A model generated the notes under the pieces. That model was given only the letters and a program-made list of their open reading frames with translations, had not been told where the DNA came from and did no database searches. The translations under genes were made by a program, and so were the position numbers. A stretch of DNA of 43,209 bases from Chitinophaga pinensis (GTDB lineage: Bacteria; Bacteroidota; Bacteroidia; B-17B0; Aurantibacillaceae). How positions within the stretch are numbered: the first letter of the stretch is position 1; the number at the start of each line of letters is the position of its first letter. This document shows positions 1 through 43,209 of this stretch, piece by piece. The stretch lies in the NCBI GenBank assembly GCA_945860225.1, contig CAMAPT010000023.1:1-43209 (forward strand). The letters run 5' to 3'.

Positions 1-10
1 TTCTCCGCCA
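1..10 (+). tRNA. Probable 3' end of a tRNA (serine-like), cut by the window edge
   Basis: The first ten bases read TTCTCCGCCA. This looks like the 3' acceptor strand, discriminator G and encoded CCA of a tRNA, and resembles tRNA-Ser genes of Bacteroidota. A strong terminator begins four bases later, as expected after a tRNA. The body of the gene lies outside the window, so the identity is an inference. Confidence 0.4.
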
Positions 11-13
11 CTT

Positions 14-56
14 AAAACCGAAACTAATTGATAATCAATAGTTTCGGTTTTTTGTT
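14..56 (+). terminator. Rho-independent terminator
   Basis: A perfect 13-bp stem (14-26 with 39-51) surrounds a 12-base loop and runs into a T-rich tract. It would end the transcript that enters the window from the left, probably the tRNA at 1-10. Confidence 0.75.
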
Positions 57-86
57 TTATTTTACTTGCATTGGTGTATAACTAAA

Positions 87-118
87 TTGAATTAAAGCTT
101 TATTTTAGATTATATTTT
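87..118 (+). promoter_or_regulatory. Possible Bacteroidota-type promoter for the DUF4268 gene
   Basis: TTG at 87-89, a 21-base spacer, then TATATTTT at 111-118. This matches the TTG-N~20-TAnnTTTG consensus with one mismatch in the -7 box. The start codon is 35 bases downstream. In AT-rich DNA such matches also arise by chance. Confidence 0.35.
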
Positions 119-153
119 ACAGAATAGTTTGGAAAACTTTTAAGTAGAAAATT

Positions 154-1263
154 ATGTACATCATAGATAAATCAAAAAATCGAATAGAAAAAATACAAAG
201 TACCACCTTTAAGCAATTAGGTTTTAAGGAACGGGAGCATTTACAAGAGTGGATTGCCAACAACCCTTCTTGTCTTAATGAAGATTTACTCATCATTCAA
301 AAAGAGTTTGATGGCTTTAATGATACAAATGAGCGTTTAGATTTATTGGCGATTGATAAGCAAGGTAATTTAGTAATTATAGAAAATAAGTTGGATGATA
401 CGGGCAGAGATGTTACTTGGCAAGTATTAAAATACGCTTCTTACTGTTCCACGCTCAATTCAAGTCAAATCATTTCTATATTCAGTCAATACCTATCCAA
501 ACATAGCAATGCTGAAAGTGCCGAAACACTTTTAGAAGAGTTTTTAGAAACCGAAGATTACAGAGAGAAATTAAACATTGGTAATTCTCAGCGTATTGTA
601 ATGATTGCAGGTGAGTTCAGAAAAGAAGTTACTTCTACTGTTTTATGGCTACTAAATTATGGATTAAGGGTTCAATGTTTTAAAGCAACACCATACAAAT
701 TACAGGAACAGTTATTCTTAAATATGGAGCAAATAATTCCAATTAAGGAAGCCGAAGATTTTGTAATAAGTATGGCAAATAAATCAAGGGAAGAAGTGGG
801 TGTTCAAGAACAAATGAAGGAACGTCACATTACCCGCCGTAAATTTTGGACTGCCTACTTAAAGGAGATGAATAAATCATGTCAATTATACCAAAACGTA
901 AGTCCAAGCAAAGACCATTGGATAAGTGCGGGAAGTGGAATTAGCGGTGTTACCTACACAAGCGTGGTTACGGGTGATTATATACGTATAGAATTAGCCA
1001 TTTGGGGCAAAACTCAAGATGAAAACAAAGCCGTATTTGATGCCCTCTTTTCCAAAAAGTCCAAAATAGAATCTGACTTTGGTACTAAGCTTAATTGGGA
1101 ACGATTATCCGATAAGAAAATGAGTCGTATTAAATATGAGTTAGATGGCGTAAGTGTTTTTAAAGAAGAAGATTGGCAAAAGATGATTGATTTTATGTTA
1201 AACGCAGTTCCTAAATTTGAATCCGCTTTCAAAAAGCCCATTCAAGAGTTGAGTAGAAGGTAA
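154..1263 (+). CDS. DUF4268 protein with an N-terminal PD-(D/E)XK nuclease-like domain
   Basis: A 369-residue cytoplasmic protein with no signal peptide or membrane segment. Residues about 55-100 carry RLDLLAID, then VIIENK and TWQVLKYAS. This is the D...ExK arrangement (Asp63, Glu77, Lys79) of the restriction-endonuclease fold seen in NucS/DUF91-like proteins. The C-terminal part (about 225-365) resembles DUF4268, a domain often found behind such nuclease domains in restriction-like or defence-associated proteins. The gene stands alone between a probable tRNA-Ser and tRNA-Val, a typical place for accessory genes, with a candidate promoter at 87-118. No methyltransferase or specificity subunit is next to it. 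The family call is from recognised motifs; a DNA-cleaving or defence role is inferred. Confidence 0.75.
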   Translation: MYIIDKSKNRIEKIQSTTFKQLGFKEREHLQEWIANNPSCLNEDLLIIQKEFDGFNDTNERLDLLAIDKQGNLVIIENKLDDTGRDVTWQVLKYASYCSTLNSSQIISIFSQYLSKHSNAESAETLLEEFLETEDYREKLNIGNSQRIVMIAGEFRKEVTSTVLWLLNYGLRVQCFKATPYKLQEQLFLNMEQIIPIKEAEDFVISMANKSREEVGVQEQMKERHITRRKFWTAYLKEMNKSCQLYQNVSPSKDHWISAGSGISGVTYTSVVTGDYIRIELAIWGKTQDENKAVFDALFSKKSKIESDFGTKLNWERLSDKKMSRIKYELDGVSVFKEEDWQKMIDFMLNAVPKFESAFKKPIQELSRR

Positions 1264-1392
1264 ATTGAACTGTTACAATTGTTGGATTAATTTAGCCAAT
1301 TAATAAATTATTCTCCAAAAAATTATAGATGGTGTAGTATTTATTTGCTTCTAAGGAATTTACAAATCCTTTTCATGGTTAATTTGTAAAAT

Positions 1393-1421
1393 AAAAAAAG
1401 CCTTACTTATGTAAGGCTTTT
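1393..1421 (-). terminator. Rho-independent terminator of tRNA-Val
   Basis: An 11-bp perfect stem (1396-1406 with 1411-1421) has a four-base loop and, read on the minus strand, a run of seven Ts. It lies five bases past the tRNA-Val 3' end. On the plus strand the same hairpin has only a short T tract, so it could weakly end the DUF4268 transcript too. Confidence 0.75.
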
Positions 1422-1425
1422 CTCG

Positions 1426-1500
1426 TGGGAGATACAGGGTTCGAACCTGTGACCCCCTGCTTGTAAGGCAGGTGCTCTGAACCAGCTGAGCTAATCTCCC
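1426..1500 (-). tRNA. tRNA-Val (anticodon UAC)
   Basis: Read on the minus strand, the 7-bp acceptor stem GGGAGAT/ATCTCCC, the D-arm GCTCAGCTGGTTCAGAGC, the anticodon stem CCTGC/GCAGG and the T-arm with GGTTCGAACC form a complete cloverleaf of 75 bases. The loop CTTACAA gives anticodon TAC, which reads valine codons. The CCA end is not encoded. The gene is followed by its own terminator. Confidence 0.96.
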
Positions 1501-1628
1501 TTTTCGGTGTGCAAATATAAATACTTTTTTTTTATCTGCAAATAAAAAGTAAAGTTTTTTTTAAAAAAATGAAAAATAAAAAACAATGTTTTGAATTGAT
1601 TAGATTTCTTCTCTTATAGACTGCCTAA

Positions 1629-1662
1629 TTGCCGCACACTTGAAACAGAAATAATATATTTA
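1629..1662 (+). promoter_or_regulatory. Possible promoter for the methyltransferase-glycosyltransferase gene
   Basis: TTG at 1629-1631, a 23-base spacer and TATATTTA at 1655-1662 (one mismatch to TAnnTTTG). Transcription would begin about 10 bases before the TTG start codon at 1678, which agrees with the longer reading of that gene. The rest of 1501-1677 is AT-rich and holds no recognisable gene. Confidence 0.35.
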
Positions 1663-1677
1663 CAAAAAAAATACATT

Positions 1678-3096
1678 TTGCAAAAAATTAAAGAATATTT
1701 TAATGCTATGGCTTCTCAAAAAAAAGAACGAGGCTTAAGTCAGTATTATTGGAAAGAAATTACTAACTATTGCAATTACTTTTCTCACGAGGATAATTCA
1801 GTTTTAGAAGTTGGTTGTGGTAGTGGAGATTTGTTAGCATCGATTGCCGGTCGTAAAAAAACTGGTATTGATTTTAGTGAAGGACAAATAGCTTTGGCTA
1901 AAGAAAAGTATGCTGATAAAAATATTGAATTTTTGGTAATGGATGCCAATCATATATCGCTTTCCGAGACGTATGATTTTATCATTATTAGTAATTTAAT
2001 TGGATTTGTGGAGGATATTCAGGGAGTATTTGAGCAAGTAAAAAAAGTTTGCCATCCTAATACAAAGATTATCGTTCAATATTATAATTCGCTTTGGGAA
2101 CCTATTTTAAAATTTGCTGAATTGGTTGGAATCAAAGAAAAAACTCCTCTCCAAAATTGGTTGAATACTAAAGACGTTAATAATCTGTTATTTGTTTCAG
2201 GATTTGATGTTTACAGAAATAGTAAACGGTTTATTTTTCCTTTTTACATTCCGTTTTTAGCGGAGTTGTTTAATCTTATTTTAGCTAAATTTCCATTTTT
2301 CAGATTTTTCAGCCTTAATACCTATTCATTTGCGAAACCCTTACCATTAAGTAATTCGGAGGAATATTCGAATAAATATTCCACTACAGTCGTTATTCCG
2401 GCTCGCAATGAAAGTGGAAATATTGAAAATGCTATTACGCGTTTACCAAAATTTGGGAAACATATAGAAATTATATTTATTGAGGGTAATAGTACCGATG
2501 ATACCTGGCAAAAAATTCAGGAGATACAGCAAAAATATGCTTCCACCCACGATATTAAAATTGGTCAACAAAAAGGGAAGGGTAAAGCTGATGCTGTAAG
2601 AGAAGGTTACAAAATGGCAACAGGTGATATTTTGATGATTTTGGATGCCGATTTAACGGTTCCACCCGAGGATTTACCAAAATTTTATGATGCTATTGCT
2701 GGAAGTAAAGGGGATTTTATTAATGGAACGCGCTTGGTATATCCTATGGATAAAGAAGCCATGCGTTTTTTAAATTATTTAGGAAATCATTTTTTCAGTT
2801 GGGCCTTTACTTGGTTGCTCGATCAGCGTTTCAAAGATACGCTATGTGGAACTAAGGTGATGTTTAGACAGGATTATATAAAATTGACCAAAAACAGAAC
2901 ATATTTTGGAGAATTTGATCCTTTTGGTGATTTCGATTTGTTATTTGGTGCGCATAAATTGAACCTAAAAATTGTAGAAATACCCATTCGTTATCGTGAA
3001 AGAACTTATGGTAGTACCAATATTTCCAGATTTAAGCATGGTTTAATTTTACTTCGGATGTGCGCCTTTGCAAGTAGAAAATGTAAATTTATTTAA
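1678..3096 (+). CDS. Fused SAM methyltransferase / family 2 glycosyltransferase
   Basis: A 472-residue two-domain protein. Residues 1-215 form a class I SAM-dependent methyltransferase, with motif I LEVGCGSGD at 43-51 and the acidic GIDFSEGQ at 63-70. From about 236 a GT2 domain begins (VVIPARNESGNIE), with the DAD metal/nucleotide site at 323-325 and a later LCGTK motif, like dolichyl-phosphate mannosyl- or glucosyltransferases. No C-terminal membrane helices are present, so it is probably cytosolic or peripheral. The predicted job is transfer of a sugar from a nucleotide sugar to a lipid or glycan carrier plus a methylation; substrates cannot be told. The start is TTG at 1678, chosen because KEYFN belongs to the conserved N-terminus; an in-frame ATG lies at 1708. 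It is monocistronic and followed by a terminator. Confidence 0.85.
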   Translation: MQKIKEYFNAMASQKKERGLSQYYWKEITNYCNYFSHEDNSVLEVGCGSGDLLASIAGRKKTGIDFSEGQIALAKEKYADKNIEFLVMDANHISLSETYDFIIISNLIGFVEDIQGVFEQVKKVCHPNTKIIVQYYNSLWEPILKFAELVGIKEKTPLQNWLNTKDVNNLLFVSGFDVYRNSKRFIFPFYIPFLAELFNLILAKFPFFRFFSLNTYSFAKPLPLSNSEEYSNKYSTTVVIPARNESGNIENAITRLPKFGKHIEIIFIEGNSTDDTWQKIQEIQQKYASTHDIKIGQQKGKGKADAVREGYKMATGDILMILDADLTVPPEDLPKFYDAIAGSKGDFINGTRLVYPMDKEAMRFLNYLGNHFFSWAFTWLLDQRFKDTLCGTKVMFRQDYIKLTKNRTYFGEFDPFGDFDLLFGAHKLNLKIVEIPIRYRERTYGSTNISRFKHGLILLRMCAFASRKCKFI

Positions 3097-3163
3097 TTTG
3101 TTTTACAAGCTGTCCTTTCTCAAGTAAAAAGGGGTTAATCAGAAAAATAAAGAATGTACTCAC

Positions 3164-3207
3164 AAAGAGAGATAAAAAGCATCATTTTGGTATTCTCTCT
3201 TTTTTTA
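3164..3207 (+). terminator. Terminator after the methyltransferase-glycosyltransferase gene
   Basis: A 9-bp stem (AAAGAGAGA at 3164-3172 with TCTCTCTTT at 3194-3202), a 21-base loop and a run of Ts. The loop is long, but the position fits. Confidence 0.5.
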
Positions 3208-3223
3208 CTATGTTAAATAAACA

Positions 3224-3231
3224 TATATTTG
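3224..3231 (+). promoter_or_regulatory. -7 box (TATATTTG) upstream of the small lipoprotein gene
   Basis: An exact TAnnTTTG match just after the preceding terminator. No clear TTG is found at the right -33 distance. It would give a leader of about 90 bases for the lipoprotein-ytxJ pair. Confidence 0.4.
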
Positions 3232-3328
3232 CATCTTTATTAAAAATAAGGAAATTAGGGAAAAAGTTTTTTTAACCTATTAGATATAAAAAATAGAATA
3301 ACTTATATACCTAAAACTATATAGAGAC

Positions 3329-3460
3329 ATGAAAAAAACAATTATACCATCAATGCTTTTGTTCGTTTTTTGTTTGGCGTTAACCGCATGCAAAACGCGC
3401 GAAAAATGCCCGGCATATACTAAAATTAACAAAATTCAAATTACTAATAAGTCTTTGTAA
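3329..3460 (+). CDS. Tiny lipoprotein (43 residues), function unknown
   Basis: ATG at 3329 opens a 43-codon frame ending in TAA at 3458-3460. It starts MKKTI, has a hydrophobic stretch and a lipobox LTAC that places the lipidated Cys at residue 21. Only about 23 residues of mature peptide follow (CKTREKCPAY, then a Lys/Asn/Ile-rich tail). It is probably anchored in the inner or outer membrane. The next start codon (ytxJ) is four bases downstream, so the two genes are very likely co-transcribed. The small size means it is easily missed. The signal and lipobox are seen directly; the function is not known to me. Confidence 0.65.
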   Translation: MKKTIIPSMLLFVFCLALTACKTREKCPAYTKINKIQITNKSL

Positions 3461-3463
3461 ATT

Positions 3464-3811
3464 ATGCTTTGGCATAAGTTGTCTCATATTGAAGAATTAA
3501 ATACTATTCAAAATCTTTCAAAAGAGGATTTTATCAAAGGTGTATTAATTTTTAAGCACAGCACACGATGCTCAATCAGCTCAATGGCATTAAATAGGTT
3601 AGAGAGTAAATGGAATGATGACAAACAGATACCAACTTATTATCTTGATCTTCTTTCTTTTCGTGAAATTTCTAATGAAATTGCCAACTTGTATTCTGTA
3701 GAACATGCTTCACCTCAGGTTCTTTTGATTAAAAACGGAAAGTGTTTCTATCATGCCTCACATACAGCCATTTCAGCCTCTTCTATTATGACTGAAATTA
3801 ACGGTCAATAG
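3464..3811 (+). CDS. ytxJ: YtxJ-like bacillithiol-system redox protein (DUF2847)
   Basis: A 115-residue thioredoxin-fold protein. Its signature FKHSTRCSISS at 30-40 carries a single cysteine, Cys36, in the monothiol CSIS motif of YtxJ. The later PQVLLIKNG segment is the cis-proline strand of the thioredoxin fold. YtxJ proteins are thought to act with bacillithiol, the low-molecular-weight thiol of Firmicutes and many Bacteroidota, probably as monothiol reductases that remove bacillithiol from proteins. It sits four bases after a tiny lipoprotein gene and converges on an OsmC-type peroxidase gene, which makes a small thiol-stress neighbourhood. It has no signal peptide, so it is cytoplasmic. 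The family call is firm; the biochemical role is taken from family knowledge. Confidence 0.85.
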   Translation: MLWHKLSHIEELNTIQNLSKEDFIKGVLIFKHSTRCSISSMALNRLESKWNDDKQIPTYYLDLLSFREISNEIANLYSVEHASPQVLLIKNGKCFYHASHTAISASSIMTEINGQ

Positions 3812-3836
3812 AATTTAGTTACCAAATAAATTCTAT
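3808..3836. terminator. AT-rich hairpin between convergent ytxJ and osmC-like genes
   Basis: A 9-bp inverted repeat, ATAGAATTT (3808-3816) with AAATTCTAT (3828-3836), overlaps both gene ends. It may end transcription from both sides. It lacks a strong GC stem, so this is weakly supported. Confidence 0.3.
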
Positions 3837-4226
3837 CATCAATTTTAAATCCGGATGTAAACTTTTAGCTACTGGACATGTGTTCGCTGCATGTTCATAC
3901 ATACTTTTTTCTTTGTCAGAATAATTGTTTTTAGGAAAGGTAAATTTAATGTGAATTTCACCAATTCGTCTAGGCTCAGTGTACATAACTTTGGTTACTT
4001 CAGCGGTAGTACCTTCTATAGAAGTCATGCCGTTTTTCATGGCTACAATTCCCATAATCGACATCATGCAACTTGCTAATGATGTTGCGACTAAATCTGT
4101 TGGTGAAAATAATTCACCTTTTCCATGATTGTCTTTTGGTGCATCTGTTCCAATTTTTGTGTGAGATTGGAGATGCGTGGCTTCTGTTCTTAGCTCACCT
4201 AAATAAGTAACTTGACTGGTAATCAT
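3819..4226 (-). CDS. OsmC/Ohr family protein
   Basis: A 135-residue protein covering the OsmC fold. The two redox cysteines are present: Cys53 in SLASCMMSIMG at the start of the long central helix and Cys117 in NTCPVAKSL. FSPTDLVATSL is the typical lead-in. Members reduce organic hydroperoxides through these thiols, using lipoyl or low-molecular-weight thiol donors. The sequence is closer to the general OsmC/YhfA-like branch than to classical Ohr, so the exact substrate is uncertain. It is cytoplasmic. A strong consensus promoter lies at 4243-4273, giving a leader of about ten bases. It converges on ytxJ. Confidence 0.88.
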   Translation of the reverse strand: MITSQVTYLGELRTEATHLQSHTKIGTDAPKDNHGKGELFSPTDLVATSLASCMMSIMGIVAMKNGMTSIEGTTAEVTKVMYTEPRRIGEIHIKFTFPKNNYSDKEKSMYEHAANTCPVAKSLHPDLKLMIEFIW

Positions 4227-4242
4227 ACGTTAATTTAAAATT

Positions 4243-4273
4243 CAAATGTAATAAAAGCGAAAAATAATTCAAA
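4243..4273 (-). promoter_or_regulatory. Promoter of the OsmC-family gene
   Basis: On the minus strand TTTG (4270-4273) is followed by a 19-base spacer and an exact TACATTTG -7 box (4243-4250). This is a full match to the Bacteroidota consensus. The start codon is 16 bases past the box. Confidence 0.6.
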
Positions 4274-4307
4274 TTTTCAAAGTGAATGGTAATAAAATAA
4301 AGAAATT

Positions 4308-4865
4308 TTATGGATTAACATCACTGTGAAAATTAAATTCTTTAAAGGGTTCCCATCTTTGATTGATATGTTTTAGTAAAAAAAATGACTGACAAGTAAA
4401 GGTTTCGTTAAATGTTTTGTCTTTAAATTCTTCCCATAATTTGTAAAAAACTGGTTTTTTTAAATCTCTGAAAGCGATGGTTACATGTGGATGAAAGCCT
4501 CTCAAATCATCAGCTTGATTGAAGAGTTGTAAGTTTATTTTGACATGATTTACAAGTTTTTTTTGTAATTCACGTAAAGACTCATCAACTTCAATGTTAA
4601 TAAAAACCACACGAGGCTGAAAACATGAAAAACTGTCTAAATGAATTGTTAGTTCGTCTTTAAATCTAAATAGTTGTAAACTATCAATTAACTGTTGTTC
4701 ATTTTCTTCCTGCCAGTAAAAAGGCATGTGAAGCGTAATATGAGCTGGAGAACGCAAGGCCCCCTTAATTTGATAAGTTTCAGAAATTGTTTTTTTTAGG
4801 TTTTCAATAGTTGATAATATAGGCTGAGGTGGTATAATGGCTATAAAATATTTTTGCTGTATCAT
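4308..4865 (-). CDS. 2H phosphoesterase / 2'-5' RNA ligase family protein
   Basis: About 185 residues with the two HxT motifs of the 2H superfamily: SPAHITLHMPF and FHPHVTIAF, roughly 85 residues apart. Such proteins hydrolyse cyclic phosphodiesters at RNA ends or ligate 2'-5' RNA; cellular substrates are usually unknown. I chose the ATG at 4863-4865, which starts MIQQKYFIAIIPP, the usual beginning of the fold. An upstream in-frame ATG at 4905-4907 adds 14 residues with no domain match. It is cytoplasmic. It is divergent from msrC, and the 80-base gap before the OsmC-type gene carries that gene's own promoter. Confidence 0.85.
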   Translation of the reverse strand: MIQQKYFIAIIPPQPILSTIENLKKTISETYQIKGALRSPAHITLHMPFYWQEENEQQLIDSLQLFRFKDELTIHLDSFSCFQPRVVFINIEVDESLRELQKKLVNHVKINLQLFNQADDLRGFHPHVTIAFRDLKKPVFYKLWEEFKDKTFNETFTCQSFFLLKHINQRWEPFKEFNFHSDVNP

Positions 4866-4981
4866 ATTTTTGGTGTGAGGGTAAAATCTATTTATTTTGG
4901 TATTCAATTTATTTGAAAGGTTAATGCAGATTATCGGATAAATATCTCATTCAAATAAAAATACCATAAGTCATTAACCGT

Positions 4982-4989
4982 TATATTTG
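4982..4989 (+). promoter_or_regulatory. -7 box (TATATTTG) upstream of msrC
   Basis: An exact TAnnTTTG match 50 bases before the msrC start codon. No TTG is visible at the -33 position, so support is partial. Confidence 0.35.
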
Positions 4990-5038
4990 TATATAAAAGT
5001 AATTAAAAATAGTTTTTACTAAAACCTACTGAGTAACG

Positions 5039-5515
5039 ATGGCAGAAGAATTGCAGATTAGTGGACACTCCAAAGAAGAAAAATATCATTCTTTATTACC
5101 ACAAATTCAAGCATTAGTTGATGGAGAAGTGGATATGGTGGCCAATATGGCAAATACATGTGCAGCACTTAAACAGTATTTTCAGTTTTTATGGGTAGGT
5201 TTTTATTTGGTTAAAGAAAATCAATTGGTATTAGGCCCATTTCAAGGCCCTATAGCTTGTACCCGAATTCATAAAGGCAAGGGAGTATGCGGTACTTCTT
5301 GGGCAAAAGCCGAAGTAATTATTGTGGATGACGTAGAGCAATTTCCGGGTCACATAGCTTGTAGTTTATCATCTAAGTCAGAAATAGTTTTACCTATTTA
5401 TAATAGCAGCAAAGAGATAATTGGAGTTTTAGATATTGATAGCGACCAATTAGGTTCTTTTGATTTGATAGATGCCAATTACTTACAACAAATCATTCAA
5501 TTATTAAAACTTTGA
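5039..5515 (+). CDS. msrC: Free methionine-(R)-sulfoxide reductase (GAF fold)
   Basis: A 158-residue single GAF-domain enzyme that reduces free Met-R-sulfoxide. The three family cysteines are at 74 (PIACTRI), 84 (KGVCGTSWA) and 108 (GHIACSL), matching Cys84, Cys94 and Cys118 of the E. coli enzyme with a constant offset of ten. The block LVLGPFQGPIAC and the SKSEIVLPI strand are characteristic. It is cytoplasmic and thioredoxin-dependent in studied members. Oxidative repair fits the nearby ytxJ and OsmC genes. A 56-base gap separates it from the acyl-CoA synthetase gene, so the two may share a transcript. Confidence 0.93.
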   Translation: MAEELQISGHSKEEKYHSLLPQIQALVDGEVDMVANMANTCAALKQYFQFLWVGFYLVKENQLVLGPFQGPIACTRIHKGKGVCGTSWAKAEVIIVDDVEQFPGHIACSLSSKSEIVLPIYNSSKEIIGVLDIDSDQLGSFDLIDANYLQQIIQLLKL

Positions 5516-5571
5516 GACGGTAATTATTGTTCTTTTAATAAATTCACCAATTCATTAGCAAAATTTACACA

Positions 5572-7353
5572 ATGGAAATAACACGTGTCTTTGACATCTT
5601 AGAGTTGTATAAAACTCAATTTCATAAAGAGGATGTTTTGGCTTCTAAAGTCAGTGGTGTATGGCAAAAATATAGTAGCCGTGATTTTTTAAAGCATATT
5701 GATGATGTTAGTTATGGTTTGTTGGCTCTTGGATTAACATCTAACGATAAGGTTGCCATTATATCTAATAATCGCCCTGAATGGAATTTCTGTGATTATG
5801 GATGCCAGCAAGCAAACATCGTTACAGTTCCTATTTTTCCAACTATTAGTAACAATGATTTAAAGTTTATTTTAAATCACGCGGAAGTAAAAGTGGTATT
5901 TATTTCAGATAAATCAATTTATTCAAAATTAGCAGCCATTGAAACAGAAATTTCAGGCGTAAAACACGTCATTAGTTTTGATCCGATAGCAGGTGTTAAA
6001 TCATTTAGAGATTTTATGGAAATGGGTAGAAGGAATATTCGGTTTGATAAGTTAAAAGATTTGAAAGATTCTGTATTGCCACATCATTTGCTTACTATTT
6101 TATATACATCTGGTACAACAGGTACTCCAAAAGGAGTTATGGTTACACATCATAATTTAGTATCAAATGTGTTAGCTTGCCAAAATTTTGCCCCTTTTCA
6201 AAGTGACTGGAAAGCTTTAAGTTTTTTACCACTCAATCATGTTTACGAGCGAATGGTTAATACGCTTTACCTATATAAAGGAATTTCTATTTATTATGCT
6301 GAAGGTGTTGAAACGATTGGAGATAATCTTAAAGAAATTAAACCACAAATTTTTGTATCAGTACCTCGGTTGCTAGAACGTGTGTATGAAAAAATTATGG
6401 CCAGTGGCGAAAAATTAACCGGTATAAAACGACGTTTATTTGATTGGAGCATACGCATTGCAAATAAGTATGAGTTAGATGGTAAAAATGGCTTATGGTA
6501 TAATATACAACACTCTTTGGCCGATAAGTTGGTTTATAGTAAGTGGCGTGAAGCCGTTGGTGGTAAATTGGTTTGTATTGCCTCGGGTGGAGCTGCTTTG
6601 AATCCAAAAATAGAACGTATTTTTTTATGTGCGAATATGACATGTTTACAAGGTTATGGATTAACAGAGACCTGTGTGGTGGTGAGCGTTAATCGTTATG
6701 GTAAGGATAATATTAGAATTGGGACATGTGGCCCAGTTATAGAAGGCGTTGAGGTTAAAATAGCCGAAGAGGATGGAGAAATATTAGTAAAAGGACCTAA
6801 TTTAATGAAAGGATACTATAAAAATGATGAAGCTACAATTCAGGCTATTGATACAGAAGGTTGGTTTCACACTGGAGATATTGGCACTTTTATAGAAGGG
6901 CGATTTTTGAAAATTACAGACCGAAAAAAGGAAATGTTTAAGACAAGTTCCGGTAAGTACATTGCGCCATTAATGATTGAAAATAAAATTAATGAATGTC
7001 GCTTTATTGAACAATGTATGGTAATTGGCGAAAATCAAAAATATGCTTCTGCTCTAATAATCCCCTCTATACCTAATTTTAAAGATTACTGCGCGTTTCG
7101 AAATATATCTTGGACCAATCAAGAAGATATGTGTGATCATCCCGAGTTAAAAAGATTGATAGATGCACATATTAAGACAATCAATGCCAGTCTTGCTCCA
7201 TACGAGCATCTTAAAAGGGTTTCAATTTTATCAACTCAATGGACGGTAGAAGGTGGAGAATTGACCCCTAAGATGAGTTTGAAACGAAAAATTATACGAG
7301 AAAGAAACAAGGAAGTCATTAATAAAATATTTGCAATAGAGGATGAGAACTAA
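5572..7353 (+). CDS. Long-chain acyl-CoA synthetase-like AMP-forming ligase
   Basis: A 593-residue ANL-superfamily enzyme that activates a fatty acid as acyl-AMP and then acyl-CoA. The phosphate-binding loop ILYTSGTTGTPKGVM is at about 177-190, followed by LPLNHVYER, the QGYGLTET adenylate motif, the WFHTGDIG hinge region and the ITDRKKEMFKTSSGKYI A8 motif. The length and FLPLNHVYER block fit the FadD15/long-chain group found in Bacteroidota rather than acetyl-CoA synthetases. No signal peptide; it is probably peripheral on the inner membrane. Chain-length preference cannot be read from the sequence. Confidence 0.92.
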   Translation: MEITRVFDILELYKTQFHKEDVLASKVSGVWQKYSSRDFLKHIDDVSYGLLALGLTSNDKVAIISNNRPEWNFCDYGCQQANIVTVPIFPTISNNDLKFILNHAEVKVVFISDKSIYSKLAAIETEISGVKHVISFDPIAGVKSFRDFMEMGRRNIRFDKLKDLKDSVLPHHLLTILYTSGTTGTPKGVMVTHHNLVSNVLACQNFAPFQSDWKALSFLPLNHVYERMVNTLYLYKGISIYYAEGVETIGDNLKEIKPQIFVSVPRLLERVYEKIMASGEKLTGIKRRLFDWSIRIANKYELDGKNGLWYNIQHSLADKLVYSKWREAVGGKLVCIASGGAALNPKIERIFLCANMTCLQGYGLTETCVVVSVNRYGKDNIRIGTCGPVIEGVEVKIAEEDGEILVKGPNLMKGYYKNDEATIQAIDTEGWFHTGDIGTFIEGRFLKITDRKKEMFKTSSGKYIAPLMIENKINECRFIEQCMVIGENQKYASALIIPSIPNFKDYCAFRNISWTNQEDMCDHPELKRLIDAHIKTINASLAPYEHLKRVSILSTQWTVEGGELTPKMSLKRKIIRERNKEVINKIFAIEDEN

Positions 7354-7403
7354 ATCATTCTTTTTTACATAATTAATTTTTTATTAAAAATAATATTTTT
7401 AGC

Positions 7404-8465
7404 ATGCATCCGATTTCAGAAAAGCTCATTGTTTGGTACAATACACATCAGAGGGAGTTGCCGTGGAGAAACATTAATGACCCGTATAAAATTTGGTTAT
7501 CTGAAATTATTTTACAACAAACGCAAGTTGTTCAAGGCTTAAATTATTATTTAAAATTTATTGAAACATTTCCTACAGTAACAGATTTAGCCAATGCACC
7601 AGAAGATCAGGTGTTGAGGTTGTGGCAGGGTTTAGGTTATTACTCAAGGGCAAGAAATCTTCATGCGGCTTCAAAATTTATTGTATCTACTTATAATGGT
7701 CAATTTCCAAATACATTTGAAACTATTAAACAATTAAAAGGAGTAGGAGATTATACAGCGGCAGCCATAGCTTCTTTTGCCTTTGGCTTACCACACGCTG
7801 TGGTTGATGGGAATGTGTATCGCGTATTATCTAGATTATTTAATCTGCAGACGCCAATTAATTCATCAAAAGGAAAAAAAGAGTTTCAGTACTTGGCAGA
7901 TGAGTTGTTACATACAGCCCAACCGGCTTTGCATAATAGTTCCATTATGGAATTTGGCGCTTTATGGTGCAAGCCTCAAAATCCAAAATGCGAAGATTGC
8001 CCTCTTCAGGAAAATTGTTTGGCTTATCACCATGATATGGTTGCCCAGTTACCTGTTAAAGCAAAAAATATAAAGATAAAAACGAGGTATTTACACTATT
8101 TTATTTTTAACCTTGGCGAGGATGTTTATATTCAAAAACGAACTGAAAAGGATATTTGGCAAAATTTGTATGAATTTTTTTTGATAGAAACTTCTGGTAT
8201 TATGGAAGAAACGAAATTATTATGCAATCCGAAATTACTTGAAGTAGCGAATGATTTTGAAGTTGTATCTATCAGTCCTGCTAAAAAACATATTCTCTCA
8301 CATCAACATTTGTATGCAACTTTTTATGAATTGAAAATTAAACAAACATTGTCTGTAGATAATTTTATAAAAGTCACAAGGAATGAATTAAATCTTTATG
8401 GCTTGCCTCAATTGATTACAAAATATTTGAATACAAAAATAAACTTACAAACTGTTATTCTGTAA
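7404..8465 (+). CDS. mutY: A/G-specific adenine glycosylase MutY
   Basis: A 353-residue base-excision repair glycosylase that removes adenine paired with 8-oxoguanine. The catalytic Glu34 lies in WLSEIILQQTQV, the helix-hairpin-helix LKGVGDYTAAA at 111-121, and the catalytic Asp135 in VVDGNVYRV. The [4Fe-4S] cluster ligands are Cys189, 196, 199 and 205 (C-x6-C-x2-C-x5-C). The C-terminal part (from about 225) is the NUDIX-like domain that recognises 8-oxoG. Length and domain order are normal. In many Bacteroidota mutY is followed by a single-strand DNA-binding protein gene; here mqnC follows instead. Confidence 0.96.
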   Translation: MHPISEKLIVWYNTHQRELPWRNINDPYKIWLSEIILQQTQVVQGLNYYLKFIETFPTVTDLANAPEDQVLRLWQGLGYYSRARNLHAASKFIVSTYNGQFPNTFETIKQLKGVGDYTAAAIASFAFGLPHAVVDGNVYRVLSRLFNLQTPINSSKGKKEFQYLADELLHTAQPALHNSSIMEFGALWCKPQNPKCEDCPLQENCLAYHHDMVAQLPVKAKNIKIKTRYLHYFIFNLGEDVYIQKRTEKDIWQNLYEFFLIETSGIMEETKLLCNPKLLEVANDFEVVSISPAKKHILSHQHLYATFYELKIKQTLSVDNFIKVTRNELNLYGLPQLITKYLNTKINLQTVIL

Positions 8466-8505
8466 ATCACATAAAAACATACTTTTACTCTGAAAAATAA
8501 ATAAA

Positions 8506-9633
8506 ATGAATGTTCAACATCTTTTAAAACGAGCTCTAAATCTTGAATTTTTGTCAATAGAGGAAGGCGTATTTTTATACGAGCAAGCAACAACTTCCGA
8601 GTTAATGTTTGTAGCCAATGAAATCAAAAATATTAAGAAAAATAATTCCAATAAAGTAACATGGATTATTGATCGTAATGTGAATACAACCAATGTGTGT
8701 ATAGCAAATTGCAAATTTTGTAACTTTTATCGAATCCCTGGTCATGCCGAATCTTATGTCACAGATATAGAAACCTATAAAAAGAAAATTGAAGAAACCT
8801 TTAAGTATGGGGGTGAACAATTATTACTTCAAGGTGGGCATCATCCGGATTTAGGATTAAGTTATTATGTTAATTTATTTAAGGAATTAAAATCATTATA
8901 TCCTAATTTGAAATTACATGCTCTCGGTCCTCCCGAAATTGCACATATTACCAAACTTGAAAAATCAACTCATCACGATGTATTAAAAGCCCTTGTTGAT
9001 GCTGGATTAGATAGTTTACCTGGAGCAGGTGCAGAAATATTAAATGACAGGGTTCGACGCTTAATCTCCAAAGGTAAATGTACAGGTCGCGAATGGTTAG
9101 ATGTGATGAGGGCATGCCATCAATTAAATATTACGACCTCGGCAACTATGATGTTTGGCCACATTGAAACGGTTTATGAAAGATTCGAGCATCTGGTTTG
9201 GTTAAGGGAAGTTCAGGAAGAGAAACCTAAAGATGCAAAAGGATTTTTAGCTTTTATTCCGTGGCCTTTTCAAGATGATGGCACCCTACTGAAACGCGTT
9301 AAAGGGATTACCAATAACGTTAGTTCTGACGAATACATTCGTATGTTGGCATTAAGTAGAATGATGTTGCCAAACATTGAGAATATACAAGCTTCTTGGC
9401 TTACTGTTGGAAAACAAACCGCTCAAATTTGTTTACATGGTGGTGCTAACGATTTTGGAAGTATTATGATAGAAGAAAATGTGGTAAGTGTAGCCGGTGC
9501 TCCTCACCGTTTTACTTACAAAACCATTCAGGATGCTATCAAGGAAGCTGGCTTTGAACCCCAACTGCGAAACCAACAGTATGAATTTAGAGAATTACCA
9601 AAAGAAATTGAAGAACAAGTTATTAATTACTAA
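8506..9633 (+). CDS. mqnC: Cyclic dehypoxanthinylfutalosine synthase MqnC
   Basis: A 375-residue radical SAM enzyme of the futalosine route to menaquinone. It cyclises dehypoxanthine futalosine. The cluster motif is Cys65-x3-Cys69-x2-Cys72 (VCIANCKFCNFYR), preceded by WIIDRNVNTTN, a typical MqnC block. LLLQGGHHPDLGL, LHALGPPEI and SLPGAGAEIL are further family signatures. MqnE has a similar fold, but these blocks and the full length favour MqnC. Other mqn genes are not in the window, so the pathway must be encoded in scattered loci. It is followed 24 bases later by an SDR gene. Confidence 0.93.
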   Translation: MNVQHLLKRALNLEFLSIEEGVFLYEQATTSELMFVANEIKNIKKNNSNKVTWIIDRNVNTTNVCIANCKFCNFYRIPGHAESYVTDIETYKKKIEETFKYGGEQLLLQGGHHPDLGLSYYVNLFKELKSLYPNLKLHALGPPEIAHITKLEKSTHHDVLKALVDAGLDSLPGAGAEILNDRVRRLISKGKCTGREWLDVMRACHQLNITTSATMMFGHIETVYERFEHLVWLREVQEEKPKDAKGFLAFIPWPFQDDGTLLKRVKGITNNVSSDEYIRMLALSRMMLPNIENIQASWLTVGKQTAQICLHGGANDFGSIMIEENVVSVAGAPHRFTYKTIQDAIKEAGFEPQLRNQQYEFRELPKEIEEQVINY

Positions 9634-9657
9634 AAGTATTTCTAAACAATAAAATAC

Positions 9658-10341
9658 ATGAATATTATCATTACAGGTGCAAGCAGAGGAATAGGTTTTG
9701 AAACGGCTCAGTTATTTTTAAATCAGGGACATCAAGTATTTTGTTTAACCAGAAATACAGAAACTTTGCATGCATTAAATTTTTCTAATTTACACACTAT
9801 TTCTACAGATTTAAGTTCAACTGAAAGTATTGATGCTGCTGTTACAATCATTAAGTCAAAAATAAATACCATTGATGTGGTCATTCATAATGCCGGAAGT
9901 ATTGTCAATAAACCTTTCGATAAGATTGATTACCAAGAATTAGAGATTGTATATAAAGTTAATGTATTTGCACCTTATTATTTAACGCAACAGTTATTGC
10001 ACTTATTAGGTCGTCATTCAAAAGCACATATAATTCATATCAGTAGTATGGGTGGTTTTCAGGGAAGTTCAAAATTTCCCGGACTTTCGGCATACAGTTC
10101 TTCAAAAGCTGCAGTTAGTGGCCTTACGGAGTGTATGGCTGAAGAATTAAAGGATAAAAATATTTCGGTGAATTGTTTAGCACTTGGTGCTGTGCAAACA
10201 GAAATGTTGGAAGCTGCTTTTCCAGGCTATCAGGCGCCTTTACAGCCTATTCAAATGGCAGAATATATCGTTGATTTTGCTTTAAAAGGCCATTTGTATT
10301 ATAATGGAAAAATCCTGCCGGTATCTTCGAGTACACCCTAA
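9658..10341 (+). CDS. SDR family NAD(P)-dependent oxidoreductase
   Basis: A 227-residue classical short-chain dehydrogenase. It has the TGASRGIG dinucleotide loop at the N-terminus, the HNAG strand, catalytic Ser in HISSMGG and the YSSSK catalytic pair. The small size and ending suggest a carbonyl or sepiapterin-type reductase branch, but the substrate cannot be assigned. The gene follows mqnC by 24 bases and precedes the TonB receptor by 31, so it may belong to one transcript without sharing a pathway. Confidence 0.88.
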   Translation: MNIIITGASRGIGFETAQLFLNQGHQVFCLTRNTETLHALNFSNLHTISTDLSSTESIDAAVTIIKSKINTIDVVIHNAGSIVNKPFDKIDYQELEIVYKVNVFAPYYLTQQLLHLLGRHSKAHIIHISSMGGFQGSSKFPGLSAYSSSKAAVSGLTECMAEELKDKNISVNCLALGAVQTEMLEAAFPGYQAPLQPIQMAEYIVDFALKGHLYYNGKILPVSSSTP

Positions 10342-10372
10342 TAATTTTAGAAACAGATAATAAATAAGATTA

Positions 10373-12736
10373 ATGAAACATGTCTTTATTTTTTTGTGTT
10401 GCGTATATGTTCAGTTCGTCTTTTCGCAAGAACTTTCTCAAACCATTCGCGGGACAATAGTAGATAAACAAACACAAAGTCCTTTACCGGGAGCTGTTAT
10501 CAGCATTTTAAACACTGAACCAATCAAAGCGGTGACATCAGACGAAAATGGCAAATTTCGTTTTGAGTCTATCTTATTAGGTAGAAAACAATTGAAGATT
10601 TCATTAATTTCTTACAAGGAAAAAGTGTTAACGGTTGTTTTAACAACGGGTAAAGAAACCATCATTAATATTGAATTAGAAGAAAGTGCGGTACAAGGTC
10701 AGGAGGTTGTTATTTCAGCTGAAGCTGATAAAACAAAAACAAACAATAAAATGGCTACAGTAAGTGCGCGTGTGTTTAGTACAGAGGAGGCCTCTCGATA
10801 TGCAGGTAGTAGAGGAGACCCTGCTCGCATGGCGGCTAATTTTGCCGGAGTAAGTGGTGCTAATGACAGTCGTAATGATATTATTATTCGTGGAAATTCA
10901 CCCCTGGGTATTTTGTGGAGATTGAACGGTTTGGATATTCCTAATCCTAATCATTTCGGGAGCATGGGGTCTTCAGGTGGACCAATCAGTATTTTAAATA
11001 ACAACACGCTCGATAATTCAGATTTTATGAGTGGAGCTTTTCCGGCCGATTATGGAAATGCAACGGCAGGTGTTTTTGATTTAAAAATGCGTTCAGGTAA
11101 TAATGAAAAGTATGAATTTTTGACCATGATGGGGTTTAACGGATTCGAATTGGGTGCAGAAGGACCATTAAGTAAAACTAAAAAAAATGGTTCGTTTTTA
11201 GTTAATTATCGTTATTCTACATTATCTATTTTTAAAGCCATAGGCCTTGATTTTGGAACAGGAAGTGCGGTACCTCAATATCAAGACCTTTCATTTAAGA
11301 TGGATTTACCTACGAAGCGCTTGGGCAAATTTTCAGTATGGGGTATAGGAGGATTAAGTTATGCAGAGTTATTACAAAGTCAGCAGTCAAAAGGAAATAA
11401 CTTGTATGGTTTTAGTGCACGTAATGCGTTTTTTCGATCTAATGTTGGTGCAGGAGGTATTTCACACACATATTTAGTCAATGGAAGTTCGTTTATAAAA
11501 ACAAATCTGGGTGTATCTGGTCAGTACAATATGATTACAACAGATAGAGTTGATACCAGCACCACGCCAGAAACCATAAGACCAGAGTATAGAAATCTTT
11601 CTTATACAACCAGATATTCTTTTAACAGCACTTACAACAAAAAATTTAACGCGCGTAATTTTTTGAATGCCGGTGTATATGCTGATATCTATCATACTAC
11701 GTTTGTGGATAGTATTGATAATTTCGGAACAGGCTTTATAACTCTGAGAAATTACAAAGGACAAACAAGTTTAACACGTGGATTCATTCAGTGGAAGCAT
11801 CATTTTACAGAGAAATTATCTTTAAATACAGGGTTTACTTATCAGTATTTATTGCTTAATCAATCTCAGTCGCCCGAGCCACGTTTAGGTTTAAAGTATG
11901 AAATCAATGAAAAACAATCCCTTAGTTTTGGCGCAGGATTACATAGTCAGGTTCAACCTCTTTATGTATATTTTTCAACGTCAAATTTAGGAAATGGTCG
12001 TGTTAAAGAAACTAACCGGCAGTTAGATTTTACAAAAGCAGCACATTTGGTGATGGCTTACGATTTGAATTTATTTAACAGTATGCGTATTAAAACAGAA
12101 TTGTATTATCAGTATTTATATAAAGTGCCTGTGAAAATTCGTAAAGACTATTTCAGTACGGTAAATTTAGGTGCCGATTTTAATAGCCCTAATGTGGATA
12201 GTTTGCAAAATACTGGATCGGGTAATAATTATGGATTGGAGTTAACCTTAGAGAAATTTTATAGTAGAGGATATTATTTTTTAATTACAGCATCCTTGTT
12301 TGAAAGTAAATATGTGGCTAGTGATGCTATTGAAAGAAATACAGCCTTTAATGGTAATTATGTATTTAATGCTTTAGCCGGTAAAGAATTTAAATTAAAC
12401 GAAAAACATATTTTTGCTTTAGATATGAAGTTGACGTATGCCGGAGGAAAACGGTATGTTCCTATTGATTTGGCGGCATCAATTATACGAAAAGATGAAG
12501 TAAGAGATGGTTCTCAAGCCTATCAAATACAATACGATCCATATTTCAGAATTGATATTAAACCCTCGTATAAGTTGAATACTAAACGCGTTACGCATGA
12601 GTTAAGTATAGATATTCAAAATGTTACCCGACATAATAATATCTTTCAGCAACAGTATGATTTAAATACCCAAACCATTAAAACAGATTATCAATTAAAA
12701 TTTTTCGTGATTCCTCAGTACCGCTTAACGTTTTAA
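10373..12736 (+). CDS. TonB-dependent receptor with carboxypeptidase-like N-terminal domain
   Basis: A 787-residue outer-membrane receptor. A signal peptide (ends VFSQ) is followed by a CarboxypepD_reg-like beta domain at about 25-110 (IRGTIVDKQTQSPLPGA), then a plug domain at about 125-230 (GDPARMAANFAGVSG, DIIIRGNSPLG) and a long beta-barrel that ends in an aromatic-terminated strand (PQYRLTF). It would take up a ligand with TonB-ExbBD energy. No SusD-like partner gene is adjacent, which argues against a polysaccharide-utilisation locus. The family resembles receptors with no known substrate. Confidence 0.9.
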   Translation: MKHVFIFLCCVYVQFVFSQELSQTIRGTIVDKQTQSPLPGAVISILNTEPIKAVTSDENGKFRFESILLGRKQLKISLISYKEKVLTVVLTTGKETIINIELEESAVQGQEVVISAEADKTKTNNKMATVSARVFSTEEASRYAGSRGDPARMAANFAGVSGANDSRNDIIIRGNSPLGILWRLNGLDIPNPNHFGSMGSSGGPISILNNNTLDNSDFMSGAFPADYGNATAGVFDLKMRSGNNEKYEFLTMMGFNGFELGAEGPLSKTKKNGSFLVNYRYSTLSIFKAIGLDFGTGSAVPQYQDLSFKMDLPTKRLGKFSVWGIGGLSYAELLQSQQSKGNNLYGFSARNAFFRSNVGAGGISHTYLVNGSSFIKTNLGVSGQYNMITTDRVDTSTTPETIRPEYRNLSYTTRYSFNSTYNKKFNARNFLNAGVYADIYHTTFVDSIDNFGTGFITLRNYKGQTSLTRGFIQWKHHFTEKLSLNTGFTYQYLLLNQSQSPEPRLGLKYEINEKQSLSFGAGLHSQVQPLYVYFSTSNLGNGRVKETNRQLDFTKAAHLVMAYDLNLFNSMRIKTELYYQYLYKVPVKIRKDYFSTVNLGADFNSPNVDSLQNTGSGNNYGLELTLEKFYSRGYYFLITASLFESKYVASDAIERNTAFNGNYVFNALAGKEFKLNEKHIFALDMKLTYAGGKRYVPIDLAASIIRKDEVRDGSQAYQIQYDPYFRIDIKPSYKLNTKRVTHELSIDIQNVTRHNNIFQQQYDLNTQTIKTDYQLKFFVIPQYRLTF

Positions 12737-12799
12737 GTTGAAATACATAATGTTTTACGTGTACTTTATAAAAACACACGCACTGTTTTTGAGGTTAAT

Positions 12800-13090
12800 T
12801 TATTGATTAGGACCAAGTTTAAAATTGAATAATTCAGAAACAGAAACATTAAGTGTTCTTGCAATTTTAAAAATGGTACTTACCGTTGGATTTGATTTAA
12901 CGGTTTCTATTCTTGCAATTTGAGATAAAGTAATGTCTGATTCATAAGCCAATTTCTCTTGGGTAAACCCTTTCTTTGCGCGCACCTCTTTCAGTTGTTT
13001 AGCAAGTAGAATTAACCCTTCTTTATCATAAATTTTTTGCCTCTCTGTATGTTTTTGTTTTCCCACATCATAAAAGGAGCATAAAAGCAA
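12800..13090 (-). CDS. XRE-family helix-turn-helix regulator
   Basis: A small protein with one Cro/C1-type HTH domain (about residues 29-88 of the longest reading). The recognition region is GFTQEKLAYESDITLSQIARIE, followed by NPTVSTIFKIARTLNVS. The start is uncertain: the frame opens with TTG at 13090, a GTG lies at 13066, and no in-frame ATG precedes the HTH. It diverges from the exported-protein operon at 13158, with only 67 bases between, so it may control that operon or itself. No second domain or toxin partner is seen. Confidence 0.85.
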   Translation of the reverse strand: MLLCSFYDVGKQKHTERQKIYDKEGLILLAKQLKEVRAKKGFTQEKLAYESDITLSQIARIETVKSNPTVSTIFKIARTLNVSVSELFNFKLGPNQ

Positions 13091-13124
13091 TACAATTATT
13101 ATAGCGTATATGCCATAAATGTTT

Positions 13125-13132
13125 TATATTTG
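13125..13132 (+). promoter_or_regulatory. -7 box (TATATTTG) of the exported-protein operon
   Basis: An exact TAnnTTTG match 25 bases upstream of the ATG at 13158, in the gap shared with the divergent XRE gene. The -33 TTG is not evident, which would suit a promoter that depends on an activator, but this is inference. Confidence 0.45.
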
Positions 13133-13157
13133 TTTGTAATCAAATAAATATAGGTTT

Positions 13158-13637
13158 ATGGTTATGCTAATAAATAAAATTATCCTATTAACACTGACGA
13201 TAGTGTTCTTACTTTCTTTTACTCCCAAGAATAATGCCTATCAAACCGAATGCGTTTCTATAGAAACAAACGGTTACATAACTCTAAAAATATGGGATTC
13301 AAAAAAGGGATTTAAATACAATCCTGAACAAGCTAAAAAAGATGCAGTTCACGCTATGTTATATGCCGGCATAGCAGGAACAAACGGATGCACGACACAG
13401 CGAGCCATACTGAGTAATGCAGAAACAATAGATCAGTTTAAAAAAATTGAAAAAGACTTTTTTTCTAAAAAAGGAGAGTGGCAACGATTCACCCGTTCTT
13501 CTGATACCGAAACTACTTTACCAGAATCCATTGGTGCAAAAAACTGGAAAGTGTATCAGGTAAGTATTGCCAAAGATGCATTGAGGAAATACCTTGAAGA
13601 AAAACAAATTATTAAATCACTAAACAACGGATTTTAA
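13158..13637 (+). CDS. Exported protein of unknown function, first gene of the DUF6175 operon
   Basis: A 159-residue protein with an N-terminal hydrophobic signal (about residues 1-28). The mature part begins with a strand pair (GYITLKIWDSKKG) followed by a helix rich in small residues (EQAKKDAVHAMLYAG) and the block TNGCTTQRAIL. Two cysteines remain after the signal. I recognise this type from Bacteroidota gene sets next to DUF6175 proteins, but no function is known to me. It is the first of seven co-directional genes; the next begins three bases later. The strand-turn-Ala-rich helix recurs in other proteins of the run. Confidence 0.7.
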   Translation: MVMLINKIILLTLTIVFLLSFTPKNNAYQTECVSIETNGYITLKIWDSKKGFKYNPEQAKKDAVHAMLYAGIAGTNGCTTQRAILSNAETIDQFKKIEKDFFSKKGEWQRFTRSSDTETTLPESIGAKNWKVYQVSIAKDALRKYLEEKQIIKSLNNGF

Positions 13638-13640
13638 ATT

Positions 13641-14585
13641 ATGAGTACAGTAAAACACATTACCCTTACGCTATTAGCAATATTTACGGCAACGCTTTTG
13701 CCGGCACAAGCCAAAAAACCAACCTTGATGATTTTGCCAAGCGACAATTGGTGCGAACAACGTTATTTTATGACGGAGTTTGATAATCAGGGAACCAAAC
13801 AAAAAGTACCCAATTATAAACAATCCTTTCAGGAAGATACAGAGTTGGGGCAAGTGATTTCAAAAACTGGTTCCTTAATGATTGACAGAGGTTTTCCTTT
13901 AAAAGATGCAGAGCAGGAAATAAAAGCCATTGAAGCAAGAACCGCTGAGGACAACATGACCACCAGTACAAATTCGGGCTCAGGAATTTCTGAAAGTCCT
14001 TTGGACAAATTAAAAAACAAAGCCAAGGCAGATATCTTAATTCAAATTTGGTGGAAAGTAAATAAAGATAACTCAGTGTCATTTGTACTCGAAGCATTTG
14101 ATGCTTACACCAGTAAACGCATAGCATCTTCAACCGGTAATGGTCAACCATCATCAGACATTGTGCCTGTTAAATTAGAAAAAGCCATATTAGGCAATAT
14201 CGAAGGATTTGCCAATCAATTGCAAGCGCATTTTGATGACATGTTTAATAACGGAAGAGAAATTTTACTAACCATCAAAAAATGGGAAAGCTGGGATAAA
14301 AATTTTGAAACCGAAATTAATGACGAAGAAATTACTGATCACATTAATAAATGGATGCAGGGTAATACAGTAAAAGGCAGATTTAATATGAGTGATGCAA
14401 CCGAAAATAAAATTCGTTTTGAGCAGGTGCGTATACCCCTGTATGATAAAAACAATCAGGCATTGGATGCCAGAGCATTTGCAAAAGGATTACAAAAACA
14501 TTTAAAAGCAGAACCCTTTAAGTTTGAAGTAAAACTGATGACAAGAGGTTTAGGCGAAGCTATTTTAGTACTAGGAGAAAAATAA
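13641..14585 (+). CDS. DUF6175 family exported protein
   Basis: A 314-residue protein with a signal peptide (cleavage near LPAQA, residue 25). The mature N-terminus KPTLMILPSDNWCEQRYF and the segment FQEDTELGQVISKTG match my memory of the DUF6175 family. A low-complexity Thr/Ser/Gly stretch (about 105-118) separates an N-terminal domain from a second one that contains ADILIQIWWKVN, then SSTGNGQ before an Ala-containing helix. The fold looks like TolB-N/CsgG-type periplasmic domains, but that is a judgement by eye. It is coupled to both neighbours (3- and 6-base gaps). The function is unknown. Confidence 0.78.
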   Translation: MSTVKHITLTLLAIFTATLLPAQAKKPTLMILPSDNWCEQRYFMTEFDNQGTKQKVPNYKQSFQEDTELGQVISKTGSLMIDRGFPLKDAEQEIKAIEARTAEDNMTTSTNSGSGISESPLDKLKNKAKADILIQIWWKVNKDNSVSFVLEAFDAYTSKRIASSTGNGQPSSDIVPVKLEKAILGNIEGFANQLQAHFDDMFNNGREILLTIKKWESWDKNFETEINDEEITDHINKWMQGNTVKGRFNMSDATENKIRFEQVRIPLYDKNNQALDARAFAKGLQKHLKAEPFKFEVKLMTRGLGEAILVLGEK

Positions 14586-14591
14586 AAAAAT

Positions 14592-15587
14592 ATGAAAACT
14601 ATACTTTTATTATTAAGCATAGGCTTACCATTCATGTATGCTAAATCTCAGGATGTTGTTAAACTGGACGATTTTGGCAGGATAGCACTTAATGTGTATG
14701 TGAGCGATCAGGTAAAAATACCGGCAGAGGCCAAAGCACAACTAGAAACTAAACTGAAACAAATTGCTACTAACTATGGCATGGCAGGCACTTTGGCCAA
14801 TCCACGTTTTGTATTAACAGCCAATGTTTCTGTAAGCACAAAAGATATTATACCAGGACCACCACAACAAATTGCACAAAACCTGGATATTACTTTGTTT
14901 ATTGGAGATGCCATTGAAAATAAAGTGTTTTCGAATCTTGTCATCAGTGCCAGTGGGGTGGGTACTAATGAAAACAAAGCTTTTATAGATGCTATAAAAA
15001 AAGTAAACCCAAAAAATCAGAAAATTGAATCGTTTTTAGAAGAAGGTAAAACTAAAATTATTGCCTACTACGCTACACAATGCGATTTTATTACCCAAAA
15101 AGCTACAACACTCAAGCAACAAGAACAATTTGGAGAAGCTATGTATGTATTGGCTCAGGTACCCGAAGTATGTATAGATTGTTATGTAAAATCTTTACAA
15201 GAGATGGCTCTTATTTACGATTTAAAAATAAATACAGAAGGTGCCAAATTATTAACTGAGGCTAAAGCAATATGGGCTGCAAAACCCAATTCTGAAGGTG
15301 CCGAACAAGCCACGCGATTAATCATGAAAATAAACTCCCGAGCTAAAAGCAGCAACGAAGCATCACAACTTTTAAAAACAATGAATGACAAAGTAATAGC
15401 TGATGAAAAAGAACGATTGCGCAAGCAGGAAGAATATGAAAAACGCCAACAAGAAATTGTGGCTGAAAAAGCTAAAACAGAGGCAGAATTGGAAAAACAA
15501 CGCATCAATGCTTATCGTGAGGTAGCCGTGGAGTATGCCAAAAATCAACCTAAAACCATCACGTATAATAACATTTATTGGAGGTAG
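14592..15587 (+). CDS. Exported protein with C-terminal coiled coil, DUF6175 operon
   Basis: A 331-residue protein with a signal peptide (about 1-19, ending YAKSQ). Residues 20-150 form an alpha/beta domain with the strand-turn LVISASGVG followed by helix NENKAFIDAIKKVN. Residues about 155-260 look helical and repeat-like with paired cysteines (VCIDCY). The segment from about 265 to 315 is a charged coiled coil rich in Lys, Glu and Gln (KERLRKQEEYEKRQQEI). No known family is recognised. It is the third gene of the tight run and is probably periplasmic or attached to the outer membrane. The coiled coil suggests oligomerisation. Confidence 0.7.
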   Translation: MKTILLLLSIGLPFMYAKSQDVVKLDDFGRIALNVYVSDQVKIPAEAKAQLETKLKQIATNYGMAGTLANPRFVLTANVSVSTKDIIPGPPQQIAQNLDITLFIGDAIENKVFSNLVISASGVGTNENKAFIDAIKKVNPKNQKIESFLEEGKTKIIAYYATQCDFITQKATTLKQQEQFGEAMYVLAQVPEVCIDCYVKSLQEMALIYDLKINTEGAKLLTEAKAIWAAKPNSEGAEQATRLIMKINSRAKSSNEASQLLKTMNDKVIADEKERLRKQEEYEKRQQEIVAEKAKTEAELEKQRINAYREVAVEYAKNQPKTITYNNIYWR

Positions 15588-15590
15588 ATT

Positions 15591-15833
15591 ATGCCATATA
15601 AACAACATTTTATAGAATTTTATAAAGGTAACCAATTGCATAGGCAAAGGATAAGATTATGGGCTAATGAAAATCAAAATTTATTCCCTGAATACGGTTT
15701 TAAAAATAAGCAATCTGATTTTCCTACTACGCATTGCATAACAAATAGGTTGGTAGTACATTATAAATTCACCCGTATTGAAAATGAGGTGGAAGTAATA
15801 GTAAGAAATACCGATAGACATTTTAAATTTTAA
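15591..15833 (+). CDS. Small hypothetical protein, DUF6175 operon
   Basis: An 80-residue protein with no signal peptide or membrane segment, rich in aromatic and basic residues (FIEFYKG, RQRIRLWANENQ). It has alternating strand-like stretches near the end (RLVVHYKFTRIENEVEVIV). It begins three bases after the previous stop and ends 13 bases before the next start, which supports a real, translated gene. I do not recognise it. The lack of a signal between exported partners is notable. Confidence 0.55.
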   Translation: MPYKQHFIEFYKGNQLHRQRIRLWANENQNLFPEYGFKNKQSDFPTTHCITNRLVVHYKFTRIENEVEVIVRNTDRHFKF

Positions 15834-15846
15834 TATTCAAAAATCC

Positions 15847-17712
15847 ATGAAAAAACTACTACTACTTATCTGCATTCATCTATTGATTAATAGCTATGGC
15901 CAAACCAAAAAAAGCGAGGAACTTTTAGAAAAAGGAAAAGAATTATTTTTAGCTCAAGATTACCAACAAGCTATTAATCTTATTAATGAAGCCATTAAGC
16001 TATCGCCAAAATGGAGTAAAGCTTATAATGGACGTGGAGCTATATACTCCGAATTAGAAAAATATGATTTAGCCTTATTAGATTTAAATAAATCGATAGA
16101 ATTAGAACCAAATGAAAAGGCTTTTTTTAATAGAGGTTTGGTTTACGAAAACCTATTAAATACAGATGCTGCATTAAAAGATTTCGCTAAAGCGGTTGAA
16201 TTAAATCCAAATTTAGCACAAGCTTTTTACAACATTGCTTTGCTACAATTTGGATTAAAAGATTTTAATGCGGCTAATTTAGCGATTATAAAAGCTATTG
16301 CAATAAAACAAGAACCCAGTTATTTAGAGTTAGAACGGGAAATTAAAAACCAAATGAAAAATAGGGCTAAAGATAAGACTTCTATAGCTTCAACAAATAG
16401 TTCAGAACCTGCTACTAACGATTATAAAAAGATTGAAAAAACTACTGAAGATAATACTAAAGAGAATGAAAAAACTGTAACCTTAACAGTAGGTGGTCAA
16501 GGTGCGACGCAGGATGAAGCGAGGCAAAAAGCATTACGCAGTGCCATTGAACAAGCCTTTGGGGCTTTTATTTCATCTAAAACAGAAATATTAAATGATA
16601 ATTTAGTGAAAGATGAAATAGTTTCTGTTACCAATGGCAACATCCAAAAATATGAAGTATTATCTGAAGTAAAAATACCGGATGGTGGCTACGCTACTAC
16701 ATTAAAAGCAATAGTTTCTGTATCTAAGTTAACCAGTTTTTGCGAGAGTAAAGGCGTGGAAGTCGAATTTAAAGGCGCAGCTTTTGCAATGAATATTAAA
16801 TTACAAAAACTAAATGAGGAGGCTGAATATAATGCTATTTTAAATTTATGTAAAGTAAGCAATGAATTTTTATCAAAAAGTATAGATTTTTCTTTAAATG
16901 TTTCAGAACCAAGAGCTAAAGGTTCATCAAATGGTACATTATCAACAGATATGTTTTTAATAAATTTTGAAGTTAATTGCAAAGCAAATGAAAATTATAA
17001 TGCTTTTGAACAAAATTTTTGGCAAACAGTTTCAGGTGTTAAAATGGGAGAAGATGATGTATCTAACTATAAAAAAATAAATAAACCAATTTATTATATT
17101 ATAAAATATTCAGGACAAATACCTAAATATGAAGATAGTATTCCACTTAGAAATTTGAAATCAATTGTATCTTTAAAAAATTTATTCTTTAAATCAAATA
17201 ACTATCTTCTGAATTTTAGAATTATTTCAGAATTAGATACACTTTTTGTTAGAAGATGTTGTCTAGGCTGGAATCCAAATACTTCAAACCTTAATGAAAA
17301 TGGGGCAATTGAAGATGAAAAATGGAGTTTGAATTTTCAAAATGGCTATCCAGCCACGGCAATTATTCAATGGAGATGTTTTGTGCAAAATCGACAAAGA
17401 GGTTATTACGGGTTACCATTTGAAGAATGCAAGACCTCATCTGGTTTATCATATGGCAGTTTTATTAATTTTTCAGATCACAATCACAATGAATTAAATC
17501 AAATATTCAGCGATAATAATATTATAGATAATCATGAACCTTATACTAATTTTTATTTTATTGGTGAATATAAAAAATCTGAAGAGCATATTTTTGTTTT
17601 TAAAATACCTAATCAATATTCGTTCATACAAAAATACAATCATGTCTTGCCTTTAAATAAACTTGAAAAAATTAGTAAATATTATATTCAGCCTTGGGTA
17701 AATAATTATTAA
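15847..17712 (+). CDS. Exported TPR protein with a FlgT/LPP20-like domain
   Basis: A 621-residue protein. A signal peptide (about 1-18, ending NSYGQ) leads into three to four TPR units (about 20-160; AINLINEAIKLSPKWSKAY, AFYNIALLQFGLKDF). A polar linker follows (165-210). At about 212-300 comes a domain with VTLTVGGQGATQDEAR then KALRSAIEQAFGAF, and later strands IQKYEVLSEVKIPDGGYA and TTLKAIVSVSKL. This pattern is typical of the FlgT N-terminal/LPP20-like fold of outer-membrane assembly proteins. Residues 300-621 match nothing I know and are more AT-rich than the rest. Location is probably periplasmic. Domain calls are by eye. Confidence 0.72.
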   Translation: MKKLLLLICIHLLINSYGQTKKSEELLEKGKELFLAQDYQQAINLINEAIKLSPKWSKAYNGRGAIYSELEKYDLALLDLNKSIELEPNEKAFFNRGLVYENLLNTDAALKDFAKAVELNPNLAQAFYNIALLQFGLKDFNAANLAIIKAIAIKQEPSYLELEREIKNQMKNRAKDKTSIASTNSSEPATNDYKKIEKTTEDNTKENEKTVTLTVGGQGATQDEARQKALRSAIEQAFGAFISSKTEILNDNLVKDEIVSVTNGNIQKYEVLSEVKIPDGGYATTLKAIVSVSKLTSFCESKGVEVEFKGAAFAMNIKLQKLNEEAEYNAILNLCKVSNEFLSKSIDFSLNVSEPRAKGSSNGTLSTDMFLINFEVNCKANENYNAFEQNFWQTVSGVKMGEDDVSNYKKINKPIYYIIKYSGQIPKYEDSIPLRNLKSIVSLKNLFFKSNNYLLNFRIISELDTLFVRRCCLGWNPNTSNLNENGAIEDEKWSLNFQNGYPATAIIQWRCFVQNRQRGYYGLPFEECKTSSGLSYGSFINFSDHNHNELNQIFSDNNIIDNHEPYTNFYFIGEYKKSEEHIFVFKIPNQYSFIQKYNHVLPLNKLEKISKYYIQPWVNNY

Positions 17713-17742
17713 ATATCTGACTGCGATAAAAAACTTAATATC

Positions 17743-18045
17743 ATGACACATCAAAAAACGAAGTGTAATTGTTGCGAATGCGTTTGGGCAAGAATACTAC
17801 TTCATGCTAAAAAACAAATTACACTCTTAACAAAGAGGGGTAAAAAACTTACCTATAAAATTGATAATGATTATGTAGTTTGGATTCCATTAGGTCCACA
17901 TCAAAATGTGCTTTACAACCAAAGTAAAAAACAAATTTGTGCGAGTATAAATGCAAGAAGTTTAAATTATAGTCCATCTCAATATCCGGGCACAGCTACT
18001 TCCTACAAATGGGCGCTTTTAAATCATGAAAGCATTTGGATATAA
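17743..18045 (+). CDS. Small protein with an N-terminal cysteine cluster
   Basis: A 100-residue protein without a signal peptide. Four cysteines lie within residues 8-13 (KCNCCECVW), a possible metal-binding site. The middle part is basic and strand-rich (KQITLLTKRGKKLTYKI, DYVVWIPLGPH), resembling a LytTR-like or small beta fold, though I cannot assign one. It lies 30 bases after the TPR gene and 44 before the next gene in the same direction. The function is unknown. Short length and lack of recognised relatives leave some doubt. Confidence 0.55.
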   Translation: MTHQKTKCNCCECVWARILLHAKKQITLLTKRGKKLTYKIDNDYVVWIPLGPHQNVLYNQSKKQICASINARSLNYSPSQYPGTATSYKWALLNHESIWI

Positions 18046-18089
18046 TACATTTATCAATTTCTCTTAAAACTCGTTATTAAAATAAATCC

Positions 18090-18584
18090 ATGAACTCTTC
18101 AAAAATATTAACTATAATCTTTGTTTTGCTATTTTCATTCTTTGGAAATATAATGCTTTCACAAGGATTTAATAACGATAAATTGTCTTTTTCTAATTTT
18201 ATCAAACGCATGTACAATTCCTCACCCTTTGAGGGTGTAAAAGTAGTAGATGATTACGACCATCAGTATTTTATCTCCGTATTATCATTAGATAAAACCA
18301 AATACCCAACAGCATCTACGATGAACAGGGTGGCTCAGGTAAAAGCCCAATCGCAAGCCAATACCTTTTTTAACGGCTCTGTGGTAAGTTCTGATTTAAT
18401 TATTAAAACCACCGAAACAAAAGCCGATAACGATAAAACCAAAACTATTACCGAAACTGTAGAAAGTATAAAAGAAAACGCCAGCGGTTTTGTTAATGCC
18501 TTAGAGCTACTCACCAATTTTGAGATCGAAGAAGGTAAACGTATGTTGTTTATTTTCTTTAAAGAAATGGAAGGGAAGAAGTAA
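18090..18584 (+). CDS. Exported LPP20-like protein, last gene of the run
   Basis: A 164-residue protein with a signal peptide (about 1-25, ending MLSQG). The mature part holds strand HQYFISVLSLDKTKYP, then helix NRVAQVKAQSQANTFFNG, then strands DLIIKTTETKAD and a final EEGKRMLFIFFKEM. This strand-helix-strand layout with a helix of small residues resembles LPP20-like lipoproteins, but there is no lipobox. It ends two bases before the convergent MORN-like gene. The function is unknown. Confidence 0.68.
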   Translation: MNSSKILTIIFVLLFSFFGNIMLSQGFNNDKLSFSNFIKRMYNSSPFEGVKVVDDYDHQYFISVLSLDKTKYPTASTMNRVAQVKAQSQANTFFNGSVVSSDLIIKTTETKADNDKTKTITETVESIKENASGFVNALELLTNFEIEEGKRMLFIFFKEMEGKK

Positions 18585-18586
18585 AC

Positions 18587-19048
18587 TTACATTGAAGAAT
18601 AATCGGTTGTTTTTAAAACAGTTCCATTTTCATCCCATTGCATCCAAGTGCCGGTTTTTTCTCCGTCTTTATATTCCATTTTAAATAATTTATGACCCTT
18701 TTCGTCGTATACCATCCATGCCCCATCTTTTTTGTCGTTTTTATAAGAGGCTTCAGCAATTAATGCGCCTGATACATTATAACGAGACCATAAACCAAAT
18801 TTGAGATTGTTTTCGAAATGCCCTGTTTCTTGAACAGCACCATTTTCATAGTATTTTATCATTTCACCATTCAGTTTTCCTTCGCTGATAGTTAAAATTT
18901 CTTTAATAGACCCACCAGCAAAATATATAGTATGCTTTCCAGTATAAGCAACATTATTTTGGAAGTATAAACCATTGTTGTAAATAACTTCTTGAGCTAA
19001 TAAGATATTTCCTAAAAATAAACCGATTATAAGAGCTAATGTTTTCAT
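18587..19048 (-). CDS. Secreted MORN-like (YwqK-type) repeat protein
   Basis: A 153-residue protein with a signal peptide (ends LLAQ, about residue 19). About five tandem repeats of some 21-23 residues follow, each of the form GxWxxYxxxGxLxxxxxYKNGKxxG (KLNGEMIKYYENG, LKFGLWSRYNVSG, KKDGAWMVYDEKG, EKTGTWMQWDENG). Such proteins are often labelled 'toxin-antitoxin system YwqK family antitoxin', but nothing here supports a toxin pair. It is probably a periplasmic or surface repeat protein. A possible promoter lies at 19107-19139. Confidence 0.82.
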   Translation of the reverse strand: MKTLALIIGLFLGNILLAQEVIYNNGLYFQNNVAYTGKHTIYFAGGSIKEILTISEGKLNGEMIKYYENGAVQETGHFENNLKFGLWSRYNVSGALIAEASYKNDKKDGAWMVYDEKGHKLFKMEYKDGEKTGTWMQWDENGTVLKTTDYSSM

Positions 19049-19106
19049 GATAATTTGTATTAGAAGGTTTAACTAAGAGGGTGGAATTGAAACCCAATTC
19101 TTAATA

Positions 19107-19139
19107 CAATTATACACATAAATAACCCAAATGTTACAA
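19107..19139 (-). promoter_or_regulatory. Possible promoter of the MORN-like gene
   Basis: On the minus strand TTG (19137-19139), a 22-base spacer and TATAATTG (19107-19114), one mismatch to TAnnTTTG. The start codon lies about 60 bases downstream. Confidence 0.3.
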
Positions 19140-19179
19140 TGGGCTTAAAAAGATAATATAAAATTTACATTGAGTTTTT

Positions 19180-19524
19180 TTATTCAGACTTTAAATCAAT
19201 TGTGAGCGAAGCACAATTAGATTTAATATCGTTTAGTAAAATGGTTTTAGAACCATATCCTATTTGAGAAAATTCGATATGAGTGTTTTCTAATAAACTT
19301 CTATTCTTAATATAGATAAAAAATTTTCCATCTAAGGTAGAATGAATAATGTTAGATTCGTTGCCACAAGTTATTCTTACACCAGCTAGTTTTTCATTAT
19401 TATCAGCGTCAATAATTTGACCACTAAGGATGATGGATGTTCCATGAATATTTTTTGGTTTCTCTTCACCGAAACCATTCACCTGACATAAAAAAATGAT
19501 AATCAATACAAGTACGATTTTCAT
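19180..19524 (-). CDS. Small exported carboxypeptidase-regulatory-like protein
   Basis: About 114 residues from the ATG at 19522-19524, which gives a clean signal peptide (MKIVLVLIIIFLCQ). An upstream in-frame ATG at 19561-19563 adds 13 residues and a less typical signal. The mature protein is one CarboxypepD_reg-like beta-sandwich: ILSGQIIDADNNEKLAGV, a Gly turn, LDGKFFIYI and a closing LTIDLK strand. In larger proteins this domain precedes TonB receptors; here it stands alone, probably periplasmic. The role is unknown. Confidence 0.7.
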   Translation of the reverse strand: MKIVLVLIIIFLCQVNGFGEEKPKNIHGTSIILSGQIIDADNNEKLAGVRITCGNESNIIHSTLDGKFFIYIKNRSLLENTHIEFSQIGYGSKTILLNDIKSNCASLTIDLKSE

Positions 19525-19644
19525 ATTTTTGATTTGTGAGATGATTTTATTGATTAATACCATGTAATAAGTTTATTTATGCAAAATAAAACTATCTAGT
19601 TGAAATTAAATTGATGCAAATATTAAGATAATGTTAAGTTTATA

Positions 19645-19678
19645 TTGAAATGAATCGAGTTTTTAAATCTTATATTTA
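19645..19678 (+). promoter_or_regulatory. Possible promoter of the GNAT gene
   Basis: TTG (19645-19647), a 23-base spacer and TATATTTA (19671-19678), one mismatch to TAnnTTTG. The TTG start codon at 19687 follows after only eight bases, so the transcript would have almost no leader. Confidence 0.3.
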
Positions 19679-19686
19679 TCGTTTTA

Positions 19687-20136
19687 TTGTTTCAATTTTT
19701 AATAACAAGGGTTATTTCAAGGGAAATTTACATACAAAAACCTGCTAAAATCGAATTTGATTTAATTAAACAGCTCATCAATCTATACGAGTTAGATAAC
19801 AGAGATTTGCACATAGAACAATTTTTAGTTGCTAAAGAAAATAATCAGTTATTGGGTTTTGGAAGAATAAAAACACACAAAGAATGTGACGAATTGTGTT
19901 CGCTTGGTGTACTAGAAACCATGAGGTGTCAAGGAATAGCCAAGCTACTTGTTAAAGTTACGGTAGAAATGGCTGTTCGTCCTATATACCTAGTTTGTAT
20001 TATACCAGAATATTTTAAAAAACTTGGTTTTGTAATCGTCAATCATTTTCCGGATGAAATTGAGCATAAATTGAACTATTGCACTTCCGAATTAAAAGTT
20101 CCCGAAAAGTATGTGGTGATGAAATTTGAGCCGTAA
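19687..20136 (+). CDS. GNAT-family N-acetyltransferase
   Basis: About 149 residues with the GNAT fold. The acetyl-CoA loop is LETMRCQGIAKLLVKV (Q/RxxGxG/A-type) at about 76-91, preceded by strand CDELCSLGVL and followed by YLVCIIPEYFKKLGF. The frame has no ATG: TTG at 19687 is the only usual start upstream of the domain and directly follows a promoter-like site. The length is normal for a single GNAT domain; it resembles ArgA/PhnO-like branches and the substrate is unknown. Cytoplasmic. Confidence 0.75.
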   Translation: MFQFLITRVISREIYIQKPAKIEFDLIKQLINLYELDNRDLHIEQFLVAKENNQLLGFGRIKTHKECDELCSLGVLETMRCQGIAKLLVKVTVEMAVRPIYLVCIIPEYFKKLGFVIVNHFPDEIEHKLNYCTSELKVPEKYVVMKFEP

Positions 20137-20185
20137 TGACGTATGAGAATTTTTAATCTTTAATTTTACATTTTTTAATTTATAT

Positions 20186-21247
20186 ATGAGTTACATTATT
20201 TCTGGAATACAGCAATTAGGTGTTGGAAACACAAATGTTCAAGAAACCTTTAAATGGTATCGTAAAGCATTTGGTACCGATATTAAAATATTTGAAGAAG
20301 CTGCAATGGCTGAATTAATGCTGCCCTACACGGCCAATATGCCACATGCGCGACATGCTATTTTAGCCATTAGTATGAATGGTGGTGGTGGCTTTGAGAT
20401 TTGGCAATATAAAAGTCGTCAAGCTCAACAGGCAGAGTTTCAAATTCAGTTAGGCGATATTGGTATTTATGCCGGAAAAATAAAATCGTATAATATTCAA
20501 GCATCTTATTCTCATTTAAAAAGTTTTGGAGCTAAACTATTAACGGATATTACATCTGCACCCGATGGAAGAAAGCATTTTTATATACATGATTTATGGG
20601 GAAATGTTTTCGAAATCATCGAAGAAAAAATATCTTGGTATCAGCAAAAAGATTTTACAACCGGCGGAATTTTAGGGGCTGTTATTGGAGTGAAAGACAT
20701 TGATAAATCTATTGGCTTATATAAAACCGTTTTAGGTTTTGATAAAGTGATTAGCGACACAACAGATACATTTGCTGATTGGAATGGTGTTGAAGGTTCA
20801 CAAAAGAAATTTAGAAGAGTGGTTTTAAGAAACAGTAAACCTCGTGAAGGAAGCTTTGGCCCATTATTAGGAGATAATGAAATTGAATTAGTTCAAGCAT
20901 TTGAATATTCACCTCGTAAAATTTTCGAAAATCGTTTATGGGGTGATTGTGGTTTTATTCATTTATGTTTTGATATTAAAAACATGAAGGCATTACAAGA
21001 GGCCTGCGAAAAAGCCGGCCAACCTTTTACAGTAGATGGCGGTGCAGGTTTTGAAATGGGTGAAGCTGCTGGTCACTTCACATATATTGAAGATGCTGAT
21101 GGGACTTTAATTGAATTTGTAGAGACAAAAAAATTACCAGTTATTAAAAAAATTGGTTGGTATTTAGATTTACGTAAACGCGACCCTAAAAAAGCCTTGC
21201 CTAATTTTATTTTAAAAGCGTTGAGGTTTAGTCGCGTTAAAGACTAA
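20186..21247 (+). CDS. VOC (glyoxalase-fold) protein with two tandem domains
   Basis: A 353-residue cytoplasmic protein made of two vicinal-oxygen-chelate modules, about 5-145 and 160-312. Each starts with a GVxNxxxxxxWYRxxxG-type strand-helix (QLGVGNTNVQETFKWYRKAFG; VIGVKDIDKSIGLYKTVLGF) and ends with a metal-type Glu strand (LWGNVFEIIEE; DADGTLIEFVE). FIHLCFDI supplies a possible His ligand. Length recalls 4-hydroxyphenylpyruvate dioxygenase, but the signature regions of that enzyme are absent. It may be a dioxygenase, isomerase or lyase; no substrate can be proposed. A strong terminator follows. Confidence 0.85.
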   Translation: MSYIISGIQQLGVGNTNVQETFKWYRKAFGTDIKIFEEAAMAELMLPYTANMPHARHAILAISMNGGGGFEIWQYKSRQAQQAEFQIQLGDIGIYAGKIKSYNIQASYSHLKSFGAKLLTDITSAPDGRKHFYIHDLWGNVFEIIEEKISWYQQKDFTTGGILGAVIGVKDIDKSIGLYKTVLGFDKVISDTTDTFADWNGVEGSQKKFRRVVLRNSKPREGSFGPLLGDNEIELVQAFEYSPRKIFENRLWGDCGFIHLCFDIKNMKALQEACEKAGQPFTVDGGAGFEMGEAAGHFTYIEDADGTLIEFVETKKLPVIKKIGWYLDLRKRDPKKALPNFILKALRFSRVKD

Positions 21248-21263
21248 ATCTAGATCAAATTTA

Positions 21264-21294
21264 AGCCGCTGAATTTCCAGCGGCTTTCTTTTTC
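21264..21294 (+). terminator. Rho-independent terminator
   Basis: GC-rich 8-bp stem AGCCGCTG (21264-21271) with CAGCGGCT (21278-21285), six-base loop, then TTCTTTTT. It separates the VOC gene from the suf operon. Confidence 0.85.
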
Positions 21295-21319
21295 GGCTAA
21301 AAAACTATTCCTCAAAATA

Positions 21320-21351
21320 TTTGTTTACATACCATAAAAGTGGTATTTTTG
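21320..21351 (+). promoter_or_regulatory. Promoter of the suf operon
   Basis: TTTG at 21320-21323, a 20-base spacer and an exact TATTTTTG -7 box at 21344-21351. This is a complete match to the Bacteroidota consensus. The leader to the first ATG (21418) is about 60 bases and holds no riboswitch or IscR-type palindrome that I can see. Confidence 0.65.
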
Positions 21352-21417
21352 CATTCCGTTTAGAATTAATCTAATTAAGGATAAGCGCCAAGTAACTAAC
21401 AATTAATTACTTACAAA

Positions 21418-21744
21418 ATGATAACAGTAAGCAATGCGGCAAAAGAGCACGCTATTAATTTAATCAAAGAAGAAAATAAACCAACCGATACGTTCATTCG
21501 TGTGGGTGTTGATGGGGGAGGTTGTTCGGGTTTAATGTACAACTTAACTTTTGATAATATTCTTAAAGAAGGAGATCAGTTATTTGAAGATAATGGTGTA
21601 AAGGTAGTTGTTGATCGTAAAAGCTTTTTATACTTAGTTGGAACCGAATTAGATTATAGTGGAGGATTAAATGGAAAAGGTTTCACCTTTAAAAATCCTA
21701 ACGCTTCGCGCACTTGCGGTTGTGGGGAGTCGTTTAGTGTTTAA
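21418..21744 (+). CDS. sufA: A-type iron-sulfur carrier (SufA/IscA/ErpA family)
   Basis: A 108-residue carrier that accepts an Fe-S cluster from the SufBCD scaffold and delivers it to target proteins. The three ligand cysteines are Cys36 (GGGCSGLMY) and Cys100/Cys102 in the C-terminal TCGCGESF. The FTFKNPNASRTCGCG block is diagnostic. It is first in the suf operon, right behind a strong promoter. The gap to sufB (472 bases) is filled by an inserted four-helix-bundle gene, whereas in related genomes sufA and sufB are usually adjacent. Confidence 0.94.
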   Translation: MITVSNAAKEHAINLIKEENKPTDTFIRVGVDGGGCSGLMYNLTFDNILKEGDQLFEDNGVKVVVDRKSFLYLVGTELDYSGGLNGKGFTFKNPNASRTCGCGESFSV

Positions 21745-21753
21745 GGTTTAAAA

Positions 21754-21765
21754 TTCAAAGTTTAA
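21754..21765. repeat. Left inverted-repeat arm beside the four-helix-bundle gene
   Basis: TTCAAAGTTTAA lies three bases before the start codon at 21769. It matches, in inverse orientation and with one mismatch, TTGAACTTTGAA at 22183-22194 beyond the gene's end. Confidence 0.5.
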
Positions 21766-21768
21766 GCA

Positions 21769-22167
21769 ATGTCTGTGGCTAAAAGATTTGAAGATTTAGA
21801 TGTATGGGTAGCTGCGAAAGATGCTTCGGTAATGATTTATAAAATTACCGAAAATGAAAGTTTACGAAAAGACTTTGGACTTAAAGATCAAATCAGAAGA
21901 GCCTCAATTTCAGTTATATCAAATATTGCTGAAGGATTTGAAAGAAACGGAAATAAAGAGTTTATTCAATTTCTCAGTATAGCTAAAGGTTCTGCTGGGG
22001 AAGTAAGAGCACAATTGTATATTATTAAAGAATTAGATTTTATTAATGAAGACGAGTTTATTTTATTAAACGAAAAAATTACGCAAGTAAGTAAAATGCT
22101 TTCTGGGTTTATTAATTATTTAAAACAATCAGATTTAAGAGGTACAAAATTCAAGAATGAAATATAG
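21769..22167 (+). CDS. Four-helix-bundle protein (23S rRNA intervening-sequence protein family)
   Basis: A 132-residue helical protein. KRFEDLDVWVAAKD at the N-terminus, LKDQIRRASISVISNIAEGFER in the middle and EFIQFLSIAKGSAGEVRAQL are the family blocks (TIGR02436-like, a homopentameric bundle). Its function is unknown; relatives were first found in insertions of 23S rRNA genes and occur in many copies in Bacteroidota. Here it sits inside the suf operon between sufA and sufB, in the same direction, flanked by inverted repeats. It is very probably a passenger rather than an Fe-S gene. Confidence 0.92.
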   Translation: MSVAKRFEDLDVWVAAKDASVMIYKITENESLRKDFGLKDQIRRASISVISNIAEGFERNGNKEFIQFLSIAKGSAGEVRAQLYIIKELDFINEDEFILLNEKITQVSKMLSGFINYLKQSDLRGTKFKNEI

Positions 22168-22182
22168 TTTCATAGGCGTATT

Positions 22183-22209
22183 TTGAACTTTGAATCTTCA
22201 ACTTTGAAC
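22183..22209. repeat. Right arm of the inverted repeat, doubled
   Basis: TTGAACTTTGAA (22183-22194) and TTCAACTTTGAAC (22197-22209) share AACTTTGAA as a direct repeat 14 bases apart. Both are inverse to the arm at 21754-21765. The right arm ends seven bases before the sufB start codon. Confidence 0.5.
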
Positions 22210-22216
22210 TAACATA

Positions 22217-23668
22217 ATGGCAAACGAGATATTAGAAGAACATATCAATAAGGATTACGAATGGGGCTTTACAACCGATATTGACGCTGATGAAGCGCCT
22301 AAAGGGTTAAATGAAGATATCATTAAATTTATTTCAGCTAAAAAAAACGAACCAGAATGGATGTTAGAATTCCGTTTAAAAGCTTTTCGTAATTGGCAAA
22401 ATATGGTGGAGCCTGAATGGGCTCACGTTTCATACACTAAACCAAATTTTCAAGATATTATTTATTACTCGGCTCCTAAACCTAAAAAGGAATTAGCAAG
22501 CCTAGATGAAGTAGACCCTGAATTATTAAAAACATTCGAAAAGTTAGGTATATCCTTAGAAGAGCAAAAACGGTTAAGTGGTGTACAAAGTAACATAGCT
22601 GTAGATGTTGTATTTGATAGTGTTTCAGTAAAAACAACCTTTAAAGAAACCTTAGCTGAAAAAGGAATTATTTTTTGTTCATTCAGCGAGGCTGTCCAAG
22701 ATCATCCTGAACTAGTAAGAAAATATATGGGCATGGCAGTGCCGCCAACCGATAATTTTTATGCGGCATTAAATTCTGCTGTATTTACAGATGGTTCATT
22801 TTGCTACATTCCAAAAGGTGTTCGTTCGCCAATGGAATTATCAACCTACTTCCGTATCAACGCAAGCGGCACTGGTCAGTTTGAGCGCACGTTAATTATT
22901 GCAGATGAAGATGCTTATGTGTCTTATTTGGAAGGATGTACGGCTCCTCAACGTGATGAGAATCAATTACACGCTGCTGTTGTAGAAATCATTACTCATA
23001 AAAATGCTGAGGTAAAATATAGCACCGTGCAAAACTGGTATCCTGGTGATAAAGATGGTAAAGGTGGAATTTTTAATTTTGTAACGAAGCGTGGAATTTG
23101 TTTAGAAGACAATTCTAAAATTAGCTGGACTCAAGTAGAAACAGGCTCTGCCGTGACATGGAAATATCCTTCCGTTATATTAAAAGGAAATAATTCGGTT
23201 GGCGAATTTTACTCAGTAGCCGTAACTAATAATTATCAGCAAGCTGACACTGGAACCAAAATGATTCATATTGGAAAAAACACACGTTCAACCATTATCT
23301 CAAAAGGTATTTCGGCAGGCTTTAGTAGTAACAGTTACAGAGGCTTAGTTCAAATTAAAAAAGGAGCAAGCAATGCTCGAAACTTTTCGCAATGCGATAG
23401 TTTGTTAATGGGCGACAAATGTGGCGCACATACATTCCCATACATTGAAATTAAAGATAAATCAGGAGTTGTAGAACACGAAGCAACGACCAGTAAAATA
23501 GGTGAAGACCAATTATTTTATTGCAAGCAACGTGGTATTGATAACGAAAAAGCAATAGGATTAATCGTTAATGGATATTGCAAAGAAGTATTAAATAAAT
23601 TGCCAATGGAATTTGCTGTTGAAGCACAAAAATTATTAGCAATTAGTTTAGAAGGTAGTGTGGGGTAA
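22217..23668 (+). CDS. sufB: Fe-S cluster assembly protein SufB
   Basis: A 483-residue scaffold subunit of the SufBC2D complex, on which new Fe-S clusters form. Family blocks are [48 protein letters not shown], the beta-helix core, the C-terminal [22 protein letters not shown] and [16 protein letters not shown]. The cysteine in SQCDSLL corresponds to the sulfur-accepting Cys of E. coli SufB (Cys405), from family knowledge. Length is normal. Cytoplasmic. The stop codon lies in the loop of a GTGGGG/CCCCAC hairpin that begins the repeat element between sufB and sufC. Confidence 0.97.
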
Positions 23669-23782
23669 AAGCCCCACCCGGCCTCCCCGAAGGGGAGGAG
23701 GGATAAACGAAATAAAGTGAAAAAAACAACAATATATTAACATTTAACAAAAGCCTCCCCGAAGGGGAGGTTGGAGGGGCTT
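23669..23782. repeat. MITE-like GC-rich inverted-repeat element between sufB and sufC
   Basis: About 114 bases with two copies of the hairpin CCTCCCC-GAA-GGGGAGG (23682-23698 and 23754-23770) around an AT-rich centre. The outer arms are inverse to each other: AAGCCCCACC... at the left and ...GGAGGGGCTT at the right. This GC-rich palindrome type is scattered in Bacteroidota intergenic DNA. It fills the sufB-sufC gap exactly and abuts the sufC ATG. An extra hairpin (23660-23677) includes the sufB stop codon. Confidence 0.75.
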
Positions 23783-24541
23783 ATGATATCAATAAAAAAT
23801 TTACACGCGTCAATTGGAGATAAAGAAATATTAAGAGGTATTAATTTAGAAGTAAAAGCTGGAGAGGTTCATGCTATCATGGGACCAAACGGATCTGGAA
23901 AATCAACATTATCAAGTGTATTAGCTGGTCGTGAAGATTATGATGTTACTGAAGGAGAAGTAATCTTTAACGGAAAAAATTTATTGGATTTATCGACTGA
24001 AGATAGAGCTCGCGAAGGTTTATTTTTGGCGTTTCAATATCCTATCGAAATTCCAGGAGTAAGTAATATTAATTTCTTACGGACAGCGTTAAATGAAATT
24101 CGTGCTTACCACGGACAAGAAGAAATGGCAGCGAAAGATTTCTTAGCTTTAGTAAAAGAGAAATCAAAATTAGTAGAGTTAGATGCTAAGTTAGCAAGCC
24201 GCAGCGTTAATGAAGGATTTAGTGGTGGAGAGAAAAAACGCAATGAGATTTTTCAAATGGCGATGTTAAATCCTAAGTTAGCCATCTTAGATGAAACGGA
24301 TAGCGGGTTAGATATTGATGCTTTGCGCATTGTAGCAACAGGTGTTAATAAATTAAAATCAAAAGATAACGCTACCATTGTGATTACTCACTACCAACGT
24401 TTATTAGATTATATCGTTCCTGATTTTGTACATATCCTTTACAAAGGTCGCATTGTAAAAAGCGGTGGGAAAGAATTAGCATTGGAAATGGAAGCCAAAG
24501 GATATGATGAAATTAAAAAAGAATTTGAAATAGCAGATTAA
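23783..24541 (+). CDS. sufC: Fe-S assembly ATPase SufC
   Basis: A 252-residue ABC-type ATPase, cytosolic, that drives the SufBC2D scaffold. Walker A is MGPNGSGKST (33-42), the Q-loop lies in FLAFQYPIEIPG, the ABC signature is FSGGEKKRNEI and Walker B is LAILDETDSGLD, with the Asp typical of SufC. ATG at 23783 is the start. An in-frame TTG at 23771 would add four residues read from the repeat element and is rejected. GGAGGGG lies five bases before the ATG, a Shine-Dalgarno-like tract provided by the repeat. sufD follows after one base. Confidence 0.97.
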   Translation: MISIKNLHASIGDKEILRGINLEVKAGEVHAIMGPNGSGKSTLSSVLAGREDYDVTEGEVIFNGKNLLDLSTEDRAREGLFLAFQYPIEIPGVSNINFLRTALNEIRAYHGQEEMAAKDFLALVKEKSKLVELDAKLASRSVNEGFSGGEKKRNEIFQMAMLNPKLAILDETDSGLDIDALRIVATGVNKLKSKDNATIVITHYQRLLDYIVPDFVHILYKGRIVKSGGKELALEMEAKGYDEIKKEFEIAD

Positions 24542-24542
24542 T

Positions 24543-25832
24543 ATGTCGTTAGTAGTAGATAATAAAAGTGCTGTAACACAAAATTTGCTAGATCAATTAC
24601 AAAAAAAATCTAGTAAAATTGCCTTCATGCCTGATGCGGAAATTGTTTCCGCAATTCGACTTTTAGAAGATAAAGGTATTCCTAATAACAAGCACGAAGA
24701 CTATAAATACTGTAATATCGAAGCAGTTCTTCGCAAAGAATTTAAATCGGTTGAACAAAGCTTTAATGAATTAACTAACGCTGATATTGCTCCATTGAAA
24801 ATTGATGAGGCGATTAATTTGGTGGTTGTTAATGGAGTTTATAATGAGGATTTAAGTGAGAAAATGATAGTCAAAGGCTTAACCGTTAATTCACTAAATC
24901 AATTATCTTCTTCAGAAAAGGCTTTGTTATGTTCTCAAGCAAAATCTGATACAGATGCATTAATCGCCCTAAATACGGCATTTTCAGCGAATGGCTTGTT
25001 TTTACAAATCGATAGAAACAATATCATCCCTATGCCATTGCATGTGATTTATGTGAATAGCGGCCATACTAATATTGTAACTAATACTCGCAGTTTTATT
25101 AATGTTCAAGCTAATGCACAAGTAACGTTAGTAGAAAGTTTTTATAATATTGGTTCTGCAAAAGTGTTCTCTAATTTTGTAAGTGAGAAATTTGTTGGAG
25201 AGAATGCAAAACTAACTTGTCATACATTTCAAAATGAAGGCGCATTTTCTTACTCAGTAAATACAAACCAAGTAAAGATTAACAAGTATTCTAATTACTC
25301 AAATACTACCATGACTTTGAGCGGAGAATTAGTGCGTAACAATCACAATGTTGTTTTAGCTGATTCTAATTGCGAAGCACATTTAAATGGTTTGTTTATT
25401 TCTAATGGTACTCAGCAAATTGATAATCATACATTAATTGATCATCAAATGCCACATTGCGAAAGTAATGAGCTATATAAAGGCATAGCCAAAGATAAAT
25501 CTGTAGGGACTTTTAACGGAAAAATATTTGTTCGCAAAGACGCGCAAAAAACAAATGCTTATCAAAGCAGTAAAAATATTTTGATGAGCGATGATGCTAC
25601 GATTAATACCAAACCTCAATTAGAAATTTATGCAGATGATGTCAAGTGTTCTCATGGAACTTCGACTGGTAAAATTGATACGGAAGCTTTGTTTTATTTA
25701 AAAGCTCGTGGTATTGGAGAAGAAAGCGCTCGTAAACTTTTATTACAAGCTTTTGCTCAGGAATTAATTGACAAAATTGAAATTCCTTCCTTACAAGAAA
25801 GAGTATTACATTTATTCGAAAAAGCACTTTAA
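24543..25832 (+). CDS. sufD: Fe-S cluster assembly protein SufD
   Basis: A 429-residue SufB paralogue and partner in the SufBC2D scaffold. Family blocks are the N-terminal GIPNNKHEDYKYCNIEAVL, the central beta-helix and the C-terminal FNGKIFVRKDAQKTNAYQSS plus KCSHGTSTGKIDTEALFYL. The conserved His of the SufD side (CSHGTST) is present. It starts one base after sufC ends, the only tight junction in this operon, so their translation is probably coupled. A long palindrome follows its stop codon. Confidence 0.96.
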   Translation: MSLVVDNKSAVTQNLLDQLQKKSSKIAFMPDAEIVSAIRLLEDKGIPNNKHEDYKYCNIEAVLRKEFKSVEQSFNELTNADIAPLKIDEAINLVVVNGVYNEDLSEKMIVKGLTVNSLNQLSSSEKALLCSQAKSDTDALIALNTAFSANGLFLQIDRNNIIPMPLHVIYVNSGHTNIVTNTRSFINVQANAQVTLVESFYNIGSAKVFSNFVSEKFVGENAKLTCHTFQNEGAFSYSVNTNQVKINKYSNYSNTTMTLSGELVRNNHNVVLADSNCEAHLNGLFISNGTQQIDNHTLIDHQMPHCESNELYKGIAKDKSVGTFNGKIFVRKDAQKTNAYQSSKNILMSDDATINTKPQLEIYADDVKCSHGTSTGKIDTEALFYLKARGIGEESARKLLLQAFAQELIDKIEIPSLQERVLHLFEKAL

Positions 25833-25869
25833 TTTTATGGTGACTGAGGTCCTCGAAGTCACCATAAAA
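25833..25869. repeat. Perfect 13-bp palindrome between sufD and sufS
   Basis: TTTTATGGTGACT (25833-25845) pairs with AGTCACCATAAAA (25857-25869) around an 11-base loop. The GGTGACTGAG...GTCACC core resembles a REP-like palindrome common between genes of Bacteroidota. It begins right after the sufD stop and ends 13 bases before the sufS ATG. It could stop or slow transcription, or set mRNA ends. Confidence 0.7.
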
Positions 25870-25882
25870 AACAAAACATTAT

Positions 25883-27103
25883 ATGTTAGACATCAATAAA
25901 ATACGCAAAGATTTCCCTATTCTTTCAAGAACAGTAAACGGAAAGCCCTTAGTGTATTTTGATAATGGAGCTACGGCGCAAAAACCACAATCGGTTATTG
26001 ATGCTATCTCACATTATTATGCTTACCAAAATTCAAACATCCATCGTGGCGTTCACACATTAAGTAGAGAAATTACGATTGCTTACGAAGAATCCCGTAA
26101 AACCATACAATTACATCTTAATGCTAAACAAGCTAGTGAAATTATTTTCACAAAGGGAACAACTGAATCTATTAATTTAGTAGCGCACTGTTTTGGCAAT
26201 ATAGTAATTTCTGAAGGCGATGAAATCATCATCACTCAAATGGAACATCATAGTAATATTGTTCCATGGCAACAATTGTGTGAAGAGAAAAAAGCTGTTT
26301 TAAAATACATTCCAATTAATCAAGCAGGTGAATTAATATTAGAAGAACTTCCAAAATTAATTACCGCAAAAACAAAACTAGTTGCCTTTACTCAAATTTC
26401 TAATACACTTGGAACCATTAATCCAGTGAAAGAAATAATTACTACTATTCGTTCATTATCTAAAGCAGCCATATTAATTGACGGAGCTCAAGCGGTTCCT
26501 CATTTAAAACCCGATGTGCAAGATTTAGATTGTGACTTTTATGTATTTAGCGGACATAAATTATTTGGTCCAACTGGTGTTGGTGTATTATATGCTAAAG
26601 AAGAATGGTTACAAAAATTTGGCCCATACCAAACTGGTGGAGGAACCATTAAAACAGTTACTTTACAAAAAACTGAATTTGCTGATTCTCCTTTAAAGTT
26701 CGAGGCAGGTACTCCTCATATAGAAGGTGGTATTGGTTTGGCAGCTGCTATAAAATACGTTAGTGAAATTGGTTTTGAGAATATTCAAAAACACGAAGAC
26801 GATTTATTGCAGTATGCGACCAAAAAATTAAAAGAAATTGAAGGTTTAGTAATTTATGGTAATGCCAAACATAAAACCTCAGTTATTTCATTTAACGTAG
26901 GCTCTATTCATCCTTTTGACATAGGCACTTTATTAGATAAATATGGCGTCGCTATTCGTAGTGGACACCACTGCACACAACCATTATGGCAGTTCTATAA
27001 TATTCCTGGAACTGTTAGAGCATCTTTTGCTTTTTATAATACTTTTGAAGAAATAGATATTTTTATTGAAGCATTAAACAAATCAATTAGATTATTGAGC
27101 TAG
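25883..27103 (+). CDS. sufS: Cysteine desulfurase SufS
   Basis: A 406-residue PLP enzyme that takes sulfur from cysteine for cluster assembly. Lys226 in FSGHKLFGPTG binds PLP and Cys364 in RSGHHCTQPLW carries the persulfide; both numbers coincide with E. coli SufS. The N-terminus has YFDNGATAQKP and the middle QMEHHSNIVPWQ. This is group II (SufS/CsdA) by sequence. No sufE or sufU sulfur-transfer partner is in the window. The gene is separated from sufD by a palindrome and is the last suf gene; the next gene converges on it four bases away. Confidence 0.96.
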   Translation: MLDINKIRKDFPILSRTVNGKPLVYFDNGATAQKPQSVIDAISHYYAYQNSNIHRGVHTLSREITIAYEESRKTIQLHLNAKQASEIIFTKGTTESINLVAHCFGNIVISEGDEIIITQMEHHSNIVPWQQLCEEKKAVLKYIPINQAGELILEELPKLITAKTKLVAFTQISNTLGTINPVKEIITTIRSLSKAAILIDGAQAVPHLKPDVQDLDCDFYVFSGHKLFGPTGVGVLYAKEEWLQKFGPYQTGGGTIKTVTLQKTEFADSPLKFEAGTPHIEGGIGLAAAIKYVSEIGFENIQKHEDDLLQYATKKLKEIEGLVIYGNAKHKTSVISFNVGSIHPFDIGTLLDKYGVAIRSGHHCTQPLWQFYNIPGTVRASFAFYNTFEEIDIFIEALNKSIRLLS

Positions 27104-27106
27104 TTA

Positions 27107-28627
27107 TTAGTTGCTTAGTTCTTTAAAGGCTTTTGGTAAATTTTTTATCACATCGGTTGTTGTCATTCCAATTTCACCTTGTTCTTGTTTGCTAATATCT
27201 CCTGCTAATCCATGAGTATAAACTCCTATTAAACAAGTTTCTAAGGACGAATAACCTTGAGTGAGTAAAGCAGTTAGCATACCAGTTAATACATCACCAC
27301 TTCCGCCTTTTGCTAACCCTGGATTCCCCGAGCTATTAAAATAACTTTTTCCATCAGGAGTGGTAATACAAGTATGGGCTCCTTTTAAAACCACATATAC
27401 TTTATAAGTTTTTGAAAATTCATGTTGTATTTGGTGTCTATCAAAATCATTTAAAGCTGGTCTAGTTAAGCGTTCAAATTCCTTAAGATGAGGTGTTAAT
27501 ATTGAATTTTCTGGAAGTAAATTTAGGCATTCTTTATGGAGGCCAATAATATTTAAGGCATCGGCGTCTATTACCAAAGGCTTTTTATAGTTCTCTAAAA
27601 TTTTTTTAATGCTATGTTGTGTATGTTCATTAATTCCAATACCAGGTCCTATTCCTATACTAGCATACGTATTGGAATTTAATTCTTCAAAATGAATGTA
27701 TTCATCACCTTTTATGATGGTCATTGCTTCTGGAACAGAGATTTGCATAATTTGATAGCCACAGCTAGGTGCGCATACTGTTAGTAAACCAGCACCACTG
27801 CGCAGGTAGGCGGAAGAGCTGAGTACGGCTGCTCCCATTTTTCCGTAGCTTCCAATTATAAGCAACCCATGTCCATAGGTGCCTTTATGTGAAAATTTAG
27901 AACGAGATTTAATTAATGATTGGATAGTTTTTTTAGTGATATAAAAATGTGAACAATGACTTTCGATAGAAGATACTTGTATTAGGTTTATGTCTAGGAT
28001 ATGAAAATTACCAACAGAGTTATGATTTTCGGAAAACATAAATCCTAGTTTAGGATATTGAAAAGTTAACGTATGTTTTGCTTTTACAAATGGTAAATAT
28101 TTATCGGTGTGTTTGTTAATGAATAATCCTGAGGGGACATCTATTGAAATAACTGTGTTATTACTTAAATTTATGTGCTTAACTATTTCGGCAACTATTC
28201 CGGTTAAAGGCTTAGATAGTCCTATCCCAAATATTGCATCAATAATAATATCTGATTTTCGGGAAATTGGTAAATCATCAATGTTAGTTATTGATTTTAT
28301 ACAGTTTGGTGCGAAAGTTTCTAATCTTTGTTTATTAATTGAAAAGTTTGTGGAGTATTTGTTTGAATAATGAGCAATGTAAACTTCCACTTTATAGTTG
28401 TTTTGTAATAATTGCCGTGCTATGGCCAAACCATCTCCTCCATTATTTCCTAATCCACAATATATTTTAAAAATGGTATTTCTTTCATAATGCATTATTA
28501 CCCATTCAGTAAATTTAGAGGCAGCTCTTTCCATTAAATCAATGGAACTTATGGGTTCAGATAAAATAGTAAATTCATCATTCGATTTGATTTGTTCGGA
28601 TGAATATATTGGAAGAAGATGTTCCAT
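27107..28627 (-). CDS. nnr: Bifunctional NAD(P)HX epimerase / ADP-dependent dehydratase
   Basis: A 506-residue metabolite-repair enzyme that restores damaged NAD(P)H hydrates. Residues 1-215 are the YjeF_N epimerase (CGLGNNGGDGLAIARQL at 57-73, the IDAIFGIGLSKPLTG loop, IDVPSGLF). Residues about 225-506 are the ribokinase-like dehydratase (HKGTYGHGLLIIGS, VIDADALN, HLKEFERL, and the ATP/ADP site GLAKGGSGDVLTGML). Length is typical for the fused form. It is cytoplasmic and last in a minus-strand run, 121 bases after the EnvC-like gene. It converges on sufS. Confidence 0.95.
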   Translation of the reverse strand: MEHLLPIYSSEQIKSNDEFTILSEPISSIDLMERAASKFTEWVIMHYERNTIFKIYCGLGNNGGDGLAIARQLLQNNYKVEVYIAHYSNKYSTNFSINKQRLETFAPNCIKSITNIDDLPISRKSDIIIDAIFGIGLSKPLTGIVAEIVKHINLSNNTVISIDVPSGLFINKHTDKYLPFVKAKHTLTFQYPKLGFMFSENHNSVGNFHILDINLIQVSSIESHCSHFYITKKTIQSLIKSRSKFSHKGTYGHGLLIIGSYGKMGAAVLSSSAYLRSGAGLLTVCAPSCGYQIMQISVPEAMTIIKGDEYIHFEELNSNTYASIGIGPGIGINEHTQHSIKKILENYKKPLVIDADALNIIGLHKECLNLLPENSILTPHLKEFERLTRPALNDFDRHQIQHEFSKTYKVYVVLKGAHTCITTPDGKSYFNSSGNPGLAKGGSGDVLTGMLTALLTQGYSSLETCLIGVYTHGLAGDISKQEQGEIGMTTTDVIKNLPKAFKELSN

Positions 28628-28748
28628 GACTCAAGTTTATAAAACAAAATAAAAGATAAAAAGGAGGAGGAATATTTTATTTAGAATTTTGATATGATAT
28701 TGAAGATAACATCATTATCAAATCAATTAGGCTATGTATACTGAAAAA

Positions 28749-30104
28749 TTATTTTCCGTTAAAAAGCCATCCACTTGGATCAGTTGTTTTTTGTCCTTTC
28801 CAAATTTGTAAGTTCATACTTGTTTTACCGTCTTCATCAAGAATAGTTCCTATAGATTGTTTGATTGTTACTTTTTGCCCCTGCTTAACAAAAACATTTC
28901 CTATATTACTGTATACACTTAAATACTCTCCATGTCTAATGATTATTAATTTTCCACCAGTTGGAGATATAGCGATACTTGTTACTTCTCCTGCAAATAC
29001 AGCGCGTGCTTGCGAGCCTTTGCTGGTGCAAATTTCAATCCCATTATTATTCATCATAAACCCTTTAATGGCAGGATGCTCATATTCGCCATAAGGTTGA
29101 CATATAACACCTTTTAGCACAGGCCAAGGTAATTTACCTCTACTACTAGAAAAATCAGCGCCTAAAGCTTCGGCTTCTTCTGTTAGTTCAGGAATTATGA
29201 CTTTTTTTTCGGTTTCTTTTATTTTTGTTTCTAGTTTAGTTTTTTCGTTACTTGGTTTTGCTTTTTCCGCAGTAGTAACCTTGGCGGCTTTTTTTGCCGC
29301 TTTAGCGGCTGCTATTTTAGCAGATTCGGCCGTTTTACGTTTTATTTCTGCTTCTATTAAACGTTTAATGGCAATTTGTAATTCTTCAGCATCCCGTTTT
29401 TTCTTTTCTAATTGAGTTTTTAATTCTTTTTCTTGCTGTTGAAGTTCATTTAATACAATTTCCTGTTGACGTTTTTCTCCGTCTAATTGGCTTTTTTCTT
29501 TTTGTTCGTTACCTAATAATTCATTTTTGTTATGTCTTTGTGATTCAAGGTTTTTTAATTTATCATTTAAAATAGTTTGCATCACAAGAATTTCGTTTGC
29601 TTGTTTTTTTCGAAAGGCGGCATATTGTTGGAAATACTTAACCCGCATATATGCCTGATTAAAATTACCTGCCGAGAATAAAAACATGATTTTTGTATAA
29701 GAATCCTGATTACGCTGGGCAAAATAAATCATTTTCGCATATTCAGATTTTAATTTTTTCAAACTTTCGTACAGATAATTTATTTCAGTTACATTATCTT
29801 TGATGACTGTATTAATTTCTGTCAGTTCGTTGTTAATTGTACTGATTAGCTCTTCTCGAACCTTAATTTTTGTATTGATGACAACAATTGTATTTATTTG
29901 TGATTTTTTTATAGCTTTTGTTTGGCTTAATTGAGAATTCAGTTGTTTGATATCATCATTCAACTTGTTTTTTTTTGTGAGTAAGTCTTTTTGTGATACA
30001 GTAACTTTTGACTGAGAATAAACTGAGTATGAACCAAAAATCAAAAAGAGAATAGAACCTATAAAAAGGCTAAGGTTTTTCTTTTTTAATGAGGATGGAT
30101 TCAT
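28749..30104 (-). CDS. EnvC-like exported coiled-coil protein with degenerate LytM domain
   Basis: A 451-residue protein with a signal peptide (ends VYSQS, about residue 31), a long coiled coil (35-265), an Ala/Lys-rich helix (about 235-285) and a C-terminal M23/LytM domain (330-448). The zinc ligands of active M23 peptidases look lost: the HxxxD region reads NNNGIEI, the second region SVYSNI instead of xLYAHL, and the HxH pair reads NLQI. Such LytM proteins, like EnvC and NlpD, activate amidases rather than cut peptidoglycan. A role in cell division or separation is inferred. Its start overlaps the end of the DUF4292 gene by 35 bases, which indicates coupling. Confidence 0.88.
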   Translation of the reverse strand: MNPSSLKKKNLSLFIGSILFLIFGSYSVYSQSKVTVSQKDLLTKKNKLNDDIKQLNSQLSQTKAIKKSQINTIVVINTKIKVREELISTINNELTEINTVIKDNVTEINYLYESLKKLKSEYAKMIYFAQRNQDSYTKIMFLFSAGNFNQAYMRVKYFQQYAAFRKKQANEILVMQTILNDKLKNLESQRHNKNELLGNEQKEKSQLDGEKRQQEIVLNELQQQEKELKTQLEKKKRDAEELQIAIKRLIEAEIKRKTAESAKIAAAKAAKKAAKVTTAEKAKPSNEKTKLETKIKETEKKVIIPELTEEAEALGADFSSSRGKLPWPVLKGVICQPYGEYEHPAIKGFMMNNNGIEICTSKGSQARAVFAGEVTSIAISPTGGKLIIIRHGEYLSVYSNIGNVFVKQGQKVTIKQSIGTILDEDGKTSMNLQIWKGQKTTDPSGWLFNGK

Positions 30105-30954
30105 AATTTTTCGGTATGGTCAATGATAGTTTTTGAGGCTGATTTATATCTATGCGAACATAGTTAATTTTGAGGTCTATTTTCTTCTCTGCTTTTATCT
30201 CAATATTAACATAATGTGGTGCAAAAACTGAATCGGGTTCTAAAAATCGGTCGTATTTAGCGTAAAAACTACGATTTGTTTCAATATCTTGAAATTCATT
30301 GGTGATAATTTTAAAATTTTCTGGATTTAAGCGCATGGTTTGTAATGATTTTTTCAGTGAATCCTGACCAGAAGTAATACGTCTAAGTTTCCTTCTTCTG
30401 ACGGTACTAAGGAGGTATTGACAGTTTTCTCTATCAATGATTGGTTTCATTTTAGCATCGTCGTCATCAAAATTAGCACTATTTCCAAAAAGAGAGGCTT
30501 GAATTATTTCAAAGTCTAAATCGGCATTTAATAATTGGTTGATATAATTAAAATCTCCATTAAAGTATTGCCTTTTTATGTATATAATCATCTTCACCGA
30601 GTCTTTGGTGATGAGAAGTTTGGCAATATCTAATAAACCTGCTGCTTGAATTGATATCCATATAGCGCTATCACGTTTAGCCTTAACTCTTACATCTAAT
30701 GAATGCGATTCGCCGTCAATAAAAATTTCCGTATTCGCTTTAGCAGTTAACCAAGTAAAATTTAATTCGTTTTCTTTAATATGCTTGGATAGAGATTTGG
30801 CTGTTTTAAATAATAAGTGACATCTACCCAATGTGTCTTCTATTTTAATAGGTTCAGTTTGAGTTATATGTTTCTTTGTTTTGCATGAAAATAGACCTAA
30901 CAGAATAAAAGAGGAAAATAAAATGCTTAAAGAGATGCGTTGTCTTTTATTCAT
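30070..30954 (-). CDS. DUF4292 lipoprotein
   Basis: A 294-residue lipoprotein. The signal MNKRQRISLSILF ends in a lipobox LFSC, with Cys24 lipidated. The mature protein is rich in beta strands (LNFTWLTAKANTEI, LDVRVKAKRDSAIWISIQAA), like the LolA/LolB-type half-barrel that DUF4292 proteins are believed to adopt. Family knowledge places this gene between a TPR gene and an EnvC/M23-type gene in many Bacteroidota. It overlaps both neighbours (8 bases with the TPR gene, 35 with the EnvC-like gene). A role in envelope lipid or lipoprotein handling is plausible but unproven. Confidence 0.87.
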   Translation of the reverse strand: MNKRQRISLSILFSSFILLGLFSCKTKKHITQTEPIKIEDTLGRCHLLFKTAKSLSKHIKENELNFTWLTAKANTEIFIDGESHSLDVRVKAKRDSAIWISIQAAGLLDIAKLLITKDSVKMIIYIKRQYFNGDFNYINQLLNADLDFEIIQASLFGNSANFDDDDAKMKPIIDRENCQYLLSTVRRRKLRRITSGQDSLKKSLQTMRLNPENFKIITNEFQDIETNRSFYAKYDRFLEPDSVFAPHYVNIEIKAEKKIDLKINYVRIDINQPQKLSLTIPKNYESILIKKEKP

Positions 30955-32704
30955 ACAGCTTTTTGTCTTGTAGTTTTTTATCTAAAAAGTCCGATCCATT
31001 ACCAGTCATCTTGGCTTCTTTCCATTTCAGAAATGCTTCTTCTTTTTTATCTAATTTAAATAAAACATCGCCATAATGTTCTAACAAAACAGCGTTTTTG
31101 TTTCCCATCTTAGAAGCTCTTGAAAGCCATTGTTCCGCTTCTTCATATTTTTTAAGTTGGTATAATATCCATCCATACGTGTCTATATATGAACGGTTAT
31201 TTGGAACTAATTCATTACTACGTCTTGAAAATTTTTCGGCTTTTTCGAGTTTGTCTTTTCTTAAAGATAAATAGTAGGCATAATTATTTAGGATAGTGGC
31301 ATTGTCTGGATCAACTTTTAGAGCTTCATCAAACGCTTTATCTGATTTTTCATAAGCCATGATAGCATTATACGCGTTTCCTAAATTAGAATAATATTCC
31401 AATATAAGTGGTTTATTATCAGTAACATAGTCAATTCCAGCTTCTAATGATTGCGCCGCTATTTCATATTTTTTGAGTTGAATATTAGCAAATCCATTGA
31501 AAAAATAGGGCATTGCGTTATTCGGAAATAATTCCATTGCCTCAGCACTATGAATATTTAACAAAGAGAAATCGTTTAACTGCGACTCAATAAACATGAG
31601 TTGATTCCAAACAAAAAAACGGCTCTTATCAATGGCAATGGATTTTAAGTATGCTTCTTTAGCTTCTGTAAGTTTTTTTTCTTTGAATAAAAAATCACCG
31701 TAAATACTAAAAGCATCTGCCGAAGAGGGGTGAAGTTTGAGAACGATATCACAAAGCTCAAAAGCTTGCTCTTTGTAATGAGTATCCATTTCTATTAATC
31801 CTTGATAGGATAAGAGAATTTTGATTTTTGTTTCAACTTCTAATTCAGGATTTTCAAAAGCTAATTTTATCTCTTTGTAAAAATTAATTTTATCTTGTTT
31901 AATTTTATAATAGTCGGCTAATGCCAAATGAATCATTGGATTTTTAGGATCTACATTTAAAATTGTCGTGTAGCATTCAAAAGCTTTGTCTATTTGGTTG
32001 ATTTCTTGATAAAATTCTGCCAAGTATGTATAATATCTGCCTTCTCTAGGATTTGATTGTATCAGTTTTTTTAATTCTATTTCAACCTCCTGGTTTTTTT
32101 TCAATTCTTTAAGCAATTTTACTTTATTAAGTGTAAAATTTTCATTTTGTCCGAATTGCTTTTCTAATTCTTCGTATACTTTATAAGCTTTTTCATAATT
32201 TCCATTATACATGTACTCTGATGCTAATCCCTCAAAATACTCTGGATGGTTTGGGTAATTTTTTGTGAGTTTCAGATACTCCTCAGCAGCTTGAGAAAAT
32301 AGGTTACTATTATGAAGGCATTCAATATATAATAATTGATACCATTCATTTTTTGGTTCATTTTTAGCACATTCTTTAGCAAATTTTATGGCCAAATCAT
32401 AAGCACCATTGTATCGGTAAAGGTTACCTAATTCATATTTGACAGCAGAAGAAGATGGATCTATTTTTAAACATTGTTTAAATAAATTTTCAGCAATTTC
32501 AATGTTGCCTTTCATTCGCTCTTTACATGCGTCAATAAAGTAGTAGGTAAATTTTGTTTGATCTTGTTCAGAAATCGTATTTGATTTCTTTTGAGAATGA
32601 ATAGGAACATTTGATGATGTTTTTGTGGATTTACAAGATGCAACAAAAACAATCAACAAAAGTAAGATGATGTTATATGAAAGAATATTTTTCTTAACTT
32701 TCAA
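30947..32704 (-). CDS. TPR-repeat lipoprotein
   Basis: A 585-residue protein. The N-terminal signal ends in a lipobox VASC (Cys24) and is followed by a Ser/Lys-rich linker. From about residue 50 to 575 the protein is a chain of TPR units, about a dozen (FKQCLKIDPSSSAVKYELGN, KVDPDNATILNNYAYYLS, SRRSNELVPNNRSYIDTYGW). It is probably an envelope scaffold. It is 17 bases downstream of the nucleotidyltransferase gene and overlaps the DUF4292 lipoprotein by 8 bases, so these are one transcript. The gene trio with DUF4292 and EnvC-like proteins is conserved in the phylum, to my knowledge. Confidence 0.9.
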   Translation of the reverse strand: MKVKKNILSYNIILLLLIVFVASCKSTKTSSNVPIHSQKKSNTISEQDQTKFTYYFIDACKERMKGNIEIAENLFKQCLKIDPSSSAVKYELGNLYRYNGAYDLAIKFAKECAKNEPKNEWYQLLYIECLHNSNLFSQAAEEYLKLTKNYPNHPEYFEGLASEYMYNGNYEKAYKVYEELEKQFGQNENFTLNKVKLLKELKKNQEVEIELKKLIQSNPREGRYYTYLAEFYQEINQIDKAFECYTTILNVDPKNPMIHLALADYYKIKQDKINFYKEIKLAFENPELEVETKIKILLSYQGLIEMDTHYKEQAFELCDIVLKLHPSSADAFSIYGDFLFKEKKLTEAKEAYLKSIAIDKSRFFVWNQLMFIESQLNDFSLLNIHSAEAMELFPNNAMPYFFNGFANIQLKKYEIAAQSLEAGIDYVTDNKPLILEYYSNLGNAYNAIMAYEKSDKAFDEALKVDPDNATILNNYAYYLSLRKDKLEKAEKFSRRSNELVPNNRSYIDTYGWILYQLKKYEEAEQWLSRASKMGNKNAVLLEHYGDVLFKLDKKEEAFLKWKEAKMTGNGSDFLDKKLQDKKLYE

Positions 32705-32721
32705 TAGTAGTATTTTCTTAT

Positions 32722-33732
32722 TTATAGAGATAGTGTTGTATAATCACTCATGCTGACATCTAAAAATTTCCCTCTAACTTCAGCGCCTTCACCAATCATA
32801 CTATTGCAAATTACACTATTACTTAACTTAACATTGGATTGAATAATACTGTTTTTTATGACACCGTCATTAACAGTAGTATTAGATCCAAGAGAAACGT
32901 GTGGGCCTACAATTGAATTTTTGATAATAACATTATCTCCAATAAAACAAGGTTCAATGATAACGCTGTTTTCCGTTTTGATATTTTGGCCTTTGAGAAA
33001 TGCTTTATTTTTATCAAATTCTAGTATGCGTTGGTTGGTGTAAACAGTAGCATCTTTATTTCCACAATCCAACCATTCTGTTACTGTGCCCGGAGTAAAG
33101 TGAAGCCCTTTTTGCTTCATGTTTTCAAGAGCATTAGTCAACTGATATTCTCCTTTTTCTGTGATATGGTTATCTAATAAATGTTGTAATTCTTTCTTGA
33201 GATTATCGCCATCTTTAAAATAGTAAATACCTATGATGGCTAAATTGCTGACAAAGGTTTGAGGTTTTTCAATAAAATCAGTTATTATTCCCGAATCATT
33301 TAGTTTTACAACCCCAAATTGTCGAGGGTCTTCAATACTTTGCACCCAAATAACACCTTCCTGATTCGTATCCATCACAAAATCAGCTTTAAATAAAGTA
33401 TCCGCAAATGCTACTACCGTTTTACCTGAGATACTTTCTTTGGCACACATAATAGCATGTGCAGTTCCAAGGGCTTTTTCCTGATAATAGATAGATCCTT
33501 TGGCTCCATGATTTGCAGCAATATTTATTAGATGGTCTTCTACTTCTTTTCCAAAATCAGGTCCAATAACATAGGCTATTTCATCTATTTTTTCTCCACA
33601 AACCTTGGTAATATCTTCAACAAGTCTTTGTACAATTGGTTTTCCGGCAACATTTATTAATGGCTTAGGAACAGTAAGGGTATGAGGACGCATTCTTTTC
33701 CCTTTTCCTGCCATTGGTATAATAATTTTCAT
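32722..33732 (-). CDS. Sugar-phosphate nucleotidyltransferase with left-handed beta-helix
   Basis: A 336-residue enzyme. The N-terminal Rossmann-like domain has IIPMAGKGKRMRPHT and PKPLINVAGKPIV, the nucleotide-binding G-x-G-x-R and PKP blocks of the glucose-1-phosphate thymidylyl/uridylyl/mannose-1-phosphate guanylyltransferase group; VTEWLDCGN is also typical. Residues about 245-336 carry hexapeptide repeats (SVIIEP, NVIIKN, SIIQSNVKLSNS) of a left-handed beta-helix. The sugar and base cannot be told from the sequence. It may feed envelope glycan synthesis, consistent with the cell-envelope genes downstream in the same transcript. Confidence 0.9.
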   Translation of the reverse strand: MKIIIPMAGKGKRMRPHTLTVPKPLINVAGKPIVQRLVEDITKVCGEKIDEIAYVIGPDFGKEVEDHLINIAANHGAKGSIYYQEKALGTAHAIMCAKESISGKTVVAFADTLFKADFVMDTNQEGVIWVQSIEDPRQFGVVKLNDSGIITDFIEKPQTFVSNLAIIGIYYFKDGDNLKKELQHLLDNHITEKGEYQLTNALENMKQKGLHFTPGTVTEWLDCGNKDATVYTNQRILEFDKNKAFLKGQNIKTENSVIIEPCFIGDNVIIKNSIVGPHVSLGSNTTVNDGVIKNSIIQSNVKLSNSVICNSMIGEGAEVRGKFLDVSMSDYTTLSL

Positions 33733-33762
33733 GAGTTTAAGAATTCACTAAAAAAATGTAAA

Positions 33763-33770
33763 CAAATATA
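33763..33770 (-). promoter_or_regulatory. -7 box (TATATTTG) of the nucleotidyltransferase-TPR-DUF4292-EnvC operon
   Basis: An exact TAnnTTTG on the minus strand, 30 bases before the ATG at 33732. No clear -33 TTG. It lies in the 100-base gap after the SDR gene, where an operon start is expected. Confidence 0.4.
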
Positions 33771-33832
33771 ATATTAAAATAATGAGAATGACTTCTTGTA
33801 TAATTATGTAGCTGTTAAATAACTAAAAAGCT

Positions 33833-34621
33833 TTATAAACAACCAGTTCTGCCACCATCAACCGGTAAATTCACCCCATTAATATAGGAGGCTGCTGGAG
33901 AAGCTAAAAAAGCAACTGCATTGGCTATTTCTGTGGCATCCGCAAAACGGCCCATTGGAATTTCTGAAATCATTTCGTTAGAAACTGATTCTATGGCGTG
34001 TCCGGTTTTGGATGATTTATTTTCAATAATAGCTTGCAAACGCTGGGTAGAGGTAGCTCCAGGTAATACATTATTAACCGTAATATTGAATTTTCCTAAT
34101 TCATTAGCTAAGGTTTTGCTCCAATTAGCCACTGCAGCCCTTATGGTGTTTGAAACACCAAGGTTAGGTAATGGTTGTTTAACTGAGGTAGAAATAATAT
34201 TAATAATTCGACCGTATTTAGCAATTTTCATTCCCTCAATGCAAGCCTGTGCTAAAATATGATTACAAATTAGGTGATTGTTAAAGGCCGATAAAAAATC
34301 ATCCGTTTTTGCACTATGAACAGGGCCTGCAGGTGGGCCTCCTGTATTGTTTACTAAAATATTAACAATTGGTTGACGTTGTAAATAGGCTTCAACTATT
34401 TGTTTTAATTCAGATGGTTTACTGAAATCAACACACAAATAAGAGTGTAATTGACCAGCATTTGTACTCAATTCTTGTTTAGTGGCTTTTAATGCCTCTT
34501 CATTACGAGCTATGAGTGTAACATTGGCACCTAAAGCCGCTAATTCTAATGCGATAGCCTTACCGATACCTTGAGTGCTCCCGCAAACAATGGCTTGTTT
34601 ATGTCTTAAATCTAAATTCAT
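33833..34621 (-). CDS. SDR family protein lacking the YxxxK catalytic pair
   Basis: About 262 residues from ATG 34619-34621 (MNLDLRHKQAIVCGSTQGIG); an upstream in-frame ATG at 34670-34672 would add 17 residues and overlap tadA. The cofactor loop CGSTQGIG and the C-terminal PVDGGRTG are classical. However, the NNAG strand reads NNTGGPPAG, and where YxxxK is expected the protein has SNTIR (Ser at Tyr, Arg at Lys). This fits a divergent SDR branch rather than a broken gene, since the reading frame and length are intact. It starts five bases after the tadA stop codon. Confidence 0.87.
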   Translation of the reverse strand: MNLDLRHKQAIVCGSTQGIGKAIALELAALGANVTLIARNEEALKATKQELSTNAGQLHSYLCVDFSKPSELKQIVEAYLQRQPIVNILVNNTGGPPAGPVHSAKTDDFLSAFNNHLICNHILAQACIEGMKIAKYGRIINIISTSVKQPLPNLGVSNTIRAAVANWSKTLANELGKFNITVNNVLPGATSTQRLQAIIENKSSKTGHAIESVSNEMISEIPMGRFADATEIANAVAFLASPAASYINGVNLPVDGGRTGCL

Positions 34622-34626
34622 GTTTT

Positions 34627-35070
34627 TTATTTTCGTTTCAAAGCAAAAAAATCTTTTAATAATCTTGAACAATTATCTTCTAGTATTCCTTTCGTTACTA
34701 ATGTTTTAGGATGTAATACGTGTTGATTAATTTTGGAATAGCCTTTTTTATCATCATGAGCACCATATACAATTTTCGTAATATGGCTCCATTGTAAGGC
34801 GCCTGCACACATTAAACAAGGTTCTAAGGTTACATATAGTGTGCAATTGGTCAAATATTTGCCACCAATATAATTCGCAGCTGCAGTAATGGCCTGCATT
34901 TCAGCGTGTGCTGTAACATCGTTTAATCGCTCGGTGTAATTATGTGCTCTGGCTATGATTTGATTATTAGCAACAATGACGGCACCAACAGGAACTTCAT
35001 CTGCCTGAAAAGCTTTTTGGGCTTCTTTCAAGGCTTCGTTCATAAAATACTCGTCAGTGTATAATTCCAT
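34627..35070 (-). CDS. tadA: tRNA-specific adenosine deaminase TadA
   Basis: A 147-residue zinc deaminase that makes inosine at the wobble position of tRNA-Arg(ACG). The HAE motif (H55, E57) and PCLMC (Cys85, Cys88) form the zinc site; VPVGAVIV and TLYVTLEPCLMCAGAL are typical. The start is the ATG at 35068-35070; the frame extends to a TTG four codons earlier. It lies 63 bases downstream of gltX in the same direction and five bases before the SDR start, so gltX-tadA-SDR may be one transcript. Confidence 0.94.
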   Translation of the reverse strand: MELYTDEYFMNEALKEAQKAFQADEVPVGAVIVANNQIIARAHNYTERLNDVTAHAEMQAITAAANYIGGKYLTNCTLYVTLEPCLMCAGALQWSHITKIVYGAHDDKKGYSKINQHVLHPKTLVTKGILEDNCSRLLKDFFALKRK

Positions 35071-35133
35071 GTTGCTAGTCAATCAAATTCGATTAATGGC
35101 TTTTTTATGGTTTCTGTTAATAAATAATCTAAA

Positions 35134-36651
35134 CTATAATATACTTAATGATGCATTTAATCGGGCTATAACTTCCTCTTTTCCAAGTAAAGCGAGTAAA
35201 TCAAATAATTGCGCTCCTCCAGCCACGCCAGTTGTTAGTACACGCAATACCTGCATATCTAGTTTCCCAATTTCGGTTTGAGCTGTTTGAAAACAATCGT
35301 GCAACGTTTGAGAATCCCAATTGGAAATGGATTCGAATTTGACTGCCAATTTGGTAAACAGTTCTTTCGATTCATGATTCCATTTTTTTGTCATCACTTT
35401 TTCGTCATAACTATTGGGTGATATAAAAAAGTAGGAACCTAAATCAAAAAATTCTGTGATAAAATGCGCTTTTTCTTTAATCAACCTGCAAAATTCTACT
35501 ACAAATGCTTTTTCTTTGTGAATGCCTTTAGCTTCAAGTAAAGGAATAACCGCATCAGCTAATTGCTCATCAGTTTTCATTCGTAAATATTGTTGGTTAA
35601 ACCATTTGGTTTTTTCGGGATCAAATTTTGCCCCTGATTTATTAACGCGTTCAAACGAAAAATTGGAAATTAATTCTTCTTTGCTCATGATTTCACGATT
35701 ATCGCCTGGATTCCATCCTAATAATGCTAACATGTTTATAAAGGCATCAGGGGTAAATCCAGATTCTCTGTATCCTACATATTTTTCACCTGTACGTTCA
35801 TCAAACCAATCTAAGGGAAACATTGGTAAGCCGGATTTATCACGTTTAGATAATTTTCCATTTCCATCTGGTTTTAAAATTAATGGTAGATGCGCTAATT
35901 TCGGCATATCATGTTCTAATCCTAAATATCGATAAATTAAAATATGAGAGGGAGCACTTGGTAACCATTCTTCTCCTCTTACAGCATGTGATATTTTCAT
36001 TTCAATATCATCTACTATGTGCGCCAAGTGATAGGTTGGCATACCATCAGATTTTAATAATACTTTGTCGTCTACTTGACTTGAATTCACAGTAACCCAG
36101 CCACGAATAATATCGTGAAACCTAATTTCTTCATTACGAGGAACTTTTAATCTTACGACGTATGGCAACCCACTTTCGATGAGTTTTTTAACCTCATTTT
36201 CAGGTAAGGTTAATGAGTTTCGCATATTTTGACGGGTAACTGCATTATATTGCGGAGCGACTACTTTAGCAGCTTCTAATCGTTTTCGCATTTCATCCAA
36301 TTCTTCCGAAGTGTCAAAAGCGATGTATGCATGACCCGATGCTAATAATTGATCAGCATATTTTTTGTAAATGCCTAATTCTTTTCTTTCGCTCTGACGG
36401 TATGGGGCATAAGGACCATCTCCAAAACCAACACCCTCATTAGGTTCTATACCACACCATTTTAATGAATTTATAATATACTCTTCTGCACCGTTCACAT
36501 AACGTGTCTGATCTGTATCTTCAATACGAAGAACGAAATCTCCTCCGTGTTTTTTAGCAAATAAATAACTAAATAGGGCAGTACGAACGCCACCCATGTG
36601 CAAACCGCCAGTTGGACTTGGCGCAAAACGTAAACGAACTCTTTTTTCCAT
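35134..36651 (-). CDS. gltX: Glutamate-tRNA ligase
   Basis: A 505-residue class I aminoacyl-tRNA synthetase that charges tRNA-Glu. The HIGH motif reads HMGG (18-21) in APSPTGGLHMGGVRTAL and the KMSKS motif reads KLSKR near residue 270. RIEDTDQTR, GPYAPYRQSER and RGEEWLPSAPSHI are further landmarks. The C-terminal part is the helical anticodon-binding domain. Length is normal. A promoter-like site at 36658-36689 lies only six bases before the start codon. Confidence 0.97.
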   Translation of the reverse strand: MEKRVRLRFAPSPTGGLHMGGVRTALFSYLFAKKHGGDFVLRIEDTDQTRYVNGAEEYIINSLKWCGIEPNEGVGFGDGPYAPYRQSERKELGIYKKYADQLLASGHAYIAFDTSEELDEMRKRLEAAKVVAPQYNAVTRQNMRNSLTLPENEVKKLIESGLPYVVRLKVPRNEEIRFHDIIRGWVTVNSSQVDDKVLLKSDGMPTYHLAHIVDDIEMKISHAVRGEEWLPSAPSHILIYRYLGLEHDMPKLAHLPLILKPDGNGKLSKRDKSGLPMFPLDWFDERTGEKYVGYRESGFTPDAFINMLALLGWNPGDNREIMSKEELISNFSFERVNKSGAKFDPEKTKWFNQQYLRMKTDEQLADAVIPLLEAKGIHKEKAFVVEFCRLIKEKAHFITEFFDLGSYFFISPNSYDEKVMTKKWNHESKELFTKLAVKFESISNWDSQTLHDCFQTAQTEIGKLDMQVLRVLTTGVAGGAQLFDLLALLGKEEVIARLNASLSIL

Positions 36652-36657
36652 AGTCGA

Positions 36658-36689
36658 TAAATATACTAATTAACCTAAAAATAATGCAA
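36658..36689 (-). promoter_or_regulatory. Possible promoter abutting gltX
   Basis: On the minus strand TTG (36687-36689), a 21-base spacer, then TATATTTA (36658-36665), one mismatch to TAnnTTTG. Only six bases separate the box from the ATG, so the transcript would have little or no leader. Confidence 0.4.
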
Positions 36690-36733
36690 GTTAACTTTTG
36701 TATTTTTATCAAGACAAATGTCAATAAGGCGAA

Positions 36734-38686
36734 TTAACCTGTAATTTTAATGGAAGTTTTTTCTTTTAAAAAATCTAAAACGGTTTCCTCAATTTTATCT
36801 GCTGAAAACCCACATTCTTGGTATAATTCTATAGGTTCACCGTGATCAATAAATTGATCTGGTATTCCTAAACGCTTTACTTGAGCATGATAGCCGTTTT
36901 CGGACATGAATTCTAATATGGCACTACCAGCACCTCCAAGAATAGTTCCATCTTCTACGGTAATAATTTTTTTATAACGTGTAAAAACTTCATGTAACAT
37001 TTCCTCATCCAATGGTTTAGCAAAACGTAAATCATAATGAGCCGGCGTTATTCCTTCGGTTGCTAATTTTTCAATGGCCCTAGTTACAAAATTACCCGGA
37101 TGACCTAATGATAAAATGGCAATATGTTTACCATCTTTTAATTTCCTGCCTTTTCCAATTTCAAGTTTTTTGAACGGCGTTTTCCAATTAACCATAACGC
37201 CGTTTCCGCGAGGATAACGAATACTGAATGTGCCTTTTACTTCTTCTAATTGAGCAGTATACATTAAATTACGTAACTCTTCTTCGTTCATTGGAGCACT
37301 GACGATCATATTTGGAATGCAACGGAAATATGCTATATCAAAAGCTCCGTGATGAGTGGGGCCATCTGCTCCAGCAATTCCTCCTCTATCCAAGCATAAT
37401 ACTACTTTTAGGTTTTGCAGTGCAACGTCATGAATAACCTGATCATACGCTCGTTGCATAAATGAGGAGTAAATATTGCAAAATGGAATTAATCCCTGAG
37501 TTGCTAAGCCTGCACTAAAGGTTACAGCATGCTGTTCGGCAATACCTACATCAAATGCTCTATGTGGCATAGCTTTCATCATAATATTTAACGAACAACC
37601 ACTTGGCATAGCGGGTGTAATACCCATAATTTTTTCATTTATTTCTGCCAATTCTACAATGGTATGACCAAATACATCTTGATATTTTGGTGGTTGTGGT
37701 TCTTTTGGTACCACCTTGATGATTTCTCCGGTATTTTTATTGAATAAACCTGGCGAATGCCAAACGGTTTCATTTCCTTCTTCCGAAAATTTATAACCCT
37801 TACCTTTTTTGGTTAGTACATGTAAAATTTTAGGGCCTGGAATATCTTTCAAATCAGCCATTATTTTAGTCAAACGAACCACATCGTGACCATCAACTGG
37901 ACCGAAATAACGAAATTTTAATGATTCAAATAAGTTGCTTTGTTTAAGTAGAGATGTTTTAACCGCATTTTCTAACTTACTGGCAATTTCCTGAGCGTTG
38001 GGTCCAAATTTGCTTATTTTTCCTAATAAATCCCAAACCTTATCTTTGGTTTTATTATAGGTATGTGATGTCGTGATATCTGTTAAATAGTCTCTTAAAG
38101 CACCAACATTAGGGTCGATACTCATACAGTTATCATTTAATATCACTAACAAATTACTGTTGGATATGCCTGCATGATTTAAAGCCTCAAATGCTTGTCC
38201 GGCAGTCATAGAACCATCGCCAATAACAGCTATATGTTGTTTGTCTTTTAATCCTTTATATTGACTGGCAACAGCCATACCCAAAGCACCACCAATAGAC
38301 GTAGAAGAGTGACCAACGCCAAATGTGTCGTATTCACTTTCTGACCGCTTTGGAAAACCGCTAATGCCTTTATAAATTCTGTTGGTGTGAAATACATCGC
38401 GACGGCCGGTTATAATTTTATGACCATAAGCTTGGTGACCAACATCCCAAACTAATTGATCGTATGGTGTATTGAATATATAGTGCAGTGCGGTAGTTAA
38501 TTCTACAACACCCAATGATGCACCAAAATGCCCTCCTTTAACAGAAACGATATCGATGATAAATTGTCGTAATTCCGAACAAAATTGTTCTAATTCATCT
38601 TCTTTCAATTTTTTTAAGTCGGCAGGAGAATTTACCTTTGCCAATAATTCACCAGGGATAACGCCTGAACCTTTAACAATTTCCAT
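36734..38686 (-). CDS. dxs: 1-deoxy-D-xylulose-5-phosphate synthase
   Basis: A 650-residue thiamine-diphosphate enzyme, the first step of the MEP isoprenoid pathway (pyruvate plus glyceraldehyde-3-phosphate). VWDVGHQAYGHKI, the ThDP motif GDGSMTAGQAFEALNHAG...NDN (156-186), DVGIAEQHAVTFSAGLA and CLDRGGIAGADGPTHHGAFD are diagnostic, in the usual order: ThDP, Pyr-binding and transketolase C-terminal domains. ATG at 38684-38686 is the start; a GTG directly precedes it. A full consensus promoter ends five bases before this ATG. It supplies isoprenoids for menaquinone, which mqnC helps to build. Confidence 0.97.
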   Translation of the reverse strand: MEIVKGSGVIPGELLAKVNSPADLKKLKEDELEQFCSELRQFIIDIVSVKGGHFGASLGVVELTTALHYIFNTPYDQLVWDVGHQAYGHKIITGRRDVFHTNRIYKGISGFPKRSESEYDTFGVGHSSTSIGGALGMAVASQYKGLKDKQHIAVIGDGSMTAGQAFEALNHAGISNSNLLVILNDNCMSIDPNVGALRDYLTDITTSHTYNKTKDKVWDLLGKISKFGPNAQEIASKLENAVKTSLLKQSNLFESLKFRYFGPVDGHDVVRLTKIMADLKDIPGPKILHVLTKKGKGYKFSEEGNETVWHSPGLFNKNTGEIIKVVPKEPQPPKYQDVFGHTIVELAEINEKIMGITPAMPSGCSLNIMMKAMPHRAFDVGIAEQHAVTFSAGLATQGLIPFCNIYSSFMQRAYDQVIHDVALQNLKVVLCLDRGGIAGADGPTHHGAFDIAYFRCIPNMIVSAPMNEEELRNLMYTAQLEEVKGTFSIRYPRGNGVMVNWKTPFKKLEIGKGRKLKDGKHIAILSLGHPGNFVTRAIEKLATEGITPAHYDLRFAKPLDEEMLHEVFTRYKKIITVEDGTILGGAGSAILEFMSENGYHAQVKRLGIPDQFIDHGEPIELYQECGFSADKIEETVLDFLKEKTSIKITG

Positions 38687-38691
38687 CACAA

Positions 38692-38720
38692 CAAAGATAA
38701 GCTAATTTATTAATAGCAAA
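38692..38720 (-). promoter_or_regulatory. Promoter of dxs
   Basis: On the minus strand TTTG (38717-38720), a 17-base spacer and an exact TATCTTTG -7 box (38692-38699). Only five bases lie between the box and the ATG. The remainder of the gap up to 38959 is AT-rich with no gene or structure that I can see. Confidence 0.55.
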
Positions 38721-38959
38721 AAAACGGTTTTTTAAACCATTCGAGTGTTAATTGTTGAAACAAAATTTAAAACAAATAGTTTACTTGTTGATAGTTTATG
38801 TGATATTTCAATTCCAAATATCCAAATATATTCTTATTGAACCATAAGGTTATTTATTGTTTCATCAAATCTTAAAATTGTTAAAATCTTGTGAATTAAT
38901 TAAATAAATACCAAAATAATAGTTAGATTTTTCAGGTTTTTTTGTATAATATTGCAATA

Positions 38960-39364
38960 ATGAAAATTTTCAAATTACATACTATCATTTTTTTGCTTTT
39001 TGCCTTCCTGGTAAGCACACCTATGGTTTCTCAGGTTAGGGGCGGAAGAAAAAAAGAACATCGTAATCAGCGAGGTGGTGGTATGAAATTGTTTGGACCA
39101 AAAAGTAGGGGAAATGCTAACGCTTTTGCCAATAGAGGTAGAAATAAAAGTTTTTTAGCCAAAGTTTTTGGTCGCAAACCTAAAACTGGTTGGGTTTATA
39201 AGAAAACAAATCCTGGTTTGAAACAAACAAGAGAACAGGCTCAGCTATTTAGTCGTAATAGAACAAAAGCTAAGCGTTTTAATGACCGAGTTCTTGCTCA
39301 ACAAAACAGGAAGAGAACTGCAAATCGGGTGAGGGGTAGCTCAAGTTTTGGTAAACGTCGCTAA
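38960..39364 (+). CDS. Small, very basic exported protein
   Basis: A 134-residue protein from ATG 38960 (the frame opens six codons earlier with a TTG). A signal peptide (MKIFKLHTIIFLLFAFLVS, cut near VSQ) is followed by a mature part rich in Arg, Lys, Gly, Asn and Gln with few acidic residues (RGGRKKEHRNQRGGG, KAKRFNDRVLAQQNRKR). The predicted charge is strongly positive. There is no known domain. It could bind nucleic acid, lipopolysaccharide or peptidoglycan in the periplasm, but this is speculation. It ends in a strong terminator, which supports a real transcription unit. Confidence 0.75.
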   Translation: MKIFKLHTIIFLLFAFLVSTPMVSQVRGGRKKEHRNQRGGGMKLFGPKSRGNANAFANRGRNKSFLAKVFGRKPKTGWVYKKTNPGLKQTREQAQLFSRNRTKAKRFNDRVLAQQNRKRTANRVRGSSSFGKRR

Positions 39365-39390
39365 TAAATAATTTTTTAAACTTCATATTT

Positions 39391-39420
39391 AATCCTGCCT
39401 AATTAGGCAGGATTTTTTAT
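39391..39420 (+). terminator. Rho-independent terminator after the basic protein gene
   Basis: A stem AATCCTGCC with GGCAGGATT (39391-39399, 39406-39414) around a six-base loop, followed by a run of Ts. It separates the gene from purD. Confidence 0.85.
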
Positions 39421-39441
39421 TTTTACGTTTTATTCAAAATT

Positions 39442-40731
39442 ATGAACGTATTATTATTAGGATCAGGTGGCAGAGAACATGCTTTTGCCTGGAAATTAGC
39501 CCAAAGTAAACATTTGGAACATTTATATATAGCTCCTGGAAATGCCGGTACGGCAAATTGTGGTACAAATGTACCCATATCAGCGACAGATTTTGATGCC
39601 ATTAAAAACTTGGTATGGGAAAAGAATATTGATTTGGTATTAGTTGGTCCTGAAGATCCTCTTGTAAAAGGGATTCATGATTATTTTTTGCAAGATGATG
39701 TATTAAAAGAAATACCTGTCATTGGCCCTAAAAAAGATGGCGCTCAATTAGAAGGAAGCAAAGATTTTAGTAAACAATTTATGTTTAGGCATGGTATCCC
39801 AACGGCTAAATACAAAAGCTTTACAAAAGATACGATACAAGAAGGATTTGATTTTATTGATAGTTTAACTCCTCCCTATGTTTTAAAAGCCGATGGATTG
39901 GCCGCAGGAAAAGGCGTGTTAATTTTAAATGATTCTCAAATTGCCAAAGAAGAGCTACAAAACATGATTTTGAATGCTAAATTTGGACAGGCTGGTAATA
40001 CGGTAGTTATAGAAGAATTTTTGAAAGGGATTGAATTATCAGTATTTGTATTAACGGATGGAAAATCTTATAAAATATTACCGGCGGCAAAAGATTACAA
40101 GCGTATTGGTGTTGGTGATACTGGATTAAATACAGGCGGCATGGGAGCTGTTAGTCCGGTGCCATTTGCCAATGATGCCTTTATAAAAAAGGTAGAAGAA
40201 AAAATTGTGAAGCCTACCATAGATGGGTTAGTGAAAGACGGAATAGATTATCGAGGATTTATTTTTATAGGTTTAATGAATTGTGATGGAGAACCAAGTG
40301 TTATAGAGTATAATTGTAGAATGGGAGATCCTGAAACAGAAGTTGTGATTCCACGTATCGAATCAGATTTATTAGACTTATTGGAAGGAGTAGCAACTCA
40401 AACGTTACATCAAAAACAATGTATTATAAGCCCAGAGCTTGCAACAACTGTTGTACTTGTTTCGGGAGGTTATCCGGAGGAATATGAAAAAAATAAAATA
40501 GTTTCTGGATTACAACATATATCAACGGATAGTCTTATATTTCATTCAGGTACATCTTTAAAAAATCAAGATGTAGTTACAAATGGTGGACGGGTATTTG
40601 CGATTACATCTTTTGGAAAAACTATAGAGGAAGCCGTTTCAAAAAGTTTTAAAACAGCTGATTCAATTGATTATGATAAAAAATATTATCGTAATGATAT
40701 TGGTAAAGATTTAATGAATTGGGATAAATAA
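39442..40731 (+). CDS. purD: Phosphoribosylamine-glycine ligase
   Basis: A 429-residue ATP-grasp enzyme, second step of purine synthesis, joining glycine to phosphoribosylamine. The N-domain begins VLLLGSGGREHAFAWKLAQS, followed by LVLVGPEDPLVKGI. The ATP-grasp part has YVLKADGLAAGKGV, VVIEEFLKGIELSVFVL, GDTGLNTGGMGAVSP and EYNCRMGDPETEVV. Length is normal. Cytoplasmic and monocistronic: terminators lie on both sides. Confidence 0.97.
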   Translation: MNVLLLGSGGREHAFAWKLAQSKHLEHLYIAPGNAGTANCGTNVPISATDFDAIKNLVWEKNIDLVLVGPEDPLVKGIHDYFLQDDVLKEIPVIGPKKDGAQLEGSKDFSKQFMFRHGIPTAKYKSFTKDTIQEGFDFIDSLTPPYVLKADGLAAGKGVLILNDSQIAKEELQNMILNAKFGQAGNTVVIEEFLKGIELSVFVLTDGKSYKILPAAKDYKRIGVGDTGLNTGGMGAVSPVPFANDAFIKKVEEKIVKPTIDGLVKDGIDYRGFIFIGLMNCDGEPSVIEYNCRMGDPETEVVIPRIESDLLDLLEGVATQTLHQKQCIISPELATTVVLVSGGYPEEYEKNKIVSGLQHISTDSLIFHSGTSLKNQDVVTNGGRVFAITSFGKTIEEAVSKSFKTADSIDYDKKYYRNDIGKDLMNWDK

Positions 40732-40754
40732 TATGTGTAGTAGCATATAAATTG

Positions 40755-40793
40755 AAAAGGCTTTCTATTTTAGAAAGCCTTTTTGTTTTTTTC
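40755..40793 (+). terminator. Rho-independent terminator after purD
   Basis: A 13-bp perfect stem (40755-40767 with 40771-40783), a TTT loop and a T-rich tail. Confidence 0.88.
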
Positions 40794-40823
40794 GATATTA
40801 TGAATAAAATGCTATGACTTATT

Positions 40824-42137
40824 TCAAGATGAAATATCCATTTTGATTTTTTTGTTTTTGATTTTTTGATTTTTGATGGTATTTAATGTGTTAATTATTT
40901 TATCTGCTTTAATGGCAATGTAAGCCGAATAATCTAAAACTTCTATTTTGCCTAAATCTTCCTTTTGCAATTGCCCTTTTTGCAGTAGCATTCCCACAAT
41001 ATCCATTTTATTAATCTTATCTTTTTTTCCTCCACCTATGTATAAAGTTTTCCAGAGGCTGGGAGTTGGAATAATAAATTTATCTGGCAGTATTTCTTTT
41101 TCTGGAGTATCTTTTAAAAATGATGGCAAAACATCATTTTTATCTAATAGAAAATAAACTGTTCCTTGAGATTTCATTCTAGCCGTTCTTCCATTTCGAT
41201 GTATCATCACATCTTCTGTCATGGGTAATTGATAATGAATAACAGTATCGATTTCCGGAATGTCTAACCCTCTCGCTGCCAAATCGGTAGTGATTAATAA
41301 TTTGATACTGCCATTGCGCAATTTGATTAAGGTTTTTTCTCTATCAATTTGTTCTAATCCACCATGATAATAACCATGGTCGATTTTAAAAAAATGTAAC
41401 TGTTCTGAGATTCTATTTACAGCCTCTCTATGATTACAAAATACAATGGCTGATTGAGCATTAATTTTTCCTAATAATAACATCAAGGCTTCTAATTTAT
41501 CATCATCTTTTACATTTACTGATTTGATTGTTAAAAACGCATCTAGCTGATGAGATTCTTTTGTATAGTTTAGCTGTACGTTATTTTGCAAACCCACAAA
41601 AGTTGGAATTTCCTCCAATTGAGTAGCTGAGGTGAGAATACGTTTTTTTAAGTTCACACATTGTTGAATGATGAACTCCATTTCGTGTTTAAAACCAAAT
41701 TCTAAGGATTTATCAAATTCATCAAGAATGAGCATATGAATAGTATGCGCGTTTATGTTTTTAGCTCTTAAATGATGAGCTATTCTTCCTGGTGTTCCCA
41801 CTAAAATAGTTGGAGGTTGCAAAAAATTATGTTCCTCTGTTTTTACAGAATGCCCTCCATAGCAAGCGTTGATTTTAAACGCAGTTCCCATTTTTTTAAA
41901 TACTTGTTCTATTTGAATGGCTAGTTCTCTGGATGGTACTACAATTAAAATTTGAATTTGATAAGGTTTGTCATGTAATAACTGAAGAATAGGTAATAAA
42001 AATGCTAATGTTTTACCGGATCCTGTGGGGGAAATCAAGACAACATCATTCGGCTTTGGAATGGCTTCCATTGCAGCTTTCTGCATATCATTAAGTTGAG
42101 TAATATTAAAATGAGAGAGGATGGTATGGTAGTTCAT
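40824..42137 (-). CDS. DEAD-box RNA helicase with DbpA-type RNA-binding tail
   Basis: A 437-residue helicase. Motifs in order are ISPTGSGKT (Walker A), VPSRELA, GTPGR, DEFD in place of DEAD, SAT, TTDLAARGLDIP and HRNGRTAR. The last ~70 residues (GGGKKDKINKMDIVGML..., ADIGKI-like EDLGKIEVLDYSAYIAIK, and a KIKNKKIK stretch) resemble the RNA-binding domain of E. coli DbpA and B. subtilis YxiN, which recognises a 23S rRNA hairpin. It is probably a ribosome-assembly factor. The Gln of the Q-motif lies in ITQLNDMQ at the N-terminus. Cytoplasmic, single gene. Confidence 0.9.
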   Translation of the reverse strand: MNYHTILSHFNITQLNDMQKAAMEAIPKPNDVVLISPTGSGKTLAFLLPILQLLHDKPYQIQILIVVPSRELAIQIEQVFKKMGTAFKINACYGGHSVKTEEHNFLQPPTILVGTPGRIAHHLRAKNINAHTIHMLILDEFDKSLEFGFKHEMEFIIQQCVNLKKRILTSATQLEEIPTFVGLQNNVQLNYTKESHQLDAFLTIKSVNVKDDDKLEALMLLLGKINAQSAIVFCNHREAVNRISEQLHFFKIDHGYYHGGLEQIDREKTLIKLRNGSIKLLITTDLAARGLDIPEIDTVIHYQLPMTEDVMIHRNGRTARMKSQGTVYFLLDKNDVLPSFLKDTPEKEILPDKFIIPTPSLWKTLYIGGGKKDKINKMDIVGMLLQKGQLQKEDLGKIEVLDYSAYIAIKADKIINTLNTIKNQKIKNKKIKMDISS

Positions 42138-42205
42138 TAATGCTTTAATTTAGATGGGGATAAATATTAAATTGGTATTAATTATAAATATCTGAATTAT
42201 AATAT

Positions 42206-42240
42206 AAAAAAAACAGGCTGTATGATATGCCAGCCTGTTT
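42206..42240 (-). terminator. Rho-independent terminator of the T9SS repeat protein gene
   Basis: A 10-bp stem AAACAGGCTG (42211-42220) with CAGCCTGTTT (42231-42240) and, on the minus strand, a run of eight Ts. It lies just past the stop codon of the gene at 42258. Confidence 0.85.
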
Positions 42241-42257
42241 AAGAAAAATAGTTTGCT

Positions 42258-43209
42258 TTATTGTTGCTTAATTATTTTATGAATGAATTGTTTTTTGTTC
42301 GAAATGATCTTTACTAGATAAACACCATCCGAATAATCTTTCATATTAATAAATGTATTTTCATGATTGATTTGTTCTTGCATGATTAATTTACCAAGGC
42401 CATCATACAACTGAACAATTGCGTGAGTTATTAAAGCGGTAGGTGCCGTAATCTTTAAGTTATCACTTACTGGATTTGGATAAATAGAAATAGCGTCAGT
42501 AGCAAGTTGTTCTATACTTGTACATAAATTCACTACAACTGTCTGGTTAGCGATTGCAGAACAATTATTATTATCTGAATAATTATAACTTAGGGTAAAA
42601 GTCCCGGCTCCCGAAACAGATGGATCAAAATTTGACCCAATAATACCCGTACCCACATAAATTCCTCCTAAAGGACTACCATTTAATGAGACACTTGGTG
42701 AATTTATGCATAAAGGATTAGCTATAGAGGCTAATGTTACTGAAGGTAAATTGTTTACATTAACCGTTTTAGTGGTAGAATTTTTACATCCGTTGGCATC
42801 AGTCCCGGTTACCGAATAAGTAGCGGCAACGGAAGGTGTAAAAGGTGTTGCATTTGTTACACCATTTGACCAAGTATAAGTACTAGCCCCACTGGCATTT
42901 AAGATTACTGGATTTCCTAAGCAAACTGCCGAACTGCTTGCGCTGGCTGTTATAGTGGGTAAATTGTTAACATTAACTGTTTTAGTAGTAGAATTTTTAC
43001 ATCCGTTGGCATCAGTTCCGGTTACCGAATAAGTAGTTGCCACGGAAGGTGTAAAAGGTGTTCCATTTGTTATACCATTTGACCAAGTATAAGTACTAGC
43101 CCCACTGGCAGTTAAGGTTACAGCATTGCCTAAGCAAACTGCCGAACTGCTTGCGTTAACTGTTATCGTAGGCAAATTGTTAACATTAACTGTTTTAGTG
43201 GTCGATTTT
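42258..43209 (-). CDS. T9SS-secreted repeat protein, 5' end beyond the window
   Basis: An open frame of 317 codons reaches the right edge of the window, so only the C-terminal part is seen. It contains two near-identical 71-residue repeats (each with AVCLGN, GASTYTWSNG, TPFTPSVA and TDANGCKN), then a more divergent PKD/Ig-like unit (FDPSVSGAGTFTLSYNY). The last ~80 residues are a type A T9SS sorting domain: SIYPNPVSDNLKI, GVYLVKI and the Lys-rich end KKQFIHKIIKQQ. The protein is therefore exported through the outer membrane and anchored or released. Ig-like repeats of this kind suggest an adhesin or surface protein. No true start codon lies in the window. Confidence 0.88.
   Translation of the reverse strand, partial: KSTTKTVNVNNLPTITVNASSSAVCLGNAVTLTASGASTYTWSNGITNGTPFTPSVATTYSVTGTDANGCKNSTTKTVNVNNLPTITASASSSAVCLGNPVILNASGASTYTWSNGVTNATPFTPSVAATYSVTGTDANGCKNSTTKTVNVNNLPSVTLASIANPLCINSPSVSLNGSPLGGIYVGTGIIGSNFDPSVSGAGTFTLSYNYSDNNNCSAIANQTVVVNLCTSIEQLATDAISIYPNPVSDNLKITAPTALITHAIVQLYDGLGKLIMQEQINHENTFINMKDYSDGVYLVKIISNKKQFIHKIIKQQ
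42753..43178. repeat. Tandem 213-bp repeats in the T9SS protein gene
   Basis: Two in-frame units, 42753-42965 and 42966-43178, encode 71 residues each and are nearly identical at the DNA level. A further copy starts at 43179 and runs off the window. Each unit carries two cysteines. Confidence 0.88.

Follow-up and report, generated by a model that had tools for sequence, protein, structure and literature searches.

The described systems closest to the locus analysed here are envelope assemblies and anti-phage systems. FlgT, FlgP and LPP20, which have an SHS2-like fold, belong to the flagellar H-ring and basal disk; CsgG, PelC, LptE, the N-terminal domain of TolB (TolB-N) and HpaA are outer-membrane-associated and represent a further fold type; and TIR, SIR2/AbiH and HNH domains occur as effectors in anti-phage systems. 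The locus resembles each of them in part. Homologues of its gene g5 match LPP20 and FlgT_N weakly or below threshold, the products DUF6175 and g3 are predicted to share the CsgG-type fold, and some of the unexported genes found in such clusters (cargo) carry the effector domains. In contrast to the flagellar proteins, the locus has extra genes and cargo; in contrast to the CsgG-type proteins, it shows additional C-terminal domains. From the anti-phage systems it differs in that its exported core matches no PADLOC model.

The window, a 43,209-nucleotide stretch of Chitinophaga pinensis DNA, contains seven same-strand open reading frames in one run. Their gaps of 3, 6, 3, 13, 30 and 44 bases agree with the first-pass annotation of this DNA, which had also claimed five signal peptides. 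A crude hydropathy score, for which we drew the line at 2.0, also returned five (g1, g2, g3, g5 and g7, 2.25–3.24) and placed g4 and g6 below it (0.54 and 1.52). The features are as follows.

12800–13090, reverse strand: divergent gene adjoining g1, with the look of an XRE-type regulator by eye, outside the conserved core
13158–13637, forward strand: g1, 159 aa, exported by score, with a strand-turn-helix segment like that of g5
13641–14585, forward strand: g2, DUF6175 (PF19672), 314 aa, exported by score, the most conserved gene of the cluster
13713–14252, forward strand: DUF6175 N-domain, residues 25–204, predicted CsgG/PelC/TolB-N/FlgT-middle fold
14253–14582, forward strand: DUF6175 C-domain, residues 205–314, predicted small alpha/beta domain
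14592–15587, forward strand: g3, 331 aa, exported by score, predicted fold in the N-domain followed by a helical region
15591–15833, forward strand: g4, 80 aa, without signal peptide by score
15847–17712, forward strand: g5, 621 aa, exported by score, with TPR repeats, an LPP20/FlgT_N-like segment, a middle part and a variable end
16459–16758, forward strand: LPP20/FlgT_N-like segment of g5, residues 205–304, from profile comparisons
17137–17709, forward strand: variable end of g5, residues 431–621
17743–18045, forward strand: g6, 100 aa, without signal peptide by score, between g5 and g7
18090–18584, forward strand: g7, 164 aa, exported by score, assessed by profile and shuffle comparisons

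Profile searches with g4 and g6 of the window gave nothing convincing, and an Rfam search gave no match. Promoter-like sites occurred at expectation (25 versus 26.5) and terminator-like sites slightly above it (6 versus 3.6, sd 2.1). Recurring small orphan genes had brought integron cassettes to mind; we set this reading aside because gaps of 3–44 bp leave little or no room for attC sites.

The second gene encodes a full-length member of DUF6175 (E = 2.3e-108, 362 bits against a cut-off of 23, residues 25–312), a Pfam entry that gives no function. Our literature search found no paper naming DUF6175 or PF19672, none pairing LPP20 with CsgG, and none on an FlgT_N, FlgT-like or LPP20 domain or family. 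The structure model of DUF6175 (pLDDT 88) aligned with CsgG (6lqh; Z 10.3, 141 residues, rmsd 6.9), PelC (5t11; Z 9.6, 102 residues, rmsd 2.6) and FlgT (3w1e; Z 8.8, 128 residues, rmsd 3.5), and the best Foldseek hit was 4hrv (E = 6.8e-4). The only structure covering its C-domain was a designed protein with Z 7.7, and values of 8 or less may reflect a common arrangement. In the g3 model (pLDDT 90), the fold domain spans residues of about 26–162 and resembles 5tse (E = 4.3e-5), 4kwy (Z 9.7, 122 residues, rmsd 4.4) and CsgG (4q79; Z 8.4, 123 residues, rmsd 4.4). Both models align with residues 93–267 of 3w1e, which we take to be the middle domain of FlgT. The N-domains of DUF6175 and g3 are therefore both predicted to contain a CsgG/PelC/LptE/FlgT-middle fold. 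Unrelated folds would have spoken against the envelope assembly proposed by the first-pass annotation; instead, the two modelled proteins hold domains of one type.

That annotation had also described curli and flagellar systems as absent, and the genome indeed yielded no match to CsgG (PF03783) or FlgI (PF02119). The same profiles matched four and three, respectively, of 14 named control genomes. None of the seven proteins reached PF03783 at E ≤ 1.

The by-eye observation that five of the proteins share a strand, turn and helix held only in part. Untrimmed profiles of g1 and g5 aligned over 31 columns with a probability of 89% (34% once trimmed), and none of 60 column shuffles reached the real score. 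For g3 and g5, the probability was 24%, again with 0/60 shuffles, which lends weak support to this pair. The g7 protein was not supported: 8/60 shuffles reached its score against g5 and 38/60 that against g1, and its comparison with LPP20 (0/60) had a probability of just 4–7%. Thus, the by-eye pattern merges two folds, that suggested for g1 and g5 and the different one predicted for DUF6175 and g3, and its presence in the last gene is not proven. At E ≤ 0.05, LPP20 was matched by 15 of 45 g5 homologues (best 2.5e-4) and FlgT_N by four. The g5 protein of the window itself gave FlgT_N below the cut-off (E = 0.0072), and LPP20 was absent from its matches at E ≤ 1. A single g1 homologue out of 39 reached FlgT_N, at E = 0.12. 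At locus L016, a gene adjoining a DUF6175 relative passes the LPP20 cut-off (35.3 versus 25.9 bits).

Conserved clustering around DUF6175, a prediction of the first-pass annotation, was found in other genomes. The g3 gene lies no more than 150 bp after DUF6175 at 42 of 47 testable loci, and g1 precedes DUF6175 or counts as fused to it at 38 of 46. Any DUF6175 frame of at least 400 aa was scored as fused (L003, L004); the single frame of L003 combines g1 and DUF6175 and would resemble FlgT in placing a putative N-module before a middle fold. The synteny count and the clustering omit L057, where a longer antisense frame was taken instead, and L009–L017, a separate cluster of DUF6175 relatives. 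The DUF6175 alignment (A1) leaves out the window copies L001 and L006 as well as L004, L011, L040, L046, L057, L058, L059 and L061; A2 leaves out L040 and the L051 fragment, A3 L004, L027, L031 and L045, and A4 L004, L025 and L044. In other lineages, the core occurs with a further gene, c8, and without g5, g7 or cargo (L053, L054, L056), which indicates that the core does not need the effectors. The g4 family was found at five loci including the window, at one of them (L029) outside the cluster. Six of 296 Bacteroidota genomes matched the g3 profile, and all six belong to the 13 with DUF6175; in this set, the g7 profile matched only the genome of the window. A C-terminal YNNIxWR motif is common among g3 proteins of the mobile form of the cluster.

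The cluster appears to be horizontally mobile among Bacteroidota, judged from its sequence distribution. Of 19 same-genus genomes, 16 gave no DUF6175 match and the other three carry matches of at most 47% identity, whereas in other, distant genomes 38 of 44 loci encode a DUF6175 protein that is 68–84% identical. The flanking gene at 20186–21247, in turn, is 85–95% identical in all 19 same-genus genomes. In a comparison with eight stretches from four same-genus genomes, one of them just 1.6 kb long, matches to window proteins above 50% identity stopped with the gene that ends at 12736 and resumed with the gene at 19687, and there were none in between. These genomes have the two flanks on separate contigs, so that a clean empty site is not demonstrated. 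Integrases of one BLAST family occur near 5 of 22 loci, with integrase domains in both of the two tested; for comparison, the background of their arm domain is 37 matches across 20 same-genus genomes, or about 0.5 per Mb. Gene distances correlate beyond shuffles for DUF6175 and g3 (value reached in 6 of 500 shuffles) and for g3 and g7 (2/500), and are borderline for g7 and g5 (34/500). For DUF6175 against g1, g7 and g5, the value was reached in 79, 64 and 75 shuffles, and for g1 against g3 in 197. This pattern is suggestive, not proof, of exchange.

The proposed restriction to Bacteroidota was not contradicted by the collections searched: DUF6175 occurred in none of the 14 named control genomes and in no plasmid record, and a single record listed as phage contained it. 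A plasmid origin was rejected on the lack of a DUF6175 match in PLSDB. As to a phage origin, no relative was confirmed when viral_contigs was scanned with one peptide pattern, and the sole match in a phage collection lies on an unannotated scaffold from faeces, with genes that by eye resemble those of a Bacteroidales chromosome.

Unexported genes lie inside 18 of 24 full clusters. They run on the same strand, tightly spaced, chiefly at two sites, after g3 and between g5 and g7; the latter interval holds SIR2 at L039, a TIR-like gene at L036 and HNH at L029. In eight clusters, such genes have matches to SIR2, TIR-like, HNH or HerA-type families, some strong and others weak. SIR2_2 and HNH pass the Pfam cut-offs and HerA reaches E = 2.2e-150; TIR (weak at L034 and L036) and PtuB-type matches are weaker, and one protein grouped in the SIR2 cluster, from L020, lacks a SIR2 match. 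Several families recur, s75 at eight loci and the TIR-like, HNH, c15 and c17 families at three each. None of the cargo enzymes has a signal peptide by score. PADLOC families numbered 31 among 60 flank frames and 30 among 43 cargo frames; with such similar variety, an enrichment of defence genes in the cargo is not demonstrated. At E ≤ 0.01, no PADLOC model (2023) was matched by any of the seven proteins of the window. By eye, other cargo had looked UDG-like (L033, L040, L050), GIY-YIG-like (L051), HEPN-like (L049), PD-(D/E)XK-like (L030) or caspase-like (L060). These candidates were dropped as they found no support in Pfam; PADLOC gave a weak CARF_PDDEXK match for L033 (E = 6.6e-4) and none for L030, L049, L051 or L060, and a search of PDB sequences yielded nothing convincing for L051, L033 or family A8, which has three members. 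A protein with the look of a beta-barrel by eye lies inside the L052 cluster, and another lies beside g1-like genes in L091.

The envelope-assembly hypothesis is partly supported by the predicted folds of DUF6175 and g3 and by the gene order, and we consider it likely that the operon encodes an envelope complex that is mobile and belongs to this fold class. The operon would be a horizontally mobile accessory unit of Bacteroidota whose exported core (g1, DUF6175 and g3) most likely assembles into a periplasmic, outer-membrane-associated complex. Two domain types would build it, FlgT/FlgP/LPP20 in g1 and g5 and CsgG/PelC/LptE/FlgT-middle in DUF6175 and g3; DUF6175 would serve as the conserved scaffold. 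In the mobile form, g5 and g7 would be added. Among 32 loci taken as this form, some of them truncated at contig ends, mean pairwise identity is 81% for the DUF6175 N-domain, 55% for the LPP20/FlgT_N-like segment of g5 and 20% for the g5 end. The conserved g5 segment may dock onto the scaffold, while the fast-changing end, which is C-type-lectin-like (Lcl_C) in some copies, may bind a variable ligand. Unexported genes, SIR2/AbiH-like, TIR-like and HNH enzymes among them, would be inserted for the most part behind g3 or in the g5–g7 interval. We infer a link from the exported core to the cytosol. The most probable task of the operon would be to monitor the envelope or to protect the cell from phages or other attackers; the core would sit at the envelope, and the interchangeable cytosolic genes would provide the output. 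Our tentative overall choice is a mobile envelope complex that perhaps serves in surveillance or defence and works through exchangeable effectors in the cytosol. It draws on the observed gene order, the two predicted folds, a patchy distribution with high identity, the variability and the presence of enzymes. A defence role taken by itself is doubtful, and it is improbable that the cluster is a modular immune system, that is, a non-flagellar, mobile relative of flagellar and curli outer-membrane ring proteins with DUF6175 as scaffold, g5 as a polymorphic sensor in the periplasm, and exchangeable cytosolic killer enzymes (TIR-like, SIR2, HNH and others) providing the output. Against the overall choice stand the fold class, which is common to many envelope proteins with different jobs, the fact that by eye no inner-membrane link between the exported core and the cytosolic genes is apparent in the window operon, the six full clusters of 24 without cargo, the cores that occur without effectors, the undemonstrated enrichment of defence genes in the cargo, the weakness of the TIR-like matches at L034 and L036, and the missing PADLOC matches of the window proteins.

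Part of the same evidence could be read as an outer-membrane assembly of the CsgG/PelC kind that serves adhesion or glycan binding by displaying or exporting the variable g5 ends, some of which are lectin-like; the unexported genes would then be incidental. Solved structures of CsgG and PelC rank among the best matches of the DUF6175 model, the g5 ends of other copies match Lcl_C in 8 of 45 cases (PDZ and DUF5683 in one each), some loci have several g5 copies, and the two barrel-like proteins would fit. However, a lipobox-like motif is absent from all 50 DUF6175 homologues (one of 48 g3 homologues has one), and secondary-structure assignment (DSSP) of the DUF6175 model displays no long hairpin insertion, only a low-confidence loop at 108–115. 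An obvious substrate gene is lacking, and most full clusters carry unexported genes. We regard this alternative as rather unlikely. We give a similarly low rating to a core with an ordinary envelope job that rides integrative elements, the SIR2, TIR-like and HNH genes being independent arrivals in the operon. The cargo-free cores and the cargo-free full clusters favour it, as do PADLOC matches in the flanks, such as PDC-S24 at L050 (E = 6.6e-196), but the strand, spacing, two preferred positions and recurrence of the cargo families do not. HNH, TIR and SIR2 domains occur in toxins too, and the polymorphic g5 ends would suit a complex that delivers them to other bacteria. Yet these enzymes have no signal peptides by score, and neither an immunity gene nor a secretion machine was recognised in the cluster, which makes such antagonism very improbable.

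Beyond the first-pass annotation, the analysis points to horizontal mobility of the cluster, to a core that lacks g5 and g7 in some lineages, to a frame in which g1 and DUF6175 are fused, to a variable g5 end, and to unexported genes swapped within the cluster. The exported part could be studied in culture, since a record titled as the strain Flavipsychrobacter stenotrophus RB1R16 (L037) carries g1, DUF6175, g3, g7 and g5. Should the complex exist, a functionally blank Pfam family would gain a setting, namely a mobile, outer-membrane-associated assembly that shares its domain types with curli and flagellar ring proteins, in a genome without FlgI and CsgG. If, moreover, the cytosolic enzymes depend on the complex, immunity would here begin at the envelope and have swappable outputs.

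The gene run was re-derived from the window, with these neighbouring features:

13158–18584, forward strand: seven genes, g1 to g7 (g2, DUF6175; g5, the TPR gene)
18587–19048, opposite strand: an exported gene that looks by eye like a MORN-repeat gene, downstream of the cluster
20186–21247: flanking gene

The seven ORFs, their order and their gaps were all as stated in the first-pass annotation. Its five signal peptides also reappeared, with signal-peptide-like starts in five of the seven ORFs by a crude score and none in g4 and g6. Only g2 (362 bits) and the TPR part of g5 passed Pfam cut-offs; FlgT_N matched g5 below threshold (residues 222–276, E 0.0072). Shortly upstream of g1 lies TATATTTG (about 13124–13132), which resembles the Bacteroidota promoter motif TAnnTTTG. 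The g3 protein frequently ends in YNNIxWR, and at many loci the TGGAGG coding for this end stands directly 5' of the next start codon (15570–15600 in the window), much like a putative Shine-Dalgarno overlap with the next gene. At some loci the end reads TGGAGA, and some have no close downstream gene. The cluster at locus L047 is flanked by genes labelled MORN-like by eye.

Gene order around DUF6175 homologues, proposed earlier as a check, proved conserved. A search of genome contigs gave 44 loci with DUF6175 relatives, and tblastn with clustering gave 690 ORFs from 59 loci plus the window (60 in all). Among the clustered ORFs, window counted, DUF6175 occurred at 50 of the 60 loci, g3 at 48, g1 at 42, g5 at 31 (45 copies) and g7 at 26 (29 copies). 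The divergent DUF6175 relatives of nine loci (L009–L017) form their own cluster outside the 50, and at L057 an antisense ORF was taken instead of DUF6175, which is missing from the clustering. Where at least 400 bp of room was available, g3 lay within 150 bp downstream of DUF6175 at 42/47 loci; g1 lay within 300 bp upstream, or was counted as fused in a DUF6175 ORF of at least 400 aa, at 38/46. Of 296 genomes searched across the phylum, 13 were hit by the DUF6175 profile, and six of these 13, but no others, by the g3 profile; thus, g3 never occurred without DUF6175 in this sample. The g7 profile matched only the window's genome, which makes g7 part of a rarer form. One record filed under 'Bacteriophage sp.' (L091, MT836698.1), with c8-like, two g1-like, DUF6175 and g3-like genes, resembles by eye a piece of a gut Bacteroidales chromosome.

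The DUF6175 model (52 sequences) reached pLDDT 88.2 and pTM 0.80. Foldseek returned one chain at E ≤ 0.001, GNA1162 (4hrv, 6.8e-4), followed by CsgG, DUF330, FlgT, LpoB and PelC. VIA-align, run on Foldseek's list, aligned the model with CsgG 6lqh (Z 10.3, 141 aligned, rmsd 6.9), PelC 5t11 (Z 9.6, 102, 2.6) and FlgT 3w1e (Z 8.8, 128, 3.5); TolB gave Z 7.2–7.9, and the tool cautions that models lacking a clear match commonly reach a best Z of 7–8. Nearly all structural matches fall in residues 22–204. For the g3 model (45 sequences; pLDDT 90.0, pTM 0.69), Foldseek returned 13 chains at E ≤ 0.001, led by LptE-like 5tse (E 4.3e-5), and VIA-align matched 4kwy (Z 9.7, 122 aligned, rmsd 4.4), CsgG 4q79 (Z 8.4, 123, 4.4) and FlgT (Z 8.2, 128, 3.9). 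Both models align with FlgT residues 93–267.

The strand-turn-helix module that the first-pass annotation had seen in five of the genes stood in part: profile comparison tied g1 to g5 and, weakly, g3 to g5, and left g7 unplaced. The pairs g1–g5, g3–g5 and g5–LPP20 scored 25.8 to 30.7; no other pair exceeded 19.3, apart from two adjoining g5 pieces at 21.3. In two runs, g5 matched LPP20 with 71% and 66% probability; 0/60 column shuffles reached the score, a lenient control because shuffling destroys the order of secondary structure. The window's genome encodes one further LPP20-domain protein over cut-off, on another contig (C10 79015–79317). PMC12222027 describes an SHS2-like fold common to FlgP, LPP20 and FlgT, with ring formation in this family accompanying an insertion after the SHS2 helix; in PMC11756786, Lpp20 is likened to disk-forming FlgP and FlgT, and disk formation by Lpp20 is raised as an idea. 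Our literature search found no paper naming DUF6175 or PF19672.

The cluster occurs in two forms. One carries c8, an exported-looking protein family, upstream of g1 or of the fused gene (L003–L005, L053–L056) or downstream of g3 (L057). No g5 or g7 follows at L053, L054 and L056, within several kilobases of flank; L003–L005 end too soon to decide this. A single ORF of 473 aa at L003 comprises both g1 and DUF6175, and in the aligned rows shown, the relatives at L010–L017 appear to have a comparable extension at the N-terminus. In FlgT an N-domain is followed by a middle domain, and the fusion therefore has the FlgT plan. At L016, the gene after the DUF6175 relative passes the LPP20 cut-off. The window has the second form, the core plus g5, g7 and cargo.

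Genes counted as cargo run on the same strand, lack a signal peptide by score and lie within the cluster or overlap its end. Cargo was present (at least one gene) in 18 of the 24 full clusters (DUF6175, g3, g5 and g7; some cut by contig ends) and absent from six (L021, L035, L037, L047, L052, L060). Enzyme-type matches occurred at eight of the 24. SIR2_2 passed its cut-off of 24.5 bits at L039 (34.3) and L019 (26.7), and HNH passed at L041; the 43 cargo proteins contain one more HNH match. PtuB-type HNH matched at L029 (E 2.8e-4) and L038 (E 0.0015), and TIR at L048 (E 4.4e-8), more weakly at L034 (Pfam 3.5e-4, below cut-off) and L036 (0.0034). An L048 gene matched HerA (E 2.2e-150). The g4 family recurs at five loci; g6 has no relative among the clustered ORFs. 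An enrichment of defence matches in cargo over flanks was not apparent, as 60 flank ORFs (of 176) gave 31 PADLOC families versus 30 from 43 cargo ORFs. A flank gene at L050 (15134–16669) strongly matches the candidate-defence model PDC-S24 (E 6.6e-196) and also SoFic. Two clusters (L048 5933–10966; L023 12518–14755) contain genes of zinc-ribbon appearance alongside SPFH/Band-7 genes with GYF_2, and the one at L048 also contains the HerA-like ATPase; these possibly form a separate module.

Searches of 19 same-genus genomes, some of them incomplete, found no DUF6175 in 16; the other three gave matches of 47%, 33% and a partial 28%. The flanking gene is 85–95% identical in all 19. In other genomes, DUF6175 is 68–84% identical at 38/44 loci (three partial), under labels from many Bacteroidota groups; such labels cannot be relied on for metagenome-assembled genomes. 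L037, titled Flavipsychrobacter stenotrophus strain RB1R16, shows 77%. In three locus pairs (L019/L022, L025/L034, L018/L045), both members come from the same assembly. Of 22 loci that have g5 or g7 and a flank of 1.5 kb or more, five have a tyrosine recombinase nearby, all of one BLAST family; in two cases it lies within 450 bp of the cluster. Both recombinases tested contain Arm-DNA-bind_5, SAM-like and integrase domains; a D5_N/DUF5906 gene is also present at L042. The arm domain matched 37 times in 20 same-genus genomes (about 70 Mb; about 0.5 per Mb), so that about 0.1 recombinases would be expected in the flanks (about 170 kb) versus five loci observed, a base rate resting on a single domain in a single genus. 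No arm-domain match occurs in the genome of the window. The flanks of its cluster are conserved in four relatives, there on different contigs.

At 32 loci assigned to the second, mobile form, the two halves of DUF6175 had mean pairwise identities of 81% and 71%, and those of g3 65% and 48%; g1 reached 55% and g7 49%, and g5, divided into three parts, 55%, 33% and 20%. Of 45 g5 copies, eight contain Lcl_C, one PDZ and one DUF5683. The exported core probably forms an outer-membrane-associated complex. In g5 one segment is conserved and the end varies, the pattern that would be expected if the protein docked on an invariant partner and contacted a changing one. The unexported enzymes replace one another at comparable places in the cluster, and surveillance at the envelope with a cytosolic output would be the simplest joint reading. 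Nothing in the window's operon connects the exported core with the cytosolic genes, and at some loci the core is present without any enzyme. We therefore regard a defence role as rather doubtful, and consider it likely that the cluster encodes a mobile envelope complex of the CsgG/FlgT-type fold class.
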